The translations under genes were made by a program, and so were the position numbers. The notes below the pieces were generated by a model. It did not search any database and was not told where the DNA came from. It saw nothing but the letters and a program-made list of their open reading frames with translations. This document shows, one piece after another, positions 1 to 64,000 of a DNA stretch of 64,000 nucleotides. This DNA is from Flavobacterium collinsii (lineage in GTDB: Bacteria; Bacteroidota; Bacteroidia; Flavobacteriales; Flavobacteriaceae). Where the stretch lies: the NCBI RefSeq assembly GCF_902804485.1, contig NZ_CADCST010000058.1, positions 1-64,000 on the forward strand, given 5' to 3'. Numbering within the stretch: position 1 is the stretch's first letter; every line of letters begins with the position of its first letter.

Positions 1-158
1 ATTAATTAAAGAATCTGTAGAATGTTATAATCAAAAAAGACCACATTTAAGCTTGAAAATGAAAACACCTAATTTTGTATATCAAAAAACCAGCAAAGAC
101 AACTTTACTGGTTTTAATTAATATTGTAAAACTTGTCAACCTATTTTAGGACGACTCA
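1..158 (+). mobile_element. IS3-family insertion sequence, right-hand end (partial)
   Basis: The left edge holds the last 40 codons of a transposase followed by a short non-coding tail. The tail contains TGTCAACCTATTTTAGGA and ends near GACTCA at about 158. This resembles the right terminal inverted repeat of IS3-group elements, whose ends are TG...CA. The exact terminus is inferred, because the left end and any target duplication lie outside the window. The element stops about 15 bp short of the stop codon of the neighbouring OmpA-family gene. Confidence 0.6.
2..121 (+). CDS. IS3-family transposase OrfB, C-terminal fragment
   Basis: The open frame enters from the left edge and ends at TAA 119-121. 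It encodes the tail of a DDE integrase-core transposase. The stretch ESVECYNQKRPHLSLKMKTP is the signature ending of IS3-family OrfB proteins, where the YN-x-x-RPH-x-L segment follows the catalytic glutamate. Only about 39 residues are visible, so it cannot be judged whether the gene is intact upstream. It points away from the adhesion locus and ends 52 bp from the OmpA-family stop codon. Confidence 0.75.
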   Translation, partial: LIKESVECYNQKRPHLSLKMKTPNFVYQKTSKDNFTGFN

Positions 159-172
159 CTATTTTTTAGAAA

Positions 173-2119
173 TTACAATTCCGTAATAATAAATTCGCTT
201 CTTCTGTTCATTTGATGTTGTTCTTCTGTACACGGTACACCATCAGAACAGCCATTTACCAGTTGGGTCTCGCCATATCCTTTTCCGGTTAGCCTGTTTT
301 TGGCAACACCATTTTTAACCAGCCATGCAATAGTCGATTTTGCTCTTCTGTCAGATAAGGCTGCATTGTATTGGTGCGTAGCGCGGCTGTCTGTATGTGA
401 ACGAATATCAAGTTTCATATTTGGATGACTGTTTAATACATCAAGTATTTTCTCCAGATCCAGTGCAGCTTCGGTACGAATATTTGATTTGTCCAGATCA
501 AAGTAGATCATTTTAATTCCAAAGCATTTTCCTAAATCATCCCCAACAGCGACTTTGCAGGTTGCTTTGTCCAAAGCAATAGGAAGACTGGTTTTTCCGG
601 TGAGTTTTCCAATAGTAATGTTTATTTCTTTGGTTGTATAATCCTCTTTTTCGGCTCTTACATTATACGTTTTTCCGCATTCGACAGGAAAGCTGTAAAA
701 ACCTGTTGCGTCCGAAATGGTATTGCTTTTTATAGCTCCCTGATTGTCATACAACGTTAGTTTCGTATTTGGTAAAATTGCTAAGGTTTCGGCATCTGTA
801 ATAACTCCATTTAACTCTTGTATACATTGAAGTCTTCGGGTTTCCAGAAATTTATAAATATCGTCAGAACCCTGTCCACCATCTTTATTAGAGCTGAAAT
901 AACCTCTTCGGGAAGCGGGATCAATAATGTAGGCAAAATCATCTTTCGGCGAATTGATATCTGCTCCAAGATTCTGTATACTGCTTATGGTTCCGTTGTC
1001 TTCAATTTTACCCACAAAAACATCCAGACCTCCTAGACCGGGATGTCCGTCGGAAGCAAAGTAAATTTCATTTTCACTGGTCACATACGGAAATGTTTCT
1101 TTTCCCTGGGTGTTAATGACTTTGCCTAAATTCTGAGGCGTGCCGTAACTGTCATCACCGTTGATGCTCACTTTATAAATATCTGATTGTCCTACAGTTC
1201 CGGGCATGTCAGAGGCAAAGTAAAGCGTTTTTTCATCAGGACTCAATGTTGGATGCGCAGTACTGTAATTATCACTATCAAAAGGAAGTGTGGTTATGTT
1301 GGTCCACTTTCCGTTTTCAAGAGTAGCTTTGTATATTTTGATTAAAGTAATTTTGTTATCATCTTTTCCTTTTTTTCCATTGATGTAGTTGTTTCGCGTA
1401 AAATAAACCGTTTTTCCATCTTTTGTAAAAGCGGGAGAAGATTCGTGAAACTTTGTGTTGAGGGATGTTTTAAATTTATTGACCTTAACAACGCTGTTGG
1501 AAGCAGGGTCAGTGTCGGCAAAATACAAATTAGTAAAATACTCTCCGGTCCATTTGTGTTTACGTTGTGAAAAGTTTCCGGTATCTCTGGCAGAGGCAAA
1601 GTATATTTTACCATTATACACAAAGGAACTATAGTCGGAGTATTTAGAATTGATTCCGGCATCTTCGATTTTGTATCGACCTGAATTGGCTTTAATTTTA
1701 TCAAGATAGTTTACATCTTCGGTGTATAATTTCGCTCTGTCGTCGTTTTTGGATTTAGCCGAAAATTCTTCCATGATTTTAGCAGCCTTAGCTGTTTGCC
1801 CGGTTGATTTCAAACATTGTGCATATCGATAGTAATACTCAGGCTCGACAACGGTATTCATGGCAAATAATTCACCATACCATTTCGCGGCTGCTTCAAA
1901 GTTAGAGTTGAAGTAGTAAGAATTTCCGAGCTTCTTAAACAAATCGTCTGATTTGTATCCTTTATCGGCTACACGTTCGTAGGTTTTAATAGCGTTGATA
2001 TACGCATAATTATCGTAGTTTTTATCAGCAGTATTAATTTTCGATTGTTGCGCATAGCTGCCTGATGGAAAAGAACAGATAATTGTTAAGCAAAGGAGTA
2101 TATAATTTTTCATAATCAT
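173..2119 (-). CDS. OmpA family protein with TPR and PD40 propeller (PorE/SprF-partner type)
   Basis: A 648-residue envelope protein. A signal peptide ends near GSYAQQ. TPR-like helices (about 28-130) are followed by a PD40/WD40-like propeller (about 155-425) with repeats such as SPDEKTLYFASD. A CarboxypepD_reg-like beta-sandwich (about 435-515) leads to a C-terminal OmpA peptidoglycan-binding domain (about 535-648) with IYFDLDKSNIR and LSDRRAKS. This architecture is found in OmpA partners of PorP/SprF proteins in type IX secretion and gliding loci. It lies 6 bp after the PorP/SprF gene and forms one transcription unit with it. It probably anchors the SprF-type channel or its adhesin to peptidoglycan (inference). 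ATG at 2113 (MKNYILL) is an equally plausible start. Confidence 0.88.
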   Translation of the reverse strand: MIMKNYILLCLTIICSFPSGSYAQQSKINTADKNYDNYAYINAIKTYERVADKGYKSDDLFKKLGNSYYFNSNFEAAAKWYGELFAMNTVVEPEYYYRYAQCLKSTGQTAKAAKIMEEFSAKSKNDDRAKLYTEDVNYLDKIKANSGRYKIEDAGINSKYSDYSSFVYNGKIYFASARDTGNFSQRKHKWTGEYFTNLYFADTDPASNSVVKVNKFKTSLNTKFHESSPAFTKDGKTVYFTRNNYINGKKGKDDNKITLIKIYKATLENGKWTNITTLPFDSDNYSTAHPTLSPDEKTLYFASDMPGTVGQSDIYKVSINGDDSYGTPQNLGKVINTQGKETFPYVTSENEIYFASDGHPGLGGLDVFVGKIEDNGTISSIQNLGADINSPKDDFAYIIDPASRRGYFSSNKDGGQGSDDIYKFLETRRLQCIQELNGVITDAETLAILPNTKLTLYDNQGAIKSNTISDATGFYSFPVECGKTYNVRAEKEDYTTKEINITIGKLTGKTSLPIALDKATCKVAVGDDLGKCFGIKMIYFDLDKSNIRTEAALDLEKILDVLNSHPNMKLDIRSHTDSRATHQYNAALSDRRAKSTIAWLVKNGVAKNRLTGKGYGETQLVNGCSDGVPCTEEQHQMNRRSEFIITEL

Positions 2120-2125
2120 TAATTT

Positions 2126-3064
2126 TTAGAAGAAACGTGGCGTTGTCATTTTACCATTGTTTTTGAAGAATTCGTAACGCAGGAATATCTCATGTGATCC
2201 TGAATTATAGTTGTTCAGGCGGGTGGTTTCACGATCGTAACCATAACCAAGATAAAGACCGTCGGTTATTTGAAATCCTACCATGGCGCTTATTGAAGCG
2301 CTCCAACGATACGCTAGTCCAACCACAAGCTTGTCCATAAACATAAAGTTTGCAGAAACGTCTACCTGAAGCGGTGCTCCCTCAACCATTTTGGTCAGTA
2401 AGGCAGGTTTGAACTTGATGTATTGGTATTGGTCTAAATCAAACACATAACCGGCTATTAAGTAATAATTGATTTTATCTTTATAAATGGCATAGTCATT
2501 ATCATCAAACCGATTGGTTTCGATAAAATTGGGTACAGACAAACCGATATAAGCTTTATCAGAATGCCAATAGACTCCAGCTCCCACATTTGGTGAAAAC
2601 TTATTGTTTAGATCCTGAAACTGTGGATCTCCCTGACTCTCCGGATTTAATTTGCTGATATCGAGATTGAACAGGTTTGCTGTTCCTTTAATACCAAATG
2701 AAAGTTTAAAATCGGCTGAGGTCTGAACAGTATAAGAGAGGTCGACAGAAATGTTATTTTCATTGGTTGGACCAATTTTGTCGTTTACTAAAGAGGCTCC
2801 TACTCCTAGATTACTGTTGTTTATAGGGCTATTTACAGAGAAAGCACTGGTTTCAGGTGCCCCGTCGAGTCCAACCCATTGGGTGCGGTACAATCCAAAA
2901 ACACTTAAAGCTCCTCGTGATCCGGCATAAGCAGGATTGATGTTTATAGTATTGTACATGTATTGCGTAAATTGTGCGTCCTGTTGGGCATAACCAGCAA
3001 TTGTTACAAACATAATGACGAAGAAAAATAATTTTGTTCTCATAGTGGTATTTATTATTTTCAT
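2126..3064 (-). CDS. PorP/SprF family type IX secretion outer-membrane protein
   Basis: A 312-residue predicted outer-membrane beta-barrel. The signal peptide (core FFFVIMFVTIAGYA) is followed by the family hallmark QQDAQFTQYMYNTININPAY and by AGSRGALSVFGLYRTQW. PorP/SprF proteins help T9SS substrates with type B C-terminal domains reach or stay at the cell surface, and in F. johnsoniae SprF is needed for SprB. The gene sits between the giant type B adhesin upstream and the OmpA partner downstream, the usual order for such triads. The methionine at residue 8 (3043) would give a tidier signal peptide and may be the true start. A promoter-like box precedes it at 3120-3127, so it may be transcribed separately from the adhesin. 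Confidence 0.9.
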   Translation of the reverse strand: MKIINTTMRTKLFFFVIMFVTIAGYAQQDAQFTQYMYNTININPAYAGSRGALSVFGLYRTQWVGLDGAPETSAFSVNSPINNSNLGVGASLVNDKIGPTNENNISVDLSYTVQTSADFKLSFGIKGTANLFNLDISKLNPESQGDPQFQDLNNKFSPNVGAGVYWHSDKAYIGLSVPNFIETNRFDDNDYAIYKDKINYYLIAGYVFDLDQYQYIKFKPALLTKMVEGAPLQVDVSANFMFMDKLVVGLAYRWSASISAMVGFQITDGLYLGYGYDRETTRLNNYNSGSHEIFLRYEFFKNNGKMTTPRFF

Positions 3065-3119
3065 TAGTACTACTTTTTCATCAATTAAAATCGAAAAAAA
3101 GCCTATGCATTTGTATATT

Positions 3120-3127
3120 CAAAAATA
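3120..3127 (-). promoter_or_regulatory. -7 box (TATTTTTG) of the porP/sprF-ompA unit
   Basis: On the minus strand this is TATTTTTG, a full match to the Bacteroidota -7 consensus TAnnTTTG. It lies about 55 nt upstream of the PorP/SprF start. No convincing -33 TTG is visible at the expected spacing, so the call rests on the -7 box and its position. Confidence 0.4.
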
Positions 3128-3201
3128 AGGATTTTTTTATTAATTAATCGTAAAAAGCTTCTTTATGTGTTTGTGATGCAATAGGATATATTTTTTATTT
3201 C

Positions 3202-6200
3202 TTATTTTGATAGATATAAGTACCCATCTTTTTTATTGTTTTGAAGTACATTATTTCCGTCCAACGATTTATAATTAATAATATAGAAATAAGTTCCTGT
3301 TGGCAGTCCATCAGATTGTTTGACTGTAGTTCGGCCTCTTGAAATTCCATCAAAGGCATTGGTTTGATTGTTGTAATTATGTGTTTCAAATACCAATACT
3401 CCCCAGCGGTTATAAATTTCTACATCATTCTCAGGATAACAAGTGGTGTCGTCAATACTGTCTATTTTGAAGATATCATTGATTCCGTCTCCATTAGGTG
3501 AGAAGGCGTTGTGAACCACTACGCTTCCACAGGCAAGTACTTTACAATCATCATTTATTTCCATATTCAGTACAATGCTTTTTGGACAGCTCGTATCAGG
3601 TATTTTGTACTCGAATGTATAATTACCTATTGCGAGACCTAAAGGATTGAGATCATTTCCTTGTATACTTCTGGTATTATTGTTGTCCACCCAGGTTCCA
3701 TTAGAAGGAGTGTTTTCTGGTAACAGGGATAGTAGGTTAATGATAGTCGAATCATCGTTACAGGCTTTACTGCTAATATTAGTTACTAAATTAGGAATTG
3801 CAATGATTGTTACAGTTGCAGTTGCAGTACACGTTTGATTTGTATTATTTACAAGGGATGTTGCTGTAAGTGTGTAGGTTCCGACTGGTAAATTGGTATT
3901 TCCAACAATTTCGTTGTTAGCGTTTCTAATAACAACAGTCGAACCAGCGCTATTGGTTACCAGGATTGAACCACTTTTTCCGTCCAGACAGTTTACATTC
4001 GTAGCAACTCCGCTTACAGAAACTTTATTGGCTACTGTAAAGGTTTGTACCAATACAGTTTTATTTCCTGCACAATCGGTTAGAGTATAGCTTCTGGTCA
4101 GGATGTAAGGATTACCGTCGCAGCCGCTTCCGCCATTGTTTGTGTCATTTACCGTAATGTTTACTGTACTGCTGCAATTATCCTTAGCGTCTTTGATGTC
4201 ACTTGAATTTCCAGCAGGAATATCGGCGATAGTTTGCAAATTGGCCACATTAAGAGGAGCTGTTCCTGTAGGTGGAGTGGTGTCTCTAACGGTTATAATT
4301 TGAGTGTAAGAAATTGTATTTCCGCCACAATCACTGGTTGTCCATTTACGGGTTAAAGTATAATTTGTAGCACATTGATTCTCAGTATTACTTTTTGTTT
4401 CGCTGAAAACAATTGGTAAGTTACCATTACAATTATCAGAGGCTTCCATATTTGCGGGCTGCGGAACAGCATCACAAGAAACAGTAATGTCAGTAGGTAA
4501 CGTTCCGGTAAAGGTTGGTTTTGTAGTATCCTGAATAGTGATCACCTGAGTGAAAGTATCAGAAGTATTTCCACAATCGTCTTTTACTGTCCAGGTGTTG
4601 GTATAGGTTCCTGTATTAGAACAGCCCTGAGAGGCTACAAAAGCACCGCTTACTTTTACAATGTTTGAAACATTGGTGTCGCAAGCATCAGTCGCAGTTG
4701 GGAACAAGGCTTGCGCAGAAGTTAAAGCTGTTGTGTCACTACATTCTATAGTTTTGTCTAAAGAAGCAGTTTGAGTAGACCATGTTGGTTTAGAAGTATC
4801 CTGAATGGTAATCACTTGCGTGAAAGTATCAGAAGTATTTCCGCAATCGTCTTTTACTGTCCAGGTGTTGGTATAGGTTCCTGAATTGGCACAGCCCTGA
4901 GAGGCTACAAAAGCACCGCTTACTTTTACGATGTTTGAAACATTGGTGTCGCAAGCATCAGTCGCAGTTGGGAACAAGGCTTGTGCAGAAGTTAAAGCTG
5001 TTGTGTCACTACATTCTATAGTTTTGTCTAAAGAAGCAGTTTGAGTAGACCATGTTGGTTTTGTAGTATCTTGAATAGTAATCACTTGCGTGAAAGTATC
5101 AGAAGTATTTCCGCAATCGTCTTTTACTGTCCAGGTGTTGGTATAGGTTCCCGCATTAGCACAACCCTGAGAGGCTACAAAAACACCGCTTACTTTTACA
5201 ATGTTTGAAACATTGGTATCGCAAGCATCAGTCGCAGTTGGGAACAAGGCTTGTGCAGAAGTTAAAGCTGTTGTGTCACTACATTCTATAGTTTTGTCTA
5301 AAGAAGCAGTTTGAGTAGACCATGTTGGTTTAGAAGTATCCTGAATAGTAATCACTTGCGTGAAAGTATCAGAAGTATTTCCGCAATCGTCTTTTACTGT
5401 CCAGGTGTTGGTATAGGTTCCTGAATTGGCACAGCCCTGAGAGGCTACAAAAGCACCGCTTACTTTTACGATGTTTGAAACATTGGTGTCGCAAGCATCA
5501 GTCGCAGTTGGGAACAAGGCTTGTGCAGAAGTTAAAGCTGTTGTGTCACTACATTCTATAGTTTTGTCTAAAGAAGCAGTTTGAGTAGACCATGTTGGTT
5601 TTGTAGTATCTTGAATAGTAATCACTTGCGTGAAAGTATCAGAAGTATTTCCGCAATCGTCTTTTACTGTCCAGGTGTTGGTATAGGTTCCCGCATTAGC
5701 ACAACCCTGAGAGGCTACAAAAACACCGCTTACTTTTACAATGTTTGAAACATTGGTGTCGCAAGCATCAGTCGCAGTTGGGAACAAGGCTTGTGCAGAA
5801 GTTAAAGCTGCTGTGTCACTACATTCTATAGTTTTGTCTAAAGAAGTAGTTTGAGTAGACCATGTTGGTTTAGAAGTATCCTGAATAGTAATCACTTGCG
5901 TGAAAGTATCAGAAGTATTTCCGCAATCGTCTTTTACTGTCCAGGTGTTGGTATAGGTTCCTGAATTGGCACAACCCTGAGAGGCTACAAAAGCACCGCT
6001 TACTTTTATGATGTTTGAAACATTGGTGTCACAAGCGTCAGTGGCAGTTGGAAACAAGGCTTGTGCAGAAGCTAAGCCCGCTGCATCACTACATTCTATT
6101 GTTTTGTTTAAAGAAGAAGTTTGAGTAGACCATGTTGGGGCAGAAATATCTTGTACAACAATAACTTGACTAACGGGAAGAGAAATATTTCCACAAGCAT

Positions 6201-9200
6201 CAACAGCAGTCCAGGTTCTGGTTTGAGTGTAAGAACCGGCACATCCGCCTGGAGTAATAACATCTTTATAGGTTAATGATGAAATCACGCCATTGTTATC
6301 CGTTGCAGTTGCAGTTGCAAATACAGGTGTTGCAGGACAATTAATAGTAGAACTTTGTGGTAGCGGATCTATTATTGGTTTGATAGAATCTCCATCAATA
6401 ATAGTAACCGTTTTCGTTATTGTACAGGAGTTCGCATCTGTTGCAGTTACAGTATATGTTCCGGCAACAAGTGCATTTGCTGTAGCAGCTGTTCCACCAG
6501 ATGGAGACCATAAGTAAGTATAACCTGGAGTTCCACCGGAAACAGTAATGGTAGCAGATCCTGTATTGTCACCTCCGCAGCCTACATTAGTTTGTGAAGT
6601 AGTGGCCGTTAGTACAGTTGGCTCTGTTATGGTAACTGTTTTGGTAATGGTACAAAGGTTGGCATCTTTAATAGTTACCGTATAAGTTCCAGCCGTTAAA
6701 TTCGAAGCTGTTGCTGCTGAACCACCTGATGGTGCCCAGGAGTAAGTATACGCTCCGGTTCCTCCGGCAGCAGTCACTGTCGCAGAACCTGTTGCTCCGG
6801 CATTACAAGCTACATTGGTTTGTGTAGTTGTAGCGGTCAAGGCAGTTGGCTCTGTTATGGTAACGGTTTTAGTAATGGTACAAAGATTAGCGTCTTTAAT
6901 AGTCACGGTATAAGTTCCTGCGGCTAAATTCGAAGCTGTTGCTGCTGAACCTCCAGATGGTGCCCAAGAGTAAGTATACGCTCCGGTTCCACCGGCAGCA
7001 GTTACGGTTGCAGAACCTGTAGTTCCGGCATTACAAGCGACATTGGTTTGTGTAGTTGTAGCGGTTAGTGCGGTTGGTTCTGTTATCGTTACTGTTTTAG
7101 TAATGGTACAAAGGTTTGCATCTTTAATAGTCACGGTATAAGTTCCTGCTGCTAAATTCGAAGCTGTTGCTGCTGAACCTCCAGATGGTGCCCAAGAGTA
7201 AGTATACGCTCCGGTTCCTCCAGCAGGAGTTACGGTTGCAGAACCTGTTGTTCCGGCATTACAAGCCACATTGGTTTGTGTAGTTGTGGCGGTTAAAGCG
7301 GTTGGTTCTGTTATGGTAACGGTTTTAATAAGGGTACAAAGGTTGGCATCTTTAATAGTCACGGTATAAGTTCCCGCTGCTAAATTAGAAGCAGTTGCTG
7401 CTGAACCGCCTGATGGTGCCCAAGAGTAAGTATAACCAGGAGTTCCTCCGGCAACAGTTACGGTTGCAGAACCTGTTGTTCCGGCATTACAAGCCACATT
7501 GGTTTGTGAGGTTGTTGCGGTCAAAGTAGATGATTCCGTGATGGTAACGGTTTTAGTAAGGGTACAAAGATTAGCGTCTTTAATAGTCACGGTATAAGTT
7601 CCTGCGGCTAAATTCGAAGCTGTTGCTGCTGAACCACCTGATGGTGCCCAGGAGTAAGTATAAGCTCCGGTTCCTCCGGCAGCAGTTACTGTCGCAGAAC
7701 CTGTAGTTCCGGCATTACAAGCGACATTGGTTTGTGTAGTTGTAGCGGTCAAGGCAGTTGGCTCTGTTATGGTAACGGTTTTAGTAATGGTACAAAGATT
7801 GGCATCTTTAATGGTCACGGTATACGTTCCAGCCGCTAAATTTGAAGCTGTTGCTGCTGAACCTCCTGATGGTGCCCAGGAATAGGTATACGCTCCAGTT
7901 CCTCCAGCAGGAGTTACTGTTGCAGAACCTGTAGTTCCGGCATTACAAGCGACATTGGTTTGTGTAGTTGTAGCGGTTAGTGCAGTTGGTTCTGTTATCG
8001 TTACTGTTTTAGTAATGGTACAAAGGTTGGCATCTTTAATAGTCACCGTATACGTTCCTGCTGCTAAATTAGAAGCCGTTGCTGCTGATCCACCTGATGG
8101 TGCCCAGGAGTAGGTATAGGCTCCGGTTCCCCCGGCAGCAGTTACGGTTGCAGAACCTGTAGTTCCGGCATTACAAGCCACATTGGTTTGTGTGGTTGTA
8201 GCGGTCAAGGCATTTGCAGGTTCGGTAATGGTAACCGTTTTAGTGATGGTGCAAAGATTAGCATCTTTAATGGTCACGGTATACGTTCCCGCGGCTAAAT
8301 TAGAAGCTGTTGCTGCCGATCCGCCTGATGGTGCCCAAGAGTAAGTGTAAGCTCCTGTTCCTCCGGCAGGAGTCACGGTTGCAGAACCTGTTGTTGCAGA
8401 TGTGCAAAGCACGTTGGTTTGCGTAGTGGTTGCAGTCAAGGCATTTGCAGGTTCGGTAATGGTTACTGTTTTAGTAATGGTACAAAGGTTTGCATCTTTA
8501 ATCGTTACAGTATATGTTCCGGCCGCTAGATTCGAAGCTGTCGCTGCTGAACCACCTGATGGTGCCCAAGAGTAAGTGTAAGCTCCTGTTCCTCCGGCAG
8601 CAGTCACGGTTGCAGAACCTGTTGTTGCAGATGTACAAAGCACGTTGGATTGCGTAGTGGTTGCAGTCAAGGCAGTTGCAGGTTCGGTAATGGTAACCGT
8701 TTTAGTGATGGTGCAAAGATTAGCATCTTTAATGGTTACGGTATACGTTCCGGCGGCTAAATTAGAAGCCGTTGCAGCTGATCCACCTGATGGTGCCCAA
8801 GAGTAAGTATACGCTCCGGTTCCTCCGGCAGGAGTCACGGTTGCAGAACCTGTTGTTGCAGATGTACAAAGTACGTTGGTTTGCGTAGTGGTTGCAGTCA
8901 AGGCATTTGCAGGCTCTGTAATGGTAATCGTTTTGGTGATCGTACAAAGATTAGCATCTTTAATAGTTACGGTATAAGTTCCCGCTGCTAAATTCGAAGC
9001 TGTTGCTGCCGATCCGCCCGATGGTGCCCAGGAATAGGTATAAGCTCCGGTTCCTCCCGTTGGAGTAACAGTTGCAGAACCTGTTGTTGCTGATTTACAA
9101 AGTACGTTGGTTTGTGTGGTGGTAGCGGTTAGCGCCGTTGGTTCCGTAATCGTAACCGTTTTGGTTATTGTACAAAGATTCGCATCTTTAATCGTTACGG

Positions 9201-10938
9201 TATAAGTTCCGGCTGCTAAATTAGAAGCTGTTGCCGCCGATCCGCCCGATGGTGCCCAGGAATAGGTGTAAGGTCCGGTTCCTCCGGCAGGAGTCGCGGT
9301 TGCAGAACCTGTAGTTCCGGCATTACAAAGTACGTTGGTTTGCGAAGTGGTTGCAGTCAAGATAGCTGCAGGCTCCGTAATAATTATTTGTTTGGTACCG
9401 GTACATCCTTTTGAATCAGTAGCGGTTACAGTATAAGTTCCTGCGGCTAAATTCGAAGCCGTTGCTGCGGATCCACCTGATGGTGCCCAGGAATAGGTAT
9501 AAGGTGCAGTTCCTCCTGTGGCAGTTACGGTCGCTGATCCGGTTGTCGTTCCTTTACATTTTACATCAGCATGTGAAGCAGCAGTTTCGGTAATCACAAT
9601 ATTGGTCTGACTCACAACAACCGGTTTCGTATCTGAACAGCCCGATTGTGTATTTGAACCTTTAATGTAATAAGTTCCTACTGGCGCTACAGTTGGAGTG
9701 GTATATGGAATAGTTGCTGCAGCATCCTGCCAGTAACTATAAGTAAGTCCTGCAGTACTTCCTGCAGTAACTGCTGGTAAAGTAAGGTTTGCTGTGCCAT
9801 TAACACATACAGGAGCAGGATTAGTAATAACCAAAGTATTTGTAGCAAAACTTTTTGCTTTCAAAAACACACCGGCATCCCATTTTTGATCCGATGCATC
9901 GGCAATAGCCATTTTTATTTTGTAATTATTTCCCGGTGTAACAGCATAAGTAGCAGTAAGAACAACAGTAGAACCATCATACTCCATAGTGGTAGAAGCA
10001 GGAGGATTGTTCAAATAGTAAGTGTCGTTTACTGCCGGGAACGAAACATTATTAACGTTGGTTCCAGCGGAGTGTATGTTGTTTATGGTTACCGCATCAC
10101 CGTTTGGCAATTGGGCGAGATTAATAGCATTGTTGGTATAAGTACCGCTAATTCCAGGGCCGCTTAAAAAGAACCCAAAAGCATCATTGAAGGCTGTATT
10201 TACATATTCGAGATACTCTTCTGATGCAAATATAAATTTGAACTCCACAAGATTTCCATCCGGTATAAAATTAAATTCCAATATAGAAGCATCGTGCATC
10301 GTTCTGCCTGAGATCGCCGTTAAATCCTGATCACTCGCCTCATTTACCATTTCGTCCGATTTATTGGTATAGGTGTTCGGTCCCATGGCAGAGCTAATTT
10401 TTCCTGTAGATAAAAGAATTCCCTCGTCTATTGGGAATGTTGAAGTTCCTTTGCTGTAGTACCCTAATTGTCGGTCTCCGGCAGTAGAAGACCAGGTGTG
10501 GTCTACCCAGGTCCAGGTGTTGTTATTGTTTTTTCTGTAATAACCGTAACGAACATTGCTAATCGTTAAACAACCGGATGTTAGCACATTACGAACAAGC
10601 TGATCTGCATTATAACCATTGTAACCTGCAGAAGGATTAGCGACATCAATTGAACCGGCAACAGCTGCCAGTGCACTAACAGCTTCTGTTGTGGCTGCTG
10701 TTTTTGCTGTCTTAGAAGTTGTCTTATTGGAAGGAATAGTATTTCCAATCCTAACAGGGATTATTTCCTGAGCAACAATTGCGGAAGAATACATTACGAA
10801 TCCTAAAATTAAAATTAAAAATGATTTTAAACTAATTTTAGAAAAGACATCGTGTTGAATGTTTTTGTGAAACGGGAAAATATACTTACCACTTTTAATG
10901 AAATTTCCCACTTCTTGTAGAGTAGTTTTAGTTTTCAT
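3202..10938 (-). CDS. SprB-like giant repetitive adhesin, T9SS type B cargo
   Basis: A 2578-residue surface protein. An N-terminal signal segment (core SFLILILGFVMYSSAIVA) is followed by a choice-of-anchor L-like domain (about 100-365) with FKFIFASEEYLEYV. Then come 14 SprB repeats of about 76 residues (about 447-1515), typified by GSATVTAAGGTGAYTYSWAP. Next are HYR-like beta-sandwich repeats: six near-identical 90-residue units (about 1596-2136) with TYTNTWTVKDDCGNTSD, flanked by diverged copies. The last ~105 residues form a gliding-motility-type CTD (FSPNGDGINDIFKI, YNRWGVLVFE), which marks type B T9SS cargo. By analogy with SprB it is probably moved along or displayed on the surface for adhesion. 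It heads the locus with PorP/SprF and OmpA partners. It is a paralogue-type call; no claim is made that it is SprB itself. Confidence 0.9.
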   Translation of the reverse strand: MKTKTTLQEVGNFIKSGKYIFPFHKNIQHDVFSKISLKSFLILILGFVMYSSAIVAQEIIPVRIGNTIPSNKTTSKTAKTAATTEAVSALAAVAGSIDVANPSAGYNGYNADQLVRNVLTSGCLTISNVRYGYYRKNNNNTWTWVDHTWSSTAGDRQLGYYSKGTSTFPIDEGILLSTGKISSAMGPNTYTNKSDEMVNEASDQDLTAISGRTMHDASILEFNFIPDGNLVEFKFIFASEEYLEYVNTAFNDAFGFFLSGPGISGTYTNNAINLAQLPNGDAVTINNIHSAGTNVNNVSFPAVNDTYYLNNPPASTTMEYDGSTVVLTATYAVTPGNNYKIKMAIADASDQKWDAGVFLKAKSFATNTLVITNPAPVCVNGTANLTLPAVTAGSTAGLTYSYWQDAAATIPYTTPTVAPVGTYYIKGSNTQSGCSDTKPVVVSQTNIVITETAASHADVKCKGTTTGSATVTATGGTAPYTYSWAPSGGSAATASNLAAGTYTVTATDSKGCTGTKQIIITEPAAILTATTSQTNVLCNAGTTGSATATPAGGTGPYTYSWAPSGGSAATASNLAAGTYTVTIKDANLCTITKTVTITEPTALTATTTQTNVLCKSATTGSATVTPTGGTGAYTYSWAPSGGSAATASNLAAGTYTVTIKDANLCTITKTITITEPANALTATTTQTNVLCTSATTGSATVTPAGGTGAYTYSWAPSGGSAATASNLAAGTYTVTIKDANLCTITKTVTITEPATALTATTTQSNVLCTSATTGSATVTAAGGTGAYTYSWAPSGGSAATASNLAAGTYTVTIKDANLCTITKTVTITEPANALTATTTQTNVLCTSATTGSATVTPAGGTGAYTYSWAPSGGSAATASNLAAGTYTVTIKDANLCTITKTVTITEPANALTATTTQTNVACNAGTTGSATVTAAGGTGAYTYSWAPSGGSAATASNLAAGTYTVTIKDANLCTITKTVTITEPTALTATTTQTNVACNAGTTGSATVTPAGGTGAYTYSWAPSGGSAATASNLAAGTYTVTIKDANLCTITKTVTITEPTALTATTTQTNVACNAGTTGSATVTAAGGTGAYTYSWAPSGGSAATASNLAAGTYTVTIKDANLCTLTKTVTITESSTLTATTSQTNVACNAGTTGSATVTVAGGTPGYTYSWAPSGGSAATASNLAAGTYTVTIKDANLCTLIKTVTITEPTALTATTTQTNVACNAGTTGSATVTPAGGTGAYTYSWAPSGGSAATASNLAAGTYTVTIKDANLCTITKTVTITEPTALTATTTQTNVACNAGTTGSATVTAAGGTGAYTYSWAPSGGSAATASNLAAGTYTVTIKDANLCTITKTVTITEPTALTATTTQTNVACNAGATGSATVTAAGGTGAYTYSWAPSGGSAATASNLTAGTYTVTIKDANLCTITKTVTITEPTVLTATTSQTNVGCGGDNTGSATITVSGGTPGYTYLWSPSGGTAATANALVAGTYTVTATDANSCTITKTVTIIDGDSIKPIIDPLPQSSTINCPATPVFATATATDNNGVISSLTYKDVITPGGCAGSYTQTRTWTAVDACGNISLPVSQVIVVQDISAPTWSTQTSSLNKTIECSDAAGLASAQALFPTATDACDTNVSNIIKVSGAFVASQGCANSGTYTNTWTVKDDCGNTSDTFTQVITIQDTSKPTWSTQTTSLDKTIECSDTAALTSAQALFPTATDACDTNVSNIVKVSGVFVASQGCANAGTYTNTWTVKDDCGNTSDTFTQVITIQDTTKPTWSTQTASLDKTIECSDTTALTSAQALFPTATDACDTNVSNIVKVSGAFVASQGCANSGTYTNTWTVKDDCGNTSDTFTQVITIQDTSKPTWSTQTASLDKTIECSDTTALTSAQALFPTATDACDTNVSNIVKVSGVFVASQGCANAGTYTNTWTVKDDCGNTSDTFTQVITIQDTTKPTWSTQTASLDKTIECSDTTALTSAQALFPTATDACDTNVSNIVKVSGAFVASQGCANSGTYTNTWTVKDDCGNTSDTFTQVITIQDTSKPTWSTQTASLDKTIECSDTTALTSAQALFPTATDACDTNVSNIVKVSGAFVASQGCSNTGTYTNTWTVKDDCGNTSDTFTQVITIQDTTKPTFTGTLPTDITVSCDAVPQPANMEASDNCNGNLPIVFSETKSNTENQCATNYTLTRKWTTSDCGGNTISYTQIITVRDTTPPTGTAPLNVANLQTIADIPAGNSSDIKDAKDNCSSTVNITVNDTNNGGSGCDGNPYILTRSYTLTDCAGNKTVLVQTFTVANKVSVSGVATNVNCLDGKSGSILVTNSAGSTVVIRNANNEIVGNTNLPVGTYTLTATSLVNNTNQTCTATATVTIIAIPNLVTNISSKACNDDSTIINLLSLLPENTPSNGTWVDNNNTRSIQGNDLNPLGLAIGNYTFEYKIPDTSCPKSIVLNMEINDDCKVLACGSVVVHNAFSPNGDGINDIFKIDSIDDTTCYPENDVEIYNRWGVLVFETHNYNNQTNAFDGISRGRTTVKQSDGLPTGTYFYIINYKSLDGNNVLQNNKKDGYLYLSK
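4531..6150 (-). repeat. 270-bp tandem repeat array (six units, 540-bp superperiod)
   Basis: Six in-frame 270-bp units encode the 90-residue HYR-like repeats of the adhesin. Landmark motifs recur at 4531, 4801, 5071, 5341, 5611 and 5881. Alternate units are nearly identical. For example, 5041-5160 and 5581-5700 match throughout, and 4861-5040 matches 5401-5580. This gives a two-unit 540-bp higher-order period and points to recent duplication of a dimer. Confidence 0.95.
6590..9600 (-). repeat. SprB repeat array, about 228-bp period
   Basis: Fourteen in-frame tandem units of 228-234 bp encode SprB repeats. For instance, the segment beginning AGTCACGGTATAAGTTCC recurs at 6901 and 7129, exactly 228 bp apart. 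Units differ mostly by synonymous changes and a short alternation (NVACNAGTTG versus NVLCTSATTG). This suggests older expansion with partial homogenisation. Confidence 0.93.
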
Positions 10939-11438
10939 ATTTTAGGATTTTGTTTTTGAAGTACTTGTGATATTTTAACAGAATCAAAGTTATAACGTGT
11001 AATTACTTTTGATTTTTTTTCTCCGTAACTAACCTAAAAACTCGTTGAAGTGTATTTTTTTTGTTAAATAAGGGGGTGAAAAACACTTTTTTTTGCCATT
11101 TTCGACAAAAAAACAGAGGTTAATTTTTTATTTTATTTATTAAAAAGATAGTTTTTAAAACTGTTTAAATGGTTAATAATCAATTATTTGGTTAATTTTT
11201 TATGAATATGAAAAATATCGATTAACTGTTTAATTTAATAGATGAAGAACACTTTTTGTTAAATAAGGAAGTTTTCCTTTGTTAAGGATTTAAGATTTTT
11301 AGTTTTCGGTTCGTTGTTAAAAATTTTGTTGAAATGTTAACAGAAATAAAAAAAAGAGAAGGTTTAAGATTTCTTTTGTAAATTAGAAGTTCAATAAAAA
11401 ACAACCTCTTTTAATGAGGTTTGTAAACCTTACTGCTT
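10939..11438. other. 500-bp AT-rich divergent intergenic region
   Basis: This region separates the divergent adhesin gene and polyphosphate operon. It is strongly AT-rich and non-coding in all frames. It carries a 16-bp direct repeat, TTTTTGTTAAATAAGG, at 11058-11073 and 11253-11268. A small hairpin (AACCTC...GAGGTT, 11403-11421) lies in the presumed leader of sixA. No clear TAnnTTTG box serves the plus-strand operon; TTCTTTTG at 11371-11378 is the nearest candidate. Confidence 0.6.
10985..10992 (-). promoter_or_regulatory. -7 box (TAACTTTG) of the adhesin gene
   Basis: The minus-strand TAACTTTG fits TAnnTTTG and lies about 47 nt upstream of the adhesin ATG, giving a leader of about 40 nt. 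No clear TTG is visible at the -33 position. Confidence 0.42.
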
Positions 11439-11924
11439 ATGAAAAACCTAATTTTAATACGCCATGCAAAATCAAGTTGGGAAGCCCCGTTAAAAGATTT
11501 CGACAGACCTTTGATGAAAAAAGGCATTTTAGATGCACATGAAGTATCGGCTACTATTTCAAAATTTCTTCCTAAAACCTATATTATGTGGAGTAGTACT
11601 GCGGCGAGGGCTTTGGAAACGGCGCTTATTTTTGCGCAAAATATTTCTTATCCTATAGAAAGTATCGTATATAAAGACGACCTTTATACCTTTGATGACA
11701 AACAGCTCGAAAAAGTTATCAAATCATGTGATAATAGTTTCGAAAGCGTTATTCTTTTCGGACATAACGAGGCTATTACAAATTTTGTTAATAAATTTGG
11801 GGATGTTTTTATCGAAAATGTACCTACTTCAGGCTTTGTATCACTACAGTTTGATGCTGATAGTTGGAACACCATTAATAAAGGTAAAACTCATAAAACA
11901 ATTTTCCCCAAAGATTTAAAATAA
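11439..11924 (+). CDS. sixA: SixA-family phosphohistidine phosphatase
   Basis: A 161-residue cytoplasmic protein of the histidine phosphatase (phosphoglycerate mutase-like) superfamily. The N-terminal LILIRHAKSSW carries the catalytic RH motif (His9), and the second catalytic His sits in LFGHNEAI near residue 109. The length matches SixA, which removes phosphate from phosphohistidine in E. coli. Its stop codon lies 5 bp before ppk1, so the two are almost certainly co-transcribed. Since Ppk1 forms a phosphohistidine intermediate, a link between the two activities is possible, but that is inference. Family assignment is firm; the in vivo substrate is not shown by the sequence. Confidence 0.85.
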   Translation: MKNLILIRHAKSSWEAPLKDFDRPLMKKGILDAHEVSATISKFLPKTYIMWSSTAARALETALIFAQNISYPIESIVYKDDLYTFDDKQLEKVIKSCDNSFESVILFGHNEAITNFVNKFGDVFIENVPTSGFVSLQFDADSWNTINKGKTHKTIFPKDLK

Positions 11925-11929
11925 ATATA

Positions 11930-13999
11930 GTGTACGAACAGAAATATATCGATAGAGAAAAAAGTTGGTTGGCGTTTAATGCAAGAGTACTTCAGGAAGC
12001 TGGAGATAATTCGGTTCCACTTTTAGACAGACTACGTTTTGTTGGAATTTTTTCAAACAATTTAGATGAATTTTTCAGGGTTCGCTACGCTGCAATTCGA
12101 AGATTAAGTCTTTCCGGGATTTCCGGAGAAAAATATTTGGGAGGAGTTTCGGCACACCAATTAATTAAAGACATTACCGAAATTGTTATTCAGCAGCAAT
12201 CCGAAAGTTTGCGTATTTTAGGTAATATCGAAGCAGAGCTGGAAGCCGAAAATATCTTTATTATCAACGAAGATCAAATTACAAAAGATCAGGAGAGCTA
12301 TCTGAAAGACTTTTTTGTGCAAAAATTAAGTCCTGAATTGGTGACCATCATCTTGAATGATCTGGCTGAATTTCCGGTTCTTAAAGATACCTTAGGATAT
12401 TTGGCTGTGCGCCTGGAAATGAACACCAATAATGAAGTTCGTTATGCTGTTATTGAAATTCCAAAAACAATAAACAGATTTGTAGTTTTGCCGTCAGATG
12501 ATGATAAGCAATATGTGATATTGATTGACGATGTGATTCGTTACAACCTGAAGAATATCTTTAATATTTTTGATTATAAAAGTGTCTCGGCGCACATGAT
12601 CAAAATTACGCGTGATGCCCAGTTGGACATCGACAGTGATTTGAGTAAGAGTATGCTCGAAAAAATTGCAACATCTGTAAAAGACAGAAGAATAGGGGAG
12701 CCTGTTCGTTTTATTTACGATAATTTAATCGAAGAAGATACTTTGCGTTTCTTTTTGGATAAAATGAAAATTGTAGAAACCGATAGTATAATTCCGGGTG
12801 GACGTTATCACAACAGACGTGATTATATGAGTTTTCCTAATTTAGGAAGATATGATTTATTGTACAAGCCAAACGAACCTTTGCCAATTCCGGGTTTGAG
12901 TTTAGAAGGCAGTATTTTGGAAAAAATCAGTAAAAAAGATTATTTGCTGCATGCTCCATACCAGTCATTTTCTTATCTGACAAAATTTTTGCGTGAAGCT
13001 GCTTTAGATCCGAAAGTAACCAGTATAAAAATTACGTTATATCGTTTGGCAAAGAACTCACAGATTATCAGTTCTTTGATTAATGCAGCGAAAAATGGTA
13101 AAAAAGTAACCGTTCAAATCGAGCTTCAGGCACGATTTGATGAGGCATCTAATATTTCCTACGCCGAGCAAATGCAGACAGAAGGAATTGATCTTATTTT
13201 TGGAATAAAAGGCTTAAAAGTACATAGCAAAATTTGTGTTATCGAAAGAGTAGAAGACAGTAAAACACGTCGCTACGGCTTTATATCAACCGGGAATTTT
13301 AACGAATCAACGGCCAAAATTTATACAGATGTAACTTTGTTTACCTGTCATCAGCAAATTTTGAAAGATATCTCTAAAATATTCGAATTTTTTGATATCA
13401 ATTACAGAGTGCACCGATACAAACATTTAATTGTGTCCCCACATTATACCCGAACAAAATTTATCAAACTGATCGACCGTGAAATTCTGCATGCACTGGC
13501 TGGCAGAAAAACACATATAAAATTAAAAATGAACAGTTTATCTGATTTTAAAATGATTGATAAATTGTACGAAGCCAGTAATGCAGGAGTTAAAATTCAG
13601 CTTCAGGTAAGAGGAATTTGTTCTTTGATCCCGGGAATTCCGGGTATGAGTGAAAACATTGAAGCTATAAGTATAGTCGACAATTATCTGGAACATTCAA
13701 GAGTTTATATTTTTGGAAATGCAGGATTAACAGAAGTGTATATTTCATCGGCCGATTTCATGACCCGAAACCTTGACGGAAGAGTTGAAGTTACCTGCCC
13801 AATTTATGATCTTGCAATAAAGAAAGAACTAGTAGACAATTTCAATATTGCATGGAAAGGGAATGTTAAAGTGAGATATCATTCCTATAAACTGGACAAT
13901 AAGTATAAGCCTAGAAATCATCATGCTCCATTTAGAGCGCAGTTTGAAACTTATAAATATTATCAAAATAAAATAATGGTTCAGGAAGAAGTCGTATAA
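11930..13999 (+). CDS. ppk1: Polyphosphate kinase 1
   Basis: A 689-residue enzyme of normal length that reversibly makes polyphosphate from ATP. The N-terminal domain opens with YIDREKSWLAFNARVLQEA, typical of Ppk1. The catalytic phospholipase D-like half contains IKGLKVHSKICVI, where the histidine near residue 432 matches the autophosphorylated one. The second conserved histidine is in YLEHSRVYIF, near residue 589. The start is GTG at 11930, 5 bp after the sixA stop. No ATG near the N terminus is compatible with the conserved YxxREKSW start. Ppx follows 37 bp downstream, giving a compact synthesis/degradation operon. Confidence 0.96.
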   Translation: MYEQKYIDREKSWLAFNARVLQEAGDNSVPLLDRLRFVGIFSNNLDEFFRVRYAAIRRLSLSGISGEKYLGGVSAHQLIKDITEIVIQQQSESLRILGNIEAELEAENIFIINEDQITKDQESYLKDFFVQKLSPELVTIILNDLAEFPVLKDTLGYLAVRLEMNTNNEVRYAVIEIPKTINRFVVLPSDDDKQYVILIDDVIRYNLKNIFNIFDYKSVSAHMIKITRDAQLDIDSDLSKSMLEKIATSVKDRRIGEPVRFIYDNLIEEDTLRFFLDKMKIVETDSIIPGGRYHNRRDYMSFPNLGRYDLLYKPNEPLPIPGLSLEGSILEKISKKDYLLHAPYQSFSYLTKFLREAALDPKVTSIKITLYRLAKNSQIISSLINAAKNGKKVTVQIELQARFDEASNISYAEQMQTEGIDLIFGIKGLKVHSKICVIERVEDSKTRRYGFISTGNFNESTAKIYTDVTLFTCHQQILKDISKIFEFFDINYRVHRYKHLIVSPHYTRTKFIKLIDREILHALAGRKTHIKLKMNSLSDFKMIDKLYEASNAGVKIQLQVRGICSLIPGIPGMSENIEAISIVDNYLEHSRVYIFGNAGLTEVYISSADFMTRNLDGRVEVTCPIYDLAIKKELVDNFNIAWKGNVKVRYHSYKLDNKYKPRNHHAPFRAQFETYKYYQNKIMVQEEVV

Positions 14000-14042
14000 C
14001 GTATCAATTAATAAAAACAATAAAACAAAATCATAAGTGAGC

Positions 14043-14933
14043 ATGATTAATATAAGGAAATTTGCAGCGATAGATATTGGATCCAATGCCATGAGGCTAC
14101 TGATATCAAATGTTGTAGAACAAGATGGAAAAGAACCGCAGTTTAACAAAAGTTCACTTGTTCGTGTGCCAATTCGTTTGGGACAAGATGCCTTTACCGT
14201 AGGAGAAATTTCAGCAGAGAATATAGATCGAATGGTAGATGCTATGAAAGCATTTAACCTTTTGATGAAAGTACATAAAGTAGAACGTTATATGGCGTTT
14301 GCAACTTCGGCGATGCGCGAGGCATATAATGCGAAGGAAGTTGTAGCTTTGATCAAGAAAAAAGCCGACATAAAAATCGAAATTATTGATGGTAAAAAAG
14401 AAGCTGCAATTATAGCTTCTACAGATTTACATCATTTACTAAAAACAGATGAAACTTATCTTTTTGTGGATGTAGGAGGAGGAAGTACCGAATTTACTTT
14501 GTTTTCTGATGGAAAAATGATCAATTCCAGATCTTTCAAAGCCGGAACCGTTCGTTTGTTAAATAATATGGTACACGATGTGGTCTGGGATGAAATCGAA
14601 AAATGGATCAAAACCAATACCGAAGATTATGAAGAAGTAACTTTGATCGGTTCGGGAGGAAACATCAATAAATTGTTTAAAATGTCTGGAAAACAGCAGG
14701 AAAAACCACTTTCATACATTTACATCAATTCACAATATGCTTTTTTGAACTCTTTAAGTTACGAGCAAAGAATCGCCGAGTTAGGTTTGAATTCAGATCG
14801 CGCCGACGTAATTATTCATGCCACCAGAATTTATCTGAATGCCATGAAATGGAGTGGTGCACGCCAGATTTATGTTCCAAAAATTGGACTTTCAGATGGA
14901 ATCGTAAAAGCAATGTATTACGGTAAAATTTAG
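14043..14933 (+). CDS. ppx: Exopolyphosphatase, Ppx/GppA family
   Basis: A 296-residue single-module Ppx/GppA phosphatase of the actin-like ASKHA fold. AAIDIGSNAMRLLI forms the phosphate-1 loop and VDVGGGSTEFTLF the phosphate-2 loop. LIGSGGNINKLFKM lies in the C-terminal half. It lacks the extra C-terminal HD-like domain of E. coli Ppx, which is usual in Bacteroidota. It should remove terminal phosphates from polyphosphate or hydrolyse pppGpp. An in-frame GTG exists 6 bp earlier at 14037; the ATG is preferred because MINIRKFAAIDIGSN is the expected N terminus. It is the last gene of the sixA-ppk1-ppx unit. Confidence 0.93.
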   Translation: MINIRKFAAIDIGSNAMRLLISNVVEQDGKEPQFNKSSLVRVPIRLGQDAFTVGEISAENIDRMVDAMKAFNLLMKVHKVERYMAFATSAMREAYNAKEVVALIKKKADIKIEIIDGKKEAAIIASTDLHHLLKTDETYLFVDVGGGSTEFTLFSDGKMINSRSFKAGTVRLLNNMVHDVVWDEIEKWIKTNTEDYEEVTLIGSGGNINKLFKMSGKQQEKPLSYIYINSQYAFLNSLSYEQRIAELGLNSDRADVIIHATRIYLNAMKWSGARQIYVPKIGLSDGIVKAMYYGKI

Positions 14934-14953
14934 GGATATCAACTAATTTTTTT

Positions 14954-15039
14954 GCCACGACCCGAGTGATAGCGAACAGATAAAGCATTTTCACGAATTT
15001 TCACCCAAAATAAATTCGTGGAAATTTGTGGCGTTTTTT
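14954..15039 (+). terminator. Terminator-like structure after ppx
   Basis: A nested inverted repeat: the inner stem CACGAATTT (14992-15000) pairs with AAATTCGTG (15012-15020), and the outer GCCAC (14954) pairs with GTGGC (15028). A T-run follows at 15034-15040. It belongs to the CACGAATTTCAC family of intergenic sequences also seen at 31403-31465. Confidence 0.45.
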
Positions 15040-15063
15040 TATTAATACTAAAATTGATTTTCA

Positions 15064-15645
15064 ATGAATAAAACCAGACTTGAGGCTTTTAGTGATGGTG
15101 TTTTGGCTATCATTATAACCATTATGATTTTAGAAATTAAAGTACCGGCAGGTCATGAATTCGCCGATTTAAAACCGCTGATTCCTAAGTTTCTAAGTTA
15201 TGTTCTGAGTTTTGTTTATGTTGGTATTTATTGGAACAATCACCATTATTTAATTCATAGTCTGGGTAAGGTTAATGGAAAAATTCTTTGGGCCAATTTG
15301 CATTTACTATTTTGGCTTTCCTTAATTCCTGTGGCAACCGGTTGGATGGGCGAACATAACTTTGCCAAAGCATCTATGGCTTTGTATGGTACTGTCTTAT
15401 TGTTGTGTTCAATTGCATATTTTATTTTACAGCGCATTATAATTCTCAATGAAGGTGCAAATTCGACCCTGGCAAAAGCGATAGGGCGAGATGTAAAAGG
15501 GCATACTTCTTCAGTTTTGTACATTTTAGGAATTGTATTTTCGTTTTATAACGAATGGATTTCGGGGGCAGCTTATTTTATCGTTGCTTTATTATGGCTT
15601 ATTCCGGACAAGAGAATAGAAAGGATTTTTGCTTCTAAAAATTAA
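15064..15645 (+). CDS. TMEM175-family (DUF1211) potassium channel protein
   Basis: A 193-residue integral membrane protein. The first helix carries LEAFSDGVLAIIITIMIL, the FSD-containing signature of the TMEM175/DUF1211 family. Several further hydrophobic helices follow, including FLSYVLSFVYVGIYWNNHH and ANLHLLFWLSLIPVATGW. Bacterial TMEM175 proteins are about 200 residues and form tetrameric potassium-permeable channels. The next gene, a Crp/Fnr regulator, begins 17 bp later and is probably co-transcribed. No function beyond ion permeation is suggested by the context. Confidence 0.87.
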   Translation: MNKTRLEAFSDGVLAIIITIMILEIKVPAGHEFADLKPLIPKFLSYVLSFVYVGIYWNNHHYLIHSLGKVNGKILWANLHLLFWLSLIPVATGWMGEHNFAKASMALYGTVLLLCSIAYFILQRIIILNEGANSTLAKAIGRDVKGHTSSVLYILGIVFSFYNEWISGAAYFIVALLWLIPDKRIERIFASKN

Positions 15646-15662
15646 TTCATTTCAGGAATATC

Positions 15663-16223
15663 ATGAAATCAGTTTTTCAGTCCATTAAGAATTTGCCGCA
15701 GGATGTATTAGATCAGTTAGATGATTTAATTACAGTCCGAAAACTTAAAAGAGGCGATTTTCTATTGAAAGAAGATCAGGTTTGTAATGAAATTGTTTTG
15801 ATCAAAAAAGGAATTTTAAGATCATTCTTTTTTAATCACCAAGGCAATGAAATAACGAATTGTTTCGCTTTTGAAAATGAATTTATGGGTTCGTTTTCGA
15901 GTTTCATAACGCAAAAAGTTGCAGAAGAAAATATTCAGGCACTTACAGATACTGAAATCGAGGTGATACAAAAAGAGGGAATAGAGAAACTTTACAGCTC
16001 AAGTATTTACTGGCAGGAAGTAGGTCGTAAAATTGCCGAAATTGAATATGTTACGTTGCAAAAAAGAATGATTTCTTTTCAAAAACTGTCAGGAACCCAG
16101 CGTTATGAAGAGCTTTATCAAAATCATAAAAATTACATTCAACAAATTCCACTTCAATATTTGGCCTCTTATTTAGGTGTTACACCAAGGCATTTAAGCC
16201 GAATCCGGAAAGCAATTTTATAG
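15663..16223 (+). CDS. Crp/Fnr family transcriptional regulator
   Basis: A 186-residue regulator. An N-terminal cyclic-nucleotide-binding beta-roll (about 20-115) contains LKRGDFLLKEDQVCNEIVLI and KKGILRSFFFNHQGNEIT. A C-terminal helix-turn-helix ends with LQYLASYLGVTPRHLSRIRK. No cysteine cluster for an iron-sulphur centre is visible, and the arginine that contacts cAMP in Crp is not evident, so the effector is unknown. It lies 17 bp after the TMEM175 gene. Immediately downstream, overlapping its stop codon, is a nested palindrome (16219-16244) ahead of a two-gene redox unit. That unit is its most likely target (inference). Confidence 0.88.
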   Translation: MKSVFQSIKNLPQDVLDQLDDLITVRKLKRGDFLLKEDQVCNEIVLIKKGILRSFFFNHQGNEITNCFAFENEFMGSFSSFITQKVAEENIQALTDTEIEVIQKEGIEKLYSSSIYWQEVGRKIAEIEYVTLQKRMISFQKLSGTQRYEELYQNHKNYIQQIPLQYLASYLGVTPRHLSRIRKAIL

Positions 16224-16244
16224 GACATTTGTCCGGTTCCTATA
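16219..16244. promoter_or_regulatory. Nested palindrome, candidate operator
   Basis: TATAGGA (16219-16225) and TCCTATA (16238-16244) are perfect inverted repeats 12 bp apart. Inside and overlapping the left arm is a second palindrome, GGACATTTGTCC (16223-16234). The site overlaps the regulator stop codon and sits just upstream of the -7 box at 16259-16266. It lacks a following T-run, so an operator is more likely than a terminator. Confidence 0.5.
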
Positions 16245-16266
16245 AGGAGTTTCCTCGTTATTTTTG
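16237..16266 (+). promoter_or_regulatory. Promoter of the reductase/oxidoreductase pair
   Basis: TATTTTTG at 16259-16266 matches TAnnTTTG, with a weak -33 (TTC, 16237-16239) 19 nt upstream. Predicted transcription begins about 16273, leaving a short leader before ATG 16285. That supports the ATG over the upstream in-frame TTG at 16264. Confidence 0.42.
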
Positions 16267-16284
16267 TTTCAAACAAATGTACTA

Positions 16285-17313
16285 ATGAGGAAAAATATTT
16301 TAATAATTGGTGGAACAGGATTAGTAGGTAAAGTTATTTTACGCATCCTTAAAGGAAGGAATTTTGATTATAAGGTCTTTATCGGGAGCCGTAATCCAGG
16401 AAAAACCGGAAGTGCTTTAGTAGTAGATGTGAACAATCCTGACACCTTTACTGCAATTACAGATCATAAGATCGATTTGATTGTAATGTGCGCAAAAGAT
16501 AGTAGTAATAAAATCTTGCAGTTTGCTATACAAAAAGGTCTGGATTATCTTGATATTACAAAACCGACTCCGGATTTAATGGCTGCATATGATTTTGCTA
16601 AAGTGAATAAACAAAAAAATGAAAGCCGGATCGTTTTTAGTTCGGGCTGGATGGGTGGAATTGTCAGTAGTTTGGTTGGTCTTGTTGAACCCGATACTTC
16701 TAAAATTAAGGAAACAAATCTGTATATTTATTATTCGATCAAAGATTTGGCCGGGAAAAGCTCTGCCCATTTTTTAGCGGAAAATGTGTGTAAGCCCTTT
16801 GTGGTTTATGAGAACGACAAATCTAAAAATGTCAGACATTTTTCTGACTCAGAAAATTTTAATTTTTCATTTGGAATAGGAAAACGACAAGTTTACAATC
16901 TTGATGTTCCGGATTTATTCATTTTAAATCAGATTGAAAAAATACCAACCGTTTCGGTTAAGATGACTTATAATTCTAAAATAGTTACGCGTTTCATGGG
17001 ATATCTCCAAGGACTAAAAGTGTTTAATATCATGTCATTAAAAGAAAGGCAGCTTTTGTTTGGTTCGAGCGGAAAAGGAGATCAAACGATTTTTGAAGTC
17101 ATAGTTAAAACTCAGAACAAAACAAAGCGCATCAGTTTACAGAGTTTAAAAGGTCAGGCAGAATTAACAGCATTTTCGGCAGTTTTGCATGTCGAAAGGC
17201 TATTGAGCGAAAGTGTCGCAGAAGGAATTTACTTTAGCCACCAAATACACTCACCTGCCGAAATTTATGAAGCGTTGACCAGTTACAGCACTATTAGTAT
17301 TAATATAAGCTAA
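16285..17313 (+). CDS. Saccharopine dehydrogenase-like NAD(P)-binding oxidoreductase
   Basis: A 342-residue Rossmann-fold protein. The N-terminal NILIIGGTGLVGKVILRIL carries the GxxGxxG dinucleotide-binding motif, followed by FIGSRNPGK. The arrangement resembles the saccharopine dehydrogenase NADP-binding family, with a C-terminal substrate domain lacking recognisable catalytic motifs. The ATG at 16285 is chosen; a TTG at 16264 lies in frame but overlaps the -7 promoter box. It is followed 6 bp later by a flavodoxin-fold quinone reductase, forming a small redox operon downstream of a Crp/Fnr regulator gene. The substrate is unknown. Confidence 0.78.
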   Translation: MRKNILIIGGTGLVGKVILRILKGRNFDYKVFIGSRNPGKTGSALVVDVNNPDTFTAITDHKIDLIVMCAKDSSNKILQFAIQKGLDYLDITKPTPDLMAAYDFAKVNKQKNESRIVFSSGWMGGIVSSLVGLVEPDTSKIKETNLYIYYSIKDLAGKSSAHFLAENVCKPFVVYENDKSKNVRHFSDSENFNFSFGIGKRQVYNLDVPDLFILNQIEKIPTVSVKMTYNSKIVTRFMGYLQGLKVFNIMSLKERQLLFGSSGKGDQTIFEVIVKTQNKTKRISLQSLKGQAELTAFSAVLHVERLLSESVAEGIYFSHQIHSPAEIYEALTSYSTISINIS

Positions 17314-17319
17314 TTGAAT

Positions 17320-17898
17320 ATGAAAAAGATTCTTATTATCAATGGTCACCCCAATCCGTCCAGTTTTAATTTTGCACTGGCAGAATCGTATCTCAAAGGA
17401 GTAATTGCGTCTAAAGCGGAAGTAGATACGATTACAATTGCGAAGCTCAACTTCAATCCGAATTTACAGTTTGGTTATCAAAAGCGCACCGAATTAGAGC
17501 CCGATTTGTTAGAGTCTTGGGAGAAAATAAAAAAAGCAGATCATTTAGTCTGGATTCATCCGGTTTGGTGGGGTGGATTGCCCGCGATTACAAAAGGTTT
17601 TATTGATCGGTTGTTTCTGCCGGGTATGGCTTTCCAGTACCGTGAAAACTCGGTTTGGTGGGATAAGTTGTTAAAAGGAAAAACGGCTCATATTATCACG
17701 ACCTTAGATCAGCCTGGCTGGTACTACAGATTGTTTTATGCAAGACCGAGTGTCAATCAGTTGAGGAAGGCTACTTTAGAATTCTGTGGAATAAAACCTG
17801 TAAAGGTGAGTTATATTGGAATTATAAAGATAGCCGATGAATCACAAAGGAAAAAATGGTTGCAAAAAGTATATAATTTCGGGGTGCAGCATAAATAA
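17320..17898 (+). CDS. NAD(P)H-dependent (quinone) oxidoreductase, flavodoxin-like fold
   Basis: A 192-residue flavoprotein of the KefF/MdaB/NQO1-like family. KILIINGHPNPSSFN is the FMN/FAD phosphate loop, and VWIHPVWWGGLPAITKGFID is the characteristic isoalloxazine-binding segment of NAD(P)H:quinone reductases. It would reduce quinones by two electrons in the cytoplasm. ATG at 17320 is preferred over the in-frame TTG two codons earlier. It follows the Rossmann reductase by 6 bp, so the two are probably one transcript. It converges on dnaX with only 3 bp between stop codons and no room for a terminator. Confidence 0.88.
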   Translation: MKKILIINGHPNPSSFNFALAESYLKGVIASKAEVDTITIAKLNFNPNLQFGYQKRTELEPDLLESWEKIKKADHLVWIHPVWWGGLPAITKGFIDRLFLPGMAFQYRENSVWWDKLLKGKTAHIITTLDQPGWYYRLFYARPSVNQLRKATLEFCGIKPVKVSYIGIIKIADESQRKKWLQKVYNFGVQHK

Positions 17899-17901
17899 AA
17901 A

Positions 17902-18531
17902 CTAGGTGTGTAAATCCAATCCAAATGTAGTGCGTAAAAGGTCTATATTTGGGTTGATTTCCATCAGACGATTGTATCGGTCCTGATCGTTAAGACTGCG
18001 TTTAACTTCGATCGCTTCATTAACATTAACCTCAATTGTAATATCGTGATTGTGTAAATGTCCTTTTAGATGGCCTAAAAGGCCATGAATCTGACCTTCA
18101 AAATCTAGTTTAGAACCTTCATTTGGTAATTCAAAAGTAATAGTTGTGCCGTTTAACTTTGGGTCGTTGATCAACAATAACGACTGCATGATTTTGTGTC
18201 CTTTATCGCCTAGACGCTGTGCATATTTGTTCCATTGCACTAACATTTCAGTCTCTGTAAATTCTTCTGTAGGCATTACAGAAGTTGGTTTTACATAAGT
18301 TTTATTGGCCGCTTCTAATTCTTTTTTCTTGCGGATGCTTGATAAAGAAAAGGCAGAAACTTTTGGTTCTGTGCTTAATTCAGGTTTTGGAGCTGAAGCT
18401 GTTTCGTCGTTTTTTGAAGTTTCGGTTCCGGGTACAGTCGTTTGGGGAGTTTCTGTCTTTGGAGTTTTAACTTCAACGATAGAATATCCGCCATTTTTAT
18501 AATAAGTGGGAGGAATTATGAATTGCTCAAC
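17902..18531 (-). CDS. dnaX: DnaX tau-specific C-terminal extension, reached by -1 frameshift
   Basis: This frame continues dnaX after the A10 run at 18532-18541. Reading from the G at 18531 gives an uninterrupted 209-residue extension. It starts VEQFIIPPTYYKNGGYSIVE and passes through a Pro/Thr/Lys-rich linker. It ends in a compact domain with FTETEMLVQWNKYAQRLGDK and TITFELPNEGSKLDFEGQI, like the C-terminal region of tau in Bacteroidota. Joined to the upstream frame it would give a tau of 566 residues. Continuous coding character across the break shows this is one gene. Whether expression uses ribosomal frameshifting or polymerase slippage, or whether the run has a base-count error, cannot be decided here. 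Confidence 0.85.
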   Translation of the reverse strand, partial: VEQFIIPPTYYKNGGYSIVEVKTPKTETPQTTVPGTETSKNDETASAPKPELSTEPKVSAFSLSSIRKKKELEAANKTYVKPTSVMPTEEFTETEMLVQWNKYAQRLGDKGHKIMQSLLLINDPKLNGTTITFELPNEGSKLDFEGQIHGLLGHLKGHLHNHDITIEVNVNEAIEVKRSLNDQDRYNRLMEINPNIDLLRTTFGLDLHT

Positions 18532-19601
18532 TTTTTTTTTTCTCCATCAAAATTGATAGAGGCCAACTGCATTAGGCATAACTCGACTAAAAGGCGTTGG
18601 TTTTGACTTAGTTTGTACTTTAAATCACAGTCATTGGCAATGTCGATTCCTTTTAACAGAAAATCCTGCGAGCATTTTTGTGCCTGAACTCCATACATTT
18701 GCTGGGCTTGTTCACCTACTTCAAGTAAAGCGATCGTAGCAGGAGTTTTACTTACCAGTAAATCTCTGAAATGAGAAGCAAGTCCTGCAATAAAATGATG
18801 TCCGTCAAAACCTTTTGCGAGTATGTCGTTGTAGGCTAATAAAACATCCGGAATTTTATTTTCTAAAAGTAAATCGGTGATGCTAATGTAAGTTTCGTAA
18901 TCTAGAACGTTTAGATTTTCGGTTACGGCCTGACGTGTTAAGTTAGTTCCGCAATACGAAACCACACGATCAAAAATAGATAAAGCGTCACGCATTGCAC
19001 CATCAGCTTTTTGAGCGATAATGTGCAAAGCATCGTCTTCAAAATTGATTCCCTGACTTGCAGCAACATCTGCTAAATGTTCTTTAGCATCTTTTACCGT
19101 AATTCTTTTGAAATCAAAAATCTGACAACGAGATAAAATCGTTGGAATAATTTTGTGTTTCTCTGTGGTAGCCAGAATAAAAATGGCATGTTTTGGCGGT
19201 TCTTCCAATGTTTTAAGGAAAGCATTAAAAGCGGCCGAAGACAACATGTGAACCTCGTCAATAATATAAACTTTATATTGTCCGGTTTGTGGCGGGATTC
19301 GAACCTGATCGATCAGATTACGAATGTCATCAACAGAGTTGTTTGAAGCAGCATCTAACTCAAAAACGTTAAAAGCAAAATCTTCAGTAGGATCATCATA
19401 TCCGGGCTGATTTATTTTTCGGGCCAGAATACGCGCGCAGGTTGTTTTACCAACACCACGTGGTCCCGTGAATAAAAGGGCAGAAGCAAGGTGATTGCTG
19501 TCTATAGCATTCAGCAAAGTGTTGGTAATGGCTTTTTGTCCCACTACATCCTTAAACGTCTGTGGGCGATACTTACGGGCCGATACTACAAATTGTTCCA
19601 T
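18516..19601 (-). CDS. dnaX: DNA polymerase III gamma subunit (zero-frame product of dnaX)
   Basis: The clamp-loader ATPase, 361 residues in the zero frame. AAA+ motifs: Walker A GPRGVGKT (46-53), Walker B VYIIDEVH (111-118), sensor 1 LATTEKHK (143-150) and the SRC arginine-finger motif (157-159). The four cysteines of the usual DnaX zinc module are missing between Walker A and ELDAASNNSVDDIR, so that insert has been lost. The frame ends seven codons downstream of the A10 run with KKKLSNS, giving a gamma-like protein. A -1 shift at the in-phase heptamer A AAA AAG yields the full tau. In E. coli the roles are reversed: the zero frame makes tau and the shift makes gamma. Confidence 0.93.
   Translation of the reverse strand: MEQFVVSARKYRPQTFKDVVGQKAITNTLLNAIDSNHLASALLFTGPRGVGKTTCARILARKINQPGYDDPTEDFAFNVFELDAASNNSVDDIRNLIDQVRIPPQTGQYKVYIIDEVHMLSSAAFNAFLKTLEEPPKHAIFILATTEKHKIIPTILSRCQIFDFKRITVKDAKEHLADVAASQGINFEDDALHIIAQKADGAMRDALSIFDRVVSYCGTNLTRQAVTENLNVLDYETYISITDLLLENKIPDVLLAYNDILAKGFDGHHFIAGLASHFRDLLVSKTPATIALLEVGEQAQQMYGVQAQKCSQDFLLKGIDIANDCDLKYKLSQNQRLLVELCLMQLASINFDGEKKKLSNS
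18530..18545 (-). promoter_or_regulatory. dnaX slippery sequence (A10 then G)
   Basis: On the minus strand the text reads GGAG, nine more A's and G, so the run is ten A's (18541-18532). The reading phase places A AAA AAG exactly as in the E. coli dnaX heptamer. The zero frame terminates at TAA seven codons later, and the -1 frame is open for 209 codons. Confidence 0.8.
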
Positions 19602-19620
19602 GTTCTATTTTATTCGATAG

Positions 19621-19628
19621 CAAATATA
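19621..19628 (-). promoter_or_regulatory. -7 box (TATATTTG) of dnaX
   Basis: The minus-strand TATATTTG matches TAnnTTTG and ends 19 nt upstream of the dnaX ATG, giving a very short leader. No clear TTG is visible at -33. Confidence 0.42.
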
Positions 19629-19806
19629 GGCTGAAAATTGCCAAATCACAAATCTGAAATTGATAAATGTTGGAGTTGTTTTTGAGTGTTTTGAATATGA
19701 GAAAGTAACGTTTTAGAATTTGAATTTTAGTATTGAAGAAAATGCGAAGAAGTATTTTTTTGCTCTTCATTTTTAACTTTTCGTTATGAAACTGATTTCG
19801 ACCTAT

Positions 19807-19839
19807 TTGTCAGAATTCAGGTTTAAATTTATATTTTTG
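19807..19839 (+). promoter_or_regulatory. Promoter of the NIPSNAP gene
   Basis: TTG at 19807-19809 and TATTTTTG at 19832-19839 are separated by 22 nt, within the 17-23 nt range for Bacteroidota promoters. The start codon lies 45 nt downstream. Confidence 0.5.
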
Positions 19840-19884
19840 ATGAAATCCTTTAAGGGAATCTAAAACCAATTAAAATTGCCGGAT

Positions 19885-20283
19885 ATGAAATTATTTTTAT
19901 CGACTTTGCTTTTGGTTACCACATTTATTGTAAAATCTCAAACTACAGCTGCAGGCAGTCCGGTGTATCAATTGCGGATTTATGAGATTTTTGAAAGTAA
20001 TAAAAATCAGTTCCATGAACGTTTTCGGGATCACGCAATGCGTATCATGAAGAAGTATAATTTTAAAATCACCTCCATCTGGGAATCAAAATCAGACAAA
20101 AAAACAGAATTTGTTTATTTTCTGGAATGGCCGGACGAAACTACTATGAAAAAAGCCTGGGAAGGTTTTAAAGCAGATCAGGAATGGATCGCGATTAAAA
20201 AAGAATTTACTGCAAAATATGGTGATGTAGTTGGGAATATTGAAGATCGGATTTTGACAAAGACGAATTATTCGCCAAAATGA
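19885..20283 (+). CDS. Secreted NIPSNAP-family protein
   Basis: A 132-residue protein with a signal peptide (MKLFLSTLLLVTTFIVKSQ) and a ferredoxin-like dimeric alpha/beta barrel domain. VYQLRIYEI at the domain start and FVYFLEWPDETTMKKAWEGF are typical of NIPSNAP proteins, whose biochemical role is generally unknown. It is probably periplasmic. ATG 19885 is chosen over an in-frame TTG nine bases earlier because it gives a clean signal peptide. It appears monocistronic. Confidence 0.82.
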   Translation: MKLFLSTLLLVTTFIVKSQTTAAGSPVYQLRIYEIFESNKNQFHERFRDHAMRIMKKYNFKITSIWESKSDKKTEFVYFLEWPDETTMKKAWEGFKADQEWIAIKKEFTAKYGDVVGNIEDRILTKTNYSPK

Positions 20284-20385
20284 TCTCTGTACTTTTTTCA
20301 AGGTCAGTTTAGAGAGTTTATATCCCTAAATTTATAGAAACTACTATTTAGGCAGCTGTATGTTGTGGGTTCTGCTTAAAAGTAT

Positions 20386-20414
20386 TTGAAACGCGCGTCT
20401 CGTTGGTAAGTTTA
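20386..20414 (+). promoter_or_regulatory. Weak promoter before the NTF2-like gene
   Basis: TTG at 20386-20388 and TAAGTTTA at 20407-20414 are 18 nt apart. The -7 box has one mismatch to TAnnTTTG. It lies 32 nt upstream of the ATG. Confidence 0.35.
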
Positions 20415-20445
20415 GCCGCAATCTCATTTTAACCCCTTAATTTTT

Positions 20446-20895
20446 ATGAAAAACTATTTATTGGTAATCGCATTTGCATTTTTTTCGTTTACTCTTCAGG
20501 CGCAAACCGCTCAGGATTCGCTTGATATCAAACGTGTTGCTTTGGCTTATATCGAGGCACAGCATAATCCGAATCCTAAATTGATGGAAGGTGCTTTGCA
20601 CCCCAGATTGGTAAAACGATCTGTTTTTAGAAGTAAAGCTGCTAAAAAAGATTATATCTCAGAATACTTTGCAGAGAACATGGTGATTCTGGCAGAGACT
20701 TACAATGCAAAAGGGGATAAGTTTCCGAAAAATCCAAGAAAAGAAGTGAAATTACTGGATGTCTCGGCACGAACAGCGTCTGTTAAATTGATTGCTGATG
20801 CCTGGATCGATTATATGCACATTGTAAAAACAAACGGAGAATGGAAGATTATAAATGTGCTTTGGCAATACAATGATGTAACGCAGCACGAGTAA
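20446..20895 (+). CDS. Secreted NTF2-like (lumazine-binding-like) protein
   Basis: A 149-residue protein with a signal peptide (MKNYLLVIAFAFFSFTLQAQ) and one NTF2/SnoaL-like cone fold. Supporting features are an N-terminal helix (VALAYIEAQHNPNPKLMEGA), HPRLVKRSVF, and the strand pairs ASVKLIADAWIDYMHIVK and EWKIINVLWQY. This matches the Lumazine_bd_2/NTF2-like family common in Bacteroidota, for which no single activity is established. No catalytic residues can be assigned. It is followed by a perfect 19-bp stem-loop and is probably monocistronic. Confidence 0.78.
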   Translation: MKNYLLVIAFAFFSFTLQAQTAQDSLDIKRVALAYIEAQHNPNPKLMEGALHPRLVKRSVFRSKAAKKDYISEYFAENMVILAETYNAKGDKFPKNPRKEVKLLDVSARTASVKLIADAWIDYMHIVKTNGEWKIINVLWQYNDVTQHE

Positions 20896-20904
20896 ATGAT
20901 TAGA

Positions 20905-20953
20905 TTTTTGTTTAGAGTAAAAATGATAAATTTGTTTTTACTCTAAACAAAAA
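20905..20953. terminator. Perfect 19-bp inverted repeat, likely terminator
   Basis: Arms TTTTTGTTTAGAGTAAAAA (20905-20923) and its exact reverse complement (20935-20953) flank an 11-nt loop, just after the NTF2-like gene. A-rich and T-rich ends on both strands would allow bidirectional termination. Confidence 0.55.
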
Positions 20954-20971
20954 ACATAATTTTCTTATGAA

Positions 20972-21064
20972 ACCAAGTGCCCTAGCCCTGATAGGAGCGG
21001 TATCCTTTTTCTTGCTCCTTTAGCAAGGAAAAGATAAAGCGGATAGCAGGATCTCGGCTCCTGG
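20972..21064 (+). repeat. Dispersed structured repeat, copy A
   Basis: Conserved flanks TGCCCTAGCCCTGATAGG...CGGTATCC and AAAAGATAAAGCGGATAGCA surround a hairpin (TTGCT-CCTTT-AGCAA). The same flanks, with a different but equally complementary hairpin, occur in reverse orientation at 41400-41486. A short ORF starts inside (ATG 20968) but stops after 18 codons and is not credible. Confidence 0.75.
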
Positions 21065-21067
21065 AGA

Positions 21068-21361
21068 TTATCTTCCTTTGATACTTAAATCAGATAAAAA
21101 CTTTACCGTTTCCTGATCGGAGTCGGCAGAGAAACCTGCGACATAAACTCCTTTTTTTCCTGATGTTGATTTGATTCCGTATACAACTGCCTCATCGCCC
21201 GGGTCTGAATTCCCTTCGTATCGATACACATGAACAATTTCAAATTTTTCAGGATTCTTTTTTATCAGGTCTGAGTTTAAGTTAAAATCAAACGTGAATC
21301 CTTTTTCATTCAATTGATCTAAAGCTTTTGAAACAGTTGCGTAGTGATACATTCTTGTCAT
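21068..21361 (-). CDS. Conserved small protein of unknown function
   Basis: A 97-residue soluble protein without signal peptide or membrane segment. It shows [40 protein letters not shown] and [15 protein letters not shown] recognise it as a small conserved Bacteroidota family whose members are sometimes labelled phosphoribosylpyrophosphate synthetase. It has none of that enzyme's PRPP-binding motifs and is far too short, so that label is not supported. ATG at 21352 (MYHY) is an alternative start. It lies between a dispersed repeat and rnpB with no partner gene. Confidence 0.7.
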
Positions 21362-21476
21362 GATAATTGAATTTTAAAATTATGGATTTTAAAGATAACC
21401 AATTTAAAATTAAATTGTTATGAAAATGGGCCGAAAATCTAAAATTTAAAATCATTATTCTTAGTAGATAAATCGC

Positions 21477-21484
21477 TACTTTTG
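21477..21484 (+). promoter_or_regulatory. -7 box (TACTTTTG) of rnpB
   Basis: TACTTTTG fits TAnnTTTG and ends 4-5 nt before the predicted 5' end of the RNase P RNA at about 21489. This is the expected spacing for a -7 element. No good TTG is visible upstream, but the fixed RNA end makes this one of the better supported promoters in the window. Confidence 0.68.
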
Positions 21485-21488
21485 CCCC

Positions 21489-21796
21489 GCAGACCGCCTT
21501 ATCGTCGTTCCGATTTATCGGAAGGGAGGAAAGTCCGGACACCACAGAGAAGCATAGCGGGTAACACCCGTCGGCGTTAGTAATAGCGTAAGGACAAGTG
21601 CAACAGAAAGTATGTACAGGTAATGCTGTAGTGAAACCAGGTAAACTCTATGCGGTGAAATACCAAGTATATCAGCATTTAAGGGCTTCTCGTCCGTTGT
21701 TGAAGGGTAGGTAGCTTGAGTCCTGTAGTAATACAGGATCTAGATAAATGATAAGGCTCTGATTTATCAGAGACAGAATCCGGCTTATAGGTCTGC
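21489..21796 (+). ncRNA. rnpB: RNase P RNA (bacterial class A)
   Basis: The catalytic RNA that removes 5' leaders from tRNA precursors, about 308 nt. The universal core GAGGAAAGTCCGGAC lies near 21526-21541, and the 3' conserved ACAGAATCCGGCTTATAG near 21773-21790. The P1 ends pair: GCAGACC (21489-21495) with GGTCTGC (21790-21796). A T-run follows directly (21799 onward). ACAGAAAGTATGTACAGGTAATG and the CCGGCTTAT bridge are further recognisable conserved blocks. The ends are placed from P1 pairing and the upstream promoter. Confidence 0.96.
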
Positions 21797-21810
21797 ATTT
21801 TTTTTTATTT
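21797..21810 (+). terminator. T-tract after rnpB
   Basis: ATTTTTTTTTATTT follows the P1 helix immediately. The P1/P3-region structure plus this U-tract probably ends the RNA. Confidence 0.5.
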
Positions 21811-21994
21811 ATGAAACTCTTTTATTCTTTTTTCATAAATGTGACCTCTTCAAAACAATAACACATAAAGTATATCGGATTTACTGTTGCGAAAGCATCG
21901 ATTTTTTAAAATAAGTGAATTGCTTTTTTTAAAATTGATATTTAGGATTCAAAATTCACGTAATTTGTGATAACCCCTTTTTAATTAATTTATT

Positions 21995-22924
21995 ATGAAA
22001 AAAAGAATTGGAATTTTAGGACTTGGTGGAGTGGGCGGTTATTTTGGCGGACTTTTAGCAAAGGCTTATCAGGAGTCTGAAGAGATTGAGATTGTTTTTA
22101 TTGCACGCGGAACTACTCAGCAGACAATAGCCGAAAACGGACTAAAAATTGTAACCGACGATTCGGAAATGATTGTACATCCAAAATTGGTTTCAAATGA
22201 TCCGAAAGAAATTGGTGAATTAGATTATTTAATTTGCGCAACAAAGACGTATGACATTGAGGAAAGTCTGCTTTCGCTTCAAAGTTGTATTGTTGCTAAA
22301 ACGGTTATTCTTCCTTTGTATAATGGAGTTGATGCACCGGAACGCATTCAGAAAATATTTCCTCATAACGATATCTTGCACGGTTGTGTTTATATTATTT
22401 CGATGATTACTTTACCGGGAACAATTAGAAAAATGGGATTTTATGAAAAGTTATTTTTTGGTTCTAAAACGGTTTCTTCTTCAAAATTAGAAGAATTGCA
22501 GGAGATTCTTCAACAGGCGAAAATTGAAAGTTATTTGGTTGAGAATATCGAAGAAACAGTTTGGGAAAAGTTTATTTTTATTTCGGCACTAGCGTCGACG
22601 ACTTCGTATCTGAATCAGCATATTGGTGAAATTTTAGATAATGCAGACGCTATGGCGGTCTATGTTGAATTGCTACATGAAATTGATGCAGTAGCTAAAG
22701 CAAAAGGGTTAAAGCTGCCGGAAGATATCGTAAATCAAACTATCGTTAAATTAGAAAAATCTCCTCGTGAAGCAACGTCCTCTATGCATAGAGATTTATT
22801 GGCGGGGAAGAACACCGAAGCAATTTCGCTGACTAAATTTGTGTTGAACGAAGGGATGAAGTATGGGGTAAAAACACCGCTTTATGAAAAAATTACTAAC
22901 GTATTGCTTCCTGAGAATTTGTGA
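21995..22924 (+). CDS. panE: Ketopantoate reductase family protein (2-dehydropantoate 2-reductase)
   Basis: A 309-residue Rossmann oxidoreductase. The NADP-binding start RIGILGLGGVGGYFGGLLA is followed by FIARG, and the conserved lysine is in YLICATKTYDIEES. LYNGVDAPERI and the VWEKFIFISALAS segment match the ApbA/PanE C-terminal helical domain. PanE reduces 2-dehydropantoate to pantoate for coenzyme A synthesis. Flavobacteria often carry several family members, so the substrate is less certain than the family. It is a single gene with 198 bp of non-coding DNA after rnpB. Confidence 0.82.
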   Translation: MKKRIGILGLGGVGGYFGGLLAKAYQESEEIEIVFIARGTTQQTIAENGLKIVTDDSEMIVHPKLVSNDPKEIGELDYLICATKTYDIEESLLSLQSCIVAKTVILPLYNGVDAPERIQKIFPHNDILHGCVYIISMITLPGTIRKMGFYEKLFFGSKTVSSSKLEELQEILQQAKIESYLVENIEETVWEKFIFISALASTTSYLNQHIGEILDNADAMAVYVELLHEIDAVAKAKGLKLPEDIVNQTIVKLEKSPREATSSMHRDLLAGKNTEAISLTKFVLNEGMKYGVKTPLYEKITNVLLPENL

Positions 22925-23006
22925 TCCATTTTGTGCAGTGAACGAAGTAGGTTTTTCTGATGGTAAGAACGATGTTTAAGTAAGAAAAAGAATACTTTTT
23001 TAAAGT

Positions 23007-23035
23007 TTGTTTTTATTGTTTTTATCTTATTTTTG
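23007..23035 (+). promoter_or_regulatory. Promoter of the small beta-barrel gene
   Basis: TTG (23007-23009) and TATTTTTG (23028-23035) are spaced by 18 nt, an exact match to the Bacteroidota promoter. The ATG is 24 nt beyond the -7 box. Confidence 0.62.
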
Positions 23036-23058
23036 GCACAATTAATTTAACAATCAAA

Positions 23059-23604
23059 ATGAAAAAAAAGTATCTGTTCTTATTTTTATCTTTTCTTATT
23101 ATCAATGTGATTCAGGCGCAAGATGAAGCACCTTCAGTAGAAAAAAATCAATTCAAAATAAATATGATCTCTCCGGGATTCGTTTATGAGCATGGCTTTA
23201 CGGCTAAAAATACCCTTTATTCAGAAATTAGCTTAGGAGTTGGTTACAGTTATAGCAGTTTCTATAACGAGTCAAACGTCTATTTTTCCCCGTTAATCAG
23301 TGAGCAATTTCGCCATTATTACAATTTAGAAAAGAGAACGAAAAAAGGAAAGAGAACAGCTCATAACTCGGCTAATTTTTTTGCTCTAAATGCCCAGTAT
23401 AATTTCCGAACGGTTTCGACTAACGAGAGATATAGAGAGCGTGTACCATCAACAACCCTTGCGGTACTTTGGGGATTACAACGAACTTACAATCGAAAAT
23501 TTAATATGGAATTTAATCTGGGGCCCGGCATAAATATTGATAAATACGATACCGAATTTGTTCCGGTAGCTAATTTTACATTAGGTTGGGTTATTGGAAA
23601 ATAA
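23059..23604 (+). CDS. Small outer-membrane beta-barrel-like protein
   Basis: A 181-residue protein with a signal peptide (core YLFLFLSFLIINVIQAQ). Alternating hydrophobic strands follow: INMISPGFVYEHGF, LYSEISLGVGYSYSSF, ANFFALNAQYNF and VANFTLGWVIGK at the C terminus. The length suggests an eight-stranded outer-membrane barrel such as the DUF3575 or OMP_b-brl groups. A basic loop (about residues 92-102) sits between strands. No specific function is recognisable. It has its own promoter and shares a bidirectional terminator with the convergent response regulator. Confidence 0.68.
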   Translation: MKKKYLFLFLSFLIINVIQAQDEAPSVEKNQFKINMISPGFVYEHGFTAKNTLYSEISLGVGYSYSSFYNESNVYFSPLISEQFRHYYNLEKRTKKGKRTAHNSANFFALNAQYNFRTVSTNERYRERVPSTTLAVLWGLQRTYNRKFNMEFNLGPGINIDKYDTEFVPVANFTLGWVIGK

Positions 23605-23613
23605 TCATAAGAA

Positions 23614-23645
23614 TAGAAAAACCTTGATTCGTCAAGGTTTTTCTA
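23614..23645. terminator. Bidirectional terminator with TTCG loop
   Basis: Perfect 14-bp arms TAGAAAAACCTTGA and TCAAGGTTTTTCTA enclose a TTCG tetraloop, between two convergent genes. The minus-strand response-regulator stop codon (23632-23634) lies inside the stem. Confidence 0.85.
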
Positions 23646-24321
23646 TTTTAAATTCCAGTCCAATATTTCGAGTGCTTTCAATGCTGATTTTTGGATCGGA
23701 ATTAAAATATTTTCTAAGTCTGCTAATAAAAACATCCATACTTCGTCCTGAGAAATAATCATCTTTTTTCCAGACCGACATTAAAATTTGATCCCTCTTT
23801 AATAACTGGTTATGGTTGAGATATAGATACTCAATAAGAGAAGCTTCCATTTCTGTGAGCTGTTGGACGTGATTTTTATTGTTTAGGGTTAGTCTTTCAT
23901 TATCAAAGATATAAGAACCAATTTCAATTATACTATTTCCGTTCAGGCTTCTCTTTTGTTCGATTCTTTTTAGAATATTCTGTAAACGCAAAACAAGTTC
24001 GTCGACTTCAAAAGGTTTTATGATATAGTCGTCTGCGCCTAGTTTTAATCCAATGATTTTGTCTTCTTTTAACTTTCTTGCTGTTAGAAAAATAAATGGA
24101 ATTTCGGGGTCAATTGTAATTATTTTTTCAGCCAGTGAAAATCCGTCCAATTTTGGCATCATAACATCAAAAACGCAAATGTCAAAAGCCTGCTTTGCAA
24201 AATAGTCTAAAGCTATTTCTCCATTTTCTGCCCAGATTACTTCAAATTGATGCAGTTCTAAATATTGTTTCAAAATTGCCGCAAAATCAGAATCGTCTTC
24301 GGCTAAAAGTAATTTTTTCAA
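23632..24321 (-). CDS. Response regulator, OmpR/PhoB family
   Basis: A 229-residue regulator. The receiver domain (1-118) has the acidic pair E8-D9-D10, phosphoacceptor Asp52 in CVFDVMMPKLDG, Thr79 and Lys101 in DDYIIKPFE. The C-terminal winged helix (about 130-225) includes LTEMEASLIEYLYLN and MDVFISRLRKYF. It is translated 10 bp after the histidine kinase gene and must be its partner. A divergent receptor gene carries three ATTAAC repeats at 11-bp spacing, the usual site layout for this family, and is the likely target (inference). Confidence 0.93.
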   Translation of the reverse strand: MKKLLLAEDDSDFAAILKQYLELHQFEVIWAENGEIALDYFAKQAFDICVFDVMMPKLDGFSLAEKIITIDPEIPFIFLTARKLKEDKIIGLKLGADDYIIKPFEVDELVLRLQNILKRIEQKRSLNGNSIIEIGSYIFDNERLTLNNKNHVQQLTEMEASLIEYLYLNHNQLLKRDQILMSVWKKDDYFSGRSMDVFISRLRKYFNSDPKISIESTRNIGLEFKIEKP

Positions 24322-24331
24322 AATAAGGGTA

Positions 24332-25690
24332 TTAAACTTTTAATAAAATAGTAAACTGAGTTCCTTTTCCTAAGTCACTCACAACGCTAACAGAGCCCTG
24401 ATGCGCTTTTATAATTTGATCGACGTAATACAATCCTAATCCTAATCCTTTTGTATTATGAAGATTTCCCTGCTCAACGCGATAGAATTTTTCAAAAAGA
24501 AGCGATTGTTTGTTCTTTTCAATTCCTATTCCGTCATCTTCAACACTAATTGAAAATTGATTTTGGTTCAGATTTGTTTTTATTGTAATGGTGTTTGAAC
24601 CATATTTTGCAGCATTTTCCAAGACATTCAAAAGAGCAGTAGTCAGATAAAATTTGTCCAGAACCAGATTGGTTTTCTGCGTATGAAAATTGGTTTTAAT
24701 GTCGATTTTAGGATAGGTGATTTTAAAATCATTTACAATCGTAAGAAGGAATTCTTCGGTTTCTATTTTTTCTTTTTGCAATTCGATTCCGTTTTCAGCC
24801 AAAGAGTTCGCCATTACCTGATCAATCAAATTCTGTAAACGATTGTTCTGACGTGAAATTGTATTGACAATGGCATTAAAGTTCGCATCATTATCCCGGA
24901 TGTCTTTTCGCTCTAATATCCTGGTCGAAATGCCTAAAGTCGTCAAAGGTGTTTTCAGTTCGTGTGTAATATTATTGATGAAATCGGTTTTAATATCGTT
25001 GGCTTTCTTTTGTTTGATTAAAGCTTTTATGGCAATGAAAAAAAGCGTGATAAGAGTTGCTATAGAAAGTAAAGACAAAATTAAAACGAAAGTCATTCGT
25101 CTTAAAATAATCATTTCCCAGTCTATTACTGAAACGTACATCGAATCCTCGGTTAGTAATTTGTAGCCCTTATTTTCAAAAGTTCCGTTAGTAGTTCCAA
25201 CATAATTCCGTACTAGAAAGGCATGATTTAATGAGATAAGATTTCCGTATAGTTTGTTTTGGATAAAAGGTTTCTCAGAGAAAATGGTGTCTACTTTTTT
25301 GGCGTTTTGGTAAAGAACAAATTTATTCAGAACAATGGCAAAATCGATTTTTAAGTTGGGTAAATCTCTTTTGAATTTACGCTGGATTTTTTGTGTTAAA
25401 GCATCGCTGTATTCATTTCCGAGAATATAGTTTTTAATCTCAAACTTGCTGTTTTTCCCCTGAATGTAATTTTCGGATAATTGTTGGTAAAGTGCTTCTT
25501 TTTTTGCAACGATTACCGAATCTATATCGCTGTAATCATTGGTGATCCCGGCAATTTTATTCTTGATTTCAGTATGAAACTGCGCTACTTTATAGTCATA
25601 AGTTGTTTTTACTAAATAGCATTGCACTGTCGATAAAACGATCAGAGCGAGGACAGAAAAGGCTATTAGTAAATTGATTCGTTGTTTCAT
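24332..25690 (-). CDS. Membrane sensor histidine kinase
   Basis: A 452-residue kinase. Transmembrane helix 1 (LLIAFSVLALIVLSTV) leads to a periplasmic sensor region of about 170 residues with no recognised ligand domain. Transmembrane helix 2 is FVLILSLLSIATLITLFFIA. The HisKA domain has NNITHELKTPLTTLG with the phosphorylated His near 243. The HATPase_c domain has the N box (LLNVLENAAKYG), G1 (VEDDGIGIEKN) and G2 (TKGLGLGLYYVDQII). ATG at 25690 is preferred to an in-frame GTG at 25717. The receptor gene opposite suggests the pair controls an envelope function. Confidence 0.92.
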   Translation of the reverse strand: MKQRINLLIAFSVLALIVLSTVQCYLVKTTYDYKVAQFHTEIKNKIAGITNDYSDIDSVIVAKKEALYQQLSENYIQGKNSKFEIKNYILGNEYSDALTQKIQRKFKRDLPNLKIDFAIVLNKFVLYQNAKKVDTIFSEKPFIQNKLYGNLISLNHAFLVRNYVGTTNGTFENKGYKLLTEDSMYVSVIDWEMIILRRMTFVLILSLLSIATLITLFFIAIKALIKQKKANDIKTDFINNITHELKTPLTTLGISTRILERKDIRDNDANFNAIVNTISRQNNRLQNLIDQVMANSLAENGIELQKEKIETEEFLLTIVNDFKITYPKIDIKTNFHTQKTNLVLDKFYLTTALLNVLENAAKYGSNTITIKTNLNQNQFSISVEDDGIGIEKNKQSLLFEKFYRVEQGNLHNTKGLGLGLYYVDQIIKAHQGSVSVVSDLGKGTQFTILLKV

Positions 25691-26004
25691 GAATTGTTTT
25701 ATTGATACGCTGATCACACAGATTGAACTGGTTTAGGCTGGTTTTATTCAGCTCGTTGTAATTGTTTTAACACATAGAAACATAGTTCTAAATACTGAGA
25801 AAGCCGTTTCACTTTAAATAAAACGCATAACACTATGCGAAAGAAATATATTTCTCTTTTATAACCTCTTTTAAAAATAGAAATCTATGTTTCTATGTGT
25901 TTTATAATTTTTTAATGACCGAGATGGGATTTATTTACTAAACAGGAGTAAATCCGTGGGCCATTCCCAATTCAAAAATAAAGCTTTTAAGAGACAATAG
26001 GCAC

Positions 26005-26032
26005 ATTAACCCTGCATTAACCTTCAATTAAC
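26005..26032 (+). promoter_or_regulatory. Three ATTAAC direct repeats at 11-bp spacing, candidate response-regulator site
   Basis: ATTAAC begins at 26005, 26016 and 26027, spaced exactly one helical turn apart. The array ends 23 bp before the -7 box, where an OmpR/PhoB-type activator would contact RNA polymerase. The adjacent two-component system is the obvious candidate binder (inference). Confidence 0.6.
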
Positions 26033-26054
26033 TTTCGCAATTCTTTTTTAGAAG

Positions 26055-26062
26055 CATTTTTG
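26055..26062 (+). promoter_or_regulatory. -7-like box (CATTTTTG) of the receptor gene
   Basis: One mismatch to TAnnTTTG and no good -33 TTG, as expected for an activator-dependent promoter. It lies 30 nt upstream of the ATG. Confidence 0.4.
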
Positions 26063-26091
26063 CAGGACTACAATCTAAAATCAAATCCGAA

Positions 26092-28206
26092 ATGAACATT
26101 AATTTACTGGTAAAACTTTTTTTAATTCTCTTTTTATTCTTGCTTTCTTTAGAGGGATATGCACAAAACGAAACCCCAAAAGACAGTCTTTCGAATGCAT
26201 TAAATGAAGTTGTGATTGTCCAGGATAAAAAGGCGTTTACTAATACAAACGGAAATGTAAAAGTAGATGTTGCTAATTCTATTTATAATGCTATTCCGAA
26301 TACAGTCGATTTACTGGCAAAATTACCAACCGTTCAGGTCAGTTCAGACAGAGAAAGTATTTCGGTTGTGGGTAGAGGAAACCCTCTAGTTTATATTGAC
26401 AATCAAAAAGTAGGAATGAATGATCTTAATGCTTTGGCTGTAACCGATATTAAAACAATCGAAATCATTCAGAATCCATCTTCTAAATATGAAGCCGAAG
26501 GACGTTCCGTAATTTTGATTACCAGGAAGTTTAGTAAAAAAGACAGTTTTAGAACAGAGATTTCAGAGTTGGCTTCTTTTAAGAAAAAGTACAACAATTA
26601 TCTTGGATTTAATACAAGTTTTAAAAAGAACAAATTGGAGTGGAAAGCCAATTTCAATTACAATCAATTACAACCCTGGGAAAATCACAGTATTGATTAT
26701 CAAATTCCCAATGCCGAAATCACTTCTAAATATGATGTAACAGCTTACTCTGAAAAAAGGCAGTTTGTTTTTGGTGGCAGTTTGTTTTACAAGATAAATG
26801 AAGACGACTATTTTTCTATTAGTGTGAACAGTAAGCTTCAGAAAGATATTTTTCCTATTCATACCATAACCCATAATAAAAACAAAAGTGACGAAAATAA
26901 CGTGATGACGTATAGTGATAATGATAGTAAAAAGAATTTTGTAAACTCATTTCTGAATTATATGAAAAAAATAAAGGTTATCGATGTACAGGTTTTTACG
27001 GGTTTGCAATGGTCTAATTTCGATCAGGGATTGTGGAGTCAGGTTAAAAATAATTATAATGACACCCAATTTGAATGGGCACAGCTTCGGGATCAAAAAT
27101 TTAATGTGAATGTTTTTTCAGGTAGAATTGATGTGGAAAAGAAGTTTAAAAATGAAATGAAATTTGAAATAGGGGGTCTGTATTCATCTGCAAATTCCAA
27201 ATCAGATTTTGATCTCTTTTATTATAAAAACAATGCAAACGAACTTAGTCATTATGATTTCAGGGAGCAAAATTTAGCGGGTTATAGCCAGTTCTCAGGA
27301 AAGATCAAGAAGGTTGAATTCTCTGTTGGAGTTCGGGTGGAAAATACAAATGTAGACGGAAAATTTAAAACAGATTTATCTCCTTTGATCGATAAAAATT
27401 ACACTAATTTTTTCCCTAAAGCGCAATTTTCATTTCCAATAGACAGCCTGAAGAGTATTAGTGTTAATTACGCCAGAAGTATTTCGAGACCCAATTATTC
27501 TTCATTAAGTCAGGGAACTACTTATATTAATCCTTATTTTTTATATGCCCGAAATATTAATTTAGATCCTACGATTGTAAATGAAATTTCGTCTACTTTT
27601 CAATACCGTGATAAATCGATGAAGCTAACGTATTATCAAAATACAAATCCGGTTTATAATAGTTTTTTCTTTGATAAGGAACTAAATATAATGACTTTTA
27701 AGGATGTGAATTTCGAGAAAGAGTCCGCCTTGATTCTTGATTTTGAATTGCCTTTTACCTACAGATTCTGGACGACTACAAACTCGTTGGTTTTTGTTTC
27801 AGAGAAAATTGAAGACTCTTCGGCAGTATTCGGATCTTCAAAGCCTTATTTTTATTATTACTCCAATAATGAATTTAGGCTTCCAAAAGATTATATATTA
27901 GTGGTTGGTTTCAGGGCAATTACAAAACAATACAAAGGAGTTTTTGAAAGAAATGCTAGAGCGGTAGTAGATATGGCTGTTTCTAAAACGTTCTTTAAAA
28001 ATTGGAGTTGTGCTCTTAATTTTAATAATGCATTTAAAAGTATAAAGGAAGAAGAAGTTTTTACGATTAACAATATCAGTTCAAAAGCAAGGTATTTGCT
28101 GGATGATCGGGAGATTTCAGTTTCAGTTCGATATTCTTTTGGGAAAGTGAAAGAATCGGAATTCAAAGGAAAAAGTATAGAGGAGAATTCAGATCGTATA
28201 AGATAA
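26092..28206 (+). CDS. Outer-membrane beta-barrel receptor, OMP_b-brl_3 / TonB-receptor-like
   Basis: A 704-residue protein. The signal peptide ends at LEGYAQ. A plug-like domain (about 35-145) includes LNEVVIVQDKKAFTNTNGNV, VDLLAKLPTVQV and NPSSKYEAEG. A large barrel of the OMP_b-brl_3 type follows and ends in ISVSVRYSFGKVKESEF. It lacks the N-terminal CarboxypepD_reg domain that many relatives carry, so it is shorter than usual. It may transport a substrate or act as a structural porin; the ligand is unknown. It is divergent from a histidine kinase/response regulator pair, and its promoter holds three phased direct repeats. Confidence 0.86.
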   Translation: MNINLLVKLFLILFLFLLSLEGYAQNETPKDSLSNALNEVVIVQDKKAFTNTNGNVKVDVANSIYNAIPNTVDLLAKLPTVQVSSDRESISVVGRGNPLVYIDNQKVGMNDLNALAVTDIKTIEIIQNPSSKYEAEGRSVILITRKFSKKDSFRTEISELASFKKKYNNYLGFNTSFKKNKLEWKANFNYNQLQPWENHSIDYQIPNAEITSKYDVTAYSEKRQFVFGGSLFYKINEDDYFSISVNSKLQKDIFPIHTITHNKNKSDENNVMTYSDNDSKKNFVNSFLNYMKKIKVIDVQVFTGLQWSNFDQGLWSQVKNNYNDTQFEWAQLRDQKFNVNVFSGRIDVEKKFKNEMKFEIGGLYSSANSKSDFDLFYYKNNANELSHYDFREQNLAGYSQFSGKIKKVEFSVGVRVENTNVDGKFKTDLSPLIDKNYTNFFPKAQFSFPIDSLKSISVNYARSISRPNYSSLSQGTTYINPYFLYARNINLDPTIVNEISSTFQYRDKSMKLTYYQNTNPVYNSFFFDKELNIMTFKDVNFEKESALILDFELPFTYRFWTTTNSLVFVSEKIEDSSAVFGSSKPYFYYYSNNEFRLPKDYILVVGFRAITKQYKGVFERNARAVVDMAVSKTFFKNWSCALNFNNAFKSIKEEEVFTINNISSKARYLLDDREISVSVRYSFGKVKESEFKGKSIEENSDRIR

Positions 28207-28231
28207 GATTGAGATACAGAATTGCCTTTCT

Positions 28232-28269
28232 GAGCGAAGTTTTAAACTTAAAAAGTCTTGGCTTCGCTC
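28232..28269. repeat. GAGCGAAG...CTTCGCTC inverted repeat
   Basis: Perfect 8-bp arms 22 nt apart, followed by GATATGACA, between two convergent genes. It may end both transcripts, although no strong T-run follows. Confidence 0.45.
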
Positions 28270-28300
28270 GATATGACAGTGTGAGTTTACAGAGAAAAAA

Positions 28301-28906
28301 TTACCCTTCGTCTTCTTCTGTTATTTTGGTTGACAAATCGTCCGGTAATTCTTCGTCGTCATCGGTTGAGTTCAATTCGAAAAAACTAAAGAAAGATCCT
28401 CCGTAGCTTTTTTGAAAAGAAAAATTACTCAAATGATCCATTTTTGTATATTTTGAATGCTCGATAATCATCATACCGTCTTCATGAAGGAGTTCTTTTT
28501 CGAAAACCGTTACGACAATCTTTTCAAATGCAGTCTGATCTAATCCGTAAGGCGGATCGGCAAAAACAATATCGTAAGAAGTTTTACAGTTGTCCAGAAA
28601 CTTGTAAACATCACTTTTAGTTGCAGCGATATCAAAATCGTATTCTGATGAAACCTGCTTGATAAATTTTACACATCCAAAATCACCATCTACAGAGGTA
28701 ATTGGAGCGCTTCCGCGTGAAGCGAATTCAAAACTGATGTTGCCGGTTCCTGAAAACAAGTCCAGCACCTTTAAACCGTCAAAACTAAAATGGTTGTTCA
28801 AAACATTAAACAATGCTTCTTTGCTCATGTCGGTTGTCGGTCTTACAGGAAGGTTTTTTGGCGGAAAGATGCGGCGACCTTTGTATTTTCCTGAAATGAT
28901 TCTCAT
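28301..28906 (-). CDS. rsmD: 16S rRNA guanine-966 N2-methyltransferase RsmD
   Basis: A 201-residue SAM-dependent methyltransferase. MRIISGKYKGRRI at the start and VRPTTDMSKEALFNVL are RsmD signatures. Motif I is LDLFSGTGNISFEFASRG, and catalytic motif IV is DIVFADPPYG. An acidic tail rich in Asp and Glu (about 180-201) is unusual in the E. coli protein. The start overlaps the end of the DUF3822 gene by 4 bp, indicating translational coupling. Confidence 0.94.
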   Translation of the reverse strand: MRIISGKYKGRRIFPPKNLPVRPTTDMSKEALFNVLNNHFSFDGLKVLDLFSGTGNISFEFASRGSAPITSVDGDFGCVKFIKQVSSEYDFDIAATKSDVYKFLDNCKTSYDIVFADPPYGLDQTAFEKIVVTVFEKELLHEDGMMIIEHSKYTKMDHLSNFSFQKSYGGSFFSFFELNSTDDDEELPDDLSTKITEEDEG

Positions 28907-29724
28907 GATTGGAATAGGATATAATGTTTTTGATTTTCGGCTGTTGTGAAGCTATTTCTTTGCTGTAAGGTGCTTACATCCAAAAAGGATATATGACGAA
29001 TGTATTTGTATGCAACGGCATAATACAGATCGTTTTGGTCGATTGTGCCTAATAATTCAAGTTTGAAACTCTCTGGATTCAAACTCAATTGCTCGGCAGT
29101 AAAAAGCAAATAATAAATAAAATCTTCGGGTGTCTGGTATTCAAAGGAGTTGAACAGTAATAGTTTTTGATTTTGCACTACAATCACCTCAAAATGCCCA
29201 TAATTAAAATTAACGACCATTTTTTTATCGTCATTGTTTCTTGAAGCATCCAGAATTTTTTCAACTAAAATACTGTTGGCATGTTTGTAGTCAAAAGCAC
29301 CAAACTGATCGATGAAAAAATTGTTGATATTGACATACGGTATGTAAACCGCATTCATTTGATATTTTGAAATTTGATCGAAAGCAAAAAAATCAGTTTC
29401 AAAAACCTTTGTGTTGTATTGCAGATAACTTCCAAGGTAGTTCTCATCAAATAAAGCCGTTGGAACAAAGGTGGAAAGATTATTATTGTGAATTATCAAA
29501 ACTTCGTCATAAGTTTCCTGTAGTTCCGGATGGTTTCTAAAAGCATCGCCAAACAGTTCTTCTATTTTGGTCGCTTTGTGAAACGTTTCAAAATGAATTT
29601 CTTTTAAAGAAGAGATGGTATTATTTAAAGTATCAAAACAACAAAATGACAATCCGGTCAAGGAAACCTGAATAGAAAGCTTTTTGTATTTTTTTGAAGT
29701 GATGTTAGTGTTTTGTAATGACAT
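28903..29724 (-). CDS. DUF3822 family protein
   Basis: A 273-residue cytoplasmic protein. YKKLSIQVSLTGLSFCCFD at the N terminus and the paired segments YDEVLIIHNNNLSTFVPTAL and KMVVNFNYGHFEVIVVQNQK suggest an actin-like fold. It matches the DUF3822 family, which in Bacteroidota usually precedes rsmD. It overlaps rsmD by 4 bp (ATGA), so the two are translated together. No enzymatic function is known to me. The fixed pairing hints at a role near ribosome assembly, but that is inference. Confidence 0.8.
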   Translation of the reverse strand: MSLQNTNITSKKYKKLSIQVSLTGLSFCCFDTLNNTISSLKEIHFETFHKATKIEELFGDAFRNHPELQETYDEVLIIHNNNLSTFVPTALFDENYLGSYLQYNTKVFETDFFAFDQISKYQMNAVYIPYVNINNFFIDQFGAFDYKHANSILVEKILDASRNNDDKKMVVNFNYGHFEVIVVQNQKLLLFNSFEYQTPEDFIYYLLFTAEQLSLNPESFKLELLGTIDQNDLYYAVAYKYIRHISFLDVSTLQQRNSFTTAENQKHYILFQS

Positions 29725-29775
29725 ATTGATTTACAATTCGTTACCTGTTTTACAAGAAAGAATTTTAGGCGACCA

Positions 29776-29783
29776 CAAACTTA
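29776..29783 (-). promoter_or_regulatory. -7 box (TAAGTTTG) of the DUF3822-rsmD operon
   Basis: Minus-strand TAAGTTTG matches TAnnTTTG about 52 nt upstream of the DUF3822 start. No strong -33 TTG is seen. Confidence 0.4.
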
Positions 29784-29923
29784 CAAATTAAAAAGGAACA
29801 ATAATAATTGCAATTTCAAAAAACAATTTCACTTACATTTTAAAAGAAGGTTAAGAAAAGAATTTTTTTTTGAAAAAGGGAAGCCTTAATTTTCGGAATG
29901 AGTTGTAGAGGCGAAATTTTAAA

Positions 29924-29954
29924 TTGGCATTGCCATTAAAAAAGACGAACTTTG
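29924..29954 (+). promoter_or_regulatory. Promoter of the RecD-like helicase gene
   Basis: TTG (29924-29926) and GAACTTTG (29947-29954, one mismatch) are 20 nt apart. Transcription would start near 29961, just before ATG 29972. This favours that ATG over the in-frame TTG that forms the -33 box. Confidence 0.42.
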
Positions 29955-29971
29955 TGCCTCAAACTTACCCT

Positions 29972-31396
29972 ATGAATTCAGCATTGTTTTACGGCGTTTT
30001 GCAAAAAAGATTTCCTTTTGCTCCAACATACAAACAGGATATTTTTTTTCAAAAAATCGCTATTTTTTTGACCGAACCGGCTAACGATACCATTTTTGTA
30101 TTGAAAGGATATGCAGGAACGGGAAAGACAACTGTGATTTCGACCATCGTAAACAATTTGGGCGATATCAATAAAAAGTTTGTTTTGCTGGCACCAACCG
30201 GACGTGCGGCAAAGGTAATTGCCAATTACTCGAATACGCCTGCATTTACCATTCATAAAAAAATATATTTTCCTAAGAAATCTTCGGGTGGGGGCGTGGC
30301 GTTCACCAAACAGCAAAACAAACATAAAAACACCATTTTTATCGTCGACGAGGCTTCGATGATTTCCGATAGTAATTCCGATTCCAAAATGTATGATAAC
30401 GGATCGCTGCTGGATGATTTGATCTCGTATGTGTATTCAGGAACGAATTGTAAAATGATTCTTTTGGGAGATACTGCGCAGCTGCCTCCGGTTAATTTAG
30501 ATATTAGTCCCGCTTTGGACACTCACACTTTAGGAATTCATTACGGTAAAGAAATTGAACATATCGAACTCGATGAGGTAATGCGTCAGGAGGAAAGTTC
30601 CGGAATTTTGTTTAACGCAACAGAATTAAGGGAGCTGCTGAAAGAGAGTTTTATTACCGAATTTAGATTTAATGTTAAAAGATTCAAAGACATTGTTCGG
30701 TTGACCGATGGATATGATATTCAGGATGCTATTAATTCGGCTTACAGTAATTATAGTATTGAAGATACTGCTTTTATTGTCCGTTCGAACAAAAGAGCTA
30801 ATCAGTACAATGAACAAATTCGAACCAGAATTTTATTTAAAGAAAGCGAGCTGTCGGCAGGAGATTTTCTGATGGTGGTAAAGAACAATTACTTTTGGTT
30901 ACAGGAAAAAGATGAAGCCGGATTTATTGCGAATGGTGATATTATTGAAGTTTTGGAACTTTTTGGTATCAAGGAGCTGTACGGATTTAATTTTGCAAAG
31001 GTAAAAATCAGAATGGTCGATTATCCGGATCAGAAGCCTTTTGAAACGGTATTGATCTTAGATACGATTAAAAGTGAATCTCCATCGTTAACTTATGAAG
31101 AGTCCAACCGTTTGTATGAGGAAGTAATGAAGGATTATGAAAACGAAACGACCAAGTATAAGAAGTTTCAAAAGGTAAAAGAGAACGAATATTTTAATGG
31201 TTTACAGGTGAAGTTTTCGTATGCTATAACCTGTCATAAATCACAGGGAGGTCAGTGGGATACGGTTTTTATCGAACAGCCGTATTTGCCTAACGGAATC
31301 GATCGCGATTATATCAGGTGGTTGTATACCGCTATGACACGTGCTAAAAATAAATTATATTTGATAGGATTTAAAGACGAGAGTTTTGAAGAATGA
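29972..31396 (+). CDS. RecD-like superfamily 1 DNA helicase
   Basis: A 474-residue stand-alone helicase. Motif I is VLKGYAGTGKTTVIST, motif Ia VLLAPTGRAAKVI, motif II FIVDEASMISDS and motif III LLGDTAQLPPV. Motif V (SYAITCHKSQGGQWDTVFIE) and motif VI (LYTAMTRAKNKLYLIG) close the C-terminal RecA-like domain. It lacks the long N-terminal region of RecD2 and the RecB/RecC partners are absent nearby. The role is probably in DNA repair or processing. ATG 29972 is chosen because an upstream in-frame TTG falls within the promoter. It is monocistronic. Confidence 0.9.
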   Translation: MNSALFYGVLQKRFPFAPTYKQDIFFQKIAIFLTEPANDTIFVLKGYAGTGKTTVISTIVNNLGDINKKFVLLAPTGRAAKVIANYSNTPAFTIHKKIYFPKKSSGGGVAFTKQQNKHKNTIFIVDEASMISDSNSDSKMYDNGSLLDDLISYVYSGTNCKMILLGDTAQLPPVNLDISPALDTHTLGIHYGKEIEHIELDEVMRQEESSGILFNATELRELLKESFITEFRFNVKRFKDIVRLTDGYDIQDAINSAYSNYSIEDTAFIVRSNKRANQYNEQIRTRILFKESELSAGDFLMVVKNNYFWLQEKDEAGFIANGDIIEVLELFGIKELYGFNFAKVKIRMVDYPDQKPFETVLILDTIKSESPSLTYEESNRLYEEVMKDYENETTKYKKFQKVKENEYFNGLQVKFSYAITCHKSQGGQWDTVFIEQPYLPNGIDRDYIRWLYTAMTRAKNKLYLIGFKDESFEE

Positions 31397-31402
31397 TTAG
31401 TT

Positions 31403-31465
31403 GCCACGAATTTCACAAATTAGCACGAATTGTTTTAAAATCAATAAATTAGTGAAATTCGTGGC
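31403..31465. repeat. GCCACGAATTTCAC inverted-repeat element
   Basis: Perfect 14-bp arms GCCACGAATTTCAC (31403-31416) and GTGAAATTCGTGGC (31452-31465). Further pairing inside (AATT...AATT) extends the stem with mismatches. It lies between the helicase and dioxygenase genes, and its arm sequence recurs near 14954-15032. Confidence 0.75.
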
Positions 31466-31482
31466 TAAAGAAAAATTAGCAA

Positions 31483-32313
31483 ATGACAACACTAAACGAT
31501 TTACATTCGATTTCGTCTACGTTTTCGAATACAGATAAAATGCCGGTTCTGTTTTTAGGACACGGAAGTCCTATGAATGCGATTGAAGAAAATCAGTTTG
31601 TGGCTGGTTTTCGTAATCTAGCGAAAACACTGCCGCAGCCCAATGCAATTTTGTGTATTTCGGCGCATTGGTTTACCAACGGAACCAAAGTGACTTCGAT
31701 GCAAATGCCAAGAACGATTCATGATTTCGGTGGTTTTCCGCAAGCCCTTTTTGATGTTCAATATCCTGCGAAAGGAAGTCCGGAGTTGGCGCATGAAACT
31801 AAAAAAATATTAGAACCGGTTCCAGTAGATCTGGATGAGCACTGGGGATTGGACCACGGTGCCTGGAGTGTAATCAAACATTTATATCCTGAGGCAAATG
31901 TTCCGGTGATTCAGTTGAGTATAGACTATACGAAGTCAGGACAGTATCATTTTGAATTGGCTCAAAAATTACAATCCTTACGTCATAAAGGTGTTCTAAT
32001 TATAGGAAGCGGAAATATTGTGCATAATTTACGAATGGTCGATTTCAGGAATTTTGATAAAGATAATTATGGTTATGATTGGGCAATTGAAGCACGCGAA
32101 ACAATCAATTCGTATTTGCTGGAAGATAATTTTCAGCCTTTGATTGACTTCGAAAAAATGAATAAAGCAGTTCAACTGGCGATTCCTACGCCAGACCATT
32201 ATCTACCATTACTTTACACTTTGGGATTAAAAGAAAAATCGGAAGAACTCAGCTTGTTTAATGATAAACTATTAGCTGGTTCTTTGAGTATGACCTCAGT
32301 CAAAATAATGTAA
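31483..32313 (+). CDS. ygiD: 4,5-DOPA dioxygenase extradiol family protein (YgiD-like)
   Basis: A 276-residue class III extradiol dioxygenase. VLFLGHGSPMNAI holds the first metal-binding His. AILCISAHWFTNGTKV gives the second. LDEHWGLDHGAWSVIKHLYP carries further conserved histidines, and VLIIGSGNIVHNLR is the family C-terminal signature. The family opens catechol rings such as DOPA with a non-haem metal. ATG 31483 gives a short N-terminal extension; a methionine at residue 19 (KMPVLFLGHG) is another possible start. It is flanked on both sides by intergenic inverted-repeat elements. Confidence 0.9.
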   Translation: MTTLNDLHSISSTFSNTDKMPVLFLGHGSPMNAIEENQFVAGFRNLAKTLPQPNAILCISAHWFTNGTKVTSMQMPRTIHDFGGFPQALFDVQYPAKGSPELAHETKKILEPVPVDLDEHWGLDHGAWSVIKHLYPEANVPVIQLSIDYTKSGQYHFELAQKLQSLRHKGVLIIGSGNIVHNLRMVDFRNFDKDNYGYDWAIEARETINSYLLEDNFQPLIDFEKMNKAVQLAIPTPDHYLPLLYTLGLKEKSEELSLFNDKLLAGSLSMTSVKIM

Positions 32314-32347
32314 TACTACTTTAGGGAGGCTAAAGGGAGTGCTATTG

Positions 32348-32490
32348 CACAGAGATTCACGCTGATTTTAGGAGATTGAACTGATTCAAATTCGTTCGAA
32401 ATCCTGCAAAGAAAATCTGCGTGAGAAAAATTAAGTCCCCTGCAAAAAAAAACTTTGTGAGTCTCTGTGAAAACTTTGTGAATCTCTGTG
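32348..32490. repeat. CACAGAGATTCAC inverted-repeat element
   Basis: Arms CACAGAGATTCAC (32348-32360) and GTGAATCTCTGTG (32478-32490) are perfect 13-bp inverted repeats bounding a 143-bp AT-rich spacer. Secondary copies of GTGAG/CTCTGTG lie inside. It sits between the convergent dioxygenase and propeller genes and has no coding potential. Confidence 0.72.
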
Positions 32491-32506
32491 GAATAAAGTA
32501 ATAGCA

Positions 32507-33844
32507 TTATTTTTCCTCTTCTAAGTTGTAAGCATAGAGATAGCCATCGGCGCTTCCAAAATACACCGTTTTGTTACTGATAAATGGAGAAGAAACAATA
32601 GCTCCCAGTTTATAAAAATCATCCATTACCTTTTTGCAATTGTCATACAGCGAAAGATCTGCATTACGGCCGGTGTAGGAAAAATCTAAAAGGTCGTTTT
32701 TTAATGTAGAAGTGGCCAATTGTTTGCGATTTTCGGTGCTTACGACTTTAGATTTTCCCCCGTTAGAAAGTAAATCCAGACTGAAGAAATTTCCGGTAAA
32801 ATCGCCAAAATAAACGGTATTACCTGATATGCCAGGCGATCCATAAACATAGCCATTAGTTTTATAGCGGTATTTTTCGGCACCCGTTTTGGCGTCCAGA
32901 GCCAATAAAGCATAAGTATCTGAAGTTCCTACATACACGGTGTTGTTCTGGATAACAGCCGTGCTTAAAAACCAGGAATTTTCGGCATCGTATTTCCAGA
33001 GTAATTTTCCAGTTTCGGCATCTAAAGCGAAGAAGTAAGGCTCTCTGGCTCCAAAATAAACCTTCCCGTCGGCAACAGCAACAGCGGATTGGATTCCTTT
33101 AAAACCCGGTTTTGTTCCGGTTGTAAAACGCCAGACTTCCTTACCGGTTTCGATATTTAGCGCATACAATACAGCATCCCAGCCACCAATATAAATTTTA
33201 TCCTTATCGATTACCGGAGTTCCGTGTACAGGTTCATTGGTTTTGAACTTCCATTTTAAATCTCCGGTTTTAGCATCCAGTGAGTAAATGTTTCCGTCGC
33301 TGCTCCCAAACAGGACAACTGCCTTTTTTCCTTTTTCATAAACTACCGGAGATGATATATAAAAACTCCAGAGATCGTCCATATACTGTGTTGCAGGTTG
33401 CATCCCGAACCTGCCGTTTTCTCCCAGCCAGTGTTCACCGCCAGTTTTAAATTTCCAGATTAACTTGCCGTTTTGGGTATTTACGGCATAATAATTTCCG
33501 TCAAAACTTCCAAAGAAAACCGAGTTTCCATAAATGCCGGGAGTACTATGAATAGCTCCATTGGTTTTAAATTTCCATTTTGTTTTTCCTGATTTTTCTT
33601 CAATAGCATAGAGAAAACCGTCTTCGCTGCCTATATAAACAGTGCCGTCTTTTGCAATTGGAGAGGAGAAAATTTTACCATCAGTTTTGAATTTCCACTT
33701 TAGATCAGAAGTAGGTTGATAGCCTTGTCCGTCAAAAACACGATCGGTAAAAGCATTATTTATTTTGGTGTTTTTTTGGCCGAAGGCCGAAGGAATAAAA
33801 GTTAAGTTTAATAAAAGTAAGGGCAAAATCAGGTGTTTTTTCAT
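32507..33844 (-). CDS. Secreted PQQ-binding-like beta-propeller protein (BamB-like)
   Basis: A 445-residue exported propeller. The signal peptide ends near FIPSAFGQ. At least seven blades follow with the repeated pattern LKWKFKTDGKIFSSP / TVYIGSEDGFLYAI, the PQQ-like WxFxTxG-YxGSxDGxxYAL motif. The fold matches BamB-like and PQQ-domain proteins, but it carries no obvious lipobox and no dehydrogenase motifs, so neither a Bam role nor enzyme activity is shown. Probably periplasmic or cell-surface scaffold. It is monocistronic. Confidence 0.82.
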   Translation of the reverse strand: MKKHLILPLLLLNLTFIPSAFGQKNTKINNAFTDRVFDGQGYQPTSDLKWKFKTDGKIFSSPIAKDGTVYIGSEDGFLYAIEEKSGKTKWKFKTNGAIHSTPGIYGNSVFFGSFDGNYYAVNTQNGKLIWKFKTGGEHWLGENGRFGMQPATQYMDDLWSFYISSPVVYEKGKKAVVLFGSSDGNIYSLDAKTGDLKWKFKTNEPVHGTPVIDKDKIYIGGWDAVLYALNIETGKEVWRFTTGTKPGFKGIQSAVAVADGKVYFGAREPYFFALDAETGKLLWKYDAENSWFLSTAVIQNNTVYVGTSDTYALLALDAKTGAEKYRYKTNGYVYGSPGISGNTVYFGDFTGNFFSLDLLSNGGKSKVVSTENRKQLATSTLKNDLLDFSYTGRNADLSLYDNCKKVMDDFYKLGAIVSSPFISNKTVYFGSADGYLYAYNLEEEK

Positions 33845-33950
33845 AGTAGTTTTTTTCTCATAAATATAATGTATTTTTTAAATTACTGTTCTTCAGATTT
33901 ATAAAATGCGGCAAGGAATATTTTTTTTAAACTTATTAATTCTGAATAGT

Positions 33951-33958
33951 TACATTTG
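33951..33958 (+). promoter_or_regulatory. -7 box (TACATTTG) of kdsB
   Basis: Full match to TAnnTTTG 28 nt upstream of the kdsB ATG. The -33 region lacks a clear TTG. Confidence 0.45.
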
Positions 33959-33985
33959 TTTAGAAGTTTATAAAATAAAAATAAA

Positions 33986-34720
33986 ATGAAGATAATAGCT
34001 GTAATTCCGGCGCGATATGCATCAACACGTTTTCCTGCTAAACTCATGCAGGATCTTGGAGGAAAATCGGTGATTTTAAGAACGTATGAAGCAACCGTTG
34101 CTACAAAATTGTTTGATGATGTATTTGTAGTAACAGACTCCGATTTAATTTATAATGAAATTGTAAATCAGGGCGGGAAAGCTATTATGAGTATCAAAGA
34201 ACACGAATCCGGCAGTGATCGAATTGCAGAAGCTGTTGCGGGTCTTGATGTGGATATTGTTGTAAATGTACAGGGTGATGAGCCTTTTACCGAAGCCGGG
34301 CCTTTAGAACAGGTTTTATCTGTGTTTAAAGACGACAGAGAACGCAAAATAGATCTGGCATCTTTAATGCGTGAGATTACCGATGAAACGGAAATTAATA
34401 ATCCGAATAATGTGAAAGTGGTAGTCGATCAGTCGCAGTTTGCATTGTATTTTTCACGATCAGTAATTCCATACCCGAGGGATAAAGATGTTGGGGTTCG
34501 TTATTTTCAGCATATCGGAATTTATGCGTTTAGAAAACAGGCTTTATTGGATTTTTACAGCTTGCCAATGAAATCTTTAGAAGCTTCTGAGAAACTAGAG
34601 CAACTACGCTATTTAGAGTTCGGAAAACGTATTAAAATGGTAGAAACGACACATGTCGGAATCGGAATTGATACTGCCGAGGATTTGGAGAAGGCAAGAG
34701 CTATTTTAAAGGATATTTGA
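33986..34720 (+). CDS. kdsB: 3-deoxy-manno-octulosonate cytidylyltransferase
   Basis: A 244-residue enzyme that activates Kdo as CMP-Kdo for lipopolysaccharide inner-core synthesis. [18 protein letters not shown] is the nucleotide-binding signature, [13 protein letters not shown] the second motif, [10 protein letters not shown] the metal-binding loop, and [14 protein letters not shown] the C-terminal motif. Length matches the family. The frame ends just before a long heptanucleotide microsatellite. Confidence 0.96.
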
Positions 34721-34744
34721 TTGAAGCAGGTTAATCGGGTAGCT

Positions 34745-34877
34745 TGTAAAATGTAAAATGTAAAATGTAAAATGTAAAATGTAAAATGTAAAATGTAAAA
34801 TGTAAAATGTAAAATGTAAAATGTAAAATGTAAAATGTAAAATGTGAGATGTGAGATGTGAAACCCGAAACCTGAAA
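34745..34877. repeat. Heptanucleotide microsatellite (TGTAAAA)n
   Basis: Fourteen perfect TGTAAAA units (34745-34842) continue in register into variants TGTGAGA, TGTGAGA, TGTGAAA, CCCGAAA and CCTGAAA, nineteen heptads in all. It is non-coding, just after kdsB. The same heptads occur in reverse orientation at 53560-53592. Confidence 0.95.
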
Positions 34878-34883
34878 CTAAAT

Positions 34884-34925
34884 AAAAACTCCCCAAAAGA
34901 ACAAAGTTTCATTTGGGGAGTTTTT
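34884..34925. terminator. Bidirectional terminator between kdsB and the E1 gene
   Basis: Arms AAAAACTCCCCAAA (34884-34897) and TTTGGGGAGTTTTT (34912-34925), with T-runs on both strands, between convergent genes. Confidence 0.85.
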
Positions 34926-34943
34926 TTATAGTAAACTAAAATC

Positions 34944-37355
34944 TTAGTATAAACTTGGATATTTAGAAGGGTTAACTTCGTGCATCATCGTGTAGACTTT
35001 CTCAAAGATATCTTCGGCAGAAGGTTTTGAGAAATAGTCACCATCAGTTCCATAAGCTGGTCTGTGTGCTTTTGCAGCAAGAGTTTGTGGTTTACTGTCC
35101 AAATGGTGGTAAGCATCCTGTTCTTCCAGAATTTGTTGTAAAATAAACGCTGAAGCTCCACCAGGAACATCTTCGTCAATAACTAACAAACGATTGGTTT
35201 TAGCGATACTTTTTACAATGTCTTTATTGATGTCAAACGGAAGAAGAGACTGAATATCGATTACCTCACAATCAATTCCTAAATCTAATAATTCAACCGC
35301 AGCCTGTTCTACCAGTCTTAAAGTCGACCCGTAAGAAACAAGTGTTATATCCGAACCTTCTTTTAAAGTTTCAACTACACCAATCGGTGTTTTGAATTCT
35401 CCAAAGTTTAGTGGTGTTTTTTCTTTTAAACGGTAACCGTTCAAACATTCGATTACTAAAGCCGGTTCATCACACTCTAAAAGGGCGTTGTAGAATCCTG
35501 CAGCCTGAGTCATGTTTCTTGGTACTAAAACGTGAATACCACGAATAGCGTTGATAATCATTCCCATTGGTGAACCTGAATGCCAGATACCTTCTAAACG
35601 GTGTCCGCGGGTTCTGATGATTAACGGCGCTTTTTGTTTTCCTACCGTTCTGTATTGTAATGTCGCCAAATCATCACTCATGATTTGGATGGCATATAGT
35701 AAATAATCTAAATATTGAATTTCAGCAATCGGGCGTAAACCTCTCAACGCCATTCCGATTCCCTGACCGATAATGGTCGCTTCACGGATTCCGATATCGG
35801 CAACACGAAGTTCTCCGTATTTTTCCTGCATACCTTCAAGCCCCTGATTTACATCGCCAATGTTTCCAACATCCTCACCAAAAATTAAAGTTTCCGGATA
35901 TTTAGTAAACAAAGCATCGAAATTATCACGAAGGATCATTCTTCCGTCCAAATCTGCTTTCGCATTTTCGTCGTATTCCGGAAGTACTTTTTTAACAGAA
36001 GATACATTTAGCTCAGAATCAGAGTACAAGTGGCTGCTGAATCGTGGCTGCGTAATTTCAATATAATTGGTAATCCAGTTTGATAATAAAACTTTGCTGT
36101 TTGGAACTTCAATAAAACGCAATATTTTTCTTGCGATGGTAAGCATTTCCTTTTTTAAAGGTGATTTGATAGCGCTTAATTCCGAAATGTATTTTTGTAT
36201 TCTTTCTTTATGGTTGATGCTTGCTTCAGCAATTTGACCTAATAAAGCCAAAAGGTTTTTCTGATCTTCGATAATTGGATTGATGAAAGAATTCCAGGCC
36301 TCTTTTTTAGCTTCCAGGACTTCTTTTTTCAAATCAAAATCAATTTCAGCCAATTCTTCAGGTGACGCAATATTGATGGCAATCATCCATAAGCGCATCT
36401 GACGAATACAGTCAAAATCTTTTTCCCAAGCCAGTCTTTCTGCGTTTTTGTAACGCTCGTGTGAACCTGAAGTAGAATGTCCTTGTGGTTGCGTTAATTC
36501 GTTTACGTGAATTAAAACGGGAATATGTTCTTCACGTGCAATAGCACCGGCTCTTTCGTAAGTCGAAACCAGTTCGGCATAATCCCAGCCTTTAACTCTG
36601 AAAATTTCGTAACCTTTAGCATCTTCATCGCGTTGGTATCCTTTTAAAATCTCAGAGATATTTTCTTTCGTAGTCTGATGTCTGGCGTGAACCGAAATTC
36701 CGTATTCATCATCCCAAACGCTCATTACCATCGGAACCTGCAGTACACCTGCAGCGTTTATAGTTTCAAAAAACAAGCCTTCAGAAGTACTTGCGTTTCC
36801 TATAGTTCCCCAGGCAACTTCATTTCCGTCTACTGTAAATTTGTCTTTAACAGTAATTCCGTCAACATTTCTGTAGATTTTTGAAGCCTGTGCCAATCCC
36901 AATAATCTTGGCATTTGTCCGGCAGTAGGAGATATATCGGCACTTGAATTTTTCTGTTTTGTTAAATCTTTCCAGGAACCGTCTTCATTTAAACTATGAG
37001 TTACGAAGTGGCCGCCCATTTGTCTTCCGGCAGACATTGGATCAAAATCTAAATCGGTATGGCCATACAAACCTGCGAAAAACTGCTTTGGAGTCAATTC
37101 GCCAATGGCCATCATAAAAGTCTGATCGCGGTAGTATCCGGAACGAAAATCTCCGTTTTTGAAGGCTTTTGCCATTGCAAGTTGTGGGACTTCTTTACCG
37201 TCTCCAAATATTCCAAATTTAGCTTTCCCTGTCAATACCTCTTTACGTCCTAAAAGACTACATTCGCGGCTGGTAACCGCAATTTTGTAATCGTTCATTA
37301 CTTCAGTCTTGAAATCTTCGAAAGTAAGTGTAGTATTATTTTTTTCTTTAATCAT
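34944..37355 (-). CDS. 2-oxoacid dehydrogenase E1 component, fused alpha and beta subunits
   Basis: An 803-residue thiamine-diphosphate enzyme carrying both E1 halves. The alpha half (about 10-400) has GYYRDQTFMMAIGELTPKQF, the segment WGTIGNASTSEGLFFETINA and VWDDEYGISVHARHQTTKEN. The beta half (about 470-803) has LIFGEDVGNIGDVNQGLEGM, RVADIGIREATIIGQGIGMA and the transketolase C-terminal domain. It should decarboxylate branched-chain 2-oxoacids or a related substrate for an E2 acyltransferase encoded elsewhere. The usual metal motif GDG...N reads GNA...D here, as in Bacteroidota relatives I recall. It is monocistronic. Confidence 0.9.
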   Translation of the reverse strand: MIKEKNNTTLTFEDFKTEVMNDYKIAVTSRECSLLGRKEVLTGKAKFGIFGDGKEVPQLAMAKAFKNGDFRSGYYRDQTFMMAIGELTPKQFFAGLYGHTDLDFDPMSAGRQMGGHFVTHSLNEDGSWKDLTKQKNSSADISPTAGQMPRLLGLAQASKIYRNVDGITVKDKFTVDGNEVAWGTIGNASTSEGLFFETINAAGVLQVPMVMSVWDDEYGISVHARHQTTKENISEILKGYQRDEDAKGYEIFRVKGWDYAELVSTYERAGAIAREEHIPVLIHVNELTQPQGHSTSGSHERYKNAERLAWEKDFDCIRQMRLWMIAINIASPEELAEIDFDLKKEVLEAKKEAWNSFINPIIEDQKNLLALLGQIAEASINHKERIQKYISELSAIKSPLKKEMLTIARKILRFIEVPNSKVLLSNWITNYIEITQPRFSSHLYSDSELNVSSVKKVLPEYDENAKADLDGRMILRDNFDALFTKYPETLIFGEDVGNIGDVNQGLEGMQEKYGELRVADIGIREATIIGQGIGMALRGLRPIAEIQYLDYLLYAIQIMSDDLATLQYRTVGKQKAPLIIRTRGHRLEGIWHSGSPMGMIINAIRGIHVLVPRNMTQAAGFYNALLECDEPALVIECLNGYRLKEKTPLNFGEFKTPIGVVETLKEGSDITLVSYGSTLRLVEQAAVELLDLGIDCEVIDIQSLLPFDINKDIVKSIAKTNRLLVIDEDVPGGASAFILQQILEEQDAYHHLDSKPQTLAAKAHRPAYGTDGDYFSKPSAEDIFEKVYTMMHEVNPSKYPSLY

Positions 37356-37381
37356 AATCTCAAATGGGTCATGTTACGCAA

Positions 37382-37389
37382 CAAAAATA
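37382..37389 (-). promoter_or_regulatory. -7 box (TATTTTTG) of the E1 gene
   Basis: The minus-strand TATTTTTG is 27 nt upstream of the E1 ATG. No TTG is visible at -33. Confidence 0.42.
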
Positions 37390-37543
37390 ATTAAAAAGTA
37401 TTAATAATCATAATTCATTAAAGTAAATATAATTTAATTATCTGTAATTAAATTGCTAAAAGCGGGTGTCTTTTTTGTGTTATGCTTGGTGTTTTTGCTT
37501 TTTTTATATGAATAATGCATGTTTTTACAAGTAATTCATTCGA

Positions 37544-40375
37544 TTAAAGCCATTTTCTAGTGAAAAGATTAAGTAATGTTTTTGGTGAAAATGTGACGAT
37601 AAATCGTATTTTTTCACTGTATTTATTTTGTGAAATCTCCCATCCGTTATTAGAATAAACCGGAAAGTACAATTCAAAATAATCCGGAACTAAATTTAAC
37701 CGGATACCACTATCATATCTAAAATTTTCGCTTTGATGCTTGCTTCTCATTAAACCTACATCTCCATAAACCTCAATCCAGTTCCAGATAGCATAGCTCG
37801 CATTTAAGGTAGCCATCCATTGATTGGCATATCTTGGTGCTATTTTAGATTTAAAACCACCTTCGGCTATTATATATTGCTGACTGAAAATTCCAGTACT
37901 TTCTGATCTGCCGAAAAAATTGTAATCAAACATATAATCAGACGGTCGGTCTAAACCAAAACTAAAATAATCAGAGTTTGTTCGATTGTATAAAAAGCTT
38001 CCGGCGTACAATCTTAAATTTAGTTTGCGATTGTTTTCAAAAAGTCTTCTGTATTCAATTTCTGCAGCTACTTTTCCAAATTTTCCTGAGAACTGAACAT
38101 CCGTCATAAAATTAAAATGATTTACCAGTTCCATTTTTGTATTAACGTAACGGGCATTAAAAACAGAATAATTTGGAGTGGAATTGTCTTTGATGTAAGT
38201 ACTTGCTTCACGATTTACAATAACCTGTCTGAACATGATTAGTTGTTTTCGGTTATCTCTGAAATTTTCTTCACGGATTCTGAATTGTACCATCGGATTC
38301 AGTCTCAAATAGGCGGCATCAGGAGCGTAGTGGTAATAATTTTGGCTTATGGAATAGCGTACATTGTATAAAGTGCTGTTTCGGTAGTACTGATTCCAGG
38401 AAAATGAGGAAGAACCTGAAAAAGTTTTCGCATTAATGGAATAAGCCGGATCGATATCAAACGTAAAAGGTTTGTCTAAAATTGTTTTGTTGTGAAGACG
38501 CATACCGGGAGTCAGACCGTCGTAATAGTTATAATTTAGAGTTGGTATGTATAAAATTTGATTGTAATAAGGATCTTCGAGATCTTTGGCAAAATTAAAT
38601 TTGATAGGACGATTAGTAATAACCAAACTTTTTATGGATCTCCAATTGTTTCTTTGGTTGTATTCCGGAACCTCATTGTCATAGTTGATGACAATTTTGT
38701 CGGCATTTTTTCTTTCAAAAATATAGGTTGAATCGGCTGTTTTAGGTTCAACCCATTCTTTAAAAACAACTTCATTTTTATTAATTCCATATATAGGTAT
38801 CGGAGCATAGATACCGGTTCTGTTTTTAATTCGAAAGGCCACGGTGTCTTTCGTTCTCGAAACATGGGTGAACTTATAATCGATGATGTCACGTGAACCT
38901 ATAATCGTATTGAAAAACCAGTCAATTTTTTTGGGACTTTTTTTGGTTAGTATTTTTTCTAAATCGTATCGGTTTGTCTGTTCCGTTTTGTTTAAATCGT
39001 AGAATTCCTGCACACTTTCGGGAACAATATTGTGATTTAAATAATCATCTAAATAACTAAGACTTAAGCCTGCACGATATTTACTCGCGATTTGTTCGTT
39101 AAATTTTATTAAAGTGTTTTTTGGATCTCCTAACGGCTGATCCAGATTTTTACGGGCCATAAGCATATAGTAATAACTGTATTGCTCGTTGAAAGTAAGG
39201 CTTGTGATGTTAAAACCAGAAAAGAGTTTCATGTCAGAAAGCCTTCCCAGCATTTTCTGATCCAGATGGTTTTCTTCGATGTACTTCATCATCGCATAAA
39301 TTTGAATACCGTCATAAACCCAGTTGTCTTTTCTGGGGTCCAGACGCAGACTGTTTTTAAGATAGTTATTCAGATAAGTTTTCAGGAATGTGATTTCAAA
39401 AACAAATTCGTCTGAAAACGGACTAATGAACGAAGGCAGCTGGTTCAATCCGTAGAATGGATTTCGATCGTAATCTACCTGAGAAACAGTGATTCTTTGA
39501 TGTGGATATTTTCCAATAAAAGAGTTAGCAAAAGTAACTACTTTATTGATGATAATGGCACTTTGAATATCGGTCAGTCTCTTGTTTGTAAGATTTGTAA
39601 GTACCTGAAGCGAGCCATTTTCGTAGTTTTTGAAACTATTTTGCTTTTCGATAAACAAAGTGAAATCATTTCTATTTTTCCCTGTAAGCACATAAGTTTT
39701 AAAAGATGAGCTTGCATTGCCTTCTGAAATCTGATTCAAATCAGAAGTTACATAGTACTGTTGTGGTACTTTTATTTCAATTTCGTAATCTGTACCAGCA
39801 TTGGCAATATCATCTAAATTGAAATTGTTGTATTTCATAAAACGATGATTTTCAAAACGAGCCGGGCTTAAAAACCAGTCTTTTAAATTCATACCACCAT
39901 TTTGATCAAAACCATAACGGGTGAATTTATCACTCGGTATTTTGGCGATATAAATTAAATGCAAATCGATTTTTTCTCCTGGACGCAATTTACGATTTAG
40001 TTTTACTACAATATAATCCGGATTTTTCGCTGTTCGTTCCCATTCAAGTACAGCGTTGTCTGAATCGGTTAAACTTAAAACAGTTGTACTTCCTCTTTCT
40101 GTAGTTTTTGCTAAATGAAAACCTCTGTAAAATTCGTCGGAAAATCGTCGGGCTAATGGCGTATTTTTATCGGAAAAAGCATTGTTCCAATCGTTAAGGA
40201 CAATTGAAATCAAAGAATCATTTGAAGTGTTGTAATAGGTGATGTCTTGTTTTATGTTCAGGGTTTTGAGCTCAAGATTAACGGCGACCTCCATCTTAGA
40301 CTGATGTTGTGCGTATTGTTTTATCGAGCCGAATAAAACGAAAATATAGAATATGATTTTATAAAATGATTTCAA
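37544..40375 (-). CDS. M1-aminopeptidase-like protein without zinc site, fused to an outer-membrane barrel
   Basis: A 943-residue exported protein. Signal peptide to about 22. The region about 25-225 resembles the M1 N-terminal beta-saddle (LNDWNNAFSDKNTPLARRF, NGGMNLKDWFLSPA). About 230-490 resembles the M1 catalytic domain, but the zinc site is gone. Where HExxH is expected it reads FEITF (in DEFVFEITFLKTYLNNYL), and the later glutamate motif reads WVYDG. From about 610 to the end, repeated aromatic-rich strands (YNVRYSISQNYYHY, VAAEIEYRRLFE, IRFIVTFSPKTLL) suggest a C-terminal beta-barrel. It is probably an outer-membrane protein with a non-catalytic peptidase-fold ectodomain (inference). 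Bacteroidota relatives are often labelled metalloprotease. Confidence 0.72.
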   Translation of the reverse strand: MKSFYKIIFYIFVLFGSIKQYAQHQSKMEVAVNLELKTLNIKQDITYYNTSNDSLISIVLNDWNNAFSDKNTPLARRFSDEFYRGFHLAKTTERGSTTVLSLTDSDNAVLEWERTAKNPDYIVVKLNRKLRPGEKIDLHLIYIAKIPSDKFTRYGFDQNGGMNLKDWFLSPARFENHRFMKYNNFNLDDIANAGTDYEIEIKVPQQYYVTSDLNQISEGNASSSFKTYVLTGKNRNDFTLFIEKQNSFKNYENGSLQVLTNLTNKRLTDIQSAIIINKVVTFANSFIGKYPHQRITVSQVDYDRNPFYGLNQLPSFISPFSDEFVFEITFLKTYLNNYLKNSLRLDPRKDNWVYDGIQIYAMMKYIEENHLDQKMLGRLSDMKLFSGFNITSLTFNEQYSYYYMLMARKNLDQPLGDPKNTLIKFNEQIASKYRAGLSLSYLDDYLNHNIVPESVQEFYDLNKTEQTNRYDLEKILTKKSPKKIDWFFNTIIGSRDIIDYKFTHVSRTKDTVAFRIKNRTGIYAPIPIYGINKNEVVFKEWVEPKTADSTYIFERKNADKIVINYDNEVPEYNQRNNWRSIKSLVITNRPIKFNFAKDLEDPYYNQILYIPTLNYNYYDGLTPGMRLHNKTILDKPFTFDIDPAYSINAKTFSGSSSFSWNQYYRNSTLYNVRYSISQNYYHYAPDAAYLRLNPMVQFRIREENFRDNRKQLIMFRQVIVNREASTYIKDNSTPNYSVFNARYVNTKMELVNHFNFMTDVQFSGKFGKVAAEIEYRRLFENNRKLNLRLYAGSFLYNRTNSDYFSFGLDRPSDYMFDYNFFGRSESTGIFSQQYIIAEGGFKSKIAPRYANQWMATLNASYAIWNWIEVYGDVGLMRSKHQSENFRYDSGIRLNLVPDYFELYFPVYSNNGWEISQNKYSEKIRFIVTFSPKTLLNLFTRKWL

Positions 40376-40453
40376 GGATAGAGTAAATAATTTAAATTGT
40401 AAATAAACTCAAGCGTAAATAATGATTTTGGTTTTTTGTAAAAATAGTATAAA

Positions 40454-40478
40454 AAAAGCTGTTTAAAAAACAGCTTTT
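40454..40478 (-). terminator. Terminator after the LOG-family gene
   Basis: AAAAGCTGTTT (40454-40464) and AAACAGCTTTT (40468-40478) form an 11-bp stem with a 3-nt loop. On the minus strand a T7 run follows. Confidence 0.75.
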
Positions 40479-40594
40479 AATTTTTGTAGTATTTTATTTA
40501 ATGTAATTTTATGGACGATATGAATTTCTCTTGTTTTCTGCCTGTTCAGCAGGAAACTTAAATTTGTATATCACTTCTAAAATTGATGATTGTA

Positions 40595-41323
40595 TTAAAA
40601 ATTTGGACTTAAATCGTATTTTTTGTAGAATTTGTCTAATACATCAACTACTTCATCTTCAGTGTCTACAATCTTGAATAAGTTTAAATCTTCAGGGCTT
40701 ACTGTATGCATTTTTTCAACAAGTACAGTTTTGACCCATTCGATTAATCCTGACCAAAATTCAACTCCAACTAATATAATCGGGAATTTTCCAATTTTCT
40801 TAGTTTGGATCAAAGTGATGGCTTCAAACATTTCGTCAAGAGTTCCAAAACCTCCAGGCATTACTACAAAACCTTGTGAATATTTAACAAACATTACTTT
40901 TCTCACAAAGAAATAATCGAAATTCAGGTTTTTGTCGTGATCAATATAAGGATTGAAATGCTGCTCAAAAGGCAATTCGATATTTAGTCCAACGGAAGTT
41001 CCGCCTCCTAGATGTGCTCCTTTGTTTCCAGCTTCCATGATTCCGGGACCACCTCCTGTGATTACTCCGTAACCTGCTTTACTGATTTTATAAGCTATTT
41101 TCTCTGCTAATAGATAATACTTGTCGTCTGGTTTTGTTCTTGCTGATCCAAAAATAGAGACACATGGGCCAATACGTCCCATACTTTCATATCCGTTTAC
41201 AAATTCAGCCATGATTTTAAAAATCGCCCAGCTGTCGTTGGTCCTGATTTCATTCCACGTTTTTTGTTTTAAACGGTCCTGAATTACTTTATCCTCATCA
41301 TTATCAAAATCTTCTAATCTCAT
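40595..41323 (-). CDS. LOG-family (TIGR00730) Rossmann protein
   Basis: A 242-residue protein of the LONELY GUY/lysine-decarboxylase-like family. GVITGGGPGIMEAGNKGAHL and the signature FVVMPGGFGTLDEMFEAITL (PGGxGTxxE) are present. Characterised members hydrolyse cytokinin-riboside 5'-monophosphate or related nucleotides to a base and ribose 5-phosphate. The bacterial role is not settled. An N-terminal extension (about 1-50) with KQKTWNEIRTNDSWAIFKIM resembles the longer bacterial subfamily. It is monocistronic, with an unusual repeat-rich upstream region. Confidence 0.9.
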   Translation of the reverse strand: MRLEDFDNDEDKVIQDRLKQKTWNEIRTNDSWAIFKIMAEFVNGYESMGRIGPCVSIFGSARTKPDDKYYLLAEKIAYKISKAGYGVITGGGPGIMEAGNKGAHLGGGTSVGLNIELPFEQHFNPYIDHDKNLNFDYFFVRKVMFVKYSQGFVVMPGGFGTLDEMFEAITLIQTKKIGKFPIILVGVEFWSGLIEWVKTVLVEKMHTVSPEDLNLFKIVDTEDEVVDVLDKFYKKYDLSPNF

Positions 41324-41399
41324 TTTAGGTATTTTAATTATTTATATTTTTATTTCTAGCTGTGTCGTTTTAAATGGTCATTCTAAGCATAGTCGAAGG

Positions 41400-41486
41400 A
41401 AGGAGCTCTTTCCCGCTGTCCACTATATCTTTTGTGCCGAACTCCCGTCACAAAAGGATGCCGTTTCCATCGGGGCTAGGGCATCA
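41400..41486 (-). repeat. Dispersed structured repeat, copy B
   Basis: On the minus strand it reads TGCCCTAGCCCCGATGGAAA, then CGGCATCC, a hairpin TTTTGTG...CACAAAA, then GATATAGTGGACAGCGGGA. It shares flanks with copy A (20972-21064) but not the hairpin sequence; the hairpin is complementary in both. Confidence 0.75.
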
Positions 41487-41730
41487 GTTTTCGATTTAAT
41501 CAATGTTTTTTTTTGCCCAAAAAAGCGTTGCCAAAGTTTAAAATTTTGACAAAAAGGCCAGCTAAATTAAGGCTTTTTTTGCGAATTGGAGCAAAAATGA
41601 GGATTTATTAATTTAAATATTGCATCCGAATAAAAGAGGGTAGCGGGTTACTGTTCATTATCAATGCATTAAGGGTGTTTTGCAAAAATGTTTTGTTTTG
41701 TGCCAATCGATTTGAATCTGTACTTGCAAT

Positions 41731-42310
41731 ATGTGCCGTTCCTCCGGAACTTATTTTGGTATCGTTTTATTTTCAACGGATTAAAATCCGTTGCTACAAA
41801 ATCTATCGTTCCTTCGGAACTTGATAATGTGGTTGTTTTATTGATAACGGATTTTATTCCATCGTATAAAACAGATGTAATCATTAAAGAGCCGTTGGCT
41901 CGGCCAATATTGTAGTGACGGATTTTAATCCGTCATATAAATGGATGTAGTAATAAAAAGAGCCATAGGCTCGACCAATATTTTTTTTAATTTAATTTCA
42001 GAACGAAACGAAATTCATTGTCGAAATTTAAAATTGTTGCGAAATGTGCCGTTCCTCTGAAACTTATTTTGGGACCGTTTTATTTTCAACGGATTAAAAT
42101 CCGTTGCTACAAAATCTATCGTTCCTTTGGAACTTAATCATATGGTTGGTTTATTGATAACGGATTTTATTTCATCGTATAAAACAGATGTAATCATAAA
42201 AGAGCCGTAGGCTCGACTAATCTTGTAGCGATGGGTTTTAATCCGTCATATAAAATGGACATAATAATAAAAAGAGCCTTAGGCTCGACTTATATTCTTT
42301 CCTTGATTTA
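41731..42310. repeat. Two tandem 313-bp palindrome-array units
   Basis: Unit 1 starts near 41731 and unit 2 near 42044. Landmarks recur at +313: CAACGGATTAAAATCCGTTG at 41774 and 42087, and GAGCCG(T)...GGCTC at 41889 and 42202. Each unit holds about six hairpins, including GTTCC-NN-GGAAC, AACGGATTAAAATCCGTT, GACGGATTTTAATCCGTC and GAGCCNNNGGCTC. Confidence 0.9.
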
Positions 42311-42331
42311 ATTCCAAAAAGAGACAAAATT

Positions 42332-42360
42332 CATTGCCAAAGTTTAAAACCTTGGCAATG
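42332..42360 (-). terminator. Terminator of uvrA
   Basis: CATTGCCAA (42332-42340) pairs with TTGGCAATG (42352-42360), just after the uvrA stop on the minus strand. The following minus-strand sequence is T-rich. Confidence 0.6.
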
Positions 42361-42366
42361 ATAATT

Positions 42367-45198
42367 TTATTCTAGTTCTTTCTTTAAAAACTTAGCGGTG
42401 TAACTTTTTTTGCTTTTCGCAACTTCTTCCGGAGTTCCTTTGGCGATCAATTGTCCGCCGCCTTTTCCGCCTTCTGGACCAATATCGATAATATAGTCCG
42501 CAAGTTTAATAACGTCCATGTTATGTTCTATTACTAAAATTGTATTTCCTTTATCCACTAATTTATTAATGACATCCATTAAAACACGTATATCCTCAAA
42601 ATGCAATCCTGTAGTAGGTTCATCCAGAATATAAAAGGTGTTTCCGGTATCTTTTTTGGATAACTCACTAGCCAGTTTGATACGCTGTGCTTCACCACCT
42701 GACAACGTTGTACTTTGCTGACCTAAGGTGATATAACCTAAACCAACATCCTGTATAGTTTTTACTTTTCTGTAAATCTTCGGAATGTTCTCGAAAAACG
42801 GAACCGCTTCATCAACGGTCATATTTAAAACATCAGATATAGACTTTCCTTTGTATCGAATCTCCAGTGTTTCTCTGTTAAAACGTTTGCCCTGACAGGT
42901 TTCACATTCTACATAAACATCAGGTAAGAAGTTCATCTCGATGGTTCTCACGCCAGATCCTTCACAGGTTTCACAGCGTCCACCTTTTACGTTAAAACTA
43001 AATCGTCCTGCTTTATAACCTCGAATCATACTTTCGGAAGTCATAGTAAACAGGTTTCTGATTTCTGTAAAAACTTCGGTATAGGTTGCCGGATTCGAAC
43101 GTGGTGTTCTTCCAATCGGACTTTGGTCGATGTCAATTACTTTATCGATATGTTCTAGGCCTTCAATTTTTTTGTAGGGTTGTGGTTTTTTAACACCATT
43201 AAAATAGTAAGCATTTAAAATAGGATAAAGCGTTTCGTTTATCAAAGTTGACTTTCCACTTCCGGAAACTCCAGTTACGCAGATCAGTTGTCCTAAAGGC
43301 AGTTCGATAGAAACATTTTTTAAGTTGTTTCCTGTTGCTCCCGTTAGTTTTAAGGACTTTCCATTTCCTTTGCGACGTTCCTTCGGAATCTCGAGTTTCA
43401 TTTTACCATTCAGATATTGAGCAGTAATGGTGTTAGACCTTAATGTTTCGGCAGGAGTTCCAATGCTGATGATTTCTCCGCCATATTTACCGGCTTTCGG
43501 ACCAATGTCAATCACATAATCGGCGGTTTCAATCATATCTTTATCATGTTCCACCACAATAACCGAGTTCCCAATATCGCGTAATTGTTCTAATGATTTA
43601 ATTAGTTTTTCGTTGTCTCTTTGATGTAAACCAATACTTGGTTCGTCCAGAATATATAAAACTCCAACCAGTTGTGATCCAATTTGAGTTGCCAGACGTA
43701 TACGTTGTGCTTCACCACCCGAAAGTGATTTTGAGCTTCGGCTTAATGCTAGATAATTCAGGCCAACATTCATTAGGAAGTTTAAACGGTCTTTGATTTC
43801 TTTAACCACTTCCGAAGCGATCAAAAGTTGTTTGTCGGTTAAGTGAGTATTTAGATCCTGAAACCAGATTGTTAAATCAGAAATATCCATATCACATAGT
43901 TCGGTGATATTTTTATTGTTGATTTTGAAGAATAAAGCTTCTTTTTTCAAACGGGATCCTTCACAAACAGGGCAATTAACCTCGTCCATGAAATCTTTTG
44001 CCCAACGTTTGATAGTTGTTGAAGCACTTTCATCATATTGATTTTTAATAAAATGAGAGATACCTTCAAAATCTATTTTATAATCTCGGGTGACGCCAAG
44101 ATCTTTTGAGTTTACCGTGAATTTATCTTTTCCGCCATGTAAAATAACAGTCATGGCCTCTTCCGGAATTTTCTCAATAGGGTCTGTTATCTTAAAACCA
44201 TATTTCTCACCAATAACTTCTAATTGTTTAAAAATCCAGGATGATTTATATTCACCAAGTGGTGCGAATCCACCTGCTTTTATAGACAATTTAGGGTTTG
44301 GAATAATTTTTTTAATATTGATTTCATGTACAGTTCCCAAACCATTACAATGCGGACAAGCTCCTTTTGGGGAGTTGAAAGAAAATAAATTAGGTTCCGG
44401 ATTTTGATACGAAATACCAGTTGAAGGACACATTAAATTTCTACTGAAATAACGCACTTCGTTAGTGTCCTGATCTAAAATCATCAAGACATTTTCACCG
44501 TGATGCATCGCTGTATTGATACTTTCGGCTAAACGTTTTTGATTGTCTTCAGTATTTTCAATCAGCATTCTGTCGACTACGATTTCGATGTCGTGTGTTT
44601 TGTAACGATCCAGTTTCATTCCGGAAACTAAATCCTGAATTTCACCATTGACACGTACTTTTAGGAAGCCTTGTTTGGTAATTTGTTGAAACAATTCAGC
44701 ATAATGTCCTTTTCTGGCTTTAATTACCGGAGCCAGAATATTGATGCGCTTTCCATTAAAATCCTGAATGATTAAATCTTTAATTTGCTCGTCAGAATAC
44801 GAAACCATTTTTTCGCCCGTGTTGTAACTATAAGCGTCGGCACCACGAGCGTAAAGAAGCCTTAGGAAATCGTAGATTTCGGTAATGGTTCCTACGGTAG
44901 AGCGTGGACTTTTACTGGTGGTTTTTTGTTCAATTGCAATTACGGGTGAAAGTCCGTCAATTTTATCTACATCGGGACGTTCTAAGCCGCCAAGGAACTG
45001 TCTGGCATAAGCCGAAAAAGTTTCTACATAACGACGCTGTCCTTCGGCATAAATGGTATCAAATGCTAAAGATGATTTTCCCGAGCCTGATAAACCGGTA
45101 ATAACAACCAGTTTTTCACGCGGAATTGAAATGTCTATATTTTTTAGATTATGAACTCTTGCACCAAGAACTTCAATAGTATTGTCTTTTTCTAACAT
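42367..45198 (-). CDS. uvrA: Excinuclease ABC subunit A
   Basis: A 943-residue DNA-damage recognition ATPase of nucleotide excision repair. There are two ABC modules: Walker [15 protein letters not shown] and [14 protein letters not shown], and signatures [17 protein letters not shown] and [16 protein letters not shown]. Zinc ligands are in [17 protein letters not shown] and CETCEGSG...[12 protein letters not shown] at 45198 ([20 protein letters not shown]) is the natural start; an in-frame TTG lies four codons upstream. Normal length and no damage. It has its own promoter box and terminator. Confidence 0.97.
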
Positions 45199-45214
45199 AA
45201 ATTTGAGCAAAAAG

Positions 45215-45222
45215 CAAAGTTA
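45215..45222 (-). promoter_or_regulatory. -7 box (TAACTTTG) of uvrA
   Basis: The minus-strand TAACTTTG matches TAnnTTTG, 17 nt upstream of ATG 45198. The short leader supports this ATG. Confidence 0.45.
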
Positions 45223-45282
45223 CCATTTTGATTTGTTCTTTTGATACTGGAGTGCAAAAGTTTATGTTACAAATAGTAACAA

Positions 45283-45308
45283 AAAACGCTAACCAAAGTT
45301 AGCGTTTT
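45283..45308 (-). terminator. Terminator overlapping the end of the Fic gene
   Basis: AAAACGCTAAC (45283-45293), loop CAAA, GTTAGCGTTTT (45298-45308). The minus strand continues with T6. The Fic stop codon (45299-45301) lies within the 5' arm. Confidence 0.82.
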
Positions 45309-46252
45309 CTTTTTCGGGTAAGCATGTATTCTTCGATGGCTTCTTTGGTGGTGTACCAGTTTCGGCCTTCTTTATAAGCGTCTATTTTGCCTGTTCTGGC
45401 TAGTAAACTTACATATTCCTGACCGTATGGAGTTTCTGGTTCACTTACAATATCAGATATTTTCTGATAATCATAATCATTGCCGGGCATTGCACTTAGG
45501 TAGATATTTAAAGTACGTTCCAAAGCCTGACACATCAAAAGGGTTAGTTTTTGATAATTACCGTTATTAGCCTGATTGAGTGCTTCATAATATTTCTTTC
45601 GATCGTTTTTAAGAATAATGGCAGGCGGAAAACCACAACGCATTAGTAATAAATTCATACTCAAACGAACTGTACGCCCGTTTCCATCAAAAAAAGGATG
45701 AATCCAAACTAGTTTATGATGGTAAATCGTAGCCAGTTCAATATCGTTCAGTTCTAATGGATTTGTATTGATGAAATCGATTAGTTCATCAAGATAATCT
45801 GAAACTTTGTTTGCATTGGGAGGCATAAAATTAGCTCCGGAAATGCGGACACCTCCGTTGCGTAAACGACCGGCAAAATCATCTTCAATAGAACGTAAAA
45901 TCAATCCGTGAATAGACAAAATATCGATGCTTCGAAGTTTGTACGTATCGTCTACAATTTGATATAGATAATCAATAGCTTTATCATGATTATGGGTTTC
46001 AAAATGTTCCCGAAGTGATTTTCCTTTGATGGTAATGCCTTCCTGGATGACCATTTGGGTTTCCCGCAAACTCATGGTGTTTCCCTCTATGCTGTTCGAG
46101 TTGTATGTCCATTCTAAAGATAAACTCTCTCGAATTTTATGCAAAGCAATATTGGGCAGTGGTCTGCTGTTTTGCAGATCAAGCCTTTTTTGATACAATC
46201 GATCAAATGTTGATTGAAATTCAGTTCTATATGTTAAGTCTATATTCCACAT
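45299..46252 (-). CDS. Fic-family AMP transferase with inhibitory helix and C-terminal DNA-binding domain
   Basis: A 317-residue Fic protein. The catalytic motif is VWIHPFFDGNGRTVR with His near 185, so the HPFxxGNGR core is complete. An N-terminal inhibitory motif S/TxxxE[G/N] is present as S52-N-S-I-E56-G57, making it a self-inhibited class II Fic. The beta-hairpin flap region includes GVRISGANFMPPNANKV. The last about 45 residues (EYVSLLARTGKIDAYKEGR then NWYTTKEAIEEYM) resemble an excisionase/MerR-type winged helix. Family members transfer AMP to protein hydroxyls. A perfect inverted repeat lies between its promoter elements, so autoregulation through the C-terminal domain is plausible (inference). 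No antitoxin partner is encoded beside it. Confidence 0.9.
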   Translation of the reverse strand: MWNIDLTYRTEFQSTFDRLYQKRLDLQNSRPLPNIALHKIRESLSLEWTYNSNSIEGNTMSLRETQMVIQEGITIKGKSLREHFETHNHDKAIDYLYQIVDDTYKLRSIDILSIHGLILRSIEDDFAGRLRNGGVRISGANFMPPNANKVSDYLDELIDFINTNPLELNDIELATIYHHKLVWIHPFFDGNGRTVRLSMNLLLMRCGFPPAIILKNDRKKYYEALNQANNGNYQKLTLLMCQALERTLNIYLSAMPGNDYDYQKISDIVSEPETPYGQEYVSLLARTGKIDAYKEGRNWYTTKEAIEEYMLTRKRKR

Positions 46253-46259
46253 TACCCAC

Positions 46260-46290
46260 CAAAGGTACTTCTTAATATCGGATAATCCAA
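46260..46290 (-). promoter_or_regulatory. Promoter of the Fic gene
   Basis: On the minus strand the -33 TTG (46290-46288) and -7 TACCTTTG (46267-46260) are 20 nt apart, a full match. Transcription would begin only 1-3 nt before the ATG at 46252, giving a nearly leaderless mRNA. Confidence 0.62.
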
Positions 46291-46314
46291 AAAAATAACG
46301 TATCCGATATTAAG
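46271..46314. promoter_or_regulatory. 14-bp inverted repeat, candidate Fic operator
   Basis: CTTAATATCGGATA (46271-46284) and TATCCGATATTAAG (46301-46314) are perfect inverted repeats with a 16-bp spacer. Each arm contains a near-palindrome (TATCGGATA, TATCCGATA). One arm lies exactly between the -33 and -7 boxes of the Fic promoter. No T-run follows, which argues against a terminator for the upstream ClC gene. Confidence 0.62.
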
Positions 46315-46315
46315 G

Positions 46316-48100
46316 CTATTCAATTGTCATAGAACGCAGCTTGGTTCTATAGGCTTCAAGTGCTATAGATTTGGAGATGAAGCCATAGTATTTTTCGTTT
46401 CGGATAACGGGAAGGAATGCTGTTTTTGATATTTCAAATTTGCTCATTACAATTTCCATACTGTCAGTAGAAGAAATGGTAGCTGCCGGTGTTTTCATGA
46501 CGTCTTTAATTAAAGTGTACTTGACACGATAAGAGTTAAAAATAATCTCCCTTATATCGTTAAAATGAACAATACCAACAAGTTCTTTTTCATTGTTTAC
46601 AACTGCAAAAACCACCTGGTTGGAGTGGGAAATAAGATCGACCAGTTTGCTTAAGTTTTCCTCTGGATGTACTGTTAGATAGTCACATTGAATAATGGTG
46701 TCGATATCTAAAGTTGATAAAATATTTGAATCTTTATTACTTGTAAAAGCGTGTCCTTTTTTAGCCAGACCTTTAACGTCTAGTGAATATTTTTCAAAAC
46801 GTTTTGAAATTGCAAAACTGATTGATGATACAATCATCAGCGGAATCATTAAGCTGTAACCTCCCGTGATTTCAGCAATTAAGAAGATAGCGGTTAAAGG
46901 TGCATGAAACAATCCACTTAAAATTCCCGCCATTCCAACCATTGTAAAATTACTGATTGGCAGTTTTGATAAACCGATAAGGCTAATGAATTTAGAGAAA
47001 AAATAACCTAAATAAGATCCTAGAAATAAGGAAGGTGCAAAATTACCACCGTTTCCACCGCTACCAATAGTTAATGCCGAGGCAAAAACTTTGACCATCA
47101 TGGTACATCCTACAAATAATAATAAAACCCACTGATTGTTTCTGAAATCTTCAAACAGGGTATTGTTTAATATTTTTCCGGGATCGGTTTCGGATAGTGT
47201 TTTTATACTTTCATAACCCTCTCCAAAGAGTGTTGGGAAAACAAAAATTAGTAAGGCCAATAACGAAGCTCCTATTAATGCTTTTTTGTAGGCTCCCATT
47301 TTTAGATTGGCAAAATAATGCTCAATTCTTTGAAAATTTCGGGCGTAATAAACGGCCATAAAACCGGTTAAAATTCCCAGAAGTACATAAAATGGAATAT
47401 TATGATAATTAAATGCTTCCTGTTTTTTAAAGGATAATAAAATCGTTTCGTCCAAAACAATAGCCGAAACTAAAGCCCCTGTTGCGGCCGAAATCATGAT
47501 AGGAGTAAAAGCTGAAATACTTACATCTACCAGCAAAACCTCAATTGCAAAAAGAACTCCGGCAATAGGAGCGTTAAAAGCAGCGGCAATTCCAGCTGCA
47601 ACACCACAGCCAATCAGTAAAGTCCGGTCTTTATAAGGTAATCTGTAATTTTGAGCAAAATTTGACCCAAAAGCGGCTCCTGTAACCACAATGGGGCTTT
47701 CAAGACCCGCAGAACCTCCCAAACCAACCGTTAAGGAGCTGGTAACGATTTGGGCATACATTTGTTTTCTGGGAATAATACTCGCTTTTTTTGCAACAGC
47801 ATACAATATTTGTGATGTTCCTTTTTCGATGCTACCGTTTAGAACTCTTTTGACAACAAAAACAGTAAGTACAATACCAATAATTGGAAGTATACTGTTA
47901 ATAAAACTCAGTTTTAAAATTCCATTGATATAAGTGGCGAATGAAAAAACACTATGTGCAAAAGTTTTTAAAACAATTACTGCCAGAGAGCAGGAGATAC
48001 CAATTAAAACGCTTGACAGGAAAATAAATTGCTTTGGAGTCATTAACGATTGTCCTAAAGCGATAATGTTTTCTAGTTTTCTAAAATATTTTTTTAGCAT
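46316..48100 (-). CDS. ClC-family chloride channel/transporter with CBS domains
   Basis: A 594-residue membrane protein. The ClC core (about 20-430) has about ten hydrophobic helices. GLGGSAGLESPIVVTGAAFG carries the gating glutamate in GLESP, where most relatives have GxEGP. GSGGNGGNFAPSLFLGSYLG is the filter region, and MVGMAGILSGLFHAPLTAIF follows. Two C-terminal CBS domains (about 455-590) include LTVHPEENLSKLVDLI and MKTPAATISSTDSMEIV, probably nucleotide-regulated. The gating glutamate favours an H+/Cl- exchanger, but the sequence does not decide this. It has a promoter box at 48128-48135. Confidence 0.9.
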   Translation of the reverse strand: MLKKYFRKLENIIALGQSLMTPKQFIFLSSVLIGISCSLAVIVLKTFAHSVFSFATYINGILKLSFINSILPIIGIVLTVFVVKRVLNGSIEKGTSQILYAVAKKASIIPRKQMYAQIVTSSLTVGLGGSAGLESPIVVTGAAFGSNFAQNYRLPYKDRTLLIGCGVAAGIAAAFNAPIAGVLFAIEVLLVDVSISAFTPIMISAATGALVSAIVLDETILLSFKKQEAFNYHNIPFYVLLGILTGFMAVYYARNFQRIEHYFANLKMGAYKKALIGASLLALLIFVFPTLFGEGYESIKTLSETDPGKILNNTLFEDFRNNQWVLLLFVGCTMMVKVFASALTIGSGGNGGNFAPSLFLGSYLGYFFSKFISLIGLSKLPISNFTMVGMAGILSGLFHAPLTAIFLIAEITGGYSLMIPLMIVSSISFAISKRFEKYSLDVKGLAKKGHAFTSNKDSNILSTLDIDTIIQCDYLTVHPEENLSKLVDLISHSNQVVFAVVNNEKELVGIVHFNDIREIIFNSYRVKYTLIKDVMKTPAATISSTDSMEIVMSKFEISKTAFLPVIRNEKYYGFISKSIALEAYRTKLRSMTIE

Positions 48101-48127
48101 GCTGTTTGTAAAAGGTTAGGGAGAATA

Positions 48128-48135
48128 CAAATTTA
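48128..48135 (-). promoter_or_regulatory. -7 box (TAAATTTG) of the ClC gene
   Basis: The minus-strand TAAATTTG matches TAnnTTTG, 28 nt upstream of the ClC ATG. Confidence 0.45.
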
Positions 48136-48176
48136 GTCTATAATGTTTGAAAACTCACGAAAATAGAGAACTAATA

Positions 48177-49862
48177 TTAAAAACCAACCGCTGTATCGTC
48201 TCCACGAAAATCAGCACCACCTTCAAGAGAATTGTTTGGAAGAACCAGGATACAGTCCAGCTTGCCAATTACAGGAGCATTTTTTTCATTGATCAGATAG
48301 TTTTTTGCTTTTAGTTTGTCAATTGTAACATTGCTAAAGGCATTAGGTTCAAATGTAATCAGATCCGGAAGCCATTGGTGGTGAAAACGGGGAGCATTTA
48401 CAGCTTCCTGCATGCTTAAATTGTATTCGTATACATTTAAAATTGCCTGTAATACAGAAGTGATAATAGTCGATCCGCCCGGAGTACCTACCACCATAAA
48501 CAGTTTTCCGTTTTTTTCGACAATCGTTGGAGTCATTGAGCTTAGCATTCTTTTTTGCGGTGCAATACTGTTGGCTTCATTTCCTACTAAACCAAACATA
48601 TTAGGAGATCCGGGTTTTGCACTAAAATCGTCCATTTCATTGTTTAAAAAGAAACCCAGCTCGTCACAGTAATATTTAGATCCAAATGCGTCATTTATTG
48701 TGGTAGTTGCAGCTACAGCATTTCCTTGTGCATCAACGATAGAATAGTGAGTAGTTTCAGTACTTTCATTGTACGTTACTTTTCCTTCTTTTATTTCAGA
48801 GGATAAACTGGCTTTTTCGGTATTGAAACTCGACATTCTGTCTTTTAAATACGTATCAGATAGCAAAGCTTTCATTGGAATTTTTACAAAATCAGGGTCA
48901 CCTAAAAACTGACTTCTGTCTGCATATGCTCTTCGCTCGGCTTCAACAATAACCTGAATGGATTCTACCGAATTATGTCCCATTTTGGATAAGTCATAAG
49001 GAGTAATCATTTTCATAATTTGAGCCAGACAAATTCCACCACTGCTTGGTGGTGCCATTGAAGTAATTTTTAATTCTTTATAGTCAAACTGTAGTGGTTT
49101 TCTCCATTTGGCCTCGTATTTCTCAAGGTCTTTAAGCGTTATGATACCGCCTTTTTTCTGAATATAATTTACTAAGGTTTTAGCAGTTTGACCTTTATAG
49201 AACTCATCTCTTCCATTCTTTTGAATGCGTTTTAAAGTACTGGCCAGAGCAGAATATTTGATCGTGTCGTTTTCTTTGAATTTTCCGGCCATAAGTGTAT
49301 TCGGACCGTTCACTTTTACAATGGCGTCATGATAAGCTTCCAGTTGCTTTTGTTGTTTTAAGGTTACAATTACACCTTTTTCGGCAAGGGCAATAACAGG
49401 TTTTAATATTTCGGACATCGGAAGAGATCCTAGTTTTTTATGAACAGCGAAAACTCCGGCGACAGTTCCCGGAACTCCAATTGCTAAAGCTGTTTCGGTA
49501 CTTTTTCCTTTAATGACATTTCCATCTTTATCCAGGAACATATCTTTTGTTGCAGCAAGAGGTGCTTTTTCGCGGTAATCCAGTGAGCCCACTTCGCCAT
49601 TGGCTTTTCGGTAAACCATAAAACCACCACCGCCAATATTTCCTGCATATGGGAATGCAACAGCCAAAGCCAATTCAGTACCGACCATTGCGTCAAAGGC
49701 ATTACCACCTTTTTTCATGATGTCTGCTCCAACTTTTGAAGCTTCTGCACGTGCCGAAACCACCATGGCTTTTGAAACGACAAGTCCGGTTGGCTTTATT
49801 GGGTTTTGCTGTGCGGTACAGCTAATGTAGATTAAGGTAACTAAGAAAGTTATTTTTTTCAT
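48177..49862 (-). CDS. ggt: Gamma-glutamyltransferase
   Basis: A 561-residue exported enzyme that cleaves or transfers the gamma-glutamyl group of glutathione. The signal sequence ends at LIYISC, a possible lipobox, so it may be a lipoprotein. The large-subunit region has GGNAFDAMVGTELALAVAFP and GNIGGGGFMVYR. The autoprocessing and catalytic threonine is in TETTHYSIVDAQGNAVA, followed by TTTINDAFGSKY. The small-subunit motif is MLSSMTPTIVEKNGKLFMVV and VGTPGGSTIITSVLQ. ACP phosphodiesterase lies 52 bp upstream on the same strand and may be co-transcribed. Confidence 0.95.
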   Translation of the reverse strand: MKKITFLVTLIYISCTAQQNPIKPTGLVVSKAMVVSARAEASKVGADIMKKGGNAFDAMVGTELALAVAFPYAGNIGGGGFMVYRKANGEVGSLDYREKAPLAATKDMFLDKDGNVIKGKSTETALAIGVPGTVAGVFAVHKKLGSLPMSEILKPVIALAEKGVIVTLKQQKQLEAYHDAIVKVNGPNTLMAGKFKENDTIKYSALASTLKRIQKNGRDEFYKGQTAKTLVNYIQKKGGIITLKDLEKYEAKWRKPLQFDYKELKITSMAPPSSGGICLAQIMKMITPYDLSKMGHNSVESIQVIVEAERRAYADRSQFLGDPDFVKIPMKALLSDTYLKDRMSSFNTEKASLSSEIKEGKVTYNESTETTHYSIVDAQGNAVAATTTINDAFGSKYYCDELGFFLNNEMDDFSAKPGSPNMFGLVGNEANSIAPQKRMLSSMTPTIVEKNGKLFMVVGTPGGSTIITSVLQAILNVYEYNLSMQEAVNAPRFHHQWLPDLITFEPNAFSNVTIDKLKAKNYLINEKNAPVIGKLDCILVLPNNSLEGGADFRGDDTAVGF

Positions 49863-49914
49863 GCTGATGTAAAATTAAAATGTAGTATTGGTGCTTTCTC
49901 TGTAAAAAGCGTTA

Positions 49915-50502
49915 TTAAAGAGAAAGTAATTTTTGACTGGAATGGCTTTTTATATCTTCAAAAAAGAGTGTAAATTCACGCTCAAATTCCGGATAGAATT
50001 CGACTAGTTCTGCACTGGCAAATTGCATATTGGATTGGTTTTTCGACCTTCTTCGGTCCATCTGAGTTAAAATTTGGTGTATTCCTTCAACAGTCTGATA
50101 ACTCAAAAGCCAGTTTTGTTTGATCATATAAGGCATTAAGTCTTGCGTCTTTTCTGTTAAAATGGGATAATTTTCATGCAAAGATCTGTAAAATCGGTTA
50201 ACAAAACGATCCAATTTTTCATCAGAGTACTTTTCCCAGTTTTTTGCAAGGAAATGATCGTAAACAATGTCGACAATAACACCGGCATAATGATGGTATT
50301 TTTCATGTAAACGTTTGGTACTTTGCCTGAAAACATCATGCGAATCGGTATAGGTGTCTATAGATCGATGTAGAAGAATGCCTTTTTGAACATCTTCCGG
50401 AAAATGCTCAAACTGTTTTCCGCGAATTCCATCGGCCATAAAGTTGCCAATTTTGATCAGATCGTTTTCGCCGGAAAGATATATATGGGCTAGGAAATTC
50501 AT
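49915..50502 (-). CDS. acpH: Acyl carrier protein phosphodiesterase family protein
   Basis: A 195-residue all-helical HD-like protein. MNFLAHIYLSGENDLIKIGN at the start, GILLHRSIDTYTDSH, and the metal-binding segment VIVDIVYDHFLAKNW are the signature blocks of AcpH (DUF479). AcpH removes the 4'-phosphopantetheine arm from acyl carrier protein. Length fits the E. coli enzyme. It is upstream of ggt on the same strand; a functional connection is not evident. Confidence 0.9.
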   Translation of the reverse strand: MNFLAHIYLSGENDLIKIGNFMADGIRGKQFEHFPEDVQKGILLHRSIDTYTDSHDVFRQSTKRLHEKYHHYAGVIVDIVYDHFLAKNWEKYSDEKLDRFVNRFYRSLHENYPILTEKTQDLMPYMIKQNWLLSYQTVEGIHQILTQMDRRRSKNQSNMQFASAELVEFYPEFEREFTLFFEDIKSHSSQKLLSL

Positions 50503-50516
50503 TTGTTTAGGTCCTG

Positions 50517-50645
50517 AGGTTCTAAGAAACTAAGTTATTTTAGTAAAAGTATGAAAACTTTTTGACATCGTTTTAAGGAATGATAGATCACTTCGTATTT
50601 AAAATCTGAAAACTTAGAACCTTAGCAACTTAGAATCTTAGTAAC
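50517..50645. repeat. Intergenic inverted repeat with 8-bp CTTAG units
   Basis: AGGTTCTAAG (about 50517-50526) faces CTTAGAACCT (about 50613-50622). The right side continues as ACTTAGAA, CCTTAGCA, ACTTAGAA, TCTTAGTA in an 8-bp rhythm (50612-50645). The left side holds the reverse complement AACTAAGTT nearby. It lies between divergent acpH and glmM. Confidence 0.6.
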
Positions 50646-50650
50646 TTTTC

Positions 50651-50658
50651 TATATTTG
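50651..50658 (+). promoter_or_regulatory. -7 box (TATATTTG) of glmM
   Basis: Full match to TAnnTTTG, 29 nt before the ATG. The upstream -33 position falls within the CTTAG repeats and lacks TTG. Confidence 0.48.
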
Positions 50659-50686
50659 TGACAAAAAATAACCATAACTCACAAAA

Positions 50687-52075
50687 ATGACTTTAATAAA
50701 ATCAATTTCAGGAATAAGAGGAACAATCGGTGGAAAAGTAGGAGATAACCTGACTCCTGTTGATGCTGTGAAATTTGCATCGGCATATGGAACTTTTCTG
50801 AAAAACAATACATCAAAAGAAAAACTTACAGTAGTAATTGGTCGTGATGCCAGAATTTCGGGGCCAATGATTCATAACCTTGTAGTGAATACTTTAATAG
50901 GTTTAGGAATTAATGTAATTGATCTTGGGCTTTCTACTACACCAACTGTAGAGGTAGCTGTTCCTTTAGAAAAGGCAGATGGAGGAATCATTTTAACGGC
51001 TTCTCACAATCCAAAACAGTGGAATGCTTTAAAGCTGCTGAATGCAAAAGGTGAATTCTTAAGCGGAGAAGAAGGTGCTAAAATTCTTGAAATTGCCGAA
51101 GCAGAAGCTTTCGATTTCTCGGATGTTGACAGTTTAGGTGAAATTACCATAAATGACGCTTATATGGATATCCATATCGACGAGGTTTTAAACTTGCCTT
51201 TGGTAGACGTTGAAGCAGTAAAAGCTGCAAAGTTCAAAGTAGTTGTTGATGGAGTAAATTCTTCTGGCGGAATCATTATTCCAAAATTATTAGAATTAAT
51301 GGGTGTTGAAGTTGTAAAATTATACTGCGAACCAAACGGGCATTTCCCTCATAACCCGGAACCTTTAAAAGAACATTTAACGGATATTGCTGAACTGGTT
51401 GTGAAAGAGAAAGCACATTTAGGAGTTGTTGTTGATCCGGACGTAGACCGTTTGGCATTTATCTCTGAAGATGGAGAAATGTTTGGAGAAGAATATACTT
51501 TGGTAGCTTGTGCGGATTATGTGTTGAGTAAAACTCCTGGAAATACAGTTTCAAATATGTCATCGTCACGTGCTTTGCGCGACGTAACCGTTGCTCATGG
51601 TGGGAAATACGAAGCAAGTGCTGTAGGTGAAGTAAACGTAGTAGCGTTAATGAAGAAAAACAATGCTATTATTGGAGGTGAAGGTAACGGTGGCATTATT
51701 TATCCGGAATCTCATTATGGAAGAGATAGTTTGGTAGGAGTGGCTTTGTTCCTGACGCATTTAGCAAATAAAAAAATGTCAGTTTCGGCATTACGAGCTT
51801 CTTACCCTGAATATTATATGAGTAAAAATAAAATTGAATTAACACCACAAATCGATGTTGATGCAATTTTGGAAGCCATGACCGAAAAATACAAAAACGA
51901 AGATATCAGTACAATTGATGGTGTGAAAATTGATTTTGCTACAGAATGGGTTCATTTAAGAAAATCAAACACAGAGCCAATTATCAGGATTTATACAGAA
52001 GCTCCTTCTCAGGAAAAAGCCGATGTATTGGCACTTCGAATTATTGATGAAATAAAAGCGATCGCAGGAATTTAA
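50687..52075 (+). CDS. glmM: Phosphoglucosamine mutase
   Basis: A 462-residue alpha-D-phosphohexomutase that makes glucosamine-1-phosphate for peptidoglycan and lipopolysaccharide. LIKSISGIRGTIGGKVGDNL at the start, the phosphoserine loop GGIILTASHNPKQWNALK, the metal-binding loop VVVDPDVDRLAFISEDG, the sugar-binding loop GGEGNGGIIYPESHYGRD, and the phosphate-binding RKSNTEPIIRIYTEA all match. The family includes phosphomannomutases; the GEGNGG loop and Bacteroidota context favour GlmM. It is monocistronic with a strong terminator. Confidence 0.92.
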   Translation: MTLIKSISGIRGTIGGKVGDNLTPVDAVKFASAYGTFLKNNTSKEKLTVVIGRDARISGPMIHNLVVNTLIGLGINVIDLGLSTTPTVEVAVPLEKADGGIILTASHNPKQWNALKLLNAKGEFLSGEEGAKILEIAEAEAFDFSDVDSLGEITINDAYMDIHIDEVLNLPLVDVEAVKAAKFKVVVDGVNSSGGIIIPKLLELMGVEVVKLYCEPNGHFPHNPEPLKEHLTDIAELVVKEKAHLGVVVDPDVDRLAFISEDGEMFGEEYTLVACADYVLSKTPGNTVSNMSSSRALRDVTVAHGGKYEASAVGEVNVVALMKKNNAIIGGEGNGGIIYPESHYGRDSLVGVALFLTHLANKKMSVSALRASYPEYYMSKNKIELTPQIDVDAILEAMTEKYKNEDISTIDGVKIDFATEWVHLRKSNTEPIIRIYTEAPSQEKADVLALRIIDEIKAIAGI

Positions 52076-52095
52076 TTCTTAAGTTTTGAAGCATA

Positions 52096-52133
52096 AAAAA
52101 TGCCTCTTTTGAAATTTCGAAAGAGGCATTTTT
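52096..52133 (+). terminator. Terminator of glmM
   Basis: AAAAATGCCTCTTT (52096-52109) pairs with AAAGAGGCATTTTT (52120-52133), 20 bp after the glmM stop. Confidence 0.85.
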
Positions 52134-52155
52134 ATTTATGATTTTATCTGCAGTT

Positions 52156-52185
52156 TTGTTTTGTAGGTTTTTACTTGTATGTTTG
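52156..52185 (+). promoter_or_regulatory. Promoter of the orphan propeller gene
   Basis: TTG (52156-52158) and TATGTTTG (52178-52185) are separated by 19 nt, the ideal Bacteroidota spacing. The ATG is 31 nt downstream. Confidence 0.66.
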
Positions 52186-52216
52186 CTTCATGTAAAAGAT
52201 TAAAAAAAATATAGAA

Positions 52217-53446
52217 ATGAATATTCAGGAAGAGTGGTTTACAAAAGGGAAAGAATATGCCCAAGAGGTAAACGAAATGGTAGATTTTGGTGAGAAAAAC
52301 GGATGGGAAAATTGGGAAGGTGAAGATCCTGATGATATTCGGAATCATTTGGGTGAAGATGTTTTAAAGTTGTTAAGAAAAGCAAATTTAGAAGGCAGAG
52401 TTGACGAATTCAGATTAGAATTTCCTCCATCAAATATGCCTATTTTTGAATTTATAGAAAAACAATCTCAGGGTATTAATCAGCTTTTTTTTATTGATGA
52501 CCAAAAGATTGTTTTTCTAATAGGAGCTCCTTATGAGAAAAGAAAAGCATATTTGTTGGATGGAGATAAAATTTCGGAACTGGATTCGGAAATCAGGGCT
52601 ATTGGAAAATCGAAAAAAGGAAATGTTTTTGCTATTGCTTTAGATAATAAAATATCTCTCTTTAAAGATTGGAATGGCAAGTTTATTCGTGAATTTGTTT
52701 TGAATGATATTGCAAATGTGGGGATTACAGAATTGATTCCGTTTAATGACGGTTCAAAAGTACTTTTTGTAAGTGTAGAAGGAATTTATCTAATTTCCGA
52801 AAGCGAAGAAAAATTGATTCATCCAATTGATGATGAAGAGGATGGGGGAGTTCGTATTGATATGGAAAATGGGGCATTGTCTAATGATAATAAATATATT
52901 GTAGTTGGAGATCAAGGTAGAGATCATGCTATTTTGGATAATGAAGGAAATAAAATTAGTGAGATTGGCCCGCAGTCATCATATCCTCATTTTTGCCTTT
53001 TTTCAAAAGATGATGAACAATTAATTACAAATTCCTGTCATTTTTATAATGGAATCACCATTGGTGTTGACAGTGCTAAGTTAAAAGAAATCAAAATCGA
53101 AGCGTATACCGATAGTGACGACTATGTAGTAATTGATGATGAAATGAGGGTTTATTCGGGACTCGCAACTTCTGACTACTACATTCTGGGTGATGCTTAT
53201 GGTTATATCAAAGCTTTCGATAAGAATGGACAGAAAATTTGGAGACATTATTTAGGCTCAACAATAAGTAGTATGACTATATCAGATGATGAAAAGACCC
53301 TTTGGGTTGGTTCTTGTTCAGGAATGTTGCACAAACTTCATTTAGGAAAAGGACATCGTGATGAACATACAATTGGAAATGGAAATCATTATGAAGAATT
53401 TAGACTTTTAATCTGGAAAGAGGAACCACAAATATGGAAATGGTAA
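52217..53446 (+). CDS. Cytoplasmic beta-propeller-like protein of unknown function
   Basis: A 409-residue acidic protein without signal peptide or membrane segment; I do not recognise a specific family. The N-terminal about 80 residues are helical and highly acidic (WENWEGEDPDDIRNHLGEDV). From about 95 to 390, repeated strand pairs resemble WD40/PQQ-like blades: INQLFFIDDQKIVFLIGAP, GNVFAIALDNKISLFKDWNG, YIKAFDKNGQKIWRHYLGST and MTISDDEKTLWVGSCSGMLH. The ending HYEEFRLLIWKEEPQIWKW is aromatic-rich. It has a near-perfect promoter and a perfect terminator, so it is an independent expressed gene. Immunity-like or scaffold roles are possible but unsupported. Confidence 0.7.
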   Translation: MNIQEEWFTKGKEYAQEVNEMVDFGEKNGWENWEGEDPDDIRNHLGEDVLKLLRKANLEGRVDEFRLEFPPSNMPIFEFIEKQSQGINQLFFIDDQKIVFLIGAPYEKRKAYLLDGDKISELDSEIRAIGKSKKGNVFAIALDNKISLFKDWNGKFIREFVLNDIANVGITELIPFNDGSKVLFVSVEGIYLISESEEKLIHPIDDEEDGGVRIDMENGALSNDNKYIVVGDQGRDHAILDNEGNKISEIGPQSSYPHFCLFSKDDEQLITNSCHFYNGITIGVDSAKLKEIKIEAYTDSDDYVVIDDEMRVYSGLATSDYYILGDAYGYIKAFDKNGQKIWRHYLGSTISSMTISDDEKTLWVGSCSGMLHKLHLGKGHRDEHTIGNGNHYEEFRLLIWKEEPQIWKW

Positions 53447-53464
53447 AATTTCATTTTGATAAAC

Positions 53465-53502
53465 AAAAAACACCTTTTTCATTTACGAAAAAGGTGTTTT
53501 TT
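53465..53502 (+). terminator. Terminator of the propeller gene
   Basis: Perfect 16-bp arms AAAAAACACCTTTTTC (53465-53480) and GAAAAAGGTGTTTTTT (53487-53502) with a 6-nt loop. Confidence 0.88.
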
Positions 53503-53515
53503 ATTTTGAAGACTC

Positions 53516-53592
53516 AAAAGTGAAAAGTGAAAGAGTATTTTAGGTTTGAACACCAAAAACTCACAATTCACATTTTACATCTCACATTTCAT
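53516..53592. repeat. Short heptad repeats related to the 34745 microsatellite
   Basis: The plus strand has AAAAGTG twice in tandem (53516 onward). At 53560-53592 the minus strand reads ATGAAA TGTGAGA TGTAAAA TGTGAAT TGTGAG. The heptads TGTAAAA and TGTGAGA are the same as at 34745-34877. Confidence 0.7.
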
Positions 53593-53601
53593 AAAAAAAA
53601 A

Positions 53602-54474
53602 TTACTTTATCCTATGTTTCCATCTTTTGTGTGTCCATAAATAGAATTCAGGGGCTTCATAAATTTGTTTTTCTACTTCTCTTAAGTACTTTTCAGTAAT
53701 GTCAAAGTTTTCGTAATCATTTGGATTATCGGCGATTGGTACAAAGGTAGCCTCATAATAACCTCTGGCTACTTTTTTTACTTTTACAAAAATAACACTT
53801 AGATCGTATTTTTTGGCCAGCATTTCGGCACCTGTATGCACTGGAACTTCGATTCCCATAAACTTCATCGAGTGAAAAATTCGATCCAGTTTTGGCGATT
53901 GATCGCTTGCTAAACCATACATACTTAAAATTCCATCACGTTGGTTTTGAGCCATTGTTGGAATTGCTTTTCTGGTTTCAACTAATTCGGTATCGTATTT
54001 AGAACGTATTTTTCGAACCAATTTATCAAAGTAGGGATTGGCCACTTTTTTATAGACTGCTATACCCTGAAAAGCAATTTTTGTGTTCATAGTTAAAAGC
54101 CATTCATAACTGGCGTAGTGCGCAGCTACCAGAATGGTGCTTTTACCTTTTTTTGCATACTCATTTACAAGATCAATATTTGTAGTCTTAAATCTTTTTT
54201 CCATTTCTTCAGGCGAAATGCTCATCGTTTTGATCATTTCCAGAAACATATCGCACATGTGGCTATAGAATTTCTTTTCGATTTCTTTTCGCTCAGCATC
54301 GTTTAAATGTGGTAAAGTAAGTTTTAAGTTTTCTCGAACTACTTTTTTGCGATAGCCTACGATTCTGTAAATCAGAAAACAGACCAAATCAGAAAACCAG
54401 TAAAATAATCGAAATGGGAGAATAGAGATAAGCCATAGAAAAGGATAGGCTATTATATAAACGAGAAATTGCAT
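53602..54474 (-). CDS. Lysophospholipid/lipid A biosynthesis acyltransferase family protein
   Basis: A 290-residue LpxL/HtrB-like membrane-associated acyltransferase. An N-terminal hydrophobic anchor (FLVYIIAYPFLWLISILPF) precedes the catalytic HX4E motif in STILVAAHYASYEWLLTM. GLASDQSPK and MKFMGIEVPVHTGAEMLAKK match the later family blocks, and YLWTHKRWKHRIK is the typical C terminus. It should transfer a secondary acyl chain to lipid A or a related lipid at the inner membrane. Bacteroidota often have several homologues, so no LpxL/LpxM letter is assigned. Confidence 0.9.
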   Translation of the reverse strand: MQFLVYIIAYPFLWLISILPFRLFYWFSDLVCFLIYRIVGYRKKVVRENLKLTLPHLNDAERKEIEKKFYSHMCDMFLEMIKTMSISPEEMEKRFKTTNIDLVNEYAKKGKSTILVAAHYASYEWLLTMNTKIAFQGIAVYKKVANPYFDKLVRKIRSKYDTELVETRKAIPTMAQNQRDGILSMYGLASDQSPKLDRIFHSMKFMGIEVPVHTGAEMLAKKYDLSVIFVKVKKVARGYYEATFVPIADNPNDYENFDITEKYLREVEKQIYEAPEFYLWTHKRWKHRIK

Positions 54475-54489
54475 GTATTGTTTTTTTTA

Positions 54490-54497
54490 CAAATATA
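54490..54497 (-). promoter_or_regulatory. -7 box (TATATTTG) of the acyltransferase gene
   Basis: The minus-strand TATATTTG is 16 nt upstream of the ATG. No good -33 is seen. Confidence 0.42.
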
Positions 54498-54578
54498 AAG
54501 CAAAAATGAATTACGATCGATATTTTGGATTGATGCTAACATATGTTTAAGAATGACTATATTTACAATTCACATTAA

Positions 54579-55226
54579 ATGTTTTTTATGAATACCATTT
54601 TGATTGGAATTATAGTTGCCAATGTTTTGATTAGTTACCAGGGTTTCAATAATCTTGCTTTTTTTAGAAAATATGAGTTTCATGTAGGAAGTATTCGCTC
54701 AGGAGAACAAATAAGAATGCTTTCATCTGGTTTTTTACACGCCGATATGATGCATTTGCTTTTTAATATGCTGACGCTTTGGTTTTTTGCTCCGGTGGTA
54801 TTGCAATGGTTGGGTAATTTTTCTTTTTTGTTGATTTATTTCGGAAGTTTAATTTTCGGGAGTTTATTAACAATGTTGTTCCATAAAAACGATTATAGTT
54901 ATAGAGCCGTAGGAGCATCGGGTGCGGTCACAGGAGTTTTGTACTCTGCGATATTGTTGCAGCCGGATATGATGTTGGGGATCTTTTTTGTCATACCAAT
55001 GCCAGCTTATTTATTTGGAATTTTATATTTATTATATTCTATATACGGTATGAAGGCTAAAAATGATAATATCGGACATACAGCACATTTTGGAGGTGCT
55101 ATTGGAGGATATTTGATAACTTTGATCAAAGAACCTTCCTTATTTGTAGATCATAGCATGATGGTGATATTGTTGGCAATCCCAATTTTGATCCTTTTCG
55201 TTATGGCCAAATTGGGAAAATTGTAA
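54579..55226 (+). CDS. Rhomboid family intramembrane serine protease
   Basis: A 215-residue membrane protease. Six hydrophobic helices are visible. The L1-loop/helix 2 motif is SSGFLHADMMHLLFNMLTLW. The catalytic serine is in YRAVGASGAVTGVLYS (GxSG), and the catalytic histidine is in IGHTAHFGGAIGGYL. It would cleave substrates within or next to the membrane. ATG at 54588 (MNTILIG) is an equally good start. The SIMPL-domain gene follows 53 bp later and may share its transcript. Confidence 0.93.
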   Translation: MFFMNTILIGIIVANVLISYQGFNNLAFFRKYEFHVGSIRSGEQIRMLSSGFLHADMMHLLFNMLTLWFFAPVVLQWLGNFSFLLIYFGSLIFGSLLTMLFHKNDYSYRAVGASGAVTGVLYSAILLQPDMMLGIFFVIPMPAYLFGILYLLYSIYGMKAKNDNIGHTAHFGGAIGGYLITLIKEPSLFVDHSMMVILLAIPILILFVMAKLGKL

Positions 55227-55279
55227 CAATGGCACAACTTTTGAAAGGTCACTAATCAAATAATTTAAATATAACAAAA

Positions 55280-55972
55280 ATGAAGAAAGTAGTATTATTT
55301 TTAACAATCATGTTTATGTCTATGTCGTACGCACAAGAAACCAAACAAATTCCTCAAATCAATGTAAGTGGAGAAGGAAAGATAAAAATAGCACCAGATC
55401 AGGTTTGTATTTCAGCTACGGTTGAGACAAAAGGGAATAATGCTAAAGATGTCAAAAAACAAAACGATGAAAAAATCGATGCTGTTTTGAAATTCATTAA
55501 AAAAATGAATGTTCCTGTTGCTGATTATAAAACAAAACAAGTTTCACTTAATCCGCAATACGATTACGAAAAAAAGAAAACAAATTATAATGCTACTCAG
55601 ACTGTAGAAATTGTATTGAAAGATTTATCTAAATACGATGAAGTAATGGAAGGTTTAGTTCAGCAGGGAATCAATCGTTTAGATAACGTTACTTTTGAGT
55701 CTTCTAAACTAGCGCAATACCAATCAGAAGCTCGTAAATTAGCCATTAAAGATGCTAAGGCAAAGGCAGAAGATTATGTTTCAGTTTTAGGACAAAAAGT
55801 TGGTAAAGCTATTACAATCTCAGACAATTCTCAGGTGTACAATCCAAGACCAATGTATGCAGCTATGAAATCAATGGCTATGGATACTAACGGTGGTGCT
55901 GAAAACGAAACGCTTGCAATTGGCGAAATTGAAATTACAGCCAACGTAAGTGTAAGCTTTGTTCTAGAGTAG
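55280..55972 (+). CDS. SIMPL domain (DUF541) periplasmic protein
   Basis: A 230-residue exported protein. Signal peptide VVLFLTIMFMSMSYAQ, then a single SIMPL domain. Domain blocks: PQINVSGEGKIKIAPDQVCI, VSLNPQYDYEKKK, SEARKLAIKDAKAKAEDYVS and LGQKVGKAITISDNS. The C terminus IGEIEITANVSVSFVLE matches relatives such as BP26/OMP28 and E. coli YggE. Some form channel-like oligomers or affect oxidative stress; the function here is unknown. It lies 53 bp after the rhomboid gene and ends at a strong terminator. Confidence 0.9.
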   Translation: MKKVVLFLTIMFMSMSYAQETKQIPQINVSGEGKIKIAPDQVCISATVETKGNNAKDVKKQNDEKIDAVLKFIKKMNVPVADYKTKQVSLNPQYDYEKKKTNYNATQTVEIVLKDLSKYDEVMEGLVQQGINRLDNVTFESSKLAQYQSEARKLAIKDAKAKAEDYVSVLGQKVGKAITISDNSQVYNPRPMYAAMKSMAMDTNGGAENETLAIGEIEITANVSVSFVLE

Positions 55973-56001
55973 ATCTAATAAAAAAATAAAGCTCAAATTA
56001 C

Positions 56002-56043
56002 AAATCCCAAATTCCAATTTAAAAATGGAGTTTGGGATTTTTT
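56002..56043 (+). terminator. Terminator of the SIMPL gene
   Basis: AAATCCCAAA (56002-56011) pairs with TTTGGGATTT (56031-56040), with inner pairing TTCCAAT/ATGGAG in part, followed by a T-run. Confidence 0.8.
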
Positions 56044-56202
56044 GTTTTAACGACTCTTAGGTATTATAGCAAGATATTTTTTTGATGCCGAGAGTTTTGC
56101 AATTTAAAAAGGCTTTGCGGTAAGGGAAGCATTGCACAACCTGACACATTTACGAACCTATTTATTACTATCTATCGCTCTGAATGAGCCTTAGAAATAG
56201 CA

Positions 56203-56401
56203 TAGTGCGAAGCACTATGAAAGGACATTGATAATGATTGTTTTGAGCCCTGAAAGGGGATAAGCCTAATCCCAAAGAAGAGAAATTGACTTATATTATG
56301 TTTTCCAAAGAGATTTTTTAATAAAAAAGATTTTGTTTGCTCTCGCTCTTTCAGGGTGCACCAGTCCTTGCTTTAATTCATAGTGCTTCGCACCATGTTA
56401 A
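56203..56401. repeat. Inverted pair of palindromic CATAGTGCGAAGCACTATG elements
   Basis: Two 19-bp near-identical palindromes in opposite orientation bound about 160 bp. The spacer holds a second inverted pair with CCCTGAAAG. The design resembles mirrored REP-type sequences. Confidence 0.7.
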
Positions 56402-56511
56402 TGCTTTTAGGCTTTCAGCCCTTTTTTATGGCTATTTTCAGCTTTTTTCTATATCTCAAAATGCTAAGGGAACTCTGTTTGTGTTTTTACATAAAAGAGA
56501 TTTTTCTCTGG

Positions 56512-56928
56512 TTATAGCTGTAATGAAGGTGCATCAACAAAATTCGCTTTCAATTCTTCAGGTAAATAAGGTCTGCCTCCTGTAGCAGGAATACAAGTCC
56601 CCGTAAATACTGCTGAAGCCATTATTTTTCCGTTTTTAATGATCGATTGTTTGAAATGTAAACGAGGCAATCCCTGAGCATCAGTATAAACAGCACAGTT
56701 GACGTCAAAATTATCGTCTTTTTTTAACGACCGGATAAATTTGATACTGTATTCAGATAAAACCATAAACACGCCGTTTTCTGCCTGTTGTACAAAATCA
56801 AAACCTAAAATATCTTTTATAAAGGCATGACGGCATTCTTCCATATAAAATGGGTAGTATAAGCCGTCCATAATGCCTTGTACGTCTATGTGTCCTTCTG
56901 CAACAGTGTAATTTTTTAAATATTCCAT
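56512..56928 (-). CDS. Hotdog-fold acyl-CoA thioesterase family protein
   Basis: A 138-residue protein of the 4-hydroxybenzoyl-CoA thioesterase type. The N-terminal strand DVQGIMDGLYYPFYMEECRH corresponds to the family's D-x-x-G-x-x-x-x-x-x-Y-x-x-x-x-E helix, with Asp15 and Glu30 as likely catalytic residues. SEYSIKFIRSLKKDDNFDV and SAVFTGTCI follow as central hotdog strands. It is cytoplasmic with unknown acyl substrate. It lies alone, downstream of a repeat cluster and upstream of the divergent metalloprotease region. Confidence 0.82.
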   Translation of the reverse strand: MEYLKNYTVAEGHIDVQGIMDGLYYPFYMEECRHAFIKDILGFDFVQQAENGVFMVLSEYSIKFIRSLKKDDNFDVNCAVYTDAQGLPRLHFKQSIIKNGKIMASAVFTGTCIPATGGRPYLPEELKANFVDAPSLQL

Positions 56929-57319
56929 ATATAATTAAAGTTAGAATGTGTTAAACGTATTTCCTTACAGTTTATTACGATGTAATTCTTGTTTTTTAGA
57001 TAGTTTTCACGTAAAAATAGATCTAAAGTATAAACTTTTAGTTTAGAATAAGAGAATTCAAATCTGAAAGTGTACTACAATTTTCGATAGTACGAAGTGA
57101 AGTTGCCAGCATTTAAAATTTGAGCTTATTAATAGAAAAAGCATAAAGTTTTAGAACCAATTAAACCGCTGATTTTTAGTGTCTTTTTAAACGAAAAAAC
57201 ACACTTACATGTTTTGATTTTAATTGTAAGAATGAAGATTAATTGTGTTAAAAAGTAAGATTAGAGCAAAAAACAATAATATAATATCATTTGATAATAA
57301 TATAACATAAAAATAACAC

Positions 57320-57352
57320 TTGGGTTAGGGTTAGATTTGAAAGATAAATTTG
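57320..57352 (+). promoter_or_regulatory. Promoter of the M43 metalloprotease gene
   Basis: TTG (57320-57322) and TAAATTTG (57345-57352) are 22 nt apart. Predicted transcription start near 57359 gives a leader of about 100 nt. Confidence 0.58.
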
Positions 57353-57373
57353 TAACACAGGTCAAATATTTAG

Positions 57374-57403
57374 GTTTAAATCTTAATAAATTAAGATTTA
57401 AAC
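57374..57403. promoter_or_regulatory. 30-bp perfect palindrome in the metalloprotease leader
   Basis: GTTTAAATCTTAAT, two A's, then ATTAAGATTTAAAC: 14-bp perfect arms around a 2-nt centre, starting about 15 nt after the predicted transcription start. The tiny centre argues against an RNA hairpin and for a dimeric protein site, though this is not shown. Confidence 0.5.
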
Positions 57404-57460
57404 TACATGTATTGCAAATAATTAACTAAAAAACAAAAAATATAACCAAAAACAAGTATT

Positions 57461-60400
57461 ATGAAAAAGCAACTACTTTTATTAGTGTTGTGTTGTCTCT
57501 GGAGCGCCCAGGGAATTAGAGCACAAGACTTAATTGGGCCTTCGCACAGCTGTCGCACAAAGGAGGTCAATGAATTGCAATTGAAGAATCACCCCGGTTC
57601 TTTAAAAGAGAATAAAGCTTTTAATCTTTTTAGTAAAGAGTATGCTAAAAAGATGAGTACTAGAAAGAGTTCCGAAAATACGACCTACATCATACCGGTT
57701 GTCTTTCATGTGTACGGAACTTCATTCAACGGTAAATCGGTTACACTTCAAAAAATACAAGCTGCATTAAAAAATCTTAATGAGGATTTTAAGGGATTGA
57801 ATGATGACTTTAATACAGTTGAGCCTTTTTTCCAGGCCAGAAGAGGAACTTTAAATATTGAGTTCAGGCTGGCACAAATCGATCCTAGCGGAAAATGTAC
57901 TACGGGAGTAATTTTTGAAAGAAAGAAAAATGGATATGGTAACGGAGGCGGTTACGACAACCAGATTCAGGCAGATGCATGGGACAATTATAAGTACATG
58001 AACGTTTACATTCAAAACGATCTGTATGCCGATGGAGCGACCAATAATTCTGGGGTTTGTTGGTACCCGGATTCCTGGATGTCTGATAATAATTTGGCAA
58101 GATGTGTTTATAATGGTGCATATTTGGGAGAGAACACAAATAAAGAATTTGCATCAGTACTTACGCATGAGTTTGGACATTTTTTGAATTTGATTCACAC
58201 TTTTGATGGTGGCTGTACTGGCACCGATGAGGTAGACGATACTCCAAAAGAAGATGGAAAACACTCCTTAGGCTGTGTACCGGGAACAAATTGTGACGGT
58301 GACAAAGTAAATATCGAAAATTATATGGGATATAATGCTGCGCAAGGATGCAGTAAAATGTTTACTCAAGGACAGGTGGTAAGAATGTTGGCCGCTTTAC
58401 AGCATCCCGCAAGAAGAACATTATGGACGGCACAAAATTTAACTGCGACCGGTGTTAATACCACGGGAAGCAGTTTGGTTTCTGATATCACAAGTTTTAA
58501 AGAAGATATTGTTAATAACGGAACGATCTCTGGTAGTGCCAGTATTACCTTAAACGGAACTACATTTTCTAAGTCAAGCGGGACGCTAACTTCGGGGGTT
58601 GATTTTAATGCTAATTTACCGGCTGGTTTAAGCGCCGTAATTGTGATCAATAGTAGTAATCAGGCTACGGTTACTATTATTGGGACAGCAGTAAGCCATA
58701 AGGCAAGTAATACTACTATTGGCGGAATCACTTTGTTAGCTCCTGCTTTGACCGGAGGGGTGGGCGGTATGCTTTGCGATGGATTGAGCTGGAATTTTAA
58801 ATTTAGAGATCCTTATGGTATTTTCTTTGTTGATATCCCTGATATGACGGTTACATCAACTTCTACATGGAAAGCTTTTTTGGTTGAAAAAGGAGATGAT
58901 GTAAAGTATGGTGCCTGGAGATTTGCAGCCAATCATTTAAAAGTAGAAACTTATGGAAAAAGACTGGTAACTAATGCAGGAACAAATAATATTACACCTC
59001 TTGGTTTTAATACTGCAATTAATGCTAGCAGTAATTTTACAGGACCGGGAGCTTATCCAAATCAATTAGATATAAGAACGCCGTCTTATACAATTTGGGA
59101 TGGAAAAACAGATTATTTTGGTTTTGAATACAGCGTTGATGGAGAAAAATGTTATGGATGGTTAAAGGCTGTTGTTAAGGCAGATGGTTCGGGATACAGT
59201 ATTATAGAGTATGCTTATAATACACAACCGGGAGGAACAATCTACACCGGAATGACGGATAAAGTTGCTTTAAGTGTCTCTCCGGTTGTCCTTTTCGAAG
59301 CAGCGGCCAATAATGGAAGTCTTTCGCAAACTTCTTCTCTTAAGTTAACGACTAATAACGGAACTTTTGTTAAGAATTCTGGAGAACTAATTCCCGGAGT
59401 CGATTATACGATTAGTGGAGTTCCGGCAGGTTTGACGGCTAAGCTAAACGTGATTAGCAATACCGAAGTACAATTGGCTTTCACCGGAAATGCTGTTGCT
59501 CATTTAAAAGATAACAGTGCTTCAGTGGTGGTAACATTTTTAGATGCGTCTGTTACAGGTGGCACAGGAGGGTTGTCGAGTTCTGTTGCGTCTGTCAAAG
59601 TTAATTTCAGAGATCCTTACGCCATCGTACATGTAAAAGACGTGAATTATTCAGCAGATGCTGTAAATACCTGGAAATTCTTTAGAATTACAGCCGATGC
59701 GGATCAACAGGATTATGGCGTTTTTGTCGATAAAGGAGATCTTAAATTAGAAACCTATACCAAATCAATTGTCTGCGAGGGTAGCTCTTTAAATATGACT
59801 TTGATTGGAGCGAATCAATTGATCAATAGTAGCAGTAATTTTGTTGAAGGAGGCAGTTATCCTAATCTGCACAACTTAAGAAATGCTTCTTATAAATCAT
59901 GGGATGGAAAAACCGGTTATATTGGTTTTACCTTTACAATTGCGGGAGAGGCTTGTTACGGCTGGTTTAAAGTAAAAGTAAATGCTAAAGGAACGTCTTA
60001 TACTTTATTAGAATATGCCTATAACACTGAGCCTGGAGCGGGTATCAACACCGAAGATATTCCGGTAGATCTTTCGGTTCATTTGGCCAATACACCAGAC
60101 GAGATCACCGAAAATGCTTTGAGTAATGATGGAAGCTTTGATACAAAAGTAACCATTCAGCTTACCACAAACGACGGCACTTTTACAAAAAGTTCAGGAA
60201 GTTTGGTTCAGGGAACAGATTTTAAGGTAACAGGATTACCTGCAGGTTTAACAGCTGAAATTGTGATACTAAATAGCACAACAGCAGAGTTAAGTTATAC
60301 TGGTAAAGCAACGGCCAATGAAGCAACAAATTCAAGCACCGCAACCATTACTTTCCTGAATTCTGCAATTACCGGAGGAGCTGCTATTTTGGATAGTGAT

Positions 60401-62764
60401 AATTTTACGACTAAGTTTAATTTTAAGAATGCTTATAAAATTGTTTATGTCGATTTACCAACTCCTTTTACCGTATCGGTTACTGGTTCGAAGTGGAATC
60501 CGTTTAATATTACAGCTGAGGCGGATAATGCAAGTTATGGTCTATTTGTGGAAGGCAGCGATTTAAAGTTGGAAACATATAATAAGGATTTGGTTTGTGA
60601 ATCCGGAGGAAACAATATTTCCTATTTGGGCTATAACACTACCATTAACGGAACGAGCAATTGGAATGGAACAAGAGTTCCTACTTTAAGAAGTAGTTCG
60701 TATACGGCTTGGGACGGTAAAAAAGGGTACATCGGATTTAAATATACAAAAGACGCACATTCGTTTTATGGTTATTTTGAAACAACTGTAAGCGCAGACG
60801 GGGAGAGTTACACCATCGATAAATATGCTTATAATACAGCACCGGAAGGTTCTATCACAACTCCAGCTTTATTTGCTCATATTGCTAATGTACCGGCTGG
60901 CATTTCTGAAGATGTGTCCAGTAACAATGGTACTTTCAGTACTATCGTAGCATTGACAATCGATGGCGGAACTTTTGCAAAAAGCCAGGGCAATCTGGTT
61001 GAAGGTACTGATTATACTATAGCAGGTTTACCTTCAGGTTTGACAGCTAACATCAATATAACAAGTAGTACCACAGCGCAGGTAACTTATTCCGGTAAAG
61101 CGGTATCAAATGAAGTGCTAAATGCAGGCACAGTGACCGTTACGTTTTTAGATCCTGCCATTACAGGCGGAATTGCTAAACTGGATGTAGCTCATTTTAC
61201 TACTAATTTTACTTATATCGATGCGTATAAAATTATTTATGTCGATTTGCCAGCTCCATTAACGGTAGCGGTTGGAGGTAGTACATGGAATTTTTTCAGA
61301 ACTACAGCAGATGCTGATAATGCCGATTATGGATTGTATGTCGAGGGTAGTAGTCTAAAACTGGAAACATATAACAAAGATTTAGTTTGTGAAACCGGAG
61401 GTAACAATATTTCCTATTTGGGGTATAATACTACAATTGATGGAACTAGCAATTGGAACGGGACAAGAGTTCCTACTTTAAGAAGTGGTACTTATACAGC
61501 CTGGGATGGCAAAACGGGGTTCGTTGGTTTTAAATACACTAAAAGCGGAGTTGCCTATTATGGCTATTTTGAGGTGGTTGTCAATGCCGACGGTCAGAGT
61601 TATTCTATAGGTAAATATGCTTATAATACGGCTCCTAATGCTGCAATTACGACACCTTTCCAATTAGGTTCGGTGAAGCTGACCAATACTCCGGCTGTAA
61701 TTGCTGAAGATAAATTAGCTAACGAAGGAACTTTTAATACTACAGTAGAAGTACAATTGACCACAAATGGAGGAACTTTTACAAAAAGTTCAGGAAATTT
61801 AGTTGAGGGAACAGATTTTACCGTAACAGGTTTGCCATCAGGATTAACCGCCCAGATCAGTGTCGTAAACAATACTACTGTTCAGGTTAGTTATAGAGGT
61901 AAGGCAGCTGCGCATGAAACTGCAAACACAACTACAGCGGCAATAACCTTTTTGGACGCAGCAATTACTGGGGGAGTGGCAGTTTTAGAATACAAATCGT
62001 TTACTACCGGATTTACTTTTACAAATGCTTATACCGTAGTTAAAGTAGATTTGCCAAGCCCTATTATAGTATCGGCTTTAAATCCTTTAGGATCCTTTAG
62101 GATTACGGCTGAGGCCGATGGAAATGAGACCGAATTTAAGCTACAGTATGGTGAAGATGGTTTGAAATTTTTGACCAATAACGGTTTAGTAAGTGAAACA
62201 GGAACAAGTTCAATTAGTTTCATTGGAACCAACCAGACAATTGGAGGAAGCAACAATTGGAATTTGTTGGGAGATGCAATGATTAGCAGTCCTGCTTACA
62301 ATAACTGGAATGGAAAAACGGGATTCATAGGGTTTGCGTTTGTTAAAAATGGCATTTCTTATTATGGTTATTTTGAAGCGGCCGTAAGTACAGACGGGAA
62401 AAGTTTTGCAGTAATACGATATGCATATAGTGCAGGACCGCAGGCTTTAATTACAACACCTGCTACAGTTGATAGTTTTACTTTTCCTACTTTGGGAACT
62501 GTCGATTTTGAAACTAAAGTTAGCTATACCCAATATCCAAACCCGTTCAATGAGGCAATAAACATTAGCTCTGCTTCATTTTTAGGGAAAAAAGTACAAG
62601 TGTTTATTTATAATAATTTAGGGCAAAACATATTCACAAAATCATATGATGAGTCTGCTGATTCGATAACTATTGATGGCAGTAATTTCACCACTGGTTT
62701 CTACTTCTTAAAAGTGACAGTGGACGGTAAAGTTCAGTCAGTTAAAAAGATAATAAAATATTAA
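57461..62764 (+). CDS. Secreted M43-type zinc metalloprotease with repeats, T9SS type A cargo
   Basis: A 1767-residue exported protein. Signal peptide about 1-22. The catalytic domain (about 70-325) has THEFGHFLNLIH, with zinc ligands His236, His240 and His246 and catalytic Glu237. The Met-turn is IENYMGY, and CTGTDEVDDTP follows the zinc site as in M43 pappalysin-like enzymes. Five units of about 267 residues follow. Each pairs an Ig-like module (FTKSSGNLVEGTDF, GLPSGLTAQI) with a second module ending YYGYFEVVVNADGQSYSIGK and AYNTAP. The last ~80 residues are a type A T9SS sorting domain (YPNPFNEAINI, GFYFLKVTVDGK). It is secreted or surface-bound and probably degrades extracellular protein (inference). 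Confidence 0.9.
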   Translation: MKKQLLLLVLCCLWSAQGIRAQDLIGPSHSCRTKEVNELQLKNHPGSLKENKAFNLFSKEYAKKMSTRKSSENTTYIIPVVFHVYGTSFNGKSVTLQKIQAALKNLNEDFKGLNDDFNTVEPFFQARRGTLNIEFRLAQIDPSGKCTTGVIFERKKNGYGNGGGYDNQIQADAWDNYKYMNVYIQNDLYADGATNNSGVCWYPDSWMSDNNLARCVYNGAYLGENTNKEFASVLTHEFGHFLNLIHTFDGGCTGTDEVDDTPKEDGKHSLGCVPGTNCDGDKVNIENYMGYNAAQGCSKMFTQGQVVRMLAALQHPARRTLWTAQNLTATGVNTTGSSLVSDITSFKEDIVNNGTISGSASITLNGTTFSKSSGTLTSGVDFNANLPAGLSAVIVINSSNQATVTIIGTAVSHKASNTTIGGITLLAPALTGGVGGMLCDGLSWNFKFRDPYGIFFVDIPDMTVTSTSTWKAFLVEKGDDVKYGAWRFAANHLKVETYGKRLVTNAGTNNITPLGFNTAINASSNFTGPGAYPNQLDIRTPSYTIWDGKTDYFGFEYSVDGEKCYGWLKAVVKADGSGYSIIEYAYNTQPGGTIYTGMTDKVALSVSPVVLFEAAANNGSLSQTSSLKLTTNNGTFVKNSGELIPGVDYTISGVPAGLTAKLNVISNTEVQLAFTGNAVAHLKDNSASVVVTFLDASVTGGTGGLSSSVASVKVNFRDPYAIVHVKDVNYSADAVNTWKFFRITADADQQDYGVFVDKGDLKLETYTKSIVCEGSSLNMTLIGANQLINSSSNFVEGGSYPNLHNLRNASYKSWDGKTGYIGFTFTIAGEACYGWFKVKVNAKGTSYTLLEYAYNTEPGAGINTEDIPVDLSVHLANTPDEITENALSNDGSFDTKVTIQLTTNDGTFTKSSGSLVQGTDFKVTGLPAGLTAEIVILNSTTAELSYTGKATANEATNSSTATITFLNSAITGGAAILDSDNFTTKFNFKNAYKIVYVDLPTPFTVSVTGSKWNPFNITAEADNASYGLFVEGSDLKLETYNKDLVCESGGNNISYLGYNTTINGTSNWNGTRVPTLRSSSYTAWDGKKGYIGFKYTKDAHSFYGYFETTVSADGESYTIDKYAYNTAPEGSITTPALFAHIANVPAGISEDVSSNNGTFSTIVALTIDGGTFAKSQGNLVEGTDYTIAGLPSGLTANINITSSTTAQVTYSGKAVSNEVLNAGTVTVTFLDPAITGGIAKLDVAHFTTNFTYIDAYKIIYVDLPAPLTVAVGGSTWNFFRTTADADNADYGLYVEGSSLKLETYNKDLVCETGGNNISYLGYNTTIDGTSNWNGTRVPTLRSGTYTAWDGKTGFVGFKYTKSGVAYYGYFEVVVNADGQSYSIGKYAYNTAPNAAITTPFQLGSVKLTNTPAVIAEDKLANEGTFNTTVEVQLTTNGGTFTKSSGNLVEGTDFTVTGLPSGLTAQISVVNNTTVQVSYRGKAAAHETANTTTAAITFLDAAITGGVAVLEYKSFTTGFTFTNAYTVVKVDLPSPIIVSALNPLGSFRITAEADGNETEFKLQYGEDGLKFLTNNGLVSETGTSSISFIGTNQTIGGSNNWNLLGDAMISSPAYNNWNGKTGFIGFAFVKNGISYYGYFEAAVSTDGKSFAVIRYAYSAGPQALITTPATVDSFTFPTLGTVDFETKVSYTQYPNPFNEAINISSASFLGKKVQVFIYNNLGQNIFTKSYDESADSITIDGSNFTTGFYFLKVTVDGKVQSVKKIIKY
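58475..62470 (+). repeat. Five in-frame repeats of about 800 bp
   Basis: The approximate unit starts are 58475, 59265, 60070, 60865 and 61665. Units 3-5 share whole phrases such as LKLETYNKDLVCE (units 3 and 4) and WNGTRVPTLRS (units 3 and 4). The homology is plain at protein level but diverged at DNA level, unlike the adhesin repeats. Confidence 0.85.
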
Positions 62765-63079
62765 ATTTTAACCCATTAGATGAAATCATTTGAAGTAAAC
62801 TAAAATGCCTGGCTAATAAAGATACTGTCAAAGTAACAGATGCATTTTTGTCTATGATAAATATATTGAGCTTAAGAAATCAACTGTTTTGCTTTTAATC
62901 GGTTGGGGATTAGTTTTTATTTATTATCAATATTGGGGTACTCTATTAAAAAAAAACTTTTTGACCTAAAAAGAGGCTGTCAGATAAAAATTGACAGCCA
63001 CTTTTTTTTAAGTAATAGACTCAAGGGGCTTTTATAATTTTAAACATTAAAGCCTCACTTATGAGAGTTCAGGTTTGGT
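62765..63079. other. 315-bp intergenic region between convergent genes
   Basis: No coding potential. Apart from the terminator at 62975-63009 it is AT-rich without recognisable features. Confidence 0.55.
62975..63009. terminator. Terminator between the metalloprotease and LysR genes
   Basis: GGCTGTCA (62975-62982) pairs with TGACAGCC (62992-62999), followed by ACT and a T8 run. The left side is A-rich, so it may work on both strands. Confidence 0.75.
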
Positions 63080-64000
63080 TTATGATCCCTCGTACCAGCT
63101 AAATTTATCTTTTATAATAGAAGTTTTTTCCAGTTTCATATACTCCAGAAGAGAGGCGGAAACCGGAGAATGTTTTTTTCCTTTAAGCCATATTAAACTC
63201 CATGTAGTTTTAATGGGTAATCCTTTAAAAGGAATAATTTGCAGCTCCTGATTGTGTAACTCATTCTTAATTCCAATTAAAGGCATAATAGAACAACCTA
63301 ATCCTGCAATTACTGCCTGTTTAACCGCTTCATTAGACGTAAGCTCCATTTTCTTGTCAATAACAATAGCATTTCGATCAATAAAACGCTCCATCGTTTG
63401 TCGGGTGCCGGATCCTTTTTCTCTAAAAATAAGAGGCATATTCTGGAGTACCTCATTCGAATTTTTGGTGTTTTTGAACTTCGTTTTAGTATTACTCACC
63501 AGATACAGCTTATTTTGAAGTAAATCTAATTTCTCAATATTCAAGTTTGAGGGAAGAATTGAAACCAAGGCAAAATCAACTTCATTTTTTTCCAGACTAC
63601 TAATCACTTTACTTTTATTCGTCACATCCATCTGCAACTCAATTCCTGAATGCTCTTTCATAAAATCGGACAGAAAATATGGCATTACATATTTACCGGT
63701 CGAGACAACTGAGATTTTTAATTTTCCAGTCAATTGTCCCTTATAAGCCATTGTTTTGAAATTGATAGTCTCTACCTGATCTATTATTTTCTCTGCAATT
63801 TCTGCAATCTCCCTCCCAAAATCGGTAATACACAATCTTCGGCTCACCACCTCCGTCAACGGAATGTCAAATTGATCCTGAAGGTTTTTGAGCTGAATAG
63901 AAACTGCAGGCTGTGTCAAATGGAGTTCTTCTGCAGCTTTGGTAACACTTTGTGTCTGGACAACCTTTAAAAAAATATGAAGCTGATGCAATGTATAGTT
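63080..64000 (-). CDS. LysR-family transcriptional regulator (5' end just outside the window)
   Basis: At least 306 residues. The N-terminal winged helix has LHQLHIFLKVVQTQSVTKAA and EELHLTQPAVSIQLKNLQ. The effector domain (about 90-303) includes LKISVVSTGKYVMPYFLSDF, FREKGSGTRQTMERFI and EAVKQAVIAGLGCSIMPL, typical of the CbbR/CysB-like group. The frame is open to the last base and reads N-Y-T-L-H-Q there, so the true ATG (expected MNYTLHQLHIF) is most likely the next codon beyond the edge. A TTG at 63991 is an unlikely alternative. The target is unknown; the gene it usually faces would be off the window. Confidence 0.9.
   Translation of the reverse strand, partial: NYTLHQLHIFLKVVQTQSVTKAAEELHLTQPAVSIQLKNLQDQFDIPLTEVVSRRLCITDFGREIAEIAEKIIDQVETINFKTMAYKGQLTGKLKISVVSTGKYVMPYFLSDFMKEHSGIELQMDVTNKSKVISSLEKNEVDFALVSILPSNLNIEKLDLLQNKLYLVSNTKTKFKNTKNSNEVLQNMPLIFREKGSGTRQTMERFIDRNAIVIDKKMELTSNEAVKQAVIAGLGCSIMPLIGIKNELHNQELQIIPFKGLPIKTTWSLIWLKGKKHSPVSASLLEYMKLEKTSIIKDKFSWYEGS

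Follow-up and report, generated by a model that had tools for sequence, protein, structure and literature searches.

The window analyzed here is the whole stretch of 64,000 nucleotides from Flavobacterium collinsii (contig NZ_CADCST010000058.1, positions 1 to 64,000 of the forward strand). Its minus strand carries dnaX, which is divided between two overlapping reading frames at a run of ten A's. The features of the locus are the following.

18516..19601, minus strand: zero-frame ORF of dnaX, the gamma product, 361 amino acids, with the AAA+ clamp-loader ATPase, lid and domain III
18554..18561, minus strand: 5′ arm of the hairpin, CTCTATCA
18550..18553, minus strand: loop of the proposed nascent-RNA hairpin, ATTT
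18542..18549, minus strand: 3′ arm of the hairpin, TGATGGAG, flush against the A10 run
18532..18541, minus strand: A10 run, the putative slippage site, coded GAA AAA AAA AAG (Glu354 to Lys357)
18527..18529, minus strand: TGA, stop of the +1 frame at its second codon, which would close a gamma-like product from A9 or A12 messages
18516..18518, minus strand: TAA, the zero-frame stop that closes gamma
17902..18534, minus strand: ORF of the tau tail in the -1 frame, 210 codons plus TAG at 17902-17904

The A10 run of the coding strand appears as T10 at positions 18532-18541 of the plus strand. An earlier note on this DNA had proposed that gamma is the templated product, that tau requires a shift of frame and that the A run is the site of the shift, with dnaX of E. 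coli and Thermus as homologues. All of this holds, and its coordinates and logic are correct to within one codon: the zero frame indeed encodes 361 amino acids, with TAA as the sixth codon (not the seventh) counting from the AAG that closes the run, and the -1 frame stays free of stops over 210 codons rather than 209. Tau is predicted to be 566 amino acids long and could be entered through one additional A or two fewer A's in the mRNA, or through a -1 shift of the ribosome. The stop codon of tau is separated by 3 nucleotides from a convergent flavodoxin-fold reductase-like gene (PF02525, 17314-17898).

The gamma ORF matches PF13177 (E = 2e-34), PF22608 (E = 7e-13) and, below the cut-off of that family, PF12169 (E = 1e-4). 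It also passes the cut-off of TIGR02397 (dnaX_nterm) with a score of 380.6 against 250, and it aligns with positions 1-370 of the NCBIfam model NF011531 (PRK14971; E = 8e-185, 616 bits). The tail, which has no match when searched alone against Pfam, aligns with positions 437-613 of the 614 positions in NF011531 (E = 6e-22). Neither ORF by itself reaches the cut-off of this model (685). Because the two ORFs match opposite ends of one model, we identify the tail, by profile similarity, as the tau domain of dnaX, in agreement with the tau-like domain that the earlier note had recognized in the open -1 frame. The dnaX A10 is the sole A/T run of at least nine within an ORF of at least 100 amino acids in the window. 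Six other A/T runs of nine (at 21798, 29863, 32444, 41506, 53593 and 62948) lie outside such ORFs, a placing in line with selection against runs of this kind in genes.

We gathered 285 dnaX loci from Bacteroidota genomes, drawn from named genome contigs, from part of 199 Flavobacterium genomes and from part of 392 genomes; 283 are distinct after two duplicates were removed, and the locus of the window itself (L001) was also dropped. The sample is not random. The best matches to the window came first, together with 120 regions chosen by hand, and the tau-in-frame layout is over-represented in the Flavobacterium sample because the hand choice took all 11 Flavobacterium genomes with an open frame of at least 588 amino acids among the matches listed. 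Tail frames were assigned with a profile of the C-termini of single-frame genes. Across the 283 loci the tail lies in the -1 frame in 139, in the zero frame in 134 and in the +1 frame in 5, and five loci without a recognized tau tail (L057, L063, L102, L103 and L106) have no assignment. Three of these, L063, L103 and L106, have frames ending at 442, 367 and 384 codons, respectively, and may lack tau or be broken.

The comparison with related Flavobacterium that the earlier note had suggested bears out its observation: 103 of the 117 distinct Flavobacterium genes likewise have an A10 or similar run with an open -1 frame after it, while 11 tails are in the zero frame and 3 in the +1 frame. Among the 61 other Flavobacteriaceae and near relatives, 55 tails are in the zero frame, 5 in the -1 frame and 1 in the +1 frame. 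All eight loci of family f2 and two relatives, f2 looking by its sequences like the family of Chryseobacterium, have the tail in the -1 frame. The 87 other Bacteroidia comprise 22 tails in the -1 frame, 59 in the zero frame, 1 in the +1 frame and the 5 without assignment. The tail is in the zero frame in 9 of 9 loci from other classes and in the -1 frame in one further metagenome relative (91%). The tail itself is well maintained. Over its last 125 codons in the 103 Flavobacterium genes of the -1 layout, differences at codon positions 1, 2 and 3 number 48513, 35204 and 99292, respectively, and the ratio of nonsynonymous to synonymous rates in the -1 frame is about 0.09 (1500 random pairs). These patterns of substitution indicate that the tail evolves as protein in the -1 frame, under purifying selection.

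On a tree of 278 proteins, built with FastTree and having long branches and weak support at 106 of 273 inner branches, the layout has changed at least 29 times and the run has been gained or lost 8 times, these counts being minima on that tree. The -1 layout alone accounts for 27 changes, 15 of which are forced by well-supported branches, and at least nine layout changes are needed for a set of 123 rows made up of Flavobacterium, a single near relative and five outgroup rows. In L138, L140 and L145 the frame difference lies just past a run that has remained A10; L147 and L148 have A11. Since the templated frame has switched repeatedly, neither dnaX layout is an error. In one other genus of Flavobacteriaceae, 27 of 30 genomes have a long single frame and three have switched, L137 (G283) with A10, L294 (G592) with A11 and L298 (G607) with A9. 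L137, whose +1 row is identical to a row from G502, and the metagenome bin L056 combine A10 with a +1 tail and would need the mRNA to lose one base or gain two. The other three +1 layouts differ in run length (A9, A9 and A12) and could be assembly errors.

At least nine A's are found at the same position of dnaX in 262 of the 283 loci, and exactly ten in 220. Such runs occur only twice in 280,011 nucleotides of gamma codons 1-330 and six times in 171,444 nucleotides of tails in the 283 genes, so the run at the dnaX site exceeds chance. Its reading phase takes all three values, its flanks vary, and the next base can be G, T or C. In 248 of 260 loci, both non-tau frames meet a stop no later than 10 codons on, compared with 22-36% for randomly chosen places in those tails. 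In Flavobacterium, the third positions of codons 354, 355 and 356 are A in 117 of 117 genes, which places them as the top three of 48 conserved E/K/Q columns; by itself this test is moderate, two further columns reaching 99%. In 116 of the 117 genes the run is followed by G. No A run of at least seven was seen at the site in L063, L065, L069, L075, L079, L090, L097, L103, L106 and L108, mostly Bacteroidales, or in nine further loci, and two more have A7.

Directly 5′ of the A10 run lies an inverted repeat that was absent from the earlier note's reading, CTCTATCA-ATTT-TGATGGAG (18561..18542), which can form eight pairs, one of them G-U. A stem of at least eight pairs ending no more than 3 nucleotides from the run is found in 93% of the 117 Flavobacterium loci and in 64% of the 61 other Flavobacteriaceae, compared with 1-2% of controls. 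When at least six pairs are counted (loops of 3-12 nucleotides allowed, two G-C pairs required), the stem is present in all 117 and in 50 of the 61, respectively (controls 2.6% and 2.0%), whereas 11 of the 61 other Flavobacteriaceae and all eight f2 loci have none. The fixed shape of 8 bp with a 4-nucleotide loop retains at least seven of its eight pairs in 161 of 179 loci, and it does so with every tail frame (105/109 for -1, 52/66 for zero and 4/4 for +1). Folding of the last 22 nucleotides before the run, in at most 45 loci per group, gave a mean z of -5.05 in Flavobacterium (45 of 117) and -4.09 in other Flavobacteriaceae (45 of 61), against -0.04 in controls, -0.28 in f2, -1.23 in other Bacteroidia (45 of 71) and 0.51 in other classes.

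The peptide across the hairpin is conserved (A-S-I-T/N-F-D-G-E), and the choice of synonymous codons was therefore tested. The third base of codon 347 is C in 115 of 117 Flavobacterium genes, though the codon specifies any of four amino acids. Ser348 is always TCT or TCC (117 of 117; at most 0.69 in ten other Ser columns), Ile349 is ATC in 114 of 116 (at most 0.59 in 21 other Ile columns) and Gly353 is GGA in 115 of 116 (at most 0.68 in 12 other Gly columns). Asp352 as GAT (115 of 116) and Phe351 as TTT are less telling, because such codons are common elsewhere. Several synonymous positions of the putative stem are thus nearly frozen. Furthermore, the observed fold was compared with those of synonymous resamplings that used codons of the same gene. 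It ranked among the most stable 5% in 108 of 117 loci of Flavobacterium (control windows 8.5%), 49 of 61 of the other Flavobacteriaceae (7.1%), 1 of 8 of f2 (4.2%), 16 of 71 of the other Bacteroidia (6.6%) and 0 of 4 from other classes (0%).

The stem can also be kept with other bases. L199 pairs CTCCATTA with TAATGGAG, and a T-A pair replaces the T-G pair in L311. Six outliers have other bases or another loop: L037 has a CTCTATCC stem with a 10-nucleotide loop, L040 an 11-nucleotide loop, and L047, L133, L204 and L209 a GGCTTC/GAAGCT-like stem. In other Bacteroidia the stem is found in 12 of 71 loci (control 4.9%) and in other classes in 1 of 4; in the f2 locus L054 an AT-rich stem appears only when the G-C requirement is dropped. 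The predicted hairpin is mainly a trait of Flavobacteriaceae and not of every A10 site, and because it is missing from part of the other Flavobacteriaceae and from f2, and rare in the remaining groups, it is not needed for use of A10 in general. In the f2 set (L212-L217, L054 and L058) gamma is in frame in all eight loci, and seven have the run in phase 0, with A10-A12; lacking a G-C-bearing 5′ stem, this set is perhaps a separate solution of the same layout. A search of Rfam at E ≤ 1 over 17800-19700 gave two matches far below the gathering scores, which we take as chance. A terminator scan reported no site at the dnaX run, and an intrinsic terminator was rejected, since whichever strand is read, the run either stands on the wrong side or consists of the wrong letter for one. 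A plasmid search with the dnaX site gave no match.

From the run, its conservation, the frames and stops around it and the synonymous constraint in the stem, we infer that the site is probably one of programmed transcriptional slippage, which would be the main route to tau and would set the ratio of the gamma and tau products. RNA polymerase would slip on A10 and release dnaX messages with A10 and, in part, with A9, A11, A12 and so on. The A10 and A9 messages would give gamma, and the A11 or A8 messages would give tau. Once the polymerase has copied the last A, its hybrid of 9-10 bp (PMC5009743) would contain nothing but the A run, with the stem closing right behind it, a geometry like that of an intrinsic terminator with A's in place of U's. 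In Flavobacteriaceae, a hairpin directly behind ten rA:dT pairs would promote realignment; that it stimulates slippage is a proposition for and against which we see about equal weight. Slippage would feed all frames, so it would matter little whether gamma or tau is the templated frame, and lineages have swapped them repeatedly.

The principal alternative is the -1 frameshift of the earlier note: ribosomes would make tau by shifting at A AAA AAG, the messages all having A10 and the products being reversed relative to E. coli. That note correctly placed the heptamer at the shift point in the phase of the zero frame, and all 103 Flavobacterium genes of the -1 layout have a G immediately after the run; the retention of the heptamer in this genus counts against an account by slippage only. 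Three tRNA-Lys genes were found in the genome, all UUU, and no CUU species (50 of 52 tRNA places typed in an assembly of 205 contigs), and a sole tRNA-Lys(UUU) is the condition under which E. coli ribosomes slip at this heptamer. The likeness to E. coli, which has A AAA AAG in the same gene and the UUU tRNA-Lys, does not extend to the stimulators. The E. coli type has a Shine-Dalgarno-like stimulator about 10 nucleotides upstream of the heptamer, whereas the GGAG seen here abuts the run, 4 nucleotides from the heptamer and inside the hairpin. In 40 genes taken from the 103 with the -1 layout, neither a 3′ stem-loop nor another downstream stimulator gave a signal (mean z of 0.10 and -0.04 in two run-adjacent windows). 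A 5′ hairpin is not a usual stimulator of -1 shifting, and in human cells an upstream hairpin is reported to attenuate it (PMC6321510).

Several features of the run also fall outside what a ribosomal shift explains. The heptamer uses the last six A's only, and the third-position A of Glu354 is not required by it. The invariance of the early A's, the close stop in the +1 frame and the runs before T or C in relatives are left unexplained, and the +1 layouts (5 of 283, of which some may be errors) could not be served by a -1 shift. In relatives the run persists whatever its phase and whether G, T or C comes next, and some tails are +1; its early A's do not vary among the Flavobacterium genes sampled, and the folding test downstream gave no signal. 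We therefore consider ribosomal shifting only a rival, and an unlikely one; polymerase slippage fits better. Slippage of the polymerase and slipping of the ribosome on the same run might both shape the tau:gamma ratio, as the sequence requirements of slippage, the heptamer and tRNA-Lys(UUU) coexist in Flavobacterium. No evidence requires the second process, however, and with no 3′ stimulator seen we regard this combination as less probable still.

It is far less probable that the gene is split, with gamma and the tau tail as separate proteins and the tail made from a start codon of its own. An ATG-started ORF of 124 amino acids does lie within the tail (18276..17902), but its Met is replaced in 10 of 12 genes of the -1 layout among those listed. 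The first in-frame ATG lies 15 to 147 codons past the run in the 103 genes, a spread overlapping that of 78-139 in 11 fused genes, and the tails listed are conserved from the run onward (KVEQFIIPP...), before any start codon is reached. An internal start was rejected on these grounds, the Met not being kept and the position of the first ATG being scattered. Finally, the earlier note had allowed for one A lost by a sequencing error, and although homopolymers are error-prone and the assembly is in 205 contigs, an error of sequencing or assembly, or a pseudogene, is refuted as a general account and has a negligible chance of explaining this locus, because a single lost base cannot account for a layout spread over 103 of 117 distinct Flavobacterium genes (single-contig genomes included), f2 and other families, and moreover the tail is under purifying selection and relatives with tau in frame, L138 and L140 for example, carry the frame difference outside the run.

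Transcriptional slippage at dnaX has precedents. The arrangement reversed relative to E. coli is present here, as the earlier note had stated, but it is not new: a dnaX of two ORFs, with gamma in the first and tau requiring recoding, was published in 2013 (Antonov et al., PMC3711429) and reviewed in 2016 (PMC5009743). Antonov et al. reported an A10 run in nine of 17 two-ORF genes and proposed slippage by analogy with Thermus; a criterion like the one applied here, different directions of shift within one gene family, also served in that paper to call slippage (PMC3711429). The locus described here is of the same kind, gamma ending in the zero frame just past an A10 run and the tail following in the -1 frame. 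Flavobacterium may be among their A10 genera (Supplementary Figure S3). The available text of that paper mentions no hairpin, no phylum-wide count and no repeated switching (PMC3711429). In Thermus thermophilus, dnaX is subject to transcriptional slippage at A9 (PMC5009743, PMC1088944), and the two sites share a homopolymer of at least nine A's (9-10) and near stops in both non-tau frames. Taken together, the presence of the run in all phases, the switching of the tail frame and the close stops in the non-tau frames fit slippage of the Thermus type. The sites differ in that tau is templated in Thermus, whereas gamma is templated here and tau in 134 of the 283 sampled loci; T. thermophilus has two tRNA-Lys (PMC5009743), whereas only the UUU species was found here; and the parts of PMC5009743 and PMC1088944 that were available mention no 5′ hairpin for Thermus.

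A parallel to the hairpin is offered by IS630 of Roseiflexus, in which a 5′-adjacent stem-loop enables slippage on a motif that shows no detectable slip otherwise (PMC5009743). There too an inverted repeat with a 4-nucleotide loop lies immediately 5′ of the motif, so that the stem stands behind the 9-10 bp hybrid. The motif is U5C5 in a mobile element, compared with A10 in a replication gene here, and the outcome is a one-base deletion, whereas both insertions and deletions would be expected at dnaX. In Blochmannia, correction by slippage has been proposed for a frameshifted dnaX at another place in the gene (PMC3017870). Among the matches listed, open-licence titles and abstract openings, a set mostly without subscription papers, contained no report of slippage or of a hairpin at dnaX of Flavobacteriaceae. 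Thus, the reversed, gamma-first layout is already known, and the conserved hairpin beside the A10 run may be new.

The full reading is that hairpin-assisted slippage of the polymerase decodes dnaX across Flavobacteriaceae, the stem beside the rA:dT pairs acting as a mirrored intrinsic terminator by which the transcript is realigned and not ended, that the ratio of products is set at transcription, and that the templated frame has been nearly free to drift, with many switches during which the run persisted and the stem mostly did; we think this whole about evenly poised between right and wrong. Gamma and tau set the number of polymerase cores carried by the clamp loader. If their ratio is fixed by RNA polymerase through the hairpin and A10, the site would be an in vivo reporter of the effects of nascent hairpins on elongation complexes. 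The same reading, if true, would explain why some Bacteroidota genomes seem to have a truncated or frameshifted dnaX and others an intact one. For evolution, it would mean that a recoding signal can stay conserved while the frame joined by that signal does not, a point that is testable.
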